The position numbers and the translations under genes were made by a program. Of a stretch of 40,165 bases of DNA, positions 1 through 40,165 are shown piece by piece. This stretch comes from Candidatus Heimdallarchaeota archaeon (lineage in GTDB: Archaea > Asgardarchaeota > Heimdallarchaeia > Heimdallarchaeales > Heimdallarchaeaceae). The stretch spans positions 1 through 40,165 of the forward strand of contig JAEOTE010000056.1 in assembly GCA_016839945.1 (NCBI GenBank). Reading direction: 5' to 3'. Under the pieces are notes generated by a model. The model was not told where the DNA came from and did not search any database. It worked only from the letters and a program-made list of their open reading frames with translations. Within the stretch, counting starts at the first letter, position 1. Each line of letters opens with the position of its first letter.

Positions 1-200
1 GTCACCTAGGAAGAGCTTTTTGCACTAGAGTGGAAAAAACAGCGTTTGTTAACTGCAATACTCTTTCCTCACAAAAAACATCTTCAATAGAAAACAGTTT
101 TAATTTAATTGATATTTCTACAGAAAGAGCAATCGTTGTTTCAGAAATTAATGTACCTTCGGGTTTCAGAAGAATTTTGGGAATTTTTCCAGGAATATAA
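1..200 (+). CDS. Partial gene, 3' end only, unknown product
   Basis: The frame beginning at base 3 is open from the window edge for 65 codons and ends at TAA 198-200. The peptide contains ordinary soluble-protein sequence (for example VVSEINVPSGFRRILG near its end) and no membrane segment or motif that I recognise. The start lies outside the window. An open frame of this length in AT-rich DNA is suggestive but not proof of coding, and no function can be given. Confidence 0.45.
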   Translation, partial: HLGRAFCTRVEKTAFVNCNTLSSQKTSSIENSFNLIDISTERAIVVSEINVPSGFRRILGIFPGI

Positions 201-250
201 TAGTAGTTTCTTTATTAATTAATCAATTTTAGCATAAGCCTTTGTCGAAG

Positions 251-260
251 AATATTTAAG
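251..260 (+). promoter_or_regulatory. TATA-box-like promoter of the large surface-protein gene
   Basis: The AATATTTAAG element is centred about 23 bases before the ATG at 278. This spacing predicts a leaderless or nearly leaderless transcript. The rest of 201-277 is AT-rich and shows nothing else. Confidence 0.45.
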
Positions 261-277
261 ACTCTAATGTACGTGTT

Positions 278-3200
278 ATGATAATGAAGCTCCCACCAAT
301 TATTCGTAAATATAAAAATGTAAGTGTATATTTGTTATCCTACAGCGTTTTATTTCTAGTAATGTTATCGCCAGTTCCTCTAATTTATTCAATAGCAAGT
401 CCAAATATGTTTGATAATTCGTCTAATAATATTATTGACTCTAAAATAACATTAGATGGTGAAAAAGGTATAACAATTGAAACATTCATAAAACAAGATA
501 TCCGTCCAGATGAAATTGGTTTTCCCTATACTCCAGTCGATGATTTTAGTGATACTGGTAGTAGTTTTACAGCTGCAGATAATCTTGCAGTCGACCATCA
601 ATTTGAATTAAATCTAACAGAGAATGGTGGGGAAATAAATAACTCATATAGTCTAGATGCCATATCTGATTATTCTTCAACAAATTTACAATATAATATA
701 ACAGATATAACTTCAATCAAAGATTATTATCCAGTTGAAAGCACAGCAACTGCAGGGCAATTTGAAAATCTACAATGGTTCAATTATGTTGGTTGGGCTC
801 AGCAATTCGAAGTTGAATGGGATTATGCTAAATTTTATGGTGCAAAAATATTAGTTAATTATATCAACCTATTCAATCCTGGAACCTATGAATTGGAGTT
901 AATACTTGTGAGTGCAAACACTACGACTCCTTTTGCTCCAAATTCAACTGATATAATTTCCACAGAATTAAGTGGTCCTTATGACTCTGTAAATTTATTA
1001 CCAACCAGCACTATTAACAATATAAATTATTATGATTTTACAGATGTTGTTTTAGAAAAAGGAAGTTATTATATTATCGCTAATCTTAGTATTATAGATT
1101 TTAGTGATATTGGAACTAAAGATTATTTTGTGTGGGCTAAGAATGTATTAGCTCCTTATGAGGGAAAAACATTTTCAATGGATAATAACACTAGATCTTG
1201 GTCAGAGCAGTCTAATAGGGATTTAACTCTTATACCCGAGCTTCTACCATCTGATGTAAGTGGATTACCTATAACTTTTACAAATCCAGATGAAGTAGAT
1301 ATGCAAGATAATAGTGTTTCAATTACATCCACAACTCAATCAATATCAGGTGTTGGAACACATGCTTTAACAAGTAACACTTCAGTTAACATTGATTTTA
1401 ATAACAATTATGAATTCGCTAAAAATTATAATGCCGCTTCAATTATTTACGCAACCAATTCATCTTTTTGGGATTATGGAATTGAGTGGAATTTAACTTG
1501 GTCTACACCATATCTTGATTTAGGGGACTACATAAACCTTGATAGATATCAGGTAATATATGCTCCTTCTGATTGGCATGATACGGTTTTTGCAATTTAT
1601 TATAATGATACCAATACAATGACTAGTTCCCGGGTTGCAGATGGTTATAGACTAACACTTAATGCAAATAATAATTCTGCAGGATTGTGGATTTTACAAA
1701 CTACGAGTCCAAATTATGTTAATCAATTAGAATTATATGAGGGAGCTATAGAAACGGAGCGATTCTTCCTTGGTTTCTGGACTGCTAATAGTACTCATTC
1801 AGTAGGACATGTAGGTTCGAATGTTACTGCTGAAACACTTGTAAAAGGTGGGGGTGGTACTCCATATGATGAAACAACAGGAAGCTTAAATTATACTCTT
1901 TATGATATTAATGGTCAAATTATTCCAAATAAAGGCACTCTGGCAGGTAGTACAATATACACTGATTTGACATCATATACATTAGCAGGAATAACAAACA
2001 CCTCAGCAGGTTATTTTGATCCAACTATAACTTTAGATCCTTCAAACAGTGGAACAGATTTACCTGGTTTCTGGACTGCATCAGTTTTCTGGAAGAATGG
2101 AACTGAAGCAGGATTTTACTCATTAAGACTAGTAGTTCAAACCCAAACTGTTTTTGACACAGAATGGGAGGAAATGCCTGGAAATAATAATTGGATAACA
2201 AGTGATATTACAAGGAAAGGGCTAGATTCAATAGATATAAGGACATATTATTACAATGTTTCTGAACCTTATACTACAGGAACACGTCATATTATTCCTG
2301 ATGCAACTGTTTCATATGATTTTCACAATGGTAGCTGGTCAGACATTGGTAGTTTGAATGATTATGCTCCATTATACAACTTGTCTTATAATTTAGCCGC
2401 TAATGTAGCTGTTGGAGTCTATACTTTCGATCTTTTAGCTACAGGTGCTTTTCTTGAGAATTTAACAGCAAGTTTTGATGTTACAGTTTTTTATGAATTG
2501 TCTATTAATCCTCAATATAGTAGCTACCAAACAAATTATACAAATAATGCAATTTATCTTCTGGCATTATTTGATGAAACAGCTTCTGTCAACCTTTCAA
2601 CGTCTCCAAATGACATGATTGTTGAAGTAACAAATGTAACAGATAGCTTTGTTTTAACCTCTCCTGCTGATTATACGTTTACATATCAAGCAAGTACAGA
2701 ACAATGGGAGCTAGATATAAGTACAACCACAAATAGTCTGTTTATTGGTACTTACACTGTAAATGTGTCTGTTCAAATTAATGATTATAGAACAGATTAT
2801 TTACAAGAATATGCAAACGAAATACTCTCTTTACAAATAGAAGCTCCAAAAACAGCAGTTGTTAGTGAAGTTCCTGCAACAGAGATTTACACATATCATA
2901 GTGCAGTATTCTCTTTTGAATATGAAGATACAAATCATTCAGTATCTTTGACTGGAGCACAAGTTATAGCTACTTTCAGTGGAGCATCAGGAGTTACTTA
3001 TAATGTATACACAATTGGGAATGCATATTATGTGAATGTAACTAGTACTAATCCTCTTCTAGTTACTATTTCAGTATATGTTACAATTTTAAAGACTAAT
3101 TATGAAACCATATCAAATTACCATTTAGGTGATCTATCAGTTTTACAAATTGAAACAAGTTTAAGTGAAGTCGCAATTTACACTCCTTCAGAAATTTATT

Positions 3201-4189
3201 CGGGATATAACACTTCAGTAGTTGTACAATATACAGATACAACACATGGCGAAAATATAGCTGATGCAATATTAGTGAACCTGGTCATTAACGCTACTTA
3301 TGTAAACTATACTATGGCTTACCTAGGAAATGGAATGTATAATATAACATTCAAAATTACGGATTTTGCTCTTCCTAATGGCTCATATATTAATATTGTA
3401 ATTACTTTGAATAAAGAAGGTTACGATTCTGCTTTTACTTCATATGATATAATCCTGATTTTTATTGAAACTTCAGCAGAAACAACTTCATCTGATAGTG
3501 TTGTAATATACTTCGAACAAGGAACCTCATTCGACGTGATATACACAGATGTTTTAGGTGCTACAAATCTAACAGGATTAGATATTTTTATTGAAGGGAA
3601 TATTTCTATTACCTTTGGATCAGTAGTCAATGGAGATATTACTACAATAAACATAAACGCTATAGATACCTTAGGATTTTTCTATCTTAACATAACTTTA
3701 TCAAAACCTGGATATGGTCCTCAGCTTGTTGTAGTTTATATTACAGTTATAGAACGTACAACAGAACTGGATACAACTACGGGTGATTACGATTTTACTC
3801 TATATGGAGATGAAACTATTGAGGTTGGTTTTAACTTTACAGATGTAATAGGGAGCTCAATTATTTATTCTTCTAATATATCGATAGAATTTGCTTCACA
3901 GAACTCTACATTGGATATAAATGATTATTTCGCTTCAATTGCAAACACTACCTTTGGTTCTTATTATCTGATAGATTTTGATGCGATAGATTCAGCTGTT
4001 GTAGGAAGCGAATTTTACATAATTATTGTATTTTCAAAATATGGTTACGCGTCCCAGAATATTACAGTTCGACTAATCTTCAGACCTGCAATAACGTATG
4101 ATATTTCTGTAGATATTGTGGGAACAGTTCAACAACTAGAAACATTTCAAATTATTATTACGTTTGAGAACTTCTCTATTGATATGTGA
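278..4189 (+). CDS. Giant secreted surface protein, N-terminal part (ends at in-frame TGA)
   Basis: This encodes 1303 residues. A basic N-terminus and a hydrophobic segment (about residues 15-40) form a signal peptide or anchor. The remainder is rich in Asn, Thr, Ser and Tyr with many N-x-S/T sequons, as expected of a glycosylated extracellular archaeal protein. From about residue 860 to the end there are about four diverged Ig-like repeats of roughly 100 residues. They share signatures such as 'SEV..Y.P.EIY..Y...V...Y.DT.H', a 'GNGMY/GNAYY' turn and a 'K.GY' strand, and they end in IET-type linkers. This part has no C-terminal membrane anchor. The TGA at 4187-4189 is followed in the same frame, two sense codons later, by an ORF that carries the missing anchor and a cytoplasmic domain, so the two probably form one gene of 1666 residues. 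The ligand is unknown. The surface location is an inference from composition. Confidence 0.8.
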   Translation: MIMKLPPIIRKYKNVSVYLLSYSVLFLVMLSPVPLIYSIASPNMFDNSSNNIIDSKITLDGEKGITIETFIKQDIRPDEIGFPYTPVDDFSDTGSSFTAADNLAVDHQFELNLTENGGEINNSYSLDAISDYSSTNLQYNITDITSIKDYYPVESTATAGQFENLQWFNYVGWAQQFEVEWDYAKFYGAKILVNYINLFNPGTYELELILVSANTTTPFAPNSTDIISTELSGPYDSVNLLPTSTINNINYYDFTDVVLEKGSYYIIANLSIIDFSDIGTKDYFVWAKNVLAPYEGKTFSMDNNTRSWSEQSNRDLTLIPELLPSDVSGLPITFTNPDEVDMQDNSVSITSTTQSISGVGTHALTSNTSVNIDFNNNYEFAKNYNAASIIYATNSSFWDYGIEWNLTWSTPYLDLGDYINLDRYQVIYAPSDWHDTVFAIYYNDTNTMTSSRVADGYRLTLNANNNSAGLWILQTTSPNYVNQLELYEGAIETERFFLGFWTANSTHSVGHVGSNVTAETLVKGGGGTPYDETTGSLNYTLYDINGQIIPNKGTLAGSTIYTDLTSYTLAGITNTSAGYFDPTITLDPSNSGTDLPGFWTASVFWKNGTEAGFYSLRLVVQTQTVFDTEWEEMPGNNNWITSDITRKGLDSIDIRTYYYNVSEPYTTGTRHIIPDATVSYDFHNGSWSDIGSLNDYAPLYNLSYNLAANVAVGVYTFDLLATGAFLENLTASFDVTVFYELSINPQYSSYQTNYTNNAIYLLALFDETASVNLSTSPNDMIVEVTNVTDSFVLTSPADYTFTYQASTEQWELDISTTTNSLFIGTYTVNVSVQINDYRTDYLQEYANEILSLQIEAPKTAVVSEVPATEIYTYHSAVFSFEYEDTNHSVSLTGAQVIATFSGASGVTYNVYTIGNAYYVNVTSTNPLLVTISVYVTILKTNYETISNYHLGDLSVLQIETSLSEVAIYTPSEIYSGYNTSVVVQYTDTTHGENIADAILVNLVINATYVNYTMAYLGNGMYNITFKITDFALPNGSYINIVITLNKEGYDSAFTSYDIILIFIETSAETTSSDSVVIYFEQGTSFDVIYTDVLGATNLTGLDIFIEGNISITFGSVVNGDITTININAIDTLGFFYLNITLSKPGYGPQLVVVYITVIERTTELDTTTGDYDFTLYGDETIEVGFNFTDVIGSSIIYSSNISIEFASQNSTLDINDYFASIANTTFGSYYLIDFDAIDSAVVGSEFYIIIVFSKYGYASQNITVRLIFRPAITYDISVDIVGTVQQLETFQIIITFENFSIDM
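4187..4189 (+). other. In-frame TGA interrupting the surface-protein gene
   Basis: The frame that starts at 278 reads ...ATT GAT ATG TGA GCA GCT ATG TCT and stays open to 5278. The upstream half has the signal segment and the downstream half has the only transmembrane helix and the cytoplasmic domain, so each half is incomplete alone. TGG (Trp) to TGA is a one-base change. Other genes here stop at TGA (for example pheS), so TGA is a real stop codon in this genome. Confidence 0.75.
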
Positions 4190-4195
4190 GCAGCT

Positions 4196-5278
4196 ATGTC
4201 TGAATATGGAATAAATTTAGTTCCTACACTATTGGGTGATTATGTTAATATCACATACACATTTACATTTGCTAATGGCTCTGTTATCACGTATTGGACT
4301 TTAGCAGAAATTCGTGACACTGCAAATGGAATTATTGCAATTTCAGAAGAGATCACAGTACCTTGGAGAGTAACAACTGTCGAGTATTCAGTAAGATACG
4401 TGCCTACTTCTGAATCTGTGATTATATCAAAGTCAACAACATTGTCAGAAGTTACAGCACTTGCTCCTGCATTCATGAAACTCTTATCTTACTTATTTTC
4501 GGAATACAGAATTTACATGATTGCTGGATTAGCAGTCTTAGCAGTTATCTTCATATCACTTACTATCTACTTCGCAGCTATAAGACCAAAGAAGCAAGCT
4601 AGAAGAGCTAAGAAAAGGAGATACTTAGACAAGATATCAAAGATTCTGACCAGCGTTATATCGATGAGAAAAGTGATAGTTGTTCACAACGACAGTGGAT
4701 TACCTGTATTTGAATGGGATTTAGGTGGAGAAATAACAGTAGATTCTTCACTAGTTTCAGGTTTTCTACAAGCTGTTTCTGGAATGGGAGGAGAAATTAG
4801 TGGAGGAGAAGCTGGAGCAGTAAGAAAAATAGATTATGGACAATTCTGTGTTTCAAGTGCTGGAACAGACTGTATAACCACATATCTCTTTAGCACTGGA
4901 GATATCTCTGTAGATGTTGAAACTGGAATATCTAATTTTGTTGATTGGTTTGAGAAAAGATTTCACGCAATAATTAGTGGAACTTGGGATGGAATAACTG
5001 ATGAATTTACTCAAAATGCAAGACAAATAGTTGATACTCTCTCTGAAGAACTATTTATTTGGACTTTGCATCCACTAACTGTAAATGTATCTAAAGAGAA
5101 AGATGTTGCAAAACTGGATAGTTTCAGCCAAAGGATTTTCAAGTTTATAAAGGATTACAAAGAAGTAACAATAAGCGTGTCACTTGAGTACTTCAACAAA
5201 TCTCCTATGGAAGAAACTCTTTCTAAGATATTCGAATTAGTTGATAATACTTTCTTGTTAAGGAAAAGATTAAGGTGA
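4196..5278 (+). CDS. C-terminal part of the surface protein: membrane anchor plus longin/roadblock-like cytoplasmic domain
   Basis: This encodes 360 residues in the same frame as the preceding ORF. Residues 1 to about 95 continue the extracellular beta-rich sequence (NITYTFTFANGS, then YSVRYVP). A single transmembrane helix follows (about 104-129), then a strongly basic stop-transfer stretch (RPKKQARRAKKRR), then about 220 cytoplasmic residues. The cytoplasmic part begins with a strand-turn-strand (RKVIVVHNDSGLPVFEWDLG), then a helix with SGFLQAVSGMG, then further strands. This order resembles the longin/roadblock-type domains common in Asgard proteins. It has no signal peptide and no obvious promoter of its own, so it is more likely the end of the 278-4189 gene than an independent gene. 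The ATG at 4196 may be an internal Met. The architecture suggests a transmembrane protein linking an outside-facing stalk to an intracellular small-GTPase-type adaptor. That role is inference. Confidence 0.7.
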   Translation: MSEYGINLVPTLLGDYVNITYTFTFANGSVITYWTLAEIRDTANGIIAISEEITVPWRVTTVEYSVRYVPTSESVIISKSTTLSEVTALAPAFMKLLSYLFSEYRIYMIAGLAVLAVIFISLTIYFAAIRPKKQARRAKKRRYLDKISKILTSVISMRKVIVVHNDSGLPVFEWDLGGEITVDSSLVSGFLQAVSGMGGEISGGEAGAVRKIDYGQFCVSSAGTDCITTYLFSTGDISVDVETGISNFVDWFEKRFHAIISGTWDGITDEFTQNARQIVDTLSEELFIWTLHPLTVNVSKEKDVAKLDSFSQRIFKFIKDYKEVTISVSLEYFNKSPMEETLSKIFELVDNTFLLRKRLR

Positions 5279-5322
5279 TAATAAACAAAATATAAAAATC
5301 CCTCAATCTACCTTTTTTTACT

Positions 5323-6051
5323 ATGTATCAATCCTCTTGGAAGAGTTATGCTTTGCTTTTTGATATGGACGGAGTATTAATTAGTCTAAAATCAAGATGG
5401 ATTGATCCAATTGAAGAAGTAATTTCAAAGGTTAAACCAAATTATGATTTAGACACAATCACAAGAGAAAGTCCTTCATTAGCACTAGTAACTGGTGGAA
5501 GATCAAGCTTACTTATGCTTCAAGGAATTCTCCAGGTTTGTAAAGTTGCTGGATTAAACAATTTCCAAACTTTCAGAGTTATAATTAGATTATCATCAAT
5601 GCTTATCACAAGGAAGAAATTCAAGATTGTTCCCTTTGAAGGAGTTACTAATATCTTGAAAAACCTAGGAGGAATGGGTTTTAAATTGGCTTTAGTAACA
5701 TCAGCATCAAAATATACAGTAAGACATTTGAAAAAACAATTTCCTGATCTTTACAATAAATTTGATTGTGTTGTTACCAGAAATGATGTTAAACTAACAA
5801 AACCATTTCCTGATCAAATTCACAAAGCTTTGAAGAAATTACAGATAAACAAAGAAAAAGCTGTAATAATTGGTGATTTTGCTTCAGATATAAAAGCTGG
5901 AAAAAATGCAGGAATTAGAACAGTTGCTGTTTTGAGTGAATATCCTCAGATAAACAAAAAAATCCTAGAAAAAGCAAACCCTGATTTTATCGTGGACAAC
6001 ATATCAGAAATACCTGAAATGCTATCTGATATTTTTGTGGTTAATAAATAA
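5323..6051 (+). CDS. HAD-superfamily phosphatase
   Basis: This 242-residue protein carries the HAD core motifs in order: motif I LLFDMDGVLIS (nucleophile and acid/base Asp at about 14 and 16), motif II LVTSAS (about 124-129), the conserved Lys in KLTKPFPDQ, and motif III/IV VIIGDFASDIKAGKNAGI (about 185-202). A helical cap lies between motifs I and II, as in phosphoglycolate-phosphatase-like HAD enzymes. It should hydrolyse a small phosphorylated metabolite in the cytoplasm, but the substrate cannot be read from the sequence. The ATG is preceded by a TATA-like ATATAAAAAT near 5290 and a T-tract that could end the surface-protein transcript. It is a stand-alone gene. Confidence 0.85.
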   Translation: MYQSSWKSYALLFDMDGVLISLKSRWIDPIEEVISKVKPNYDLDTITRESPSLALVTGGRSSLLMLQGILQVCKVAGLNNFQTFRVIIRLSSMLITRKKFKIVPFEGVTNILKNLGGMGFKLALVTSASKYTVRHLKKQFPDLYNKFDCVVTRNDVKLTKPFPDQIHKALKKLQINKEKAVIIGDFASDIKAGKNAGIRTVAVLSEYPQINKKILEKANPDFIVDNISEIPEMLSDIFVVNK

Positions 6052-6118
6052 TGATTTCCGGAAAAAGATAAATAAGGAAAACTTCAAAAATAGAGTAGAA
6101 ACGATTGATTAGACTGAC

Positions 6119-6601
6119 ATGAAAAAACAATTTAAATTTCCCGAAAATTTGCTCTACCAATCTACCTATGTGTGGGTAGAAGATGATGGTAGAGGTATTT
6201 TTCGTATAGGCATTACAGACTATGCTCAATACATTCTTGATGACATTATATCTGTCAGTTTTCCTGAAAAGGGTATTTATGTTGAAAAAGATGATGAAAT
6301 AGTCACAATAGACTCTATAGAAGCGACATTTGTTATTCAAGCTCCTTTTAGTGGAACAATTGATGAAATCAATGAAGAACTACGTCAATCTCCTGAACTA
6401 CTTAATGAGAACCCTTTTTCAGAGGGTTGGATTTTAGAAGTAGAACTAGGTTCTGATGATGACATAGATTTACTCATGGACTCAAATGAAGTTCTGGATA
6501 AATATCATGAGGAAATGGAAGAAGATTCTGAAAATGATTTTGAAGAAGAAGGGTTTGAAGAAGAAGACTTCGAAAAATATGACTATGAAAAAGACTTCTA
6601 A
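6119..6601 (+). CDS. GcvH-like protein lacking the lipoyl lysine, with acidic tail
   Basis: Residues 5 to about 110 align by eye with glycine cleavage H protein: the 'VWVEDDGRGIFRIGITDYAQYILDDII' start, the 'KGIYVEKDDEI' turn, and the 'APFSGTIDEINEEL..SPELLNENPFSEGWIL' end, which matches the family's APxSGxVxEVNxxL...P.L.N.DPY.EGW. The lipoyl site is normally ESVKA. Here it is DSIEA, with Glu68 (codon 6320-6322) where the modified lysine should be, so lipoylation at the usual position is impossible. Residues from about 110 to 160 form an extremely acidic Asp/Glu tail not found in GcvH. No other glycine-cleavage gene is nearby. It is probably a repurposed H-protein-like binding domain, not an aminomethyl carrier. 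A TATA-like GATAAATAAGG lies near 6068. Confidence 0.75.
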   Translation: MKKQFKFPENLLYQSTYVWVEDDGRGIFRIGITDYAQYILDDIISVSFPEKGIYVEKDDEIVTIDSIEATFVIQAPFSGTIDEINEELRQSPELLNENPFSEGWILEVELGSDDDIDLLMDSNEVLDKYHEEMEEDSENDFEEEGFEEEDFEKYDYEKDF

Positions 6602-6636
6602 TCTGGTCTGGTTTCTTCTGCTCCTATAAGTTAGAA

Positions 6637-6756
6637 ACTTTTAAATAACTTATAACAAATTTAAAATCAATATTATTGGGGCGTAACGTGACTTGGAATT
6701 TCATTAACCTATTCTGAATCCCCCGGAAGCAATGTGTTAGTTGTAACTATTTTTTT
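6637..6756 (+). ncRNA. Possible small RNA or structured pheS leader
   Basis: A TATA-like element (ACTTTTAAATAACTT, 6637-6651) is followed about 25 bases later by a markedly GC-richer patch. GGGG (6678-6681) can pair with CCCC (6720-6724). An inner helix is possible between GGAAT and ATTCT, and a GTTA-GTTG-TAAC hairpin (6736-6747) lies just before a seven-T run (6750-6756). This is a self-contained promoter-structure-terminator layout of about 85 nt. It lacks the T-loop and acceptor pairing of a tRNA and convincing C and D boxes. It could instead be a 5' leader controlling pheS, whose ribosome site (GGAGAG, 6771-6776) lies just after it. The pairing was done by eye. Confidence 0.35.
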
Positions 6757-6783
6757 ATACTATAGAAAAAGGAGAGATATGTA

Positions 6784-8274
6784 ATGAGTAATTTAGAAAA
6801 GAAAATATCCTTACCTTCTGAAGCAATTGAAATCTATAAGGAAATTTGTTTAAGAAAGAAAATTTCAGTCAAAGAACTGGAAAAAATGATAAAGCTAGAT
6901 AGAGGAAAACTAGAGTATTTCCTTGGATATCTAATATCAAATGAACTAGTAGAACGTATCACAGTTGTCCAGAAAAAGCCGATTTTAACAGAAGCAGGAC
7001 AATATGCTGCATTGAATCAATTAATTGAGAGAAGAATCGTGGATTTACTAAAGGAGAAAAAGTCAACTGATTTTGATTCTCTTTCTGAGAAAATTAAAGG
7101 TGATAATAGAGAGATGAATGCAGGTGTAGGATTCCTAAAAAAGCAAGGAATTTTACAAATAAATCAAGGTGAAATATCATTAATTGATCCCAAGGTTTCA
7201 GTGAGTAATGATTTACAAAAGATTTTAGAGAATCTTTCTTCAGGAAAAGAAATCGAAATAAAAGATCATGAGAAAACTCTAGTTCAAAGGAATTTAATTT
7301 CATTAGAAGAAAGAAAAGAATCTTTTGTTGAAATGAAAATTGCTTATGGTGATATAAGCGAAAAAATTGTTGTATCATCAGAAATAAGTCGATTATCTCC
7401 TGAAATGATCAGAAATGGCTCATGGAAAAAAGCAAAACTAAGAGAATATAACCTAAATGTTTCTCCACCTGATTTCTATGCAGGTAGAAAACAACCTTAT
7501 GCAAGATTTTTAGATGATGTAAAACGGAAATTAGTTAGTTATGGATTTCTAGAGATGAGAGGTCCTATAGTCGAGCTTGAATATTGGAATTTTGATGCAC
7601 TGTTTCAAGCTCAAGATCATCCGGCAAGGGAATGGTCAGATGTGTATAGGGTTGCTAATCCTAGTAAAGGAAACTTACCAAAGGAAGATCATGTTAAACT
7701 TGTTCAAAAAGCTCATGAAAACGGTTATGATACAGGAAGCAAAGGTTGGAGATATAAGTGGGATCCAATGAAGAGTGCACGTTTGGTCCTTAGAGCTCAA
7801 GGAACTTCTGTAAGTGCAAGAACACTTGTGGATTTACCTATTCCTTCAAAATATTTTAGTATATCTCGCTGCTTCAGACCAGATCCTACAGATGCAACAC
7901 ATCTATCAGAATTTAATCAAGCAGAAGGAATAGTTTGTGATCCATCAATTACATTTCGAGATTTGTTAGGGATACTTGAAACATTTGCTGTTGAGATATC
8001 TGAAGCTCCAAATTATTTATTCAAACCTGATTACTATCCATTCACAGAACCTTCTGTTGAATTGAGTGTTAAAGATCCTAAAATTGGTCATATAGAATAT
8101 GGTGGAGCAGGTATATTCCGACCTGAAGTAACACGACCCTTTGGCATAAAAGATCCTGTAATTGCTTGGGGTTTAGGTGTAGACAGACTATTCATGGTTA
8201 AGTATGGAATAACTGACATTAGAGAACTTTATAGTTACAAATTGGATTGGCTGCGATCAGCTAGGATGTCGTGA
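6784..8274 (+). CDS. pheS: Phenylalanyl-tRNA synthetase alpha subunit
   Basis: This is the catalytic subunit that activates Phe and charges tRNA-Phe as an alpha2beta2 enzyme. The 496-residue length with an N-terminal winged-helix region (about 1-180) is typical of archaeal/eukaryal-type PheRS alpha. The class II core starts around residue 230. Motif 2 is SISRCFRPDPTDATHLSEFNQAEG (given here by its ends: SISRCFRPD and SEFNQAEG). Motif 3 is GAGIFRPEVTRPFG followed by WGLGVDRLFM. The start ATG has a good ribosome site (AAAAGGAGAG). The stop TGA is 9 bases before the pheT ATG, so the two subunits are co-transcribed. A possible regulatory leader precedes it (6637-6756). Confidence 0.97.
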   Translation: MSNLEKKISLPSEAIEIYKEICLRKKISVKELEKMIKLDRGKLEYFLGYLISNELVERITVVQKKPILTEAGQYAALNQLIERRIVDLLKEKKSTDFDSLSEKIKGDNREMNAGVGFLKKQGILQINQGEISLIDPKVSVSNDLQKILENLSSGKEIEIKDHEKTLVQRNLISLEERKESFVEMKIAYGDISEKIVVSSEISRLSPEMIRNGSWKKAKLREYNLNVSPPDFYAGRKQPYARFLDDVKRKLVSYGFLEMRGPIVELEYWNFDALFQAQDHPAREWSDVYRVANPSKGNLPKEDHVKLVQKAHENGYDTGSKGWRYKWDPMKSARLVLRAQGTSVSARTLVDLPIPSKYFSISRCFRPDPTDATHLSEFNQAEGIVCDPSITFRDLLGILETFAVEISEAPNYLFKPDYYPFTEPSVELSVKDPKIGHIEYGGAGIFRPEVTRPFGIKDPVIAWGLGVDRLFMVKYGITDIRELYSYKLDWLRSARMS

Positions 8275-8283
8275 GGTGGAAAA

Positions 8284-9978
8284 ATGGTATCAATAAAAGC
8301 AAGTTACACAAAAATGCAAGAATTCTTGGGTAAAGAGTTGTCACTAGATGAATTGGAAGATTTATTGATGTTCGCAAAAACAGAGATTGACGATTATGTC
8401 AAAGAGGAAGATATGCTTGTTCTAGATATTAAAACAAGCAATCGTCCTGATCTCTGGTGTGCTGAAGGTATGATTAGAGAAATAAAAGGAATTCTAGAAA
8501 TGGAAAAAGGAATTCCCACCTATGAAGTGAAAGAAAGTGGCTTCACTGTTAAAGTAGATTCAGCTTTAGCTTCAACTCGACCATACATTGCTTGTGCAAT
8601 AGCTAAAAAAATCAACTTAGATGATTTCTACATCAAACAATTAATGCAACATTCAGAAAAAATAGATAATTCTTATGGTAGAAAAAGAAAAAGATCATCT
8701 ATTGGAATGTATAATCTTTCAATGTTACAAAGTCCAGTATTATACCAAACAGCTGAAAGGTCGCATAAATTCATACCTCTCGGTTATGAAAAAGAAATGA
8801 CTTTAGATAAGATACTTAATGAGCATGAGAAAGGATTGGAGTTTGGTCAAATTGTCAAAGATTATGGTATCTATCCCATTCTCTTGTCTGCAGATGGAAT
8901 GACACTATCATTGCCACCAGTAATTAACAGCAATGATGTAGGAAGAATTACAGAAGATACAACTGAATGTTTAATTGAAGTTACAGGCACTAATTTTGAA
9001 ACAGTTAATGTAGTTCTAAACATCTTATGTCAAACAATGGCTGATCATGGCGCAGATATCTATAGTGTTGCAATTGAATACCCTCCAGAAATTCATAAAA
9101 AACATGTTATAACTCCTTTGTTAGAACTTGAGAGTATAACTGTTGATCTTGATATAATTGAGAAATATCTAGATGTAGAACTCACTGTAAAGAAAGCAAT
9201 AGAACTGATGCAAAAAAGAAGATTTGAATGTGAGGAATTAGAGAATAATAAAGTCAAAGCAATAATTCCCCCCTATCGAAAAGATATTCTGCATTGGGTA
9301 GATATAGCAGAAGAAATAGTAATAGCATTAGATTATAATAAAATAGGGCCTACAAAATGGACCGTGTTAACAACTGGAGGACTTCTTCCAGAGACTGAAA
9401 GTGAGAATATAGTACGAGATATTTTAGTAGGGGCATACGGTATTGAGTTGGTTACTAATATACTTACAGACCCTGATAATCTCACAGTTAAAGTTAATTT
9501 AGATAAGCAAGAACTAGTAAAAATACAAAATCCCGTTAGTCAAACATATAGTGCTCTTCGAAATCAGATTTTTCCCAATCTGATTAATGTAATCTCAAAA
9601 AACACTCATGAACCATATCCTCAGATGATCTTTGAAGTAGGTGAAGTAGTTAAGATGGATAAAAATGATGTTTGGACTCAAACCAACGCTGCTTTTTGTA
9701 TAGCTGATGCTGATGCTAGTTTTGAAGATGCTCATAAAAGAATACATCAATTAATGAAACTTCTAAACACTGATTACAAAATAGAAAGCTTAGGACACCC
9801 ATCATTTACAAAAGGAAGAAGCGGTAAAATCATAGTGAATAGTAAAGATTGTGGAATTATCGGAGAAATTCACCCAAATGTTTTGGAAAAAAACCAAATA
9901 TGGGTATCAGTTGTGTGTTTTGAAATAGAATTACCCTATATCCCAACACTTGAATGCAAAATAAAACATACATCCTAA
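8284..9978 (+). CDS. pheT: Phenylalanyl-tRNA synthetase beta subunit
   Basis: This 564-residue protein has the archaeal/eukaryal beta-subunit length, without the bacterial N-terminal tRNA-binding extension. The N-terminal domain includes the family stretch DIKTSNRPDLWCAEGMIREI (about 48-67). The central B3/4-type region contains LPPVINSNDVGRIT, typical of this subunit. The B5 region (about 270-345) includes the IPPYRKDILHWVDIAEEI segment. The C-terminal half is the degenerate class II core used for assembly. The ATG at 8284 follows a GGTGG ribosome site directly after the pheS stop. It ends convergently with the gene at 9985, and a run of T tracts just downstream probably terminates transcription. 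Confidence 0.96.
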   Translation: MVSIKASYTKMQEFLGKELSLDELEDLLMFAKTEIDDYVKEEDMLVLDIKTSNRPDLWCAEGMIREIKGILEMEKGIPTYEVKESGFTVKVDSALASTRPYIACAIAKKINLDDFYIKQLMQHSEKIDNSYGRKRKRSSIGMYNLSMLQSPVLYQTAERSHKFIPLGYEKEMTLDKILNEHEKGLEFGQIVKDYGIYPILLSADGMTLSLPPVINSNDVGRITEDTTECLIEVTGTNFETVNVVLNILCQTMADHGADIYSVAIEYPPEIHKKHVITPLLELESITVDLDIIEKYLDVELTVKKAIELMQKRRFECEELENNKVKAIIPPYRKDILHWVDIAEEIVIALDYNKIGPTKWTVLTTGGLLPETESENIVRDILVGAYGIELVTNILTDPDNLTVKVNLDKQELVKIQNPVSQTYSALRNQIFPNLINVISKNTHEPYPQMIFEVGEVVKMDKNDVWTQTNAAFCIADADASFEDAHKRIHQLMKLLNTDYKIESLGHPSFTKGRSGKIIVNSKDCGIIGEIHPNVLEKNQIWVSVVCFEIELPYIPTLECKIKHTS

Positions 9979-9984
9979 GAAAAA

Positions 9985-10911
9985 CTAATTTTTTGTTTTT
10001 TCTTTTTTTTCTAAATCCAGAATTCTATCCCAAGTTAAATCCATTAGTTTATTGATTGCGTTTTTACTTTCGGATGTTTCAATTATAGGTATATTGGCTT
10101 TAGTAGCTTCTTCCACTAAGTATGTTTGTATATTCCTAATTTCATCAAAAGCATCGATATATCTATCTGCTCTACGATATTCAACGGCTGTTCCTCTAGC
10201 TTGAATTCGTTGTAAATGCTCATCCTTTTCTTCAAGGTAAAGAAGAAACATTATTACATGAGATTCATTTAAAATTGATGGTTGAAGCATGTTTGGCGCT
10301 AGATGTACTCCTTCAATTAGTGTGTTCTCTCTTGAATATAATGCGGACTTTATAGTTGCTTCTACTCCTACAATAACATGTCTACTCTGTTCTTCATAAC
10401 CTATTATTGATTGCCTAAGAATAGGATTAATTTTAGGCTTTAGATACTTGAATGCTTCATAACTACTACAATGTAATTCTGGAACTAGATTAGGTGCTAT
10501 GGTTTGCCTTAGAATCTCACGAATCATATCAGTTCCTATTATATTAGTTATATCAAGTCTTTGAGAAAGAAGAGAAGAAATAGTACTCTTACCTATTCCC
10601 GGCACACCAGATAGTAGAACAATGATCGGCTTGTAATTCCCCTCTCCTTCATAAACTTTGTAACGTTCAGCTAAACGTTTATCTATTTTCTCAATTTCCT
10701 CTGTTATGATTCTGATCAATTTCTTTTTGTTTATGGGTTTTGGAAGTTCACTCATCACATCTTCTACATGAGTAGCTACTTCGAGAGCTTGGTTAGCATC
10801 CATACCAACGGAATATAGAGATGAAGACAGAATTCCCTTTGAGAAATATTCATATCTATCTCTTCTTATGCTAATTTTGAGGAATTCGTTAGGATTCTCT
10901 ATATTCATCAT
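9985..10911 (-). CDS. 2-phosphoglycerate-kinase-like P-loop kinase with N-terminal ATP-cone-like domain
   Basis: An N-terminal ATP-cone-like segment (IRRDRYEYFSKGILSSSL...GMDANQALEVA) precedes a P-loop kinase domain. The kinase has Walker A GVPGIGKST, a switch IIGTDMIREILR and the hallmark PELHCSSYEAFK, which matches archaeal 2-phosphoglycerate kinase. In methanogens that enzyme starts cyclic 2,3-bisphosphoglycerate synthesis. The substrate here is not proven. I chose the ATG at 10911 because it gives about 308 residues, matches the paralogue and has GGGAG about 12 bases upstream. The frame stays open to an upstream ATG at 11040, which would add 43 unlike residues. A near-identical architecture lies divergently at 11099. 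The C-terminus is Lys-rich and overlaps the pheT terminator. Confidence 0.8.
   Translation of the reverse strand: MMNIENPNEFLKISIRRDRYEYFSKGILSSSLYSVGMDANQALEVATHVEDVMSELPKPINKKKLIRIITEEIEKIDKRLAERYKVYEGEGNYKPIIVLLSGVPGIGKSTISSLLSQRLDITNIIGTDMIREILRQTIAPNLVPELHCSSYEAFKYLKPKINPILRQSIIGYEEQSRHVIVGVEATIKSALYSRENTLIEGVHLAPNMLQPSILNESHVIMFLLYLEEKDEHLQRIQARGTAVEYRRADRYIDAFDEIRNIQTYLVEEATKANIPIIETSESKNAINKLMDLTWDRILDLEKKEKTKN
9989..10010 (+). terminator. T-tract terminator after pheT
   Basis: Three T runs of 6, 6 and 8 bases, separated by single G or C bases, begin 11 bases after the pheT stop. Archaeal RNA polymerase terminates at such tracts without needing a hairpin. The same bases encode the Lys-rich C-terminus of the convergent gene on the other strand. 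Confidence 0.6.
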
Positions 10912-11098
10912 GAAATAATATTTCTCCCTATCTAAAAATTTAACTTTAGGACAGATACAAAAAAGAGATACTAAGGGATATAATGTTTTGAATGTGGTTT
11001 CGTAGCGTTTAAATATAATTTTAAACTCTGTAAATAACATATCAGTTAATTCACACAGAAAACTTTCGAATATCAGTAATTATCCAAGGGATATTGTT

Positions 11099-11992
11099 AT
11101 GGAATCAGAACCTCAAATCGTAGTTAAAGGAAAACCTGAACGAATGTTCTCTAGAGGAATTTTAGCTAAAAAACTAGAACTGATAGGTTTCACTCTTTCA
11201 GAGGGGTATGAATTTTCTATACAGGTTTATAATGAACTTATTCAGAAAGATGAAAAGGTTATAGAAAAAAATGAATTAGATGATATTGTTGCTGAACAGC
11301 TGCAACAAAGCTATAATAAAACCATGTCAGAACAATATTTAAGGATTGAAGAGTGGCGTGATTCCAAAACTCCTTTGTGGATATTAATTGCTGGTGCAAT
11401 TGGATCAGGAAAGAGTACACTTTCTCGAAAATTAGCTGGTGATTTAGGAATCCAACATGTTGTTGGAACAAGTGTTGTGAGAGATGTTTTAAGGAAAGTT
11501 TTGTCTGCAGAAGTAATGCCAGAACTACATTCTTCTTCTTATAATGCATATAAAACACTCAGGCCTATTTATAGTAGTAGATTTGAAGATGTTATCTTAG
11601 GTTTTGAGAATCATTCAAAATTAGTTAATACAGGAATTGATGCGGTTCTATCACGTGCTAACACTGAATCTGTTTCAATCATTGTTGAAGGTGAGCATCT
11701 TCTTCCTGCCTTCTTTGATGAAACAATATCAACTAAAGACAATGTGCTTTATATGACCATATCTGTTCCAGATCCAACTCTACATAGAGAAAATCTGAGC
11801 TCCCAATACACAAAAGAAAAGGAAGTTTTGCTTGAACATTTTGAAGATATAAGAAAGATTCACGAACATCTAGTAAATGAAACAAGAATTCGCAAACTAC
11901 CTCTAGTTCTATCAGAAAGAGGAAATCCACCTTTGACAGTAGCAAGAAAATTAATTGTTGAAAAAATAGTATCTTTAGTTTCTTCTCGATAG
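11099..11992 (+). CDS. 2-phosphoglycerate-kinase-like protein, paralogue of the divergent neighbour
   Basis: This 297-residue protein has the same two-part layout as the neighbour: an ATP-cone-like N-terminus (FSRGILAKKLELIGF, about 17-31) and a P-loop kinase. The Walker A is GAIGSGKST (99-107), followed by HVVGTSVVRDVLRK and PELHSSSYNAYKTLRP. The switch residue Asp of the neighbour (GTDMIRE) is Ser here (GTSVVRD), and identity to the neighbour looks modest, so the two copies have probably specialised. The short divergent intergenic region (10912-11098 if the shorter neighbour start is right) should hold both promoters. The likely reaction is phosphoryl transfer to a small hydroxy acid or sugar acid. 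The exact substrate is unknown. Confidence 0.75.
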   Translation: MESEPQIVVKGKPERMFSRGILAKKLELIGFTLSEGYEFSIQVYNELIQKDEKVIEKNELDDIVAEQLQQSYNKTMSEQYLRIEEWRDSKTPLWILIAGAIGSGKSTLSRKLAGDLGIQHVVGTSVVRDVLRKVLSAEVMPELHSSSYNAYKTLRPIYSSRFEDVILGFENHSKLVNTGIDAVLSRANTESVSIIVEGEHLLPAFFDETISTKDNVLYMTISVPDPTLHRENLSSQYTKEKEVLLEHFEDIRKIHEHLVNETRIRKLPLVLSERGNPPLTVARKLIVEKIVSLVSSR

Positions 11993-12099
11993 TAATTCTT
12001 TAAAACTACAGAACAATATATTTACAGCCAATGATGTAGTTGCAACGATCTGATTGTTGATGATCGACTTTTAGCTGAGGCATCATATTAGTGATTCTT

Positions 12100-12372
12100 A
12101 TGACTAAATATTGCTATATTCACATTAAAAAAGAATCATTCAAAGAATGTGATCGTTGTGGTCTCTCTATCTGCTTTGATTGTTCTAATTCCTACTGGCA
12201 CACAAATGCTATCTCTTCTATGTTTCTACCGCAAAGAAGTAAAGAGCAAGAGATGATTTTATGTTCTAAATGCTTAAAAAATACAAGATTAAAGAATGCA
12301 TTTATATCTGGTTTTCTACTAATTATGATTCTAGGACTTATTGCAGCAACAATAATATTTTCTATTGGTTAA
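12100..12372 (+). CDS. Small B-box-like zinc-finger protein with one membrane helix
   Basis: The 90-residue product starts TKYCYIH after the ATG at 12100 (a GTG three codons earlier is the alternative). The first 60 residues carry a Cys/His pattern C-x2-H...C-x2-C...C-x2-C...H...C-x2-C (CYIH, CDRC, CFDC, WH, CSKC), like a B-box or treble-clef zinc finger. Residues from about 68 to 90 form a single hydrophobic helix at the extreme C-terminus, so this looks like a tail-anchored zinc-finger protein. The last 11 bases overlap the end of the convergent membrane protein. Function is unknown. The B-box comparison rests on Cys/His spacing only. Confidence 0.65.
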   Translation: MTKYCYIHIKKESFKECDRCGLSICFDCSNSYWHTNAISSMFLPQRSKEQEMILCSKCLKNTRLKNAFISGFLLIMILGLIAATIIFSIG

Positions 12373-13297
12373 TTTCTTCATCGTTTGATTTTTCGTCTGA
12401 TGTTTTTTTTGTAGATGCATCTTCTTCATTTTCAGTATTATATTCAGTATCAATCTCTTCGAGTTCTTTTATTAGATCTGCATTGCATATAGGACATTCT
12501 GTCAAATTACTCGATATTACAGAGCCACATGAAAAACAAGTAAGTGGTATAAATTCTTCTTCTTCCCAATCAAAAGAATAAGGCTTTCTTCCCCATGTTC
12601 TGGCTCTCCACTTCTCTAAATCCACCTCTCCATCTTCTTTAAGAAAGTCCTTCAGTTCAATAGAAGAAGTTTTTATCATTTTTTTTCGTAAGAAATATTG
12701 GTATATTAGCATAAAAAGTGGAAATACAACTATGTGTGCGATTAAAATTAATAGGTATACCTGACCTAGAGTATTACTTGTAAGATTGAATATTATTAGT
12801 AGTACGAAGATGAAAAATATTGAGCTAATAGCCATTGTAATTATTTCAAAAACAATAAAGATAGGTAATGCATATACGAAAAGCATTACAACCTCAGAAA
12901 TAACTTGTTTTATTGTTTCCTTTTTTGTATATTTTTTAGTATCTATCTTAAAATATTCAATATAGGTACGAAGAACAGTAAATGATGTTTTTGTAAAAAG
13001 CATAGATAAACCAAGAGTAAGAATGAGAGCTAAAAGAAATAAAATAATAATTAGCCACCATCTGTTAGCAATAAAACCAAGGGAATTAACTATATTACTT
13101 ACGTAACCTAACCAATACAAATCCGCTTCTCTAAGTATTGGGTATACAGCACCAGATACTCCAAATACAAATAACAGATAATAAAAAAATACAAAAACAC
13201 ACGAAATTAAATTGCTTAAATCTTGATTTCTTTTGACTAAAATTTTTTCTTGAGAATCCCAAAAATATGTTGCTTGCAAAAGCCGAATTCTAGGCAT
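12362..13297 (-). CDS. Membrane protein with C-terminal zinc ribbon
   Basis: In this 311-residue protein, about five hydrophobic segments lie between residues 30 and 210 (for example SCVFVFFYYLLFVFGVSGAV and WWLIIILFLLALILTLGLSM). A soluble C-terminus with a short zinc ribbon follows (CFSCG...CPICNADL, two CxxC knuckles) and then an acidic tail rich in Glu, Asp and Lys. It is not a family I recognise. The ATG at 13297 is on the divergent side of Kae1, with which it shares an upstream region of about 90 bases. The combination of membrane helices and a zinc ribbon recurs at 19203-19850 in this window. Confidence 0.7.
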   Translation of the reverse strand: MPRIRLLQATYFWDSQEKILVKRNQDLSNLISCVFVFFYYLLFVFGVSGAVYPILREADLYWLGYVSNIVNSLGFIANRWWLIIILFLLALILTLGLSMLFTKTSFTVLRTYIEYFKIDTKKYTKKETIKQVISEVVMLFVYALPIFIVFEIITMAISSIFFIFVLLIIFNLTSNTLGQVYLLILIAHIVVFPLFMLIYQYFLRKKMIKTSSIELKDFLKEDGEVDLEKWRARTWGRKPYSFDWEEEEFIPLTCFSCGSVISSNLTECPICNADLIKELEEIDTEYNTENEEDASTKKTSDEKSNDEEINQ

Positions 13298-13354
13298 TAA
13301 TGAACTATTGTATCAAACTTTTTTAAAAGTTCTCTAATAGTTTTTGAAAAATAT

Positions 13355-13364
13355 GTTTTTAAAC
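13355..13364 (+). promoter_or_regulatory. TATA-like promoter of kae1
   Basis: GTTTTTAAAC is centred about 30 bases upstream of the ATG at 13390. The predicted transcript start lies within a few bases of the start codon, which implies a very short leader. Confidence 0.4.
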
Positions 13365-13389
13365 ATTATAAACAAGTTTGACTAACAAA

Positions 13390-14388
13390 ATGATCTCTCT
13401 AGGAATAGAATGCTCTGCTGATAAACTAGGAATTGGAATAATAACTAGTGAAGGAAAGATATTATCTAATATAAGAAAAACCTACAAACCTCCTTTTGGA
13501 AGTGGTATTCATCCTAGAGAAGCTTCTGAATTTCACGCAACAAATATGGCTGGAGCAATTGAAGAAGCTTTCAAAGAAGCATCAATGAAACCTGATGAAA
13601 TTGATTTAGTTTCTTTTACAAAAGGTCCAGGTTTAGGTCCATGTTTACGTATTGGAGCTGTTACAGCTAGAACACTTTCGCTAACTCTTAACAAACCAAT
13701 GGTGGCTGTTAACCACCCAATTGCACATGTTGAAATAGGAAGGTTGGTTGGGAAACTTGATGATCCTGTAGTATTATATGTTTCTGGAGGTAATACTCAA
13801 GTTATAGCATATTCAGAAGGTAGATATAGAGTATTTGGAGAAACTTTAGACATTCCTGTAGGAAACTGCCTTGATGTTTTTGGAAGAAACGCTGGCTTGA
13901 GTGATAAAAAAATGCCTATGGGGAGAGTAATTGAGCTTGAAGCGTTAAAAGGTAAAAATTACATATCAATTCCTTATGTGATTAAAGGAATGGATGTTTC
14001 ATTTTCTGGTATATTAACCCATGTAACAAAATTACTAGAGAATCAAAGTTACAACTTGCAGGATTTGTCTTATAGTCTACAAGAGACAATCTTTGCAATG
14101 TTAGTAGAGGTTACAGAAAGAGCTCTAGCTCATACAAAAAAATCTGCAGTTTTAGTTACTGGAGGAGTGGCTTCAAACAAGAGATTGAAACAAATGCTAG
14201 AAGAGATGGCTAAATCTCATAGTGCAGAATTCAGAGGACTAGATGCAGCATTAGCTCTAGACAATGGGGTGATGATTGCGTGGTTAGGGATTCTAATGAA
14301 AAATTCTGGAATTGAAACAAAAATTGAAGACACTACAATAGATCAGCATTTTCGACCTGAAGATGTAGAAGTAACATGGAGATTGTAA
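13390..14388 (+). CDS. kae1: tRNA N6-threonylcarbamoyladenosine synthase catalytic subunit Kae1
   Basis: Kae1 is the ASKHA-fold subunit of the KEOPS complex that transfers threonylcarbamoyl to A37 of ANN-decoding tRNAs. The start ISLGIECSADKLGIGI is the family N-terminus, so I chose the ATG at 13390 over the in-frame TTG at 13378. Metal-binding HPIAHVE (HxxxH), nucleotide-binding VLYVSGGNTQ, and the C-terminal VTGGVASNKRL and ALDNGVMIAW motifs are all present. The length of 332 residues is normal. It is not fused to Bud32, which is encoded 1.3 kb away on the other strand. The stop overlaps the start of the next gene (TAATG), so the two are translationally coupled. Confidence 0.96.
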   Translation: MISLGIECSADKLGIGIITSEGKILSNIRKTYKPPFGSGIHPREASEFHATNMAGAIEEAFKEASMKPDEIDLVSFTKGPGLGPCLRIGAVTARTLSLTLNKPMVAVNHPIAHVEIGRLVGKLDDPVVLYVSGGNTQVIAYSEGRYRVFGETLDIPVGNCLDVFGRNAGLSDKKMPMGRVIELEALKGKNYISIPYVIKGMDVSFSGILTHVTKLLENQSYNLQDLSYSLQETIFAMLVEVTERALAHTKKSAVLVTGGVASNKRLKQMLEEMAKSHSAEFRGLDAALALDNGVMIAWLGILMKNSGIETKIEDTTIDQHFRPEDVEVTWRL

Positions 14389-15710
14389 TGGTAAAAAATA
14401 ATTCTACAGCAATAGTATTTGAAATGCAAAAGAAAAACTTCTACAGTATTATACCCTTAGTTGCTACTATAGATGAAGATACGGATTTGGATGAACTAGA
14501 TGTGCTGTTACTAGAAAATGTTGATCCTGAAGAAATCAAAACACTCCTAAAGAAATATTCCAAAATAATTATTGCTTTCTCTTTTAGAACAGCACAACTA
14601 GAGAAGATTTATCAGAAAATGAAGCTTCTGCATTCTTCTTTGAAACAAGAATATTTAGAAAGAGTAACTTTTATCGCAGGAGGAAGTCATTCATCTGGAG
14701 ATCCTTATACAACTTTAAAGATTGGTTTTGATTTTGCATTTATTGGTGAAGCAGAATTTTCTTTACCTTTTTTCCTTAGGCAGTATATGATGAGAAATGA
14801 TATCTATTCTACACCAGGTGTTGCATTTTTAGATGATAACTATCTTGATTTTACTTCTACATCAAAACCTCCAGAAATAAATCTTGATGATTATCCATTT
14901 GTTTCTAAGAAAAGAGGTTTATTTTCTCCCTTAGAAATATCGCGAGGGTGTGCATTTGGGTGCACATATTGTCAAGTCCCAACACTTTACCAGCACAGAG
15001 TAAGACACAGATCTCCAGAGATTATAGTTGATACAGCTAAATGGATGGTTCAACAAAATTTAACGGATATTCGTTTTATTACACCAAATTCCTTTGGGTA
15101 TATGTCAACAAAGCCAAGGGAAGTAAACAAAGAAGCTATACTATATTTACTTCAATCGCTAAAATCAATTCCTGGAATAAGGGATGTTTATTTTGGTACT
15201 TTCCCTGGTGAAGTTAGACCTGAAACAGTATCTGAGGATTTAGTTAATGAAATAAAAAAATATATTTCCAACAATCGAATTTCAATAGGTCTTCAATCAG
15301 GAAGTAATGAAGTATTAAGAAGAATAAGAAGAGGTCATACAGTTGAGGAAGGAGTCGAAGCTATTAACATACTAATAAAATCTGGTTTTGATCCAGTTGT
15401 AGATATAATTATAGGAATGCCTGATTCAACTGAACAAGATGAATTGAGAACAATTGATTTAATAGATGATTTAACAAAGAAAGGGTCAACTATAAGAGCA
15501 CATGTTTTTATGCCACTGCCTGGAACAGCACTAGAAAACACAAAATATGTTCCTGTTTCTCAAAAAGTTAGGAAAAGATTAGGTTCTTTAAGTTCAAGTG
15601 GTAAAATAGAAGGAAATTGGTCAGAACAAGAGAGGTATGCAAAGGAAGCTTGGAATGTAATTGAAGAAATATCGAATCTTCCACCTCTTAGGAAAGTAAA
15701 TAATCGCTGA
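14388..15710 (+). CDS. B12-binding/radical SAM protein, MJ1487-like
   Basis: The N-terminal roughly 165 residues form a Rossmann-like cobalamin-binding-type domain (TFIAGGSHSSGDPYTTL, then FDFAFIGEAEFSL). The radical SAM core then begins with ISRGCAFGCTYCQ, whose three Cys (CxxxCxxC) ligate the 4Fe-4S cluster. Later core features include IGLQSGSNEVLRRIRRGHT and VDIIIGMPDSTEQD. It belongs to the archaeal family of MJ1487-type proteins. The reaction is not established, though methylation or methylthiolation chemistry would fit. The ATG at 14388 overlaps the kae1 stop, so it is expressed with Kae1, and a tRNA or translation-factor substrate is a reasonable guess. The 3' end overlaps convergent bud32 by 23 bases. 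Confidence 0.85.
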   Translation: MVKNNSTAIVFEMQKKNFYSIIPLVATIDEDTDLDELDVLLLENVDPEEIKTLLKKYSKIIIAFSFRTAQLEKIYQKMKLLHSSLKQEYLERVTFIAGGSHSSGDPYTTLKIGFDFAFIGEAEFSLPFFLRQYMMRNDIYSTPGVAFLDDNYLDFTSTSKPPEINLDDYPFVSKKRGLFSPLEISRGCAFGCTYCQVPTLYQHRVRHRSPEIIVDTAKWMVQQNLTDIRFITPNSFGYMSTKPREVNKEAILYLLQSLKSIPGIRDVYFGTFPGEVRPETVSEDLVNEIKKYISNNRISIGLQSGSNEVLRRIRRGHTVEEGVEAINILIKSGFDPVVDIIIGMPDSTEQDELRTIDLIDDLTKKGSTIRAHVFMPLPGTALENTKYVPVSQKVRKRLGSLSSSGKIEGNWSEQERYAKEAWNVIEEISNLPPLRKVNNR

Positions 15711-16380
15711 TTACTTGATCTTCTCTTAAATGTCGTCCCCTTGCTTCTACTTTTATTGCTCTTTTTAGAACGCTTCTTGCACTTTTCACACTTTGATAAT
15801 ATCCTTCTTGAAAAGAGAAAAACAACTCTTTCCAAATTTGAGTATGAGTGCTGATAAAACATTTTTTTATCAATAGAATATCTACAGCTTTATCTTCAAC
15901 TGCCTTTGAAAATTTACCTAGACCAAAATCAATGAAAACTAGTTTATCTCCTGATTTTACGATGTTACTGGAGGTAAGATCCCCATGTATTATGTCATTT
16001 GAATGAAGAATTCCCACTAATCTTCCCAATTCCCTAACTAATTCTACTTTATCCTTTTTAGATCCATCTGCTTTTAGTATGTCTTTAGCCAGTTTTCCTT
16101 CAATAAATTCCATTACAATTGTAGCCTTATTCATGTCAATTTCAAAAATGAAGGGTGTTTGAACACCTATTTTCTTTGCAGCAATTAATAATCGAGATTC
16201 TATAATGGTTCTGCTGTTTCGTAATTCATCATCTATTTGACTTATTCTGTATTTCTTAGGGATTCGTATTTTTCTCATTACATCAAAATCAAACCATTTA
16301 TCTTTAACCAAAATTGCTTCTGCCCCCCATCTATCAGCAGAATCGTCACTTGCTTCTTTGAAATTAGATTTAGTTATCAT
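15688..16380 (-). CDS. bud32: KEOPS-associated atypical kinase/ATPase Bud32
   Basis: This 230-residue protein has the minimal RIO-like kinase fold of Bud32. Markers are the N-lobe GAEAILVK with RKIRIPKKYR, the hinge ATIVMEFIEG, the catalytic loop IIHGDLTSSNIV, the DFG-equivalent FIDFGLG and the family signature VEDKAVDILLIKKCF. In KEOPS it binds Kae1 and supports tRNA t6A formation through ATP hydrolysis. The start overlaps the stop of the upstream AIR-synthase-like gene by 11 bases. The C-terminus is basic and overlaps the convergent radical SAM gene. About 20 residues precede the usual Bud32 N-terminus. Confidence 0.95.
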   Translation of the reverse strand: MITKSNFKEASDDSADRWGAEAILVKDKWFDFDVMRKIRIPKKYRISQIDDELRNSRTIIESRLLIAAKKIGVQTPFIFEIDMNKATIVMEFIEGKLAKDILKADGSKKDKVELVRELGRLVGILHSNDIIHGDLTSSNIVKSGDKLVFIDFGLGKFSKAVEDKAVDILLIKKCFISTHTQIWKELFFSFQEGYYQSVKSARSVLKRAIKVEARGRHLREDQVISDYLLS

Positions 16381-17413
16381 TCTTCATCCTCTCTAGGTTT
16401 TTTAAAGCAGTAATTATTTCGTCTCCTATAACTTGCGGAAGTACTTTATCTTCTAGGATTATTTTACCTTTACTTCTGATTACTTCACCAATTATTGAAA
16501 CAGGAATGCGTTGCTTTTCTAAATAATTTACTATTTTGTTAGCTTTCTCTTTTTCTGCTCCTACAATTAGGAGACCAGAAGAGATTAATCGATAAGGATC
16601 GAATTTTAACCAATTAGCTAATTTTTGAATAATGGGAGAAATTACTGGTTTTGTTTTTATATCTATACCAATTTCTCTATATGCAACTATTTCAGTTAGT
16701 GCTCCAAATATTCCCCCTTCAGTAGCATCATGTATTAATGAAGGTTTGAAAATTCTGTTCAAATCTAAAGCTAAATCAACAATTCCTATTTGAGAGCCTA
16801 TTCTCTTCCCCTTTTCGATTTCGCTTTTGCTTAATATAGCTTTAATAAAATCTTCTGCTTCTTCAATGATTATCCCTATTCCTTCTGCTCCTATATATCC
16901 AACAGCTAACACTAAATCTTCATGTGAAAGTTCATTAGGAACAGAATAATCAGAAGGAACAAATCCTATCATATGTCCAGAGACTATGATTGAATTGACT
17001 GATTTTGATATTTCTGTATGACCTCCCAATATCGTAATTCCATAAGATAAGCATTGTTCATGTATTTGCTCCTGTATTTTTGATATCTCTTGAAAGGAAG
17101 TTCCATATGGTGCAATAATAGTTGGTAGAAATCCAAATGGGAGAGCTCCGGAACATGCTAAATCATTTGAGTTAACAATAACAGCATATTGGCCTGGTTC
17201 GGGTGTAGGAAATGTTATTGGATCAGATTTTACAACAACAAGTACTTCTGAAGTATTATTATAGAATTCTTGAGCTTTAACTTTCCCTTTTTCTATATCT
17301 ATAATAGCTACATCTCCCCCTATTCTTCCTGCTTCTAACACTCCATTATTTTCATACCCTCTAAGATTAATAATATCTTTCAGCTGAGAAAGTGGGAGTT
17401 TTCCTTCATCCAT
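16370..17413 (-). CDS. AIR synthase/HypE-superfamily protein
   Basis: This 347-residue ATP-dependent PurM/HypE/ThiL-type fold shows AGRIGGDVAIID, VNSNDLACSGALPFGFLP, TILGGHTEISK and IHDATEGGIFGAL, the four conserved patches that build the ATP site in this superfamily. It is closest in pattern to HypE-like proteins, but the HypE C-terminal Cys (PRIC tail) that carries the cyano group is absent: the protein ends LERMKNDN. It is therefore not a genuine hydrogenase maturation HypE. It overlaps bud32 by 11 bases and is probably co-transcribed with it. The substrate is unknown. Confidence 0.8.
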   Translation of the reverse strand: MDEGKLPLSQLKDIINLRGYENNGVLEAGRIGGDVAIIDIEKGKVKAQEFYNNTSEVLVVVKSDPITFPTPEPGQYAVIVNSNDLACSGALPFGFLPTIIAPYGTSFQEISKIQEQIHEQCLSYGITILGGHTEISKSVNSIIVSGHMIGFVPSDYSVPNELSHEDLVLAVGYIGAEGIGIIIEEAEDFIKAILSKSEIEKGKRIGSQIGIVDLALDLNRIFKPSLIHDATEGGIFGALTEIVAYREIGIDIKTKPVISPIIQKLANWLKFDPYRLISSGLLIVGAEKEKANKIVNYLEKQRIPVSIIGEVIRSKGKIILEDKVLPQVIGDEIITALKNLERMKNDN

Positions 17414-17490
17414 TAAAAAACGTTAGATATAACGTTTCTAAAAGTTTTCTTATAAGATAAAAATCAATTTAGAGCGAAAAGAAAATAAAG

Positions 17491-18444
17491 TTAGAAACCC
17501 ATTGTGTGAAGTATGTGTTTAACAATTTTAAATTTGTAACCAACATTAATAACATCATTAACATCAGTTGTCATACCAACTAACAATTTTCCATCTGTAC
17601 AATCTTCAACAATTATTTGAACAACTTCTGCATTCAAAGCTTTAATTTCATTCTCTGACTTAATCATTTCATAGATTACTCGTGGATATTTTGTTAGAGT
17701 CTCTAATACGTAGACTATTTTTCTTTCCTCAAGATTACCAGCATACAACTCGCCCATAGTACCCCCCTCCTTGGGAAAGATATAAGCTGAAGCAGCAGGA
17801 GAATCGCAACTTCTTATAGATGAGAATAATAGAGATGTAATTGCTCTTTTATTAGCTTCATTGAGAATTTCTTGTGTCATTTCACTTGTATCGATCTTAG
17901 GAACTGTTTCAAATGGTTTTATTTCCTCGTAAGTTTCAATTTTTTCATCAATTTGTTCTTTGTGGATTGTACGTTCCATTGGTGCAATTATTTCAGGTTT
18001 CTCAATTCCTAGTCTGGAAAATATCCTGTCTATTTCATTGTCTATTCTAGGAGGTGTTCGATCCATTAGTGATTTACATACAATATCTAACAACTCATAG
18101 TTAGTGTTATTGTGCCAACCAAAGAGAATACTGCTTCCAAGATTCTTTATATATTCCAAGATGTTTGGACGTATCTCTGCACTTATATTTTCTACTCTAG
18201 AGACGAACAACAATGTTATATCAATGAAGGTGATATATGTAGCTCTATAACGACCTCTAAAAATAGTAATTTCGAAATATCTTCTTACCCACTGATAAAA
18301 TTCAATAGGTTGAATAAAATACTTGTAGACTTCTTCTCTTTCATACTCGTCTCTAATACATTCTACTTCGTATATATTCTGTCCTTTGTTATCATAAACA
18401 ATAACTGCAACTAAAGGATTTATGTCAATCTTTGGAAATGGCAT
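17491..18444 (-). CDS. Longin-like plus roadblock-like two-domain protein (KYP-domain protein 1)
   Basis: In this 317-residue protein, residues 10 to about 130 show strand-strand-helix-three strands-helix (VAVIVYDNKGQNIYEV, a helix, RYRATYITFIDITLLFVSR, ILEYIKNLG), the order expected of a longin-like fold. A charged linker (about 150-195) follows. The C-terminal roughly 115 residues form a helix-beta-beta-helix-beta-beta-helix unit, roadblock-like in topology, containing LTKYPRVIYEMIKSENEIKAL and a GKLLVGM strand. The same C-terminal unit occurs in the products of 18609-19193 and 19909-20982. Fold assignments are by eye. If right, this is an adaptor of the kind that binds Ras/Rag-like GTPases. 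It is divergently arranged with the 18609 gene across about 160 bases. Confidence 0.65.
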   Translation of the reverse strand: MPFPKIDINPLVAVIVYDNKGQNIYEVECIRDEYEREEVYKYFIQPIEFYQWVRRYFEITIFRGRYRATYITFIDITLLFVSRVENISAEIRPNILEYIKNLGSSILFGWHNNTNYELLDIVCKSLMDRTPPRIDNEIDRIFSRLGIEKPEIIAPMERTIHKEQIDEKIETYEEIKPFETVPKIDTSEMTQEILNEANKRAITSLLFSSIRSCDSPAASAYIFPKEGGTMGELYAGNLEERKIVYVLETLTKYPRVIYEMIKSENEIKALNAEVVQIIVEDCTDGKLLVGMTTDVNDVINVGYKFKIVKHILHTMGF

Positions 18445-18608
18445 AAGACCTCAACTAGTTTCTACTATGTTGTTTTTTGCTAATAAACTTTATTGGAAGA
18501 GGAAATTTTTATTATTTTTCTCAAAGAATCTAAAAAATATCGATTTTTCAATGGAGAGTAAAGAAATATTTTTAGATTTTAGTGATATATTCATATTGAG
18601 GACAAGCA

Positions 18609-19193
18609 ATGAGTCAAGAAAAAGAAACTAATGATACTCCCCAAGGAAGAATAATTTCTCAAAAAAGAAAGCCTGTAAAAAAAGATATCTTTGTAGAAAT
18701 GGAAGAAACAGCTTATGAAACATTAAACATACCGAAGAAAAAGATAAAATCGGGACAATATCTACGTGACTTTTTAAGAGAAACATCAACGGCGGAAGCA
18801 GTAAATGAAGCTATACGAGTAACAATTGATGCTTTACTTGATAGTATAGCTGGGGAGATGAAATCTTTGTCAGCAGCTTCTCTTGTACCGCATCCTGAGA
18901 GTCAAGAGACAAAAGCTATAGTTAGGGGGCCTCTAAACAGAGATATAGTAAAACGAATTTTAGCTATATTCAGGAAGTATCCTCCTGTCATTAATGATTT
19001 ACTTGGATCTGATGAAGAGATAAAAGTACTTGATACAGGAATTGGATATGTTGTCCTAGAAAATTGTCAGAAGGATAACTATCTAGTAGGGATTGTACAA
19101 AGACAAAAAGATGTTGATGAATTATCAAGAAGATTACGTCATGTTCAGAATGTTGTTGTAGATAATACTCTACTCCTAGACGAGATTCAATAA
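18609..19193 (+). CDS. Roadblock-like protein (KYP-domain protein 2)
   Basis: This 194-residue protein starts with a basic, probably disordered stretch of about 35 residues (QKRKPVKKD) and a short helical linker. From about residue 65 it has the same domain as its neighbours: a long helix, two strands, the FRKYPPVINDLLGSDEEIKVLD segment (here by its ends FRKYPPVIN and EEIKVLD), a VVLENC strand, a YLVGIV strand and a final helix. It lacks the longin-like N-terminal domain of its two relatives. The ATG follows GAGG and a TATA-like GATATATTCATAT at about 18580. It ends 9 bases from the convergent gene at 19203. It may be a binding partner of the other KYP-domain proteins, since roadblock domains dimerise, but that is inference. 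Confidence 0.65.
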   Translation: MSQEKETNDTPQGRIISQKRKPVKKDIFVEMEETAYETLNIPKKKIKSGQYLRDFLRETSTAEAVNEAIRVTIDALLDSIAGEMKSLSAASLVPHPESQETKAIVRGPLNRDIVKRILAIFRKYPPVINDLLGSDEEIKVLDTGIGYVVLENCQKDNYLVGIVQRQKDVDELSRRLRHVQNVVVDNTLLLDEIQ

Positions 19194-19202
19194 TACTTGT
19201 GT

Positions 19203-19850
19203 TTATTGTTCCAAATCAGCTTTGCATTTAGGACATTTATTTTCAATCTTCTTTATTTCATGAAAGCAATTCCAGCATATTTTGCTAGAAGGTTTCTCAA
19301 GAGAATAAACTGATACTTTCTCTTTAAATCCTTTTATAAACAGTATAGCTTGACTCTTTCTAGTTTTCCTTTCTCTTGTCACTATTATGTTAAGAATAAA
19401 ATACAAAACAATTGCAGCAGAACCTATACCTAGTAAAACAAAACCTGGAATTCTTAAAGAAATTGAACTAAAGAAACTTAAAACAATGAATGGAACTAGA
19501 ACTAGTGTTAAAAGTAACAGAATAATCCATAAACTGTACCTCAAACCTAAGAATTCTTTCTTCATCCAATTGTTCAACGAGCTAGGAACCAAGGTTTGAC
19601 TGTAACTTGATTCTATATTTAGGATATTATTTTCCTCCAAGTCTTCCACTAATACAGTGATTCGACCAAATCCACTTCTAAAATATATTTTTAATTGTTT
19701 AGGGTTAGATTGATCTACTTTGTAACCTTGTTTCTCATATTCTTCATTCAAATAATCAAACAACATAGAGATATCTTTGATATTACATCTCAACTCATCA
19801 GATTCAAGAATATCTCTTATCTCATCTTGATTTATAATGGCTTTCACCAA
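19203..19850 (-). CDS. Two-helix membrane protein with C-terminal zinc ribbon
   Basis: In this 215-residue protein, residues 1 to about 95 are a soluble alpha/beta domain. Two transmembrane helices (about 103-128 and 133-155) follow, then a short basic region, and a C-terminal zinc ribbon with CWNC and CPKC knuckles. No known family comes to mind. The start codon is TTG at 19850, or GTG one codon later, and no ATG is available in this region. It follows the KYP-domain gene 19909-20982 on the same strand by 58 bases, so an operon with that gene and the acidic protein upstream is likely. Confidence 0.65.
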   Translation of the reverse strand: MVKAIINQDEIRDILESDELRCNIKDISMLFDYLNEEYEKQGYKVDQSNPKQLKIYFRSGFGRITVLVEDLEENNILNIESSYSQTLVPSSLNNWMKKEFLGLRYSLWIILLLLTLVLVPFIVLSFFSSISLRIPGFVLLGIGSAAIVLYFILNIIVTRERKTRKSQAILFIKGFKEKVSVYSLEKPSSKICWNCFHEIKKIENKCPKCKADLEQ

Positions 19851-19867
19851 CTAATTAAGTTAAGAAT

Positions 19868-19882
19868 AACCTAATTAAGGTT
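19868..19882. promoter_or_regulatory. Inverted repeat upstream of the 19850 start
   Basis: AACCT-AATTA-AGGTT has perfect five-base arms and lies 18 bases before the minus-strand start at 19850. CTAATTAAG also occurs a few bases away (about 19852), which makes a direct repeat. It could be an operator overlapping the promoter, or a weak hairpin between the two genes. Confidence 0.3.
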
Positions 19883-19908
19883 ACCTAATAAAAAATTGAT
19901 TAATGATT

Positions 19909-20982
19909 CTAGAATGAAGTTTTTAAGAACTCATCAATCATTGTTTTAACAACGGCTAATCTTTTAGCAATAATAGGAATTTCTTCTTTATTTTTCGTGA
20001 TGCCTACCAGCATTCCACTCTCCGTTTCTTCAAGAATAACTACTCCATCACCTGCATCTAAGGTCTTTTCTTGTGTTCCACTATCTAATGTTTGTTTAAT
20101 AACTTCAGGATATTTTGAGAGAATTCCTAAAACAAAATCTGCGTGTTTATCAGACATTCCATAAGTAAGTGTTTCAAGTTTTCCTGTAGCTCCTGTAGCA
20201 ACAAAACAAACACCTGACTTTGTTGATAATCCCTTAATAACAGATGATAACACTCTTTCAATAGACTGCCTTTTTGTTTCTTCTAAAAGCTGTTGTGTTA
20301 ATTGTACTTTTTTATCATCTTTCACCTCTACAGGTGCATCTGCTTTTACACCTACAAACTCTAGTAGATTTTCTACTTTTCCTGATTCTGAAGGAGTTGA
20401 TGGTGCATGGGTGGGTTGCGTTGCAGGTTGAGTTGTAGGTTGAGTTGGTCTTGAAGGTGGAGTGTGACTCTCAGTTTGAGCTTGTTCTCTAAGCTCTTGT
20501 ACAGTAGGAGTATGTGGTTCTGAAACAACAACTTGTTGAGGTTTTTTAGTTGGAAAATAATCATATTTTATTTGACTTGATGCTCTTTCTGAAATTAGAT
20601 CACCCAACTTCTTTATTAAAGCAGTTTGGGATTTTGGTTCCATTTTATCAATAGAACCATAATCTTTGAGCTGATCTACTAATTTCTCTTTGATTAATCC
20701 GATAATTTTTGCAGCTGCATCATCTGGTATATCTGGCATAAACATACTTGCTAATACTATATTATAGAATATGTGATAATCAACTCGAAAAACATCATTA
20801 ATAAGAGAAATAGTGCTTGATTTCTTGAGCTCCTCCCTTGTTTTAGTACTTGTATCAATTACTTGAAAAACTGTTGAAAAAGGTGTTTTTTGATTTATAA
20901 CTTTATCAAAAATCATATCCTCTTCTAAAGTAAAAAGACTAAAACCAACGAATTTTTCCCAAGGTAAATCAAAGTCACTCAT
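19909..20982 (-). CDS. Longin-like plus roadblock-like protein with Pro/Thr-rich linker (KYP-domain protein 3)
   Basis: In this 357-residue protein, the N-terminal roughly 140 residues show a longin-like order (FVGFSLFTLEEDMIF, helix, strands STISLINDVFRVDY and FYNIVLASMF, then helices). Residues of about 150-205 are a low-complexity Pro/Thr/Gln linker (SRPTQPTTQPATQPTHAP). The C-terminal roughly 125 residues repeat the shared domain: helix RQSIERVLSSVIKGL, strands, LSKYPEVIKQTL, LDAGDGVVILEE, GMLVGITK, and a final helix. It has the same architecture as the 17491 product. It sits between the acidic protein (upstream, 65 bases) and the zinc-ribbon membrane protein (downstream, 58 bases). The fold and the GTPase-adaptor role are inferred. 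Confidence 0.65.
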   Translation of the reverse strand: MSDFDLPWEKFVGFSLFTLEEDMIFDKVINQKTPFSTVFQVIDTSTKTREELKKSSTISLINDVFRVDYHIFYNIVLASMFMPDIPDDAAAKIIGLIKEKLVDQLKDYGSIDKMEPKSQTALIKKLGDLISERASSQIKYDYFPTKKPQQVVVSEPHTPTVQELREQAQTESHTPPSRPTQPTTQPATQPTHAPSTPSESGKVENLLEFVGVKADAPVEVKDDKKVQLTQQLLEETKRQSIERVLSSVIKGLSTKSGVCFVATGATGKLETLTYGMSDKHADFVLGILSKYPEVIKQTLDSGTQEKTLDAGDGVVILEETESGMLVGITKNKEEIPIIAKRLAVVKTMIDEFLKTSF

Positions 20983-21047
20983 TTTTTACTCCTAATCAAT
21001 TAATAATAATTGTATAACATATTTAAGACTTTATTGAAGATTAATAA

Positions 21048-22235
21048 TTACTTCTTCTTCTTTTCCTCTTTCTTTTTCGATTTTTTCTCTCTTCTTTCTT
21101 TGGATTTCTCCCATTTCTTCCATTTTTTCACATTTTTAGTAGACTCTTGACCAAAAATAACTGCTGAATAAGCTCTTCCTTCTGTTTGACCAAGATCTCG
21201 TACTTGAAATTCTTCTTCTTCTCGTTTTTTTGTTTCCGCTAGCATTTGTTGAATTATTTCTTCCCTTCTTTGCGTTAATTCATCATCTATTTCTGGCATA
21301 ACAACTTCTGGTTCAACTGCTAGTTCTTGTTCTACCACTACTTCTGGTTCTTGTTCTACCACTACTTCTGGTTCTTGTTCTACCACTACTTCTGGTTCTT
21401 GTTCTACCACTACTTCTGGTTCTTGTTCTACCACTACTTCTGGTTCAGGTTCAATTACTTGTTCTATAATTGGCTCTATAATAGTTTTTTCTAATTCTAA
21501 GGGTATAACGTCTTCTTGAGTAATAGGAACACTAGTAGTTTCATTTATGAAGATCATTTCATGCACGTCTTCTGGGATATTCTCAGGTTGAATCTGAACA
21601 TTTTCATTTATAATAGGATTAGTGACTATAGGTTGAGATAAATCAACAGGTTCCAATTCTTTTAGTTGTTCTTCCAAGAAAGGTTCTTCTACAGAAACAA
21701 CTTCTTTTTCTATTTCTTCTTTAATTTCAACAATTTCTGCAGGTTCTATTTCTGCTTCTACTTCTAGTGGTTCTGCATCTACTATTTCATCTATTTCTTC
21801 TACTTGTATCTCTGTATCTATCTCTTCATCAACAGGTTCGTCAAGATCTACATCTGCTAGATCTATCTCAGAAACTAAGGATTCTGTTTCTTTTATCGCA
21901 GCTTCTTCTGATGGGAGAGGAATTTGTTCTTGCTCTATTATTTCCTGTATTTCTTCTTGTTCTAATTCTGTTTTGACTTCTTCTAAATCCTCACCAGAAA
22001 CAGCTTTTGCTAAACCAATAGTTGCTTCTTCCAAAGCTATCGATCTTTCTATTTTTTTCTCTTCAGCTATATCAGGGGATTCAACAACTGGTTTTTCTAA
22101 GATTACCTCATCTACAGATTTTTCTTTCTCTCTAAGCGTTTTTTCTTTTGCTAAATTGTATAAGTATTGGGCAAATCGAGTAATATTCTTTTTATCCCAA
22201 TCTAGTTTTTCTTTGTCTTCGTTGTTTGAAACCAT
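21048..22235 (-). CDS. Highly acidic repeat protein with basic C-terminal tail
   Basis: The 395-residue product is mostly Glu, Val, Ile, Pro and Asp, and very acidic from about residue 40 to 330. A tandem eight-residue repeat, EQEPEVVV, occurs five times near residues 262-302. The C-terminus reverses charge abruptly into a Lys/Arg/Glu helix (KKWKKWEKSKERREKKSKKK). The first 35 residues are a charged amphipathic helix. No enzyme motif, signal peptide or membrane segment is visible, so it is probably a largely disordered scaffold. It is the first gene of a minus-strand run with 19909-20982 and 19203-19850, which suggests it works with the roadblock-like protein. The Lys-rich end makes a T/C-rich tract on the plus strand. 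Confidence 0.65.
   Translation of the reverse strand: MVSNNEDKEKLDWDKKNITRFAQYLYNLAKEKTLREKEKSVDEVILEKPVVESPDIAEEKKIERSIALEEATIGLAKAVSGEDLEEVKTELEQEEIQEIIEQEQIPLPSEEAAIKETESLVSEIDLADVDLDEPVDEEIDTEIQVEEIDEIVDAEPLEVEAEIEPAEIVEIKEEIEKEVVSVEEPFLEEQLKELEPVDLSQPIVTNPIINENVQIQPENIPEDVHEMIFINETTSVPITQEDVIPLELEKTIIEPIIEQVIEPEPEVVVEQEPEVVVEQEPEVVVEQEPEVVVEQEPEVVVEQELAVEPEVVMPEIDDELTQRREEIIQQMLAETKKREEEEFQVRDLGQTEGRAYSAVIFGQESTKNVKKWKKWEKSKERREKKSKKKEEKKKK
21331..21450 (-). repeat. 24-bp tandem repeat, five units, inside the acidic protein gene
   Basis: The plus-strand unit TCTACCACTACTTCTGGTTC plus TTGT repeats in perfect register at 21331, 21355, 21379, 21403 and 21427. The last unit diverges at its end. 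The length is a multiple of three, so copy-number change keeps the frame. The near-identity of units at DNA level indicates recent expansion. Confidence 0.9.
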
Positions 22236-22447
22236 GAGATAATCACTTATCTGTGACAGTTAGAATCTTTAGTCACACTACTTTTTTTGTCTTATTAATC
22301 TTTCTTAACTTCTTAGATACTTAAATTCATTCCGCGATTAAGTTCTTTAATTTAGGTTTCTTTGTTGTTCTTACTATAATTATTTTGCTTTAGTACTAGC
22401 ATAATAGAAAACTAAAATTTAATAACTATACAATTTAATATTAGTTG

Positions 22448-23494
22448 ATGAGTGAATCACTAAAACCTTCTTTGATGCAGTTGTTAAGCTCTTTTTCCTA
22501 TTATTTTGTAGATGAAGCTCGAAAGGCAACAGGTAATGATATTCAAGAAGTAAAAATAAATGATCTTGAATACTCTAAAGCTAGTGGTCGTTTTGGTGAT
22601 GTATACGTTGTAGATGTTTTCTATTCATCAAATTTTGGGGAACACAAAAGCAAGCTAGCTATTAAATTTATCGAAGACGTTAGTGATGTAATAACTGAAA
22701 TCAAAAATTCATCATTTCTAGAAAAGAAGTTTTCAACACGTTCTTTTGTAAAAATTCCACGCTATATTTTTGTTAATTTAAAAACTCCCACATTTATAGC
22801 TTATGAAGGAATAACAGGTATTAATTATGAAGACGCCTTAAATGTTGAAAATAAAAGCTTCTGGGCAGGATATGTGCTCTCTATAATTCATGAAGGTAAA
22901 CCTAAACCTGTAATAATCGACATCTATGAAGAGCTGTATAGAAGATTAATTTTAGCTATATTTGGTGGAGATGATGAAGAACAAGAGATTATGGAGAAAT
23001 CAAAAGCATTGATTGAAATGGTAGCTTCATCACAAGGAGGAAGTGATGCTTTTGGAGATTTTCACCAAAGTAATTTAATGATTAGAGCTAGCCCTCAAAA
23101 TGAAATTGTTAGTATAGCATTAATTGATCCAACATTCTGGATGCAAGGATCTTTTGACAGGTTTGAAGATATTGGGACATTTTTTGGAAGACAAGTATTT
23201 CTAGAGTACAGGGAAACTAAATCACTTGAGAAAACAATTGAAGAGGTTGAAAAATTTATTGAAGGATATAATGTGCATCTAAAAGAGATATATGGTGTTC
23301 TCTTGGAAGAGATGTATCCTAAAGGATATCCTCTAGATTTATTTTTGTCAACTTGGGCAATGATGGATATTATTGATAAAACAAACAACTTGAATGTTTC
23401 TCATGACCATCCAGATGTTCTTCTACTAAAAGAACTTGCATATACTTTCTTAACTGATCAACCAGTTGGTAGAGTTATTAATTCATTTATATGA
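22448..23494 (+). CDS. Divergent kinase-like / aminoglycoside-phosphotransferase-like protein
   Basis: In this 348-residue protein the N-lobe has a Gly-containing turn (ASGRFGDVYVVDVFY, about 45-59) and the ATP-anchoring Lys in LAIKF (Lys73). The C-lobe has a catalytic loop FGDFHQSN (about 202-209), which keeps the Asp and Asn of the HGDxHxxN pattern, and a metal-binding Asp in IALIDPTF (Asp227). The catalytic residues therefore look intact. The overall look is of the APH/choline-kinase branch and not of Ser/Thr kinases, so the substrate could be a small molecule or a protein. The ATG at 22448 (TTG at 22445 is the alternative) follows a TATA-like AATTTAATAAC at about 22416. It lies 49 bases upstream of the JAMM gene and is probably expressed with it. 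Confidence 0.75.
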   Translation: MSESLKPSLMQLLSSFSYYFVDEARKATGNDIQEVKINDLEYSKASGRFGDVYVVDVFYSSNFGEHKSKLAIKFIEDVSDVITEIKNSSFLEKKFSTRSFVKIPRYIFVNLKTPTFIAYEGITGINYEDALNVENKSFWAGYVLSIIHEGKPKPVIIDIYEELYRRLILAIFGGDDEEQEIMEKSKALIEMVASSQGGSDAFGDFHQSNLMIRASPQNEIVSIALIDPTFWMQGSFDRFEDIGTFFGRQVFLEYRETKSLEKTIEEVEKFIEGYNVHLKEIYGVLLEEMYPKGYPLDLFLSTWAMMDIIDKTNNLNVSHDHPDVLLLKELAYTFLTDQPVGRVINSFI

Positions 23495-23543
23495 ATTTAA
23501 AGAGTAACAAATTTAAAGAACGAATGTTAATATTATCTGTAAG

Positions 23544-24386
23544 ATGACCCACTCCAGCAAAGATATCATGATATCTGCATTTGCTTTAGCTAAGATATTA
23601 TCAGTTGATGCTTTGGATACTTCAAAGGAATCTGCTGGAGTCTTAATTGGTTATTTTGATGAGAGTAGAAAACAACTAGTAATTACAGACTTTGATACTG
23701 GAAAGCAAAAACAAACCTCAACTTTTGTAGTATTAGATGATGAAGCTCTTGTTCAGATTGTTGAAGATCTACAGAATAGAGAAAGAAATGAATCGATCGT
23801 GGGTTGGGCGCACACCCATCCTTCTTATGGATGTTTCCTTTCTGGAACAGACAAAAGCACTCAAAGAACATATCAAAATTTATTCTCACAAGCTGTTGCA
23901 CTTGTAATCGATCCTTCAAAGTACTATGAAACTTCGCAGCAGAAAGATTTAGAGATTAAATTTTTTAGGCTAATAGATGACTTTGATTATCGTGCAATTC
24001 CTTTTGGAATATATTTTGATGACATAACTAAACATCTTTCCAATTTAGCAGAAATTGATTTGAAGTGGGAACTTCCCCAATTAGCTGAAAGTGAAGTTAG
24101 GGCTCTACATCAAAAATTAGAATCTGTTGTTTCTCCATCTTTGTTAGAAAGTGATAAACAACTTCTACATGGTTTTGTTGATGTTCTAAGTGAAACTAAG
24201 GAACAATTTGTTGATAGTGGAGAAGGGAAAGAGATACTTGAATCAATTGATGAAAAACTAAGTGACATATCGACGAATGTAACGCAGATATATAATGAGG
24301 AAACGTTTAATCTTTATGCTGCTTTAAACATTGTAGCAGTTGTAATAATTGCAATAGCTTGGTTTTTAATAGCATACTTCACATAA
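23544..24386 (+). CDS. Rpn11/CSN5-like JAMM (MPN+) metallopeptidase with C-terminal membrane anchor
   Basis: In this 280-residue protein, residues 8 to about 150 form an MPN+ domain with every catalytic ligand: Glu29 (in KESAGVLIG), His90 and His92 (GWAHTHP), Ser100 and Asp103. This is the exact spacing HxHP-x6-S-x2-D. The wording GWAHTHPSYGCFLSGTDKST closely follows eukaryotic Rpn11, as does the later QAVALVIDP and FRLI. Such enzymes cut isopeptide bonds to ubiquitin-like modifiers using zinc. Residues of about 160-250 are helical, and the last 25 (LYAALNIVAVVIIAIAWFLI) form one transmembrane helix, so the peptidase should be tail-anchored and cytoplasmic. That anchor is not part of Rpn11. 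No ubiquitin, E1 or E2 gene is in the window. Confidence 0.85.
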   Translation: MTHSSKDIMISAFALAKILSVDALDTSKESAGVLIGYFDESRKQLVITDFDTGKQKQTSTFVVLDDEALVQIVEDLQNRERNESIVGWAHTHPSYGCFLSGTDKSTQRTYQNLFSQAVALVIDPSKYYETSQQKDLEIKFFRLIDDFDYRAIPFGIYFDDITKHLSNLAEIDLKWELPQLAESEVRALHQKLESVVSPSLLESDKQLLHGFVDVLSETKEQFVDSGEGKEILESIDEKLSDISTNVTQIYNEETFNLYAALNIVAVVIIAIAWFLIAYFT

Positions 24387-24452
24387 CCAAACAATCATGA
24401 ACATTTTACATTATTAGAAGAGTTTTTCAAATGATAATATTCTTAATATTTG

Positions 24453-25268
24453 ATGTCTATCGTTCAGATAATACCAATACCTTCAAACAAAATAATTGAA
24501 GAAGAAGATGATTTAGTATCTGTAGTTTTGAAATCAATAGAAGACCAAGGTCATGCTCTTCAGAATGATGATATTCTCGTGATTGCTAGTAAAGTAGTTT
24601 CTGTTGTGGAAAAACGAATTAGAAAGTATGAAGATATTTCCCCAACAAAAGAAGCTAAAGTTATCGGTAAGAGAGCTCGCATTTCACCAGAGTTTGCTCA
24701 GATTATTTTAGATGAAACCAATAACAAATATATTGGCACTGTTCCTGGTGCAGTTACAACTCTAAATAAATATGGACTGATGGCAAATGCAGGAGCAGAT
24801 CAATCAAATGTGGGAGATGAAAAAATAATCCTTCTCCCAGAAGACTGTAAAATTTCAGCTCAGAAAATACATCAGAAGTTTTTAGATCAGATTAATTCAT
24901 ACATTGGTATTATTATAGCTGATTCACGAACAATGCCACTGCGATTAGGGACAGTAGGTGGAGCATTAGCTACATATGGATTCCAATCTGTCATAGATGA
25001 AAGAGGTAAGAATGATTTATTTGGAAAACCAATGCACATAACAACTAGAGCAGTAGGAGATCAGCTTGCAACTGCTGCAGAGCTTCTAATGGGTGAGACT
25101 GACGAACGAATCCCTTTTGTTATCGTTAGGGGGTATCCTATCAGAAGAATCACAAACAAAGAAGAGCAAGACATTAATTTACTTATAACAGAGGAAAATT
25201 GTATGTTCATTGGACCTCTGCTTCCTTGCTTAGAGGAAAAAATGAAAAGAGCTATTGAAAATGATTAA
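24453..25268 (+). CDS. cofE: Coenzyme F420-0:L-glutamate ligase
   Basis: CofE adds the first glutamates to F420-0 with GTP. The family features are visible: IIPIPSNKIIEEEDDL at the start, DILVIASKVVSVVEKR, the GLMANAGADQSNV stretch, IIIADSRTMPLRLGTVGGALA, and DLFGKPMHITTRAVGDQLATAAELLMGE. The length of 271 residues is normal for the archaeal enzyme. The start is the ATG at 24453 (the TTG at 24450 is in frame). The stop overlaps the next gene's ATG by eight bases, so the two are coupled. It implies that the organism makes F420, a hydride carrier in archaea with a tetrahydromethanopterin-linked C1 pathway. Confidence 0.95.
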   Translation: MSIVQIIPIPSNKIIEEEDDLVSVVLKSIEDQGHALQNDDILVIASKVVSVVEKRIRKYEDISPTKEAKVIGKRARISPEFAQIILDETNNKYIGTVPGAVTTLNKYGLMANAGADQSNVGDEKIILLPEDCKISAQKIHQKFLDQINSYIGIIIADSRTMPLRLGTVGGALATYGFQSVIDERGKNDLFGKPMHITTRAVGDQLATAAELLMGETDERIPFVIVRGYPIRRITNKEEQDINLLITEENCMFIGPLLPCLEEKMKRAIEND

Positions 25269-26142
25269 AGGTAATCTAGGAAAGATACAAGTAGGAGATG
25301 AATTTCCAACTCCCATTGTAGGTGTAGTTAATCTTTCTCCTGCTTCATTTTACAAAGGTTCTATTGCATCAACAAATCAAGATCTCGAAAAAGTAGTGTT
25401 AAAGATGATTGATGAGGGAGTAAATTGCTTAGATATAGGGGCTCAATCTACTAGACCAATTCAAATTTATGGTGGAGAAGGAAGAGTTAATGAGATACAA
25501 GAAAAAGAAATAGTTGGTAAATCATTAGAAGTGGTTCTAGACATTATGAAAAGTTATGAGGGTGTAGAAATATCTGTAGACACTACAAGGGGTTCAGTAG
25601 CAGAATCTGCTCTGAAGAAAGATATACGGATTATAAATGATATATCCGGTTTTAAAAAAGATGAAAAAATGGCTAGTCTAATTGCAGACTATGATGCACA
25701 TGCTATTGTTATGGCGGCAAAAAAAGAACCAGGGGACGTTTATACTATAGACGAAGTATTACATGAACTCAAACTAAGTGTTAATATTGGATTGAATAGT
25801 GGAATCAAAAAAGATAGGATGATAATTGATCCTGGGATAGGTAGTTGGGAAGCAAGAGACTATTATCATGATTATTCATTGATTAGAAATTTAGAAGAAT
25901 TTAGGGTATTAAACAAACCTATTTACATAGGTATCAGTAGAAAGACCTCAATTGGTAAAATTCTAAATGATGCACCTCCAGAAGAGAGACTGTTTGGATC
26001 AATAGGGGCTACAATTGTTGCTATACTAAATGGTGCTCATATTGTGAGAACACATGATGTTAAACCTACATTAGAAGCAATAAGAGTTGCAGAAACGATT
26101 CTTAATTTTGACAAATACTTCTCAAAGAATCTCTCTAAATAG
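25261..26142 (+). CDS. Dihydropteroate-synthase-like pterin-binding protein
   Basis: This 293-residue TIM-barrel protein has DHPS signatures: VGVVNLSPASFY (family MGxxNxTPDSF), CLDIGAQSTRP, ISVDTTRGSVAESAL, IINDISGF, MIIDPGIGSWE and YIGISRKTSIGKI. It should act on a pterin in folate or tetrahydromethanopterin synthesis, or bind a methylated pterin. Archaeal DHPS-like proteins are not all true synthases, so I avoid a firm symbol. The start is the ATG at 25261, which overlaps the cofE stop (an eight-base overlap); coupled expression fits a shared C1-cofactor role. It ends three bases from the convergent GHMP kinase gene. Confidence 0.85.
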   Translation: MIKGNLGKIQVGDEFPTPIVGVVNLSPASFYKGSIASTNQDLEKVVLKMIDEGVNCLDIGAQSTRPIQIYGGEGRVNEIQEKEIVGKSLEVVLDIMKSYEGVEISVDTTRGSVAESALKKDIRIINDISGFKKDEKMASLIADYDAHAIVMAAKKEPGDVYTIDEVLHELKLSVNIGLNSGIKKDRMIIDPGIGSWEARDYYHDYSLIRNLEEFRVLNKPIYIGISRKTSIGKILNDAPPEERLFGSIGATIVAILNGAHIVRTHDVKPTLEAIRVAETILNFDKYFSKNLSK

Positions 26143-26144
26143 TT

Positions 26145-27218
26145 TTAACTAGTGAATATTGCTCCTTCATCAATTTCTACGGACCATATAGGAAGTTTGA
26201 AGTTGGTTTTTAATGAATCAACTATTGAATCGTTTTCTTTATCTGTTAAAAGAACAACACTACCTCCTAATCCGGCACCTGTTAGTTTTCCCCCCAATGC
26301 TCCATTAATAATAGCTGAATCAATTATCTTGTCTAGAATGGGTGTTGAGACTTCAAGATTTTCTCTCAGAGAAATCTGTTGTGAAGTTAATAAATCTCCT
26401 AGTATGTTAATATTGGGATCTGATTTTAACATCACTTTTTCAGCTTCTTCAGTATCTTGTTTAATTGAGATAACTCCAGTCAATATTTTCTTTTCTTTTT
26501 TATTGAAACTTTTACTATATTTCTCTAAGATACTAATGGAGCTGTCACGAAGAGGAATACTAGATTCAGTCTCAAATACTCTGATCGCTTTTTTTATTTC
26601 TTTTACTTTTGACCCATGAACCTGGCTAGTGAGCTTAGGTGTTTGACTATTTACAACAATCAATCGAAAATCAGGTTTAGGGAGTATTCTGATTTCAGGT
26701 GGTTCGGTACATTTAAGACTTATAATCCCTCCAATAGATGAAGAATATTGATCCATTCTCCCACAAGGAATACCCAGTAGGTTGTGTTCTGCATTGTAGG
26801 CTAGTTCAGCTAGCTCTTCTTTTTCGATCTCGATTTCACTCACTCCACATAAATGCTTTATCCATGCAACTAATAGAGCTGCTGAACTAGAAAGTCCACT
26901 AGCTATAGGAATATCACTTTGAATTGTTACTTCTAAAGAAGGTATTTCTATATTGGAACTAAAATCCTTTAAGGCAAGGATACCTGATTCCATAAAAGAT
27001 TTGAAGTCTAAATTATTACTGCTTATTTTTTGTAATTTAATTGGTATTTTTACTATTTGATTCAAATCCTTGCTAAATACAGATATCATATTTTTTTTTC
27101 CTTCATAAGATGAAATATTTACTCTTAAATTGATAGCAGCAGGAATGACTCTTAACTCTAAATAATCTTGATGTTCTCCATATAGACATACTCTAGCTGG
27201 TGCTGAAGAAAAATACAT
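26145..27218 (-). CDS. GHMP kinase of the galactokinase type
   Basis: This 357-residue protein opens with APARVCLYGEHQDYLE, which matches the galactokinase signature GRVNLIGEHTDYN. GHMP motif 2 is DIPIASGLSSSAALLVA (about 104-120), the GRMDQYSSSIGG segment contains the catalytic Asp, and GHMP motif 3 is GGKLTGAGLGGSVVLL near the C-terminus. It phosphorylates a sugar or a related alcohol with ATP. The signature favours a sugar 1-kinase over mevalonate kinase, but the substrate needs testing. It is divergently transcribed from the AAA+ gene across about 130 bases. Confidence 0.85.
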   Translation of the reverse strand: MYFSSAPARVCLYGEHQDYLELRVIPAAINLRVNISSYEGKKNMISVFSKDLNQIVKIPIKLQKISSNNLDFKSFMESGILALKDFSSNIEIPSLEVTIQSDIPIASGLSSSAALLVAWIKHLCGVSEIEIEKEELAELAYNAEHNLLGIPCGRMDQYSSSIGGIISLKCTEPPEIRILPKPDFRLIVVNSQTPKLTSQVHGSKVKEIKKAIRVFETESSIPLRDSSISILEKYSKSFNKKEKKILTGVISIKQDTEEAEKVMLKSDPNINILGDLLTSQQISLRENLEVSTPILDKIIDSAIINGALGGKLTGAGLGGSVVLLTDKENDSIVDSLKTNFKLPIWSVEIDEGAIFTS

Positions 27219-27304
27219 TAAATCAACAAAAAGTATCTTTTTCTCTTAATAATACTTTTTGGTAAAAATGAAATCTCTCACCTTTTTGGATTTCCTTCTT
27301 AATA

Positions 27305-27346
27305 AAGTATATAAGTAAAAATTCCTTTAAAAGATGTGGGGATATA
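27305..27346 (+). promoter_or_regulatory. Promoter and ribosome site fixing a TTG start
   Basis: A TATA-like AGTATATAAGTA (27305-27316) is followed by GTGGGGAT (27337-27344) immediately before a TTG at 27347. The purine-rich ribosome site and the lack of any in-frame ATG nearby support TTG as the start. The ATG at 27334 is out of frame. Confidence 0.5.
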
Positions 27347-28594
27347 TTGCCAGACAATCTTCTTGATAGAGTATTTAATTTGTCAACCTATCTAAGAGAT
27401 GAAAATCTCGACGTTCAAAATCAAGAACTGAGACTTGATCCTTGGACAATGAAGTATATCCCTGAACTCTATATTGCTTCTGAGAAACTAAATAGTCAAA
27501 TTGCACGCTTATTACAGATTATTAAAGATGGCAAAGCAATTTGTTCAATTATAGGCGATATAAAATCAGGCAAATCATATCTATTAAATCTATTAAGAGA
27601 TGGATTTAAGGAATCATTGTGGAAATATTCAACATACAAGAAGATACACATCTTATTCTTTGATTCTGAAGAAATGAAAGACTATTCCTTAACAATCTTC
27701 TTACAAAAAATAGCAGAACAAATCTTCGGTAAAACAAATCACTCAAGAGAACAGATAATTGTTGAACTAAAGAATTATACTACAACTAATAACGCATTGT
27801 TAGTTTTGTTATTAGATAATTTTCGTGGTAATCTACTCTCATCTGTTTCAAGTGATTCAGCTAAATTACTGAAATTACTAAAAGAACACTTTTCTTGTAT
27901 AATAACTTGCAATTTGAGTGAAATGATGATTTTAAGAAATGGACTAAAAGAAGGGGGTGCTGATCATCTGTCATATTCAATTCATCTCCCAGAGTTATCC
28001 ATGGCAGAAGCAAAAGAACTTGTTACAAGAAGAATGAGTTATGCTTTGAATCAATCAAATGTTCAAATTGGAGAGATATTCTCTGAAAGAGCTTTGGAAG
28101 CAGCTTGGGTAGAATCCAAAGGAAATCCCTGGGTTTTTATTTCAACTCTTTCTGATGCATATTCATATTCAAAAAAGAAAGGATCGAGAATAGTATCTCA
28201 TGATGCAGTAAATTCTGTAATAGATATGTTTTCTAGAACTCCAGTACAAGGAACATTTGAGGATCATGATAAATTCATAATTCAACAAGCACTGAATAAT
28301 TTTCCTTATAGAGAAAGACAAGTATGTGAATATTTAATCCATAAGGATGCGACTGCAAAGGAAATAACTTTGTATCTTTATGGAGAACTTCCTTCATCTG
28401 AATATAGAAGTAAATATATGGGAACAAAGAGTTTTTTGAAGAGATTAAAAGATAAAAATGTAGTTGTAACTAAAGGACAAGAAGGACGCTCTCTTCTATT
28501 TGGATTAAATCCAAAAATGAGAGAAAGATTAACACAAAGTAGTGACAAAAGCGAACCATCGATAACAAGTGAAAACAAAATTTATGTTTCATAA
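27347..28594 (+). CDS. Cdc6/Orc1-like AAA+ ATPase with winged-helix C-terminus
   Basis: In this 415-residue protein the Walker A is GDIKSGKSY (about 66-74) and the Walker B-like strand is LLVLLLDNF (about 151-159), with Asp then Asn in place of Asp-Glu, followed by a sensor 1-type strand ending CIITCNLSE. A lid region (ELSMAEAKELVTRRM) and then about 130 residues with winged-helix character (YRERQVCEYLIHKDATAKEITLYL...FLKRLKDKNVV) follow. The layout resembles Orc1/Cdc6 and related STAND-type archaeal ATPases. The altered Walker B argues for weak or no hydrolysis and against a canonical replication initiator. No origin-like repeats flank it. The start is TTG. Confidence 0.65.
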   Translation: MPDNLLDRVFNLSTYLRDENLDVQNQELRLDPWTMKYIPELYIASEKLNSQIARLLQIIKDGKAICSIIGDIKSGKSYLLNLLRDGFKESLWKYSTYKKIHILFFDSEEMKDYSLTIFLQKIAEQIFGKTNHSREQIIVELKNYTTTNNALLVLLLDNFRGNLLSSVSSDSAKLLKLLKEHFSCIITCNLSEMMILRNGLKEGGADHLSYSIHLPELSMAEAKELVTRRMSYALNQSNVQIGEIFSERALEAAWVESKGNPWVFISTLSDAYSYSKKKGSRIVSHDAVNSVIDMFSRTPVQGTFEDHDKFIIQQALNNFPYRERQVCEYLIHKDATAKEITLYLYGELPSSEYRSKYMGTKSFLKRLKDKNVVVTKGQEGRSLLFGLNPKMRERLTQSSDKSEPSITSENKIYVS

Positions 28595-28616
28595 AAAGAA
28601 AGAAAAAAGGAAATTG

Positions 28617-29756
28617 TTATTTTTTAGCTATGTTTCGTATTATTGATACGATTAAGAATACTATGTATGCTACTAGGAAATTAATCAGAAGTAGATTAGT
28701 AAATTCTGTAAATAATGTAAACCAAGTTGAAGTTCTGATATAGAAAAAGTCTGCAGAACCAATAGCATTCTGAAAGATGTAACTATATGCACAAATAGTC
28801 AAGAATGGTGCAATATTCAAAGTTAAATAAGCTCCTTCATAATTTAGTCTCATAAAGTTAGTTGTTCCTGATGCTCTTTGATATATAATAAGTGCTATAC
28901 CAATACCAATGACAAATCCAACAATTGGTAGGATGTAAAATACATTCAGAAGTTGAACTGCCATAAATCCTCCTGCAGTGGTTTTTGCAAAGATTGAATT
29001 TAGGAACTGAGTATTAGTATCCCCAAATATTGAAACCGCAGTAGATTGGTTAAAGTTTACATGTGATAGAATTATGAACAAGAGAGCACCTACAATGCTT
29101 AAGAAAATTAATAACTGACCAAAAATCTCCTTTTTCTTACCTGTTTGTTCAGCTGAAATTTTCCTTCTTGACAGAATAAAGAAAACTACTATGTAAATTG
29201 CTGAAAAAACTGCAACTATCAAGTCATAAACTGGAAATCCACCAATTGTCTCTCCGAAAGCAATCCCTACAGAATTTTGATGGAAATTATTTTGTGCTTG
29301 TTCTAGACTTGCAACCATACTTACACCAGCTCCAATCACACCTTGCAGACCTATAACAATTCCAGTTACAAGAAGTGCTGTTCTTCCAGTTATACGCATT
29401 GTTGCAAACCATCCAGCGAAAAATGCTGTTATCATGTAAATAATTACCACAGCTATGAAACCCTTTAATGCAACTGTAGAATAGGGATCGTAGAAAGATA
29501 AAATTGCTGCTGTACTAATAAAAATAGATGATACAAGGTTTTTAGCTATAGCACAAGAAACCAGAATAATGGCTATTGTGAAGGTTATTGTTGCAGGAGA
29601 TATCCATTCCCAAAGCGTTTCAATTTGCAGTATTCCTAACCATGGTAATACAAATTCAGTGAGTGCTACTAAAGCAATCCCAAAGAATGTTGCTATCAAT
29701 GCTCTTTTTGTGAAAAACTGCCCAAGATGAAAGTATTTAATGTCTGACATATACAT
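28617..29756 (-). CDS. Multi-pass membrane protein, unknown function
   Basis: This 379-residue protein has about ten predicted transmembrane helices from residue 17 to the end, with short loops and one longer soluble loop at about 145-170 (MVASLEQAQNNFHQNS) that contains GIAFGETIGG. A basic loop (SRRKISAEQTGKKK) precedes helix seven. No transporter signature is recognisable. It sits 81 bases downstream of a second small membrane protein on the same strand and may form a pair with it. ATGs at 29756 and 29750 are both possible starts. It ends in the short convergent gap after the AAA+ gene. Confidence 0.6.
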   Translation of the reverse strand: MYMSDIKYFHLGQFFTKRALIATFFGIALVALTEFVLPWLGILQIETLWEWISPATITFTIAIILVSCAIAKNLVSSIFISTAAILSFYDPYSTVALKGFIAVVIIYMITAFFAGWFATMRITGRTALLVTGIVIGLQGVIGAGVSMVASLEQAQNNFHQNSVGIAFGETIGGFPVYDLIVAVFSAIYIVVFFILSRRKISAEQTGKKKEIFGQLLIFLSIVGALLFIILSHVNFNQSTAVSIFGDTNTQFLNSIFAKTTAGGFMAVQLLNVFYILPIVGFVIGIGIALIIYQRASGTTNFMRLNYEGAYLTLNIAPFLTICAYSYIFQNAIGSADFFYIRTSTWFTLFTEFTNLLLINFLVAYIVFLIVSIIRNIAKK

Positions 29757-29837
29757 CGTTTCTCTTTTGTTGTTTTAACTGATTAAGAAATAATATGTAC
29801 TATGGTAAAAAAAAGATTTTGGGTGTAGGAAGAGTGT

Positions 29838-30215
29838 TTACCTTCTAGGTTTTATTGACATCATTGTTGTTCCAATGAAGGTAATTAATCCTGAAGCTGC
29901 TGCAATCATAATAACAGCAATGCCACTTAAGACAGTGTTGAGTGCTTCATAATCTCTTTGCCAGATTGCTAGATAGATTGTAAGTAGAATTAAAGCAGCT
30001 AGCATAAAACCTGTTAAAACCAAATAAGCATTCTTCTCTTCTGTTCTAAAAACAGCTGATACAGATCCTAAAGCGAATCCACCAATGATTCCTATTCCTA
30101 GGTAAAAAAGGAACCACCAAAACTGATCAGTTAATTGAACTACTGTAATAATTACACCAAAGATTCCAACAGCTGTTAAAGCTCCTCCAATAAAAGACGC
30201 AGGTCTTGCAGCCAT
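29838..30215 (-). CDS. Small four-helix membrane protein
   Basis: In this 125-residue protein four hydrophobic segments cover nearly the whole length (about 8-30, 32-54, 64-86, 96-118). A Gly-rich second helix contains YLGIGIIGGFALGSVSAV, and the C-terminus is basic (IKPRR). No family is recognised. The neighbouring larger membrane protein on the same strand is a plausible partner. The 246-base region upstream (30216-30461) holds an AT-rich promoter-like stretch for this gene and no convincing gene. Confidence 0.6.
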   Translation of the reverse strand: MAARPASFIGGALTAVGIFGVIITVVQLTDQFWWFLFYLGIGIIGGFALGSVSAVFRTEEKNAYLVLTGFMLAALILLTIYLAIWQRDYEALNTVLSGIAVIMIAAASGLITFIGTTMMSIKPRR

Positions 30216-30461
30216 AATAAATACCTCAATATTCCTAACTAACAGCTTTGTATATTAATATTTCTAAATACTTTACTTGAAGTTTTAAGACAACATCGCA
30301 GATTTACAAGAAGACTGAATGTCTTAGGGAAGCATATTATCTCATAAGATACTTTACAATAAGATGGGTATTGAATGCTAAAGATGCAGGTGTTCAAGAA
30401 TATTATCTTCTAATAAAGTGGACCTTTTAAAAAGAAAGTGGGCTTTGCAACACTATGAAAA

Positions 30462-31367
30462 TCAAGATTTTGTGTTTTGTTTCTTCTTCTTTTTAATTTT
30501 GAATCTATCAAAGACAATTGATAAAGCTAAATCCAAGTTCCTAATCACATGAAAGATACGTCCAAGTCTAACATACATCCTCCTTATAGCCTTAATAATG
30601 CTATTTTGTTCAACTATTCCTATTTCATAGTAGAGGTATTGTTCTTTTTCCTTGCCACTAATACAAATCTTTCCAAGAGGATTAGTTATTGTTAACCAAC
30701 CATTCCAATAATGACCACCTTCCTCACCAAACCGATTTGCATTAATTAACCACGCATCATAACTTCGAGAAAGAAACCCAATTCCAAACCACCTTGGATC
30801 TTTATCATCTGCTAGGCTATGAATAATCAGTTCAAGTTTACTTTTTCTCAAAGTTTTGTTAACTTCTTTACTTTGAACATCATAGCAAATAACTATGCCT
30901 GTCTTAATATCTTTAATTTGAATAACTGTTACAGGTTTTTCTCCTGGAGTAAAAAATGATTCTCTCATTGCTCTTTTACGGTGAACTGCAGTAATATTAC
31001 CTAAAGGATCAATCAAAACTTGAGAGTTGTAAAAATCTTCCTTCTCCTTTTCATTGATTCCAAAACTAATGTATACATTGTATTGTGCTGCAAGTTTAGA
31101 CATTATATCTGTAGTTTTACCAGGTATAGTTTCAGCAATTTTGTGATGATATTCAGCTGTTTTTTTGAAATTAAAAAACCAACCATGAATAGTTTCTCCA
31201 AACACTATTAATTCAACATGTGGGTGATTCTGCTTTATCTCTTCTATGAAATTAGTCATTTTTTGTAAATTCTTTTCTGGATTTTCATCACAAATCATAG
31301 CAGTAGTTGCAATTTTGAGATGTTTATTAGCTTTTGAAATATTGTATAGCTTTTTCATTAGAACCAT
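30462..31367 (-). CDS. Carbon-nitrogen hydrolase (nitrilase/amidase family)
   Basis: This 301-residue protein carries the nitrilase catalytic triad in order: Glu in VFGETIHGW, Lys in HRKRAM, and the nucleophile Cys in GIVICYDV. Family framework pieces such as YISFGINE, LIDPLGNI and WLINANRFGEEGG are also visible. It should hydrolyse an amide, carbamoyl or nitrile group of a small molecule. The Lys-rich C-terminus (KIKKKKKQ) is a T tract on the opposite strand. The start is ATG 31367 or 31358. It is divergent from the DEAD-box gene across about 270 bases of AT-rich sequence that contains promoter-like TATA stretches and no gene. Confidence 0.85.
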   Translation of the reverse strand: MVLMKKLYNISKANKHLKIATTAMICDENPEKNLQKMTNFIEEIKQNHPHVELIVFGETIHGWFFNFKKTAEYHHKIAETIPGKTTDIMSKLAAQYNVYISFGINEKEKEDFYNSQVLIDPLGNITAVHRKRAMRESFFTPGEKPVTVIQIKDIKTGIVICYDVQSKEVNKTLRKSKLELIIHSLADDKDPRWFGIGFLSRSYDAWLINANRFGEEGGHYWNGWLTITNPLGKICISGKEKEQYLYYEIGIVEQNSIIKAIRRMYVRLGRIFHVIRNLDLALSIVFDRFKIKKKKKQNTKS

Positions 31368-31638
31368 CTGGTAAAGTTCCTATTAAAGTACTAATAAGCA
31401 TTATCAAATATATGTATCCATTCAGTTGATTTGTGATTGAAAACATTTTTTATTCTCTTTTTCTGTTCAATCGAAGTCTTTTAAAACACTAGTCCTCAAT
31501 CTTTTTTGTAGTTGAGGAAGATTAGAAATAAGTAATTATTTTGTTTAAGTTTTTTTCAACACCCTAAATAATTGCTTAGAATCATACCTCAAGAGAATTG
31601 ATACTTGATTTTAGGTTAGACTATAAAAAGTGATATCA

Positions 31639-32874
31639 ATGAAATTTCAAGATTATAATTTAAACAGTCAGTTAAAACGAGCTTTAGAAGATATGGGGAT
31701 TCATACTCCAACCAAAATACAGAGAAGATCGATTCCTCAACTCCTTGATGGGGGTAGAACACATGTCCTAGCTCAAGCTAAGACTGGAACTGGAAAAACA
31801 CTAGCATTCTCCATTCCTATTGCTAACCAGATTAGTCTTAAACAACGCTCAGTTCAGGCAGTCGTACTAGTACCAACTAGAGAATTATGTAAGCAAGTAC
31901 ACAGTGTTGTTAATAGATTGACGATGTACAGAAAATTAAAAACTGTAGAGGTTTATGGTGGAGTCTCCATCGACAGGCAAAAAAAAGAGATTAAAGCTGG
32001 TGCTCAAATTGTTATAGCTACTCCTGGAAGACTTATGGATCTTTACAGAAGAAGAGTTATTTCCTTCAGTAACGTAAAATTTGTTGTTTTAGATGAAGCT
32101 GATAGAATGCTTGATATGGGATTCTTACCTGATATAAAGTACATCCTGTTTGATGCAATGAAAGGTGTCTCACCTCGCTTATTATTGTTCTCAGCAACAA
32201 TGCTTAAACAAATAACAAAGATTGCTCGTCAGTTTACCAATGGTGAAAAGTTGGTTGAAATAAATGTGAGTAAAGATGATATAACAGTTGCAAACTGTAA
32301 GCAGTATTATTACAAAATCAAAGATTCCAAGCAGAAATATTCTACTTTTGTTTCAATTCTTAAGGAGGAAAAACCCAAATCTTCAATTGTTTTTGTTAAC
32401 ACTAGACGATGGGCAGACAAACTAAGAAAACGCTTATCGCAGGAAAAAGGTCTCAATATGAGATTCAACACATTACATGGAGACAAAACTCAAAGACAAA
32501 GAGAACTTGTTTTGAAAGATTTCAGAAAAGAAAGATTTGATTGTTTGGTAGCTACAAATGTTGCAGCAAGAGGTTTAGATCTCCCGAAAGTAACACACGT
32601 TTTCAATTTTGATTTGCCAAAGGAAGGACCGGAAATATATGTTCATCGAATAGGAAGAACCTCCCGAATGGAAAATGAAGGAAAAGCAATTTCATTTGCT
32701 ATTAATGACCAAATGAAAATGCTTCGTAAAATAGAAACTTTCATGAAAAAACCAATACAGAGGCTTTATTTCAACGTTAGAACTGAAAAAAACAAACGTC
32801 CCAAATCATATCAATCCACAAGTTTTAGCGAAGACAGAAAGAATAGTCAACTTGCTCTACACGCAAGTGATTAA
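31639..32874 (+). CDS. DEAD-box RNA helicase
   Basis: This 411-residue protein has all helicase motifs: Q motif (HTPTKIQRRSIP), I AQAKTGTGKT, Ia PTREL, Ib TPGR, II DEAD, III SAT, IV SIVFVNT, V ARGLD and VI HRIGRTSR. After the two RecA domains there is only a short basic tail (KNKRPKSYQ), as in RhlE-like single-unit helicases. It unwinds short RNA duplexes in RNA folding, ribosome assembly or decay. I prefer the ATG at 31639 (MKFQDYNL), because DEAD-box proteins typically begin just before the Q motif, over the GTG at 31630. A stable hairpin follows the stop. Confidence 0.95.
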   Translation: MKFQDYNLNSQLKRALEDMGIHTPTKIQRRSIPQLLDGGRTHVLAQAKTGTGKTLAFSIPIANQISLKQRSVQAVVLVPTRELCKQVHSVVNRLTMYRKLKTVEVYGGVSIDRQKKEIKAGAQIVIATPGRLMDLYRRRVISFSNVKFVVLDEADRMLDMGFLPDIKYILFDAMKGVSPRLLLFSATMLKQITKIARQFTNGEKLVEINVSKDDITVANCKQYYYKIKDSKQKYSTFVSILKEEKPKSSIVFVNTRRWADKLRKRLSQEKGLNMRFNTLHGDKTQRQRELVLKDFRKERFDCLVATNVAARGLDLPKVTHVFNFDLPKEGPEIYVHRIGRTSRMENEGKAISFAINDQMKMLRKIETFMKKPIQRLYFNVRTEKNKRPKSYQSTSFSEDRKNSQLALHASD

Positions 32875-32876
32875 AC

Positions 32877-32902
32877 TGAGAGATATATTTCTATATTTCT
32901 CA
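32877..32902. terminator. Hairpin between convergent genes, likely bidirectional terminator
   Basis: TGAGAGATATA and TATATTTCTCA form an 11-base stem with one G-T pair around a TTTC loop, three bases after the helicase stop. The remaining 85 bases to the convergent ABC gene hold nothing else recognisable. Confidence 0.5.
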
Positions 32903-32986
32903 CAAAATTACATTCTAATCTGTAAAACTTCACTTATTTCTGAAATCTATTCTGCTGATTCTCATTTGAAAAAAGTCTTCATACTC

Positions 32987-33721
32987 TTATTTTGCTGAAA
33001 AATCTTTTACAATTTGACCATCACTCATGTATAATTGCCTATCAGCTAGGATTGCCAATTCATTGTCGTGAGTCACAAAGACTAAAGTCTTTTTCTTTTC
33101 CTTACTTAGTTCTAAAAGAAGATTGATTATCTTATCTCCAGTATCAGAATCTAGATTTCCTGTTAGCTCATCAGCTAAAATCAATTCAGGATCATTTGCT
33201 AAAGCTCTGGCTATTGCTGTTCGTTGTTGCTCCCCACCGGAAAGTTGATCTGGTTTATGATTCTTTCTGTCATACAATCCTACTGCTTTAAGTAATTCCT
33301 CAGTTTTCTGTTTTCTTTCTTCTTTTGGTCTCTTTGCTAATATCATTGGCATTTCAATATTCTTTTCAGCATTTATCTCCTCTAGTAGATTGAAATTTTG
33401 AAAAACATAGCCTATAATTTCCCTTCTTAAATAGCTTAGTTCTTTTTCTGATAATGTGCTTAACTTCTGACCATCTATTGAGATGTTTCCTTTGTCTACA
33501 TAGTCTAATGCACCAATAACATTGAGTAAAGTGGTCTTACCACTACCTGATGGACCTACTATTGAAATTATCCCTCCTTTCTTTATAGATATAGAAACCT
33601 CATCAAGAGCTTTTACTTCTACTTCTCCCATTTTATAAGATTTTGAAACTTTCTCCACCTTAATGAATGTCTTATCTCGTTTTCTTTTTGAGCTTCTAGT
33701 TTTTTTCTTCTCAGGTGGCAT
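32987..33721 (-). CDS. ABC transporter ATP-binding protein (LolD/MacB type)
   Basis: This 244-residue ATPase has Walker A GPSGSGKTT, Q-loop YVFQNFNLL, signature LSGGEQQR, Walker B LILADELTGNLDS with the catalytic Glu, and H-loop VTHD. The TGNLDS sequence after Walker B is typical of the LolD/MacB/FtsE branch, which powers mechanotransmission-type permeases. A basic N-terminal stretch (KKKTRSSKRKRDK) precedes the domain. No permease gene is in the window. It follows the MazG-like gene by 22 bases on the same strand, so it is the last gene of a three-gene operon with the winged-helix/RING protein. Confidence 0.93.
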   Translation of the reverse strand: MPPEKKKTRSSKRKRDKTFIKVEKVSKSYKMGEVEVKALDEVSISIKKGGIISIVGPSGSGKTTLLNVIGALDYVDKGNISIDGQKLSTLSEKELSYLRREIIGYVFQNFNLLEEINAEKNIEMPMILAKRPKEERKQKTEELLKAVGLYDRKNHKPDQLSGGEQQRTAIARALANDPELILADELTGNLDSDTGDKIINLLLELSKEKKKTLVFVTHDNELAILADRQLYMSDGQIVKDFSAK

Positions 33722-33743
33722 CTTTGCTTATGTCTCCAAACAA

Positions 33744-34067
33744 TTATATTTGTTTATTGTTTGTAGGAAATCTTTCTCTCATAATATTTATTTCCTTTCT
33801 CCAAGATTCTTCTAAATCTATATCAAGAAGAATGCACAATTGCAAGAACAAAGAAAAAGCTTGAGCAAACTCTCTAGTCATGTCCTCTTTAGGTGGTTCC
33901 TTATGTCCTTGTTCCTCTTTTTTATATTCTGAAAGAAATAATAGATACTTTCCTATTTCTCCTAATTCTTCAATCAAATGAATGAAAACATCATTTGGTG
34001 AATACTTTAACCAGTCCCTCTCTTGTAGAAAATAACGAACTTCTTCAACTATTTCGCTTAATTCCAT
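33744..34067 (-). CDS. MazG-like NTP pyrophosphohydrolase-fold protein
   Basis: In this 107-residue all-helical protein the first MazG metal motif EExxE is present in HLIEELGEIGKYL (about 30-42). The second motif, normally ExxD in a later helix, is degenerate: the helix reads REFAQAFSLFLQL, with Glu present but Ala where Asp is expected. Activity is therefore doubtful, although another acidic residue might substitute. Family members remove pyrophosphate from (d)NTPs. The 12-base gap to the upstream winged-helix/RING gene and 22 bases to the ABC gene indicate one operon. Confidence 0.65.
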   Translation of the reverse strand: MELSEIVEEVRYFLQERDWLKYSPNDVFIHLIEELGEIGKYLLFLSEYKKEEQGHKEPPKEDMTREFAQAFSLFLQLCILLDIDLEESWRKEINIMRERFPTNNKQI

Positions 34068-34079
34068 ATTGTCACCTTT

Positions 34080-36187
34080 CTATGTTGCATACGCTTTCAG
34101 TGTTTGCATTGTAACCTTAGATTTACATATTGGACATTCTTCTTTTATTTTTAACCACTGAAACATATGATCATTATGTGCTAGATTTGAACATTGAGGA
34201 CATTCAAGAACTGTATCTCCGTGTTTAATAAGTCCTTGACAAACTGAGCATTTTTCTGGTATTTGATTACAATTGCTACAAGGTTCATAAGCTGACTTGA
34301 TTAAATTGCCACAGCTTAAACAATGCATTTTACGTGATGGTAAAACTAGTTTTCCTATTTTCTCAAAATAAGTAGAGGTTATAATTCCTTTATAATATCC
34401 ATGAGCAGCTAATTGTGTGACTATTCTGAATATATCTCTTTCAGCTAACGATGATTTAGTTGCGAGAGTACTTATTTTCACTCTCTTTCTTCTTGATTTT
34501 TCTATTTCATTCACAATTTGAACATATTGTTCCCCTAATTCTTCTAGATCTCGAGTAGGGAGAAATTTCTGAAAAGATATAACATAGAAGGAATTTCCGC
34601 TTAGTTTCATATTTAATAATCCAGAGCCTGTTATCTCAAAAACTATGTTTTTAACTGCTACTGATGATTTACTCCAAAGTTTCTGAAGATTACTTAGTGT
34701 AACTCTTTTATTAGAAATTATATATCCAAATATCTCTTGATAATGAATTGGTAGATCATCCAACTGAACCAAAGGTGGAAAGATTGGTATCTCATCAGGT
34801 TCGAGTTTGTTTCCTGAAATATTCCCTTTAATTAATCCCTTGCCGTAAAATGCATAGAGTTTTTCCAATGCAAAATATTTGTCAACTCCTAAAGCTAATG
34901 CAATGTCTTTAACACTTATACTTGATTTAGCAACAACCATTCCTAATACAATCTTTTCCCATCTCTCCAAAGTTCCCTCTTGAGCTCTGCTATATCTTCT
35001 AATGACATCAATGTAAAGGGTGTTACCTTTCAATGTGCAAGATATAAATCCTTCAAGTGATAAAGTAATGACTCCTTCTAGAATTTCACCAACTGATCTG
35101 TTCATGAGTGACATAAGTTTTTTCAATGGAATTTTATCTTGAGTTGAAATTAATCCAAAAAGAGCTTCATAATTAAAGAAAGATAAAGTTGCCATCTCTT
35201 CAATAGTTCTCTTTGGTCTTAGATCTGGAATAACTACAGGTGTAATATAGTTTGCTTCAGTAAAAATGAATTGAAATGTTCCTCTAGCAGTAAGGAGTGC
35301 TAGGACTTTGCTTGCTTCTAAAGGTTCCATATCCATAAATTTCGCTAAATCTTGAATGGATGTTTTCTTCTTTAGAATTACATAACCAACAGCTTCTTTT
35401 TCCTTACCTTGTAGAGCTTCTAAAGGAAGAATTCGAGGTGAAATATGGTACTTGTTTACCGTAATTACAACTTTTGGAAAACCAATAAGTTGCGATTCAA
35501 TATCAAATTTTGCATCTAATTTTCTGTACAACATCAATCTTGCAATTCTTTCAATAACTTCTTCTTTTGAAAAATTAGTACGCTTTGCTACTTTACTTAT
35601 TTCTGCATTACGTAACATCATACATATTCCTACAATGAAAGTGTCCTCTGTTGCAATTGTTGCCTTTTCTGGAGGTTTCCAAATCCAATCAGGTATTATC
35701 TCGTTATCTTTAATTCTCCCTATGAATAATCCTCTACTGATTAGAAATTTTAGATTTTCTTCCATTTCTTCGGTTGAGATCTCAACTATTTTAGATATCT
35801 CACTAATCTTTACTTTTTTATTATAAACCAATAATCCAAGAATGTTTTTTCTAACAGCACTAAGTCTACCGGGTTTTATTTCAGGATGTTTAAAAACGGC
35901 TGAAACATTGAATTTGTTTTTTCGGTAGTAACCTCTAATTACAAGTAATTGAATTAAGTGTTGAACAAAAACTTTGATTGAAGAAATTTCAATTTCATGA
36001 TCTTCTGCATACTTTGATAATACAACTCCTCTATATAATAAGAGATGAGTGAGAAGGTGAGTCTGTTTTGCTTTGGATAGAGTTATTTCAGGAAGATCAA
36101 GTTTTGAGAAATTTAAATTATAAACATCTTCTCTTTCATAACTCAGTTTTATCAGCTCTAAAATGTTACTCTAATATTGATAATCAT
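34080..36187 (-). CDS. Tandem winged-helix protein with C-terminal zinc ribbon and RING-like finger; 5' end frameshifted
   Basis: About eight successive winged-helix-like units of 60-75 residues can be recognised by a recurring pattern (for example VKISEISKIVEISTEEMEE then a GLFIGRI wing; TSIQDLAKFMDMEPLEA; ISVKDIALALGVD; VKISTLATKSSL then GYYKGII). The last 75 residues carry a CxxC...CxxC zinc ribbon and then C-x2-C-x11-C-x2-C-x4-H-x2-H-x9-C-x2-C ending WLKIKEECPIC, like a RING finger. The nearest start-like codon (TTG 35831) is internal: the frame is open up to 36170 and encodes clear winged-helix sequence, but holds no ATG, GTG or TTG. The promoter-spaced ATG at 36187 is one frame off, and one extra T at the TTTT run (36160-36163, minus strand) would join them into 702 residues. 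It may be an E3-ligase-like or DNA/chromatin factor. Confidence 0.7.
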
Positions 36188-36204
36188 GACTTATTAACCT
36201 TACT

Positions 36205-36217
36205 TTATTAATTAATG
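36205..36217 (-). promoter_or_regulatory. TATA-like promoter of the winged-helix/RING operon
   Basis: On the minus strand ATTAATTAATAAA is centred about 24 bases before the ATG at 36187, the spacing of a leaderless archaeal gene. This is the main reason to place the true start at 36187. Confidence 0.45.
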
Positions 36218-36259
36218 ATGTTAAACAAAAGAAAAATGAAAAGAAGAGAATCCAACAAA

Positions 36260-38146
36260 CTAAATTTTATTCATTCTTCTTTTTTTTCTAGAAAAATAGC
36301 TACTTAAAGCAATTGTAGCTATTATTGTAGCTGTTATGCCAAAGGGTGAAAGTTGCGGAGTCGTTTGTGTTGGTAATTCTATAATAAAAACAACAGAAGT
36401 ATTGAATTGATTTCCTGCTTTATCCACAGCCATAACAATCACACTATACTCGCCACTTAAAACATAATTGTGGTAAGCATAGTTTTCATCTGTGACATTA
36501 GACACTGTTCCATCATCCCAATCTATGTAGACATACCATACTCCAGAATAATCATCACTGTAGTTGAAATATAACTCCACATATCCATCTGTTATATTTA
36601 CAGAGTTATCAGTATGAGATAATATATTAGCATCTGGACCATCAAAATCCAAGATGATATGAGTAGAAATGTTATTTGATGTTCCCAATGAATTATTCAC
36701 ATAGAGTGTTGTAGTGTATCTATTAGTAACAACTGCATATGTATAATTGAATGAGTGAGTTTCATCAAGAGGTAGTATATCCAATGGGGAACCATCATCA
36801 TAGTCAAAGAGAACACCTGTGATATTTCCTCTAGCTAATTCAATTTCATAAGAAAATGTAATCTTTTCATCATTGAAGTATGTTTCATTCAAAGGTCTAA
36901 GTGTTAGTTGAGGACGCGAATCATAGATATTTAAGAAATATAACGCACCCGTTGTTTCGTTGTAAATCTCCCCATAATAAATATTGTATGCTTGATAATA
37001 AAGTCTGTTTCCAACATCATACGGTCCCAGTAAAAGAGAATATTCTCTTACAGTATCATTGTTACCATTGCCTTTTGTCACATTATATTCTGTCTCAAAA
37101 ATGGCTTCTTCCATGGTCCAAGAAACAATTTCTGTATCATTTGTCGAACTTTCTACAACATAATACCCAATTCCAAAAGTTTCAGAATCGGTGGCGTTGT
37201 ATGATGTAATAGTAATATTAACTTGATCAACTTCAGTGTGAGGTTCTGATAGAAATGTTTTGGATTCAAAGTGAAACCCATTGTTTATTTTGTAAACATT
37301 CAATGTTTCTTCTAGCAACCCCGTATCTCCCCATGTATCCCATCCATATGAGTTGTTAGCACTGAAATAAATCGTTCTTTCTGATAGAGTCAATGTTGTA
37401 TTGAATACTTCATATGTAGATGTTGATATATTTGCCCAAACCATAGGTATGAATACAATCTCACTATCAAATATGTCTAAAGAAGCGTTTGTAATTTTAT
37501 CACGATAAACAGATAATGCAAGAGTCACAGAATCATTTTCTGTAGCTCCATATACTCTGTATGAGATAACTATTGTATGATTTGTTTTGTTTGCGGGTGA
37601 ATAATATACATAAGGAACTCCTGTTGTTGTTGCGTTTATAATAGAATGGAAATCAGGGGGAGTACCTTCTTCATTTACATAGAGATAATGCCATGGACCT
37701 AGATGATTGAAATTCTCCAACTGTTCATAGGTGCCATTTGTGATATCTCCTATCCATCCATATGCTTTGAAGTAAGCGTTTTCTGTAAGCTTAAAAGTAC
37801 CTGTGTAATATGAACGCTCTTTGATTGATTCTGAGAAATTCAAAGCTAAACCATTACTTGGATCTAGCTCAAAATCAGAACCATTTCCAACTAAAACAAT
37901 TCCACTTAAATCACCAGAATAAAGACGACTAATTGAGTACTCTACGGTTATTAGCGTACCATTTGGGAAATTAATTTGTTCTTCACTTTGAGCACCTTCT
38001 CCAATTAGGTTTTCAAGAATCGGTTCAGAACTTACAATGTATGCTGTTGTATGTAGTGTTTGATTTACCACAATACTAAACAGAAATGTGGTTATTATTA
38101 GTAATGCAAGTGCTTTGTTTTTCTGCAATCTCTTCACTTCAACCAT
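36260..38146 (-). CDS. Secreted surface protein with PKD-like domains and C-terminal sorting/anchor segment
   Basis: I start this at ATG 38146, because the next residues VEVKRLQKNKALALLIITTFLFSIVV form a signal peptide and a minus-strand TATA (AGTTTTAAATA, about 38160) precedes it. The frame also opens to an ATG at 38242 inside the upstream gene, giving an unlikely 32-residue extension. The mature part (about 600 residues) is beta-rich with many N-x-S/T sequons. Two PKD-like units are visible near the C-terminus (GVLFDYDDGSP; WYVYIDWDDGTVSN followed by SGEYSVIVMAVDKAGN). The protein ends with SPFGI, a hydrophobic helix and a basic RKKRR tail, the tripartite layout of archaeal C-terminal sorting signals. 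It is presumably a cell-surface structural or adhesion protein. Confidence 0.75.
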   Translation of the reverse strand: MVEVKRLQKNKALALLIITTFLFSIVVNQTLHTTAYIVSSEPILENLIGEGAQSEEQINFPNGTLITVEYSISRLYSGDLSGIVLVGNGSDFELDPSNGLALNFSESIKERSYYTGTFKLTENAYFKAYGWIGDITNGTYEQLENFNHLGPWHYLYVNEEGTPPDFHSIINATTTGVPYVYYSPANKTNHTIVISYRVYGATENDSVTLALSVYRDKITNASLDIFDSEIVFIPMVWANISTSTYEVFNTTLTLSERTIYFSANNSYGWDTWGDTGLLEETLNVYKINNGFHFESKTFLSEPHTEVDQVNITITSYNATDSETFGIGYYVVESSTNDTEIVSWTMEEAIFETEYNVTKGNGNNDTVREYSLLLGPYDVGNRLYYQAYNIYYGEIYNETTGALYFLNIYDSRPQLTLRPLNETYFNDEKITFSYEIELARGNITGVLFDYDDGSPLDILPLDETHSFNYTYAVVTNRYTTTLYVNNSLGTSNNISTHIILDFDGPDANILSHTDNSVNITDGYVELYFNYSDDYSGVWYVYIDWDDGTVSNVTDENYAYHNYVLSGEYSVIVMAVDKAGNQFNTSVVFIIELPTQTTPQLSPFGITATIIATIALSSYFSRKKRRMNKI

Positions 38147-38207
38147 GCTTTGTAGATGGTATTTAAAACTATTTTTATTTTTAGCAACTTTAGCATCTTT
38201 CGAATTA

Positions 38208-38762
38208 TTAAGATTGATAAGTGAAAGAATCAAAAACAACAAATGCTACGGAGCATCCATATTTTTTCTTAACTTTTAAGAAAGAACTAATTAGTTTGAA
38301 ACCAGCTTCACCCCAACTCTCATCAATAACACCTTGACGATGTTTAATCATAGCTCTCACTCCTTGAATAGCTAGTTGTTCTGTCTGATTTAGGTCACTC
38401 CCTATTTCTTCATATGCAAGCATACATTTTTCTGTGACACTATTAATTTCAACATTTATTTTTGCTAAAGCAACGCAACTTGCTAAATTCTCTCCTGTTT
38501 TTCCTGTATTCATTGCTCGAACAACATGAATAACCGAACTAAGAGGTAATAGTTTCCATTCATTATTGCAAAGAACATGAGTTGTTCCTTTATGAGAATC
38601 AATTTTAGGTGATATCTCATTAATGGGTGGAATAGAAGAAACTACAACAAGGTTTTGATATCCTAATCCAGAATTATGAAAAGCTGAATCGATAGCTTCT
38701 AGTTTTGATCTGTCTGATTCTCCAATACCTGCAGTTAGCCAGAATCTAGTAGGTGTTGACAT
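38208..38762 (-). CDS. pdaD: Pyruvoyl-dependent arginine decarboxylase
   Basis: This 184-residue protein has the normal proenzyme length. The self-cleavage site is the Ser-Ser pair in LVVVSSIPPINE (about residues 41-42), where the second Ser becomes the pyruvoyl group. Other family marks are the N-terminal RFWLTAGIGES, an HSHKGT-like SHKGTTHVL segment, and the acidic EEIGSDLNQTEQLA loop that carries the catalytic Glu. It converts arginine to agmatine for polyamine and agmatidine (tRNA-Ile) synthesis. It is divergent from glnA across about 95 bases. Its 3' end contains the promoter region of the next minus-strand gene. Confidence 0.93.
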   Translation of the reverse strand: MSTPTRFWLTAGIGESDRSKLEAIDSAFHNSGLGYQNLVVVSSIPPINEISPKIDSHKGTTHVLCNNEWKLLPLSSVIHVVRAMNTGKTGENLASCVALAKINVEINSVTEKCMLAYEEIGSDLNQTEQLAIQGVRAMIKHRQGVIDESWGEAGFKLISSFLKVKKKYGCSVAFVVFDSFTYQS

Positions 38763-38810
38763 TTTCTCTTGTTTTACAAACTATAACGAATTTAAAAAAT
38801 TGTTGAAAAA

Positions 38811-38820
38811 AGTTATATAT
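38811..38820 (+). promoter_or_regulatory. TATA-like promoter of glnA
   Basis: AGTTATATAT lies about 48 bases before the ATG at 38859 and predicts a transcript start near 38843, which leaves a short leader of about 16-25 bases. No clear operator is visible. Confidence 0.4.
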
Positions 38821-38858
38821 TTCATAATGTTATTTTTCGAAAACAAAAAACGTTTAGG

Positions 38859-40163
38859 ATGAACAAAATGGAAAACTTAGAGAGTTTCTTCAAAGAAAAG
38901 AACATTGATTTTATTCAGTATCACTTCACAACTATTTTTGGGGAATTAAAAAGTGTTGAATTTCCAGTTAATATCTGGGATGAAATGAAAAATGGAACTG
39001 GAGTTGATGGTTCCTCATTAGGTTTTCTAGAAACAGAGCAAAGTGATATGCAAGTTATACCTGATTATTCAACTGTTGCGATTATACCTTGGGAACCAAA
39101 CATTGCCCGTTTTATCTGTGATATATGTGGTAATGATGGTAAACCTCATCCTACAGACCCAAGAAGCATGTTGAAAAAGACAATAAAGAATGCAAATGAT
39201 CAAGGTTATGAATATAAAACTCGTCCTGAATTGGAATGGTTCTTTTTAGATCTTGATTTAGAACCTGCAGAATTAGGTGCTTACATGGATACACTTCCCT
39301 TTGATACTATGGGCTCTTTACGAAGAACGATAGCTAATGATATGCTCTCAATGAATATACCTGTTAAAACAATACATCATGAATGTGCTTTTGGGCAACA
39401 AGAAATAGAATTCAAAGCTTTTAATGCACTAAAACAAGCAGACAATACTCAAACTGCAAAATTAATTATTAAAGCTGAAGCAACATTTGAAGAATTAATT
39501 AGCACCTTTATGCCCAAGCCTTTTCCTGAACAAGCAGGAAGTGGACTACATATTCATCAATATCTAACGAGAGATGATATGAACATTTTTTCTGATGAAG
39601 AAAAAGGAATAAGCGATACCTTACGTCATTTTGTTGGAGGTATTTTAGAGCATGTTGATGCAATGACTGCTATTTTCAATCCTACAACAAACTCGTATAA
39701 AAGATTGGTACCAGGACATGAAGCACCTGTGTTCAAATCATGGGGAGTAGCAAATCGTACAGCTTTAATCCGAGTTCCAGGTTATGAGAAGAAAGCTAGA
39801 ATTGAATATAGAGCAACTGATGGTGCCACTAATATCTATTTAGCTTCTGCTTTATTATTAGCTGCAGGTTTAGAAGGTGTGAAAAAAAAGATAGAACCAA
39901 TCCCATCTACAACTAAAAATATTGAAAAACTTTCTAATCAAGAAATAAAAGAAATGGGAATAACTAGACTTCCTTCATCTCTAGATGAAGCATTAGATAA
40001 TCTTGAACAAAGTGATTTTGTTAAAGAAGTAGTAGGAAAAGATATACTAGAAATATTCCTTGAAGTAAAACGTGCTGAATGCAAAGGTTATCAAGAAGCT
40101 AAAGCTTCAGGTAAAGATGACGAATGGACATGGGAATATGAGAAGTACTTAGAAAGGTCATAG
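38859..40163 (+). CDS. glnA: Glutamine synthetase, type I
   Basis: This 434-residue protein is complete (stop TAG 40161-40163, two bases from the window end). It condenses glutamate and ammonia with ATP. GS signatures are GVDGSSLGFLETEQSDM, the metal-site PELEWFF (ExE), HHECAFGQQEIEFKAF, GSGLHIHQYL, and NPTTNSYKRLVPGHEAP with NRTALIRVPGYE. Several normally stiff positions differ from the usual type I wording: GQQEI for GQHEI, HQYL for HQSL, and RATDGATNIYL for RSPDPAANPYL. It is therefore a somewhat divergent member, possibly with shifted regulation. A second ATG at 38868, better spaced from AGGATGA, is an alternative start. No adenylylation-type Tyr site is apparent. Confidence 0.92.
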   Translation: MNKMENLESFFKEKNIDFIQYHFTTIFGELKSVEFPVNIWDEMKNGTGVDGSSLGFLETEQSDMQVIPDYSTVAIIPWEPNIARFICDICGNDGKPHPTDPRSMLKKTIKNANDQGYEYKTRPELEWFFLDLDLEPAELGAYMDTLPFDTMGSLRRTIANDMLSMNIPVKTIHHECAFGQQEIEFKAFNALKQADNTQTAKLIIKAEATFEELISTFMPKPFPEQAGSGLHIHQYLTRDDMNIFSDEEKGISDTLRHFVGGILEHVDAMTAIFNPTTNSYKRLVPGHEAPVFKSWGVANRTALIRVPGYEKKARIEYRATDGATNIYLASALLLAAGLEGVKKKIEPIPSTTKNIEKLSNQEIKEMGITRLPSSLDEALDNLEQSDFVKEVVGKDILEIFLEVKRAECKGYQEAKASGKDDEWTWEYEKYLERS

Positions 40164-40165
40164 AA

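Follow-up and report, generated by a model that had tools for sequence, protein, structure and literature searches.

In a 40,165-nucleotide stretch of Candidatus Heimdallarchaeota DNA (the window) we identified, on the minus strand, a gene whose product is predicted to be a single-chain RING-type E3 that uses ubiquitin and holds its substrate, or a complex, on a UFL1-type winged-helix (WH) scaffold. We assign this reading a probability of roughly 0.7. The architecture of the protein and its conservation are far beyond chance.

Gene and reading frame

The minus-strand frame is open from 36170 to 34083 (696 codons), with the stop codon at 34080-34082. The initial annotation had placed the upstream end at 36187, but the ATG at that position belongs to a different frame, which terminates after nine codons. 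Across the genus (L009-L029) the site equivalent to window position 36146 holds a conserved CTG, which a single species replaces by TTG. The sequence 5′ of this CTG is variable, with upstream in-frame stops that differ by species. Because of this pattern CTG 36146 was taken as the start, and the gene appears, from the sequence comparison, to use a non-ATG start yielding 688 amino acids. Comparison with the nearest ortholog (92% identity) gave dN/dS of 0.037/0.444, about 0.08. The features of the locus are listed below; residue numbers are counted from 36170, the start of the open frame.

34080..36146, minus strand: WH-array RING gene, 688 amino acids plus stop; stop-to-stop frame, CTG/TTG start at the same position in relatives
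35895..36074, minus strand: winged helix 1, residues 33-92 (AlphaFold2)
35682..35858, minus strand: winged helix 2, residues 105-163 (AlphaFold2); Pfam PCI match at residues 106-154, E 5e-6
35448..35651, minus strand: winged helix 3, residues 174-241 (AlphaFold2)
35238..35408, minus strand: winged helix 4, residues 255-311 (AlphaFold2)
35001..35171, minus strand: winged helix 5, residues 334-390 (AlphaFold2)
34797..34964, minus strand: winged helix 6, residues 403-458 (AlphaFold2)
34572..34748, minus strand: winged helix 7, residues 475-533 (AlphaFold2)
34356..34532, minus strand: winged helix 8, residues 547-605 (AlphaFold2)
34263..34328, minus strand: zinc ribbon, C617 C620 C631 C634; ligands invariant in 29 orthologs
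34101..34259, minus strand: RING, C641 C644 / C657 C660 / H665 H668 / C679 C682; V643, W672, P680 and K683 at E2-facing and linchpin positions
33744..34067, minus strand: next gene, 12 bases downstream of the RING gene; 107-amino-acid protein, MazG-like by eye

The winged-helix array

The AlphaFold2 model (29 orthologs; mean pLDDT 88.4, pTM 0.74) contains exactly eight winged helices followed by the zinc region, and each of the eight units is predicted to fold as helix-helix-helix-strand-strand. The initial annotation had marked roughly eight winged-helix-like repeats and would have been overturned by repeats of another fold; the predicted structure bears it out. The units are mutually homologous: most unit profiles matched most others at E < 0.01, a threshold passed by none of the shuffled decoys.

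NCBIfam names nothing in the protein. In Pfam the commonest WH-family match among the orthologs was PCI (24/29 at E ≤ 0.1, best 2e-9), and the match of the window protein (5e-6) lies above the Pfam cut-off. The TFIIE-alpha, TrmB and RPC82 HTH families matched some orthologs or relatives. In a fold search the top hit was a UFL1-DDRGK1 chimera (8e-7, probability 1.0); ribosome-bound UFL1 came third, followed by TFIIIC (tau138) and SelB, and RPC62 was also among the matches. Whole-chain TM-scores were about 0.1 and the overall shape of the array was left unmatched; since the low scores presumably reflect a different array curvature, the match to UFL1 concerns the units and their order, not the overall shape. 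The winged helices of UFL1 have been called PCI-like (PMC9627666), and on the model the array is of the PCI/UFL1 type.

The recognition helices of the WH units are hydrophobic with net charges of -3 to +1; the pI of the whole protein is 9.2. Such helix charges are unlike those of typical DNA-binding winged helices and favour protein binding, and we infer that the array binds protein instead of nucleic acid.

The zinc ribbon and the RING

The two C-terminal zinc modules, the last of which had been read as a RING from the sequence, are a four-cysteine ribbon (C-x2-C/C-x2-C) and a C4H2C2 RING (C-x2-C ... C-x2-C-x4-H-x2-H ... C-P-x-C). All 12 metal ligands, together with W672 and P680, are invariant across the 29/29 aligned orthologs. 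The search for E2-binding surface residues that the initial annotation had called for showed that the E2-facing V/I643, W672 and P680 and the linchpin K/R683 are likewise kept in 29/29. In L117, a distant relative, Y takes the place of the tryptophan and G that of the linchpin.

The Pfam family zf-RING_2 matched 29/29 orthologs at E ≤ 0.1 (best 1e-7); the window protein's own match (1.2e-4) falls below the Pfam cut-off. The zinc region was also modelled separately (last 95 residues, mean pLDDT 79). The RING-only model fitted RNF165 bound to UbcH5b~Ub at 1.1 Å (TM 0.85 by target) and the Rad18 RING at 1.7 Å, and the zinc-region profile matched Arkadia/RNF165 at 1.8e-9 to 1e-8. As modelled, the last zinc module is thus a cross-brace RING and not the simple zinc ribbon that would have spoken against the earlier interpretation. 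When ribbon and RING were used jointly in the fold search, the nearest PDB folds were subunits of GATOR2 and IFT-A, and the ribbon-RING pairs of GATOR2 and IFT144 also appeared in the profile search with the zinc region.

Distribution and relatives

Orthologs with the array occur in 33/36 genomes of Heimdallarchaeales, the three genomes lacking one being 68-82% complete. The relatives' genomes are from Candidatus Heimdallarchaeota and include the complete genome of Ca. Heimdallarchaeum endolithica PR6; the genome to which the window belongs is itself incomplete (3.0 Mb, 186 contigs, 88% complete). The survey of Asgard genomes yielded two further, divergent relatives elsewhere in the phylum, L117 (family f29, 710 amino acids) and L118 (family f27, 663 amino acids), the latter with an additional ribbon at its N-terminus. 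RING proteins also occur in other families of the class, but the WH-array RING protein does not. In a tree the sequences clustered by family, as expected for vertical descent, with several long branches. No relative was found in the viral collection searched.

RING proteins of about 1020 amino acids in family f6 were considered as orthologs and rejected: they are membrane- or surface-like and carry the same ribbon-RING with no WH array. The same module is fused to many other Heimdallarchaeia proteins (L002-L008, L119-L122), among them a signal-peptidase-like membrane protein, surface proteins, an SF1-type helicase, a further helicase and the membrane proteins of about 1020 amino acids. Judged from their sequences, these fusions are a large RING expansion in Heimdallarchaeia.

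Gene neighbourhood

The 107-amino-acid MazG-like protein has no Pfam or NCBIfam match. The adjacency of its gene to the RING gene holds through most of the genus, which suggests that the two are probably co-transcribed. Most of the genus shares the order GS - RING - MazG-like - ABC, which is broken up in other families; this order is uninformative on function. Neither a ubiquitin gene nor ESCRT genes were found in the neighbourhood of the RING gene. In a single genome (G179) the WH-array RING gene is immediately preceded, on its own strand, by a proteasome-subunit gene (L118:865-1566).

Ubiquitin and UFM1 components in the genomes

The genome of the window encodes ubiquitin, E1, several E2s and Rpn11, and E2 is present in 57/57 related genomes. 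One locus of the window's genome (L134, G000 C69) combines E2, Rpn11/JAB, a multi-pass membrane protein ending in a RING, a further membrane protein, ubiquitin and E1. One of the four E2-family matches in this genome is a UEV-Vps28 protein: a single ORF (L136:1448-2842, G000 C129), directly after an E1-like gene, contains a UEV domain, the Vps23 core and Vps28, ESCRT-I subunits fused into one chain. Other Asgard genomes have standalone RINGs of 80-104 amino acids that are 35-39% identical to the RING of the window protein; in G074 (L125) ubiquitin, E2 and E1 are preceded by one such bare RING (RING-Ub-E2-E1 operon). A RING of this kind with an extra cysteine, the Caldiarchaeum srfp, is an E3 in vitro and requires I30, W58 and R69 (PMC5654768).

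UFM1 was found in none of the 57 genomes. UFC1-like matches exceeded the cut-off in 3/57, the genome of the window not being among them; these matches (G021:C7:37123, G015:C13:24935, G022:C1:533908) are weak (E 3e-6 to 1e-5) and come from Heimdallarchaeaceae without UFM1. The search for a DDRGK partner gave, within the genus, WH matches that mostly fell below threshold, and it gave none in the genome of the window. The window protein itself had no match to PF09743 (UFL1) at E ≤ 1, and only the relative L118 passed the cut-off (1.2e-5). In hhalign the protein aligned with Asgard UFL1-like proteins of family f19 over winged helices 1-3 (probability 92, E 5.6e-7). Most genomes of this large family encode such a UFL1-like protein of about 800 amino acids.

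Functional interpretation

In the mechanism that we propose, V/I643, W672 and P680 of the RING would bind an E2 that belongs to the archaeal ubiquitin cascade and carries ubiquitin, and K/R683, as linchpin, would prime ubiquitin transfer. The eight PCI/UFL1-type winged helices, arranged in a curve, may be a protein-binding scaffold for a substrate or a large complex, positioning the RING alongside, with the zinc ribbon joining array and RING. The E3 reading draws on the combination of eight winged helices, ribbon and RING, the fold match to E3 RINGs, the conserved contact residues and the ubiquitin cascade in the same genome. It draws also on the likeness to srfp-type operon RINGs, the PCI/UFL1-type array, the charge of its recognition helices, which is not DNA-like, and the proteasome adjacency in G179. 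Features of a RING E3 are thus present in the cross-brace ligands, in the E2-contact and linchpin residues and in the ubiquitin, E1 and E2 of the genome. Counting against it are the neighbourhood without a ubiquitin gene, L117 without tryptophan and linchpin, the closest ribbon-RING pairs in the PDB being those of GATOR2 and IFT-A, and the unmatched array shape (TM 0.1). An E3-like scaffold acting with archaeal ubiquitin-like modifiers, as the initial annotation had ventured, is the best-supported reading, still as a prediction, in view of the RING fold, the E2-contact residues, the ubiquitin cascade and the UFL1 fold match.

The ribbon-RING pair of GATOR2 and IFT-A subunits may be structural, and the window protein could likewise be a non-catalytic scaffold subunit whose ribbon-RING, in the manner suggested for subunits of GATOR2, IFT-A or HOPS, is a joint of a large complex and transfers no ubiquitin. 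The GATOR2 and IFT144 pairs, first in the zinc-region fold search and recurring in the profile search, point that way, as does the failure to find a ubiquitin gene nearby. However, the E2-facing residues and the linchpin are kept in 29/29 orthologs, the RING is close to the operon srfp RINGs and the genome has a complete ubiquitin cascade, and we consider such a role rather unlikely. A nucleic-acid-binding array resembling TFIIIC tau138, RPC82 or SelB, with a zinc tail, a role in transcription or translation and a RING of secondary importance, is improbable. The TFIIIC tau138, RPC62 and SelB winged helices among the fold matches, the TFIIE-alpha, TrmB and RPC82 HTH matches in some members or relatives and the overall pI of 9.2 are consistent with it, whereas the hydrophobic, neutral or acidic recognition helices, the first rank of UFL1/DDRGK1 and the predominance of PCI among the WH matches argue against it; factors of the tau138, RPC82 or SelB type are not known to carry an invariant E2-competent RING.

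Two more specific identities deserve very little credence. As a true UFL1 orthologue the protein would be the UFM1-type E3 of an archaeal UFMylation system, as might be thought from the best fold match (UFL1-DDRGK1), the PF09743 match of L118 and the presumed Asgard origin of UFL1/DDRGK1 (PMC10183829). The PCI-like WH array agrees with this, but the PF09743 profile does not recognise the window protein, and the expected partners are missing (UFM1 0/57, UFC1-like 3/57 and none in the same genome). UFL1 has an N-terminal UFC1-binding helix and no RING; the AlphaFold2 model of the window protein lacks a helix of that kind. Of the UFL1 likeness noted earlier, then, the array stands and the identity does not. 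Equally far-fetched is an Nse1 orthologue within an SMC complex. Tandem winged helices followed by a C4-H-x2-[C/H]-C2 RING with the ligand spacings of human NSE1 invite that comparison, which holds for domain order and spacings; yet there are eight winged helices instead of two, a ribbon intervenes, the Nse1 Pfam families (SMC_Nse1 / Nse1-RING) did not match at E ≤ 1, and Nse1 is absent among the PDB profile matches listed. ESCRT-II (Vps22/Vps25) was rejected on the number of winged helices (eight rather than two), the lack of ESCRT genes nearby and a weak fold match (E 0.05).

Origin and comparison with known systems

Asgard archaea are the closest known relatives of eukaryotes. Our literature search, which left out preprints and most subscription journals, found no report of a WH-array RING protein in these archaea. 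What appears to be new is the union of a UFL1-type scaffold and a srfp-kind RING in one chain, each of them known separately (PMC10183829, PMC5654768). An origin in Asgard archaea, predating UFM1 itself, has been proposed for UFL1 and DDRGK1 (PMC10183829), which raises the question of the original role of such scaffolds. The presence of this combination in a genome with ubiquitin, where UFM1 was not detected, suggests that the first modifier was ubiquitin, and the protein offers a single object for a direct test of that question. It also strengthens the case that ubiquitin ligases in Asgard archaea were equipped with substrate-docking architectures going well past the bare RING of the operon. 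A speculative and rather doubtful extension is descent from a common ancestor of the UFL1/DDRGK scaffolds, in which an Asgard ubiquitin E3 had a PCI-type WH array with its own RING, and eukaryotes later dispensed with the RING and turned the scaffold to use with UFM1.

Nse1 of SMC5/6 shares the order of winged helices before a C-terminal RING, the within-pair spacings and the x4 before the histidine. The published ligands of human NSE1 (C191 C194 C204 C207 H212 C215 C228 C231) form a C4HC3 RING, in contrast to the C4H2C2 RING of the window protein, where H668 replaces the fifth cysteine of NSE1; Nse1 differs further in having two winged helices, no ribbon, SMC partners and no profile match to the window protein. 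In the C-termini of GATOR2 subunits (WDR24, WDR59, MIOS) and of IFT144 a zinc ribbon likewise directly precedes the RING, but there the pair sits on beta-propeller/helical solenoid subunits, not on winged helices.

The complex of UFL1 and UFBP1 (DDRGK1), the top fold match, similarly has a PCI-like WH array as its scaffold. UFL1, however, has no RING and needs UFBP1, whereas the window protein has eight winged helices, ribbon and RING in one chain. The UFL1-like proteins of family f19 (L126-L133, about 800 amino acids, probably Lokiarchaeia) resemble it in their tandem winged helices with a PF09743 match and differ in their N-terminal zinc fingers; a C-terminal RING was looked for in them and none was found. 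With the srfp of archaeal ubiquitin operons (e.g. Caldiarchaeum) the protein shares a RING with an extra cysteine, the E2-facing residues and the linchpin; I30, W58 and R69 of the Caldiarchaeum protein are, by kind of residue, the likely counterparts of V643, W672 and K683. The srfp is a bare RING of 80-104 amino acids in an operon, whereas the RING of the window protein ends a 688-amino-acid scaffold outside the operon.
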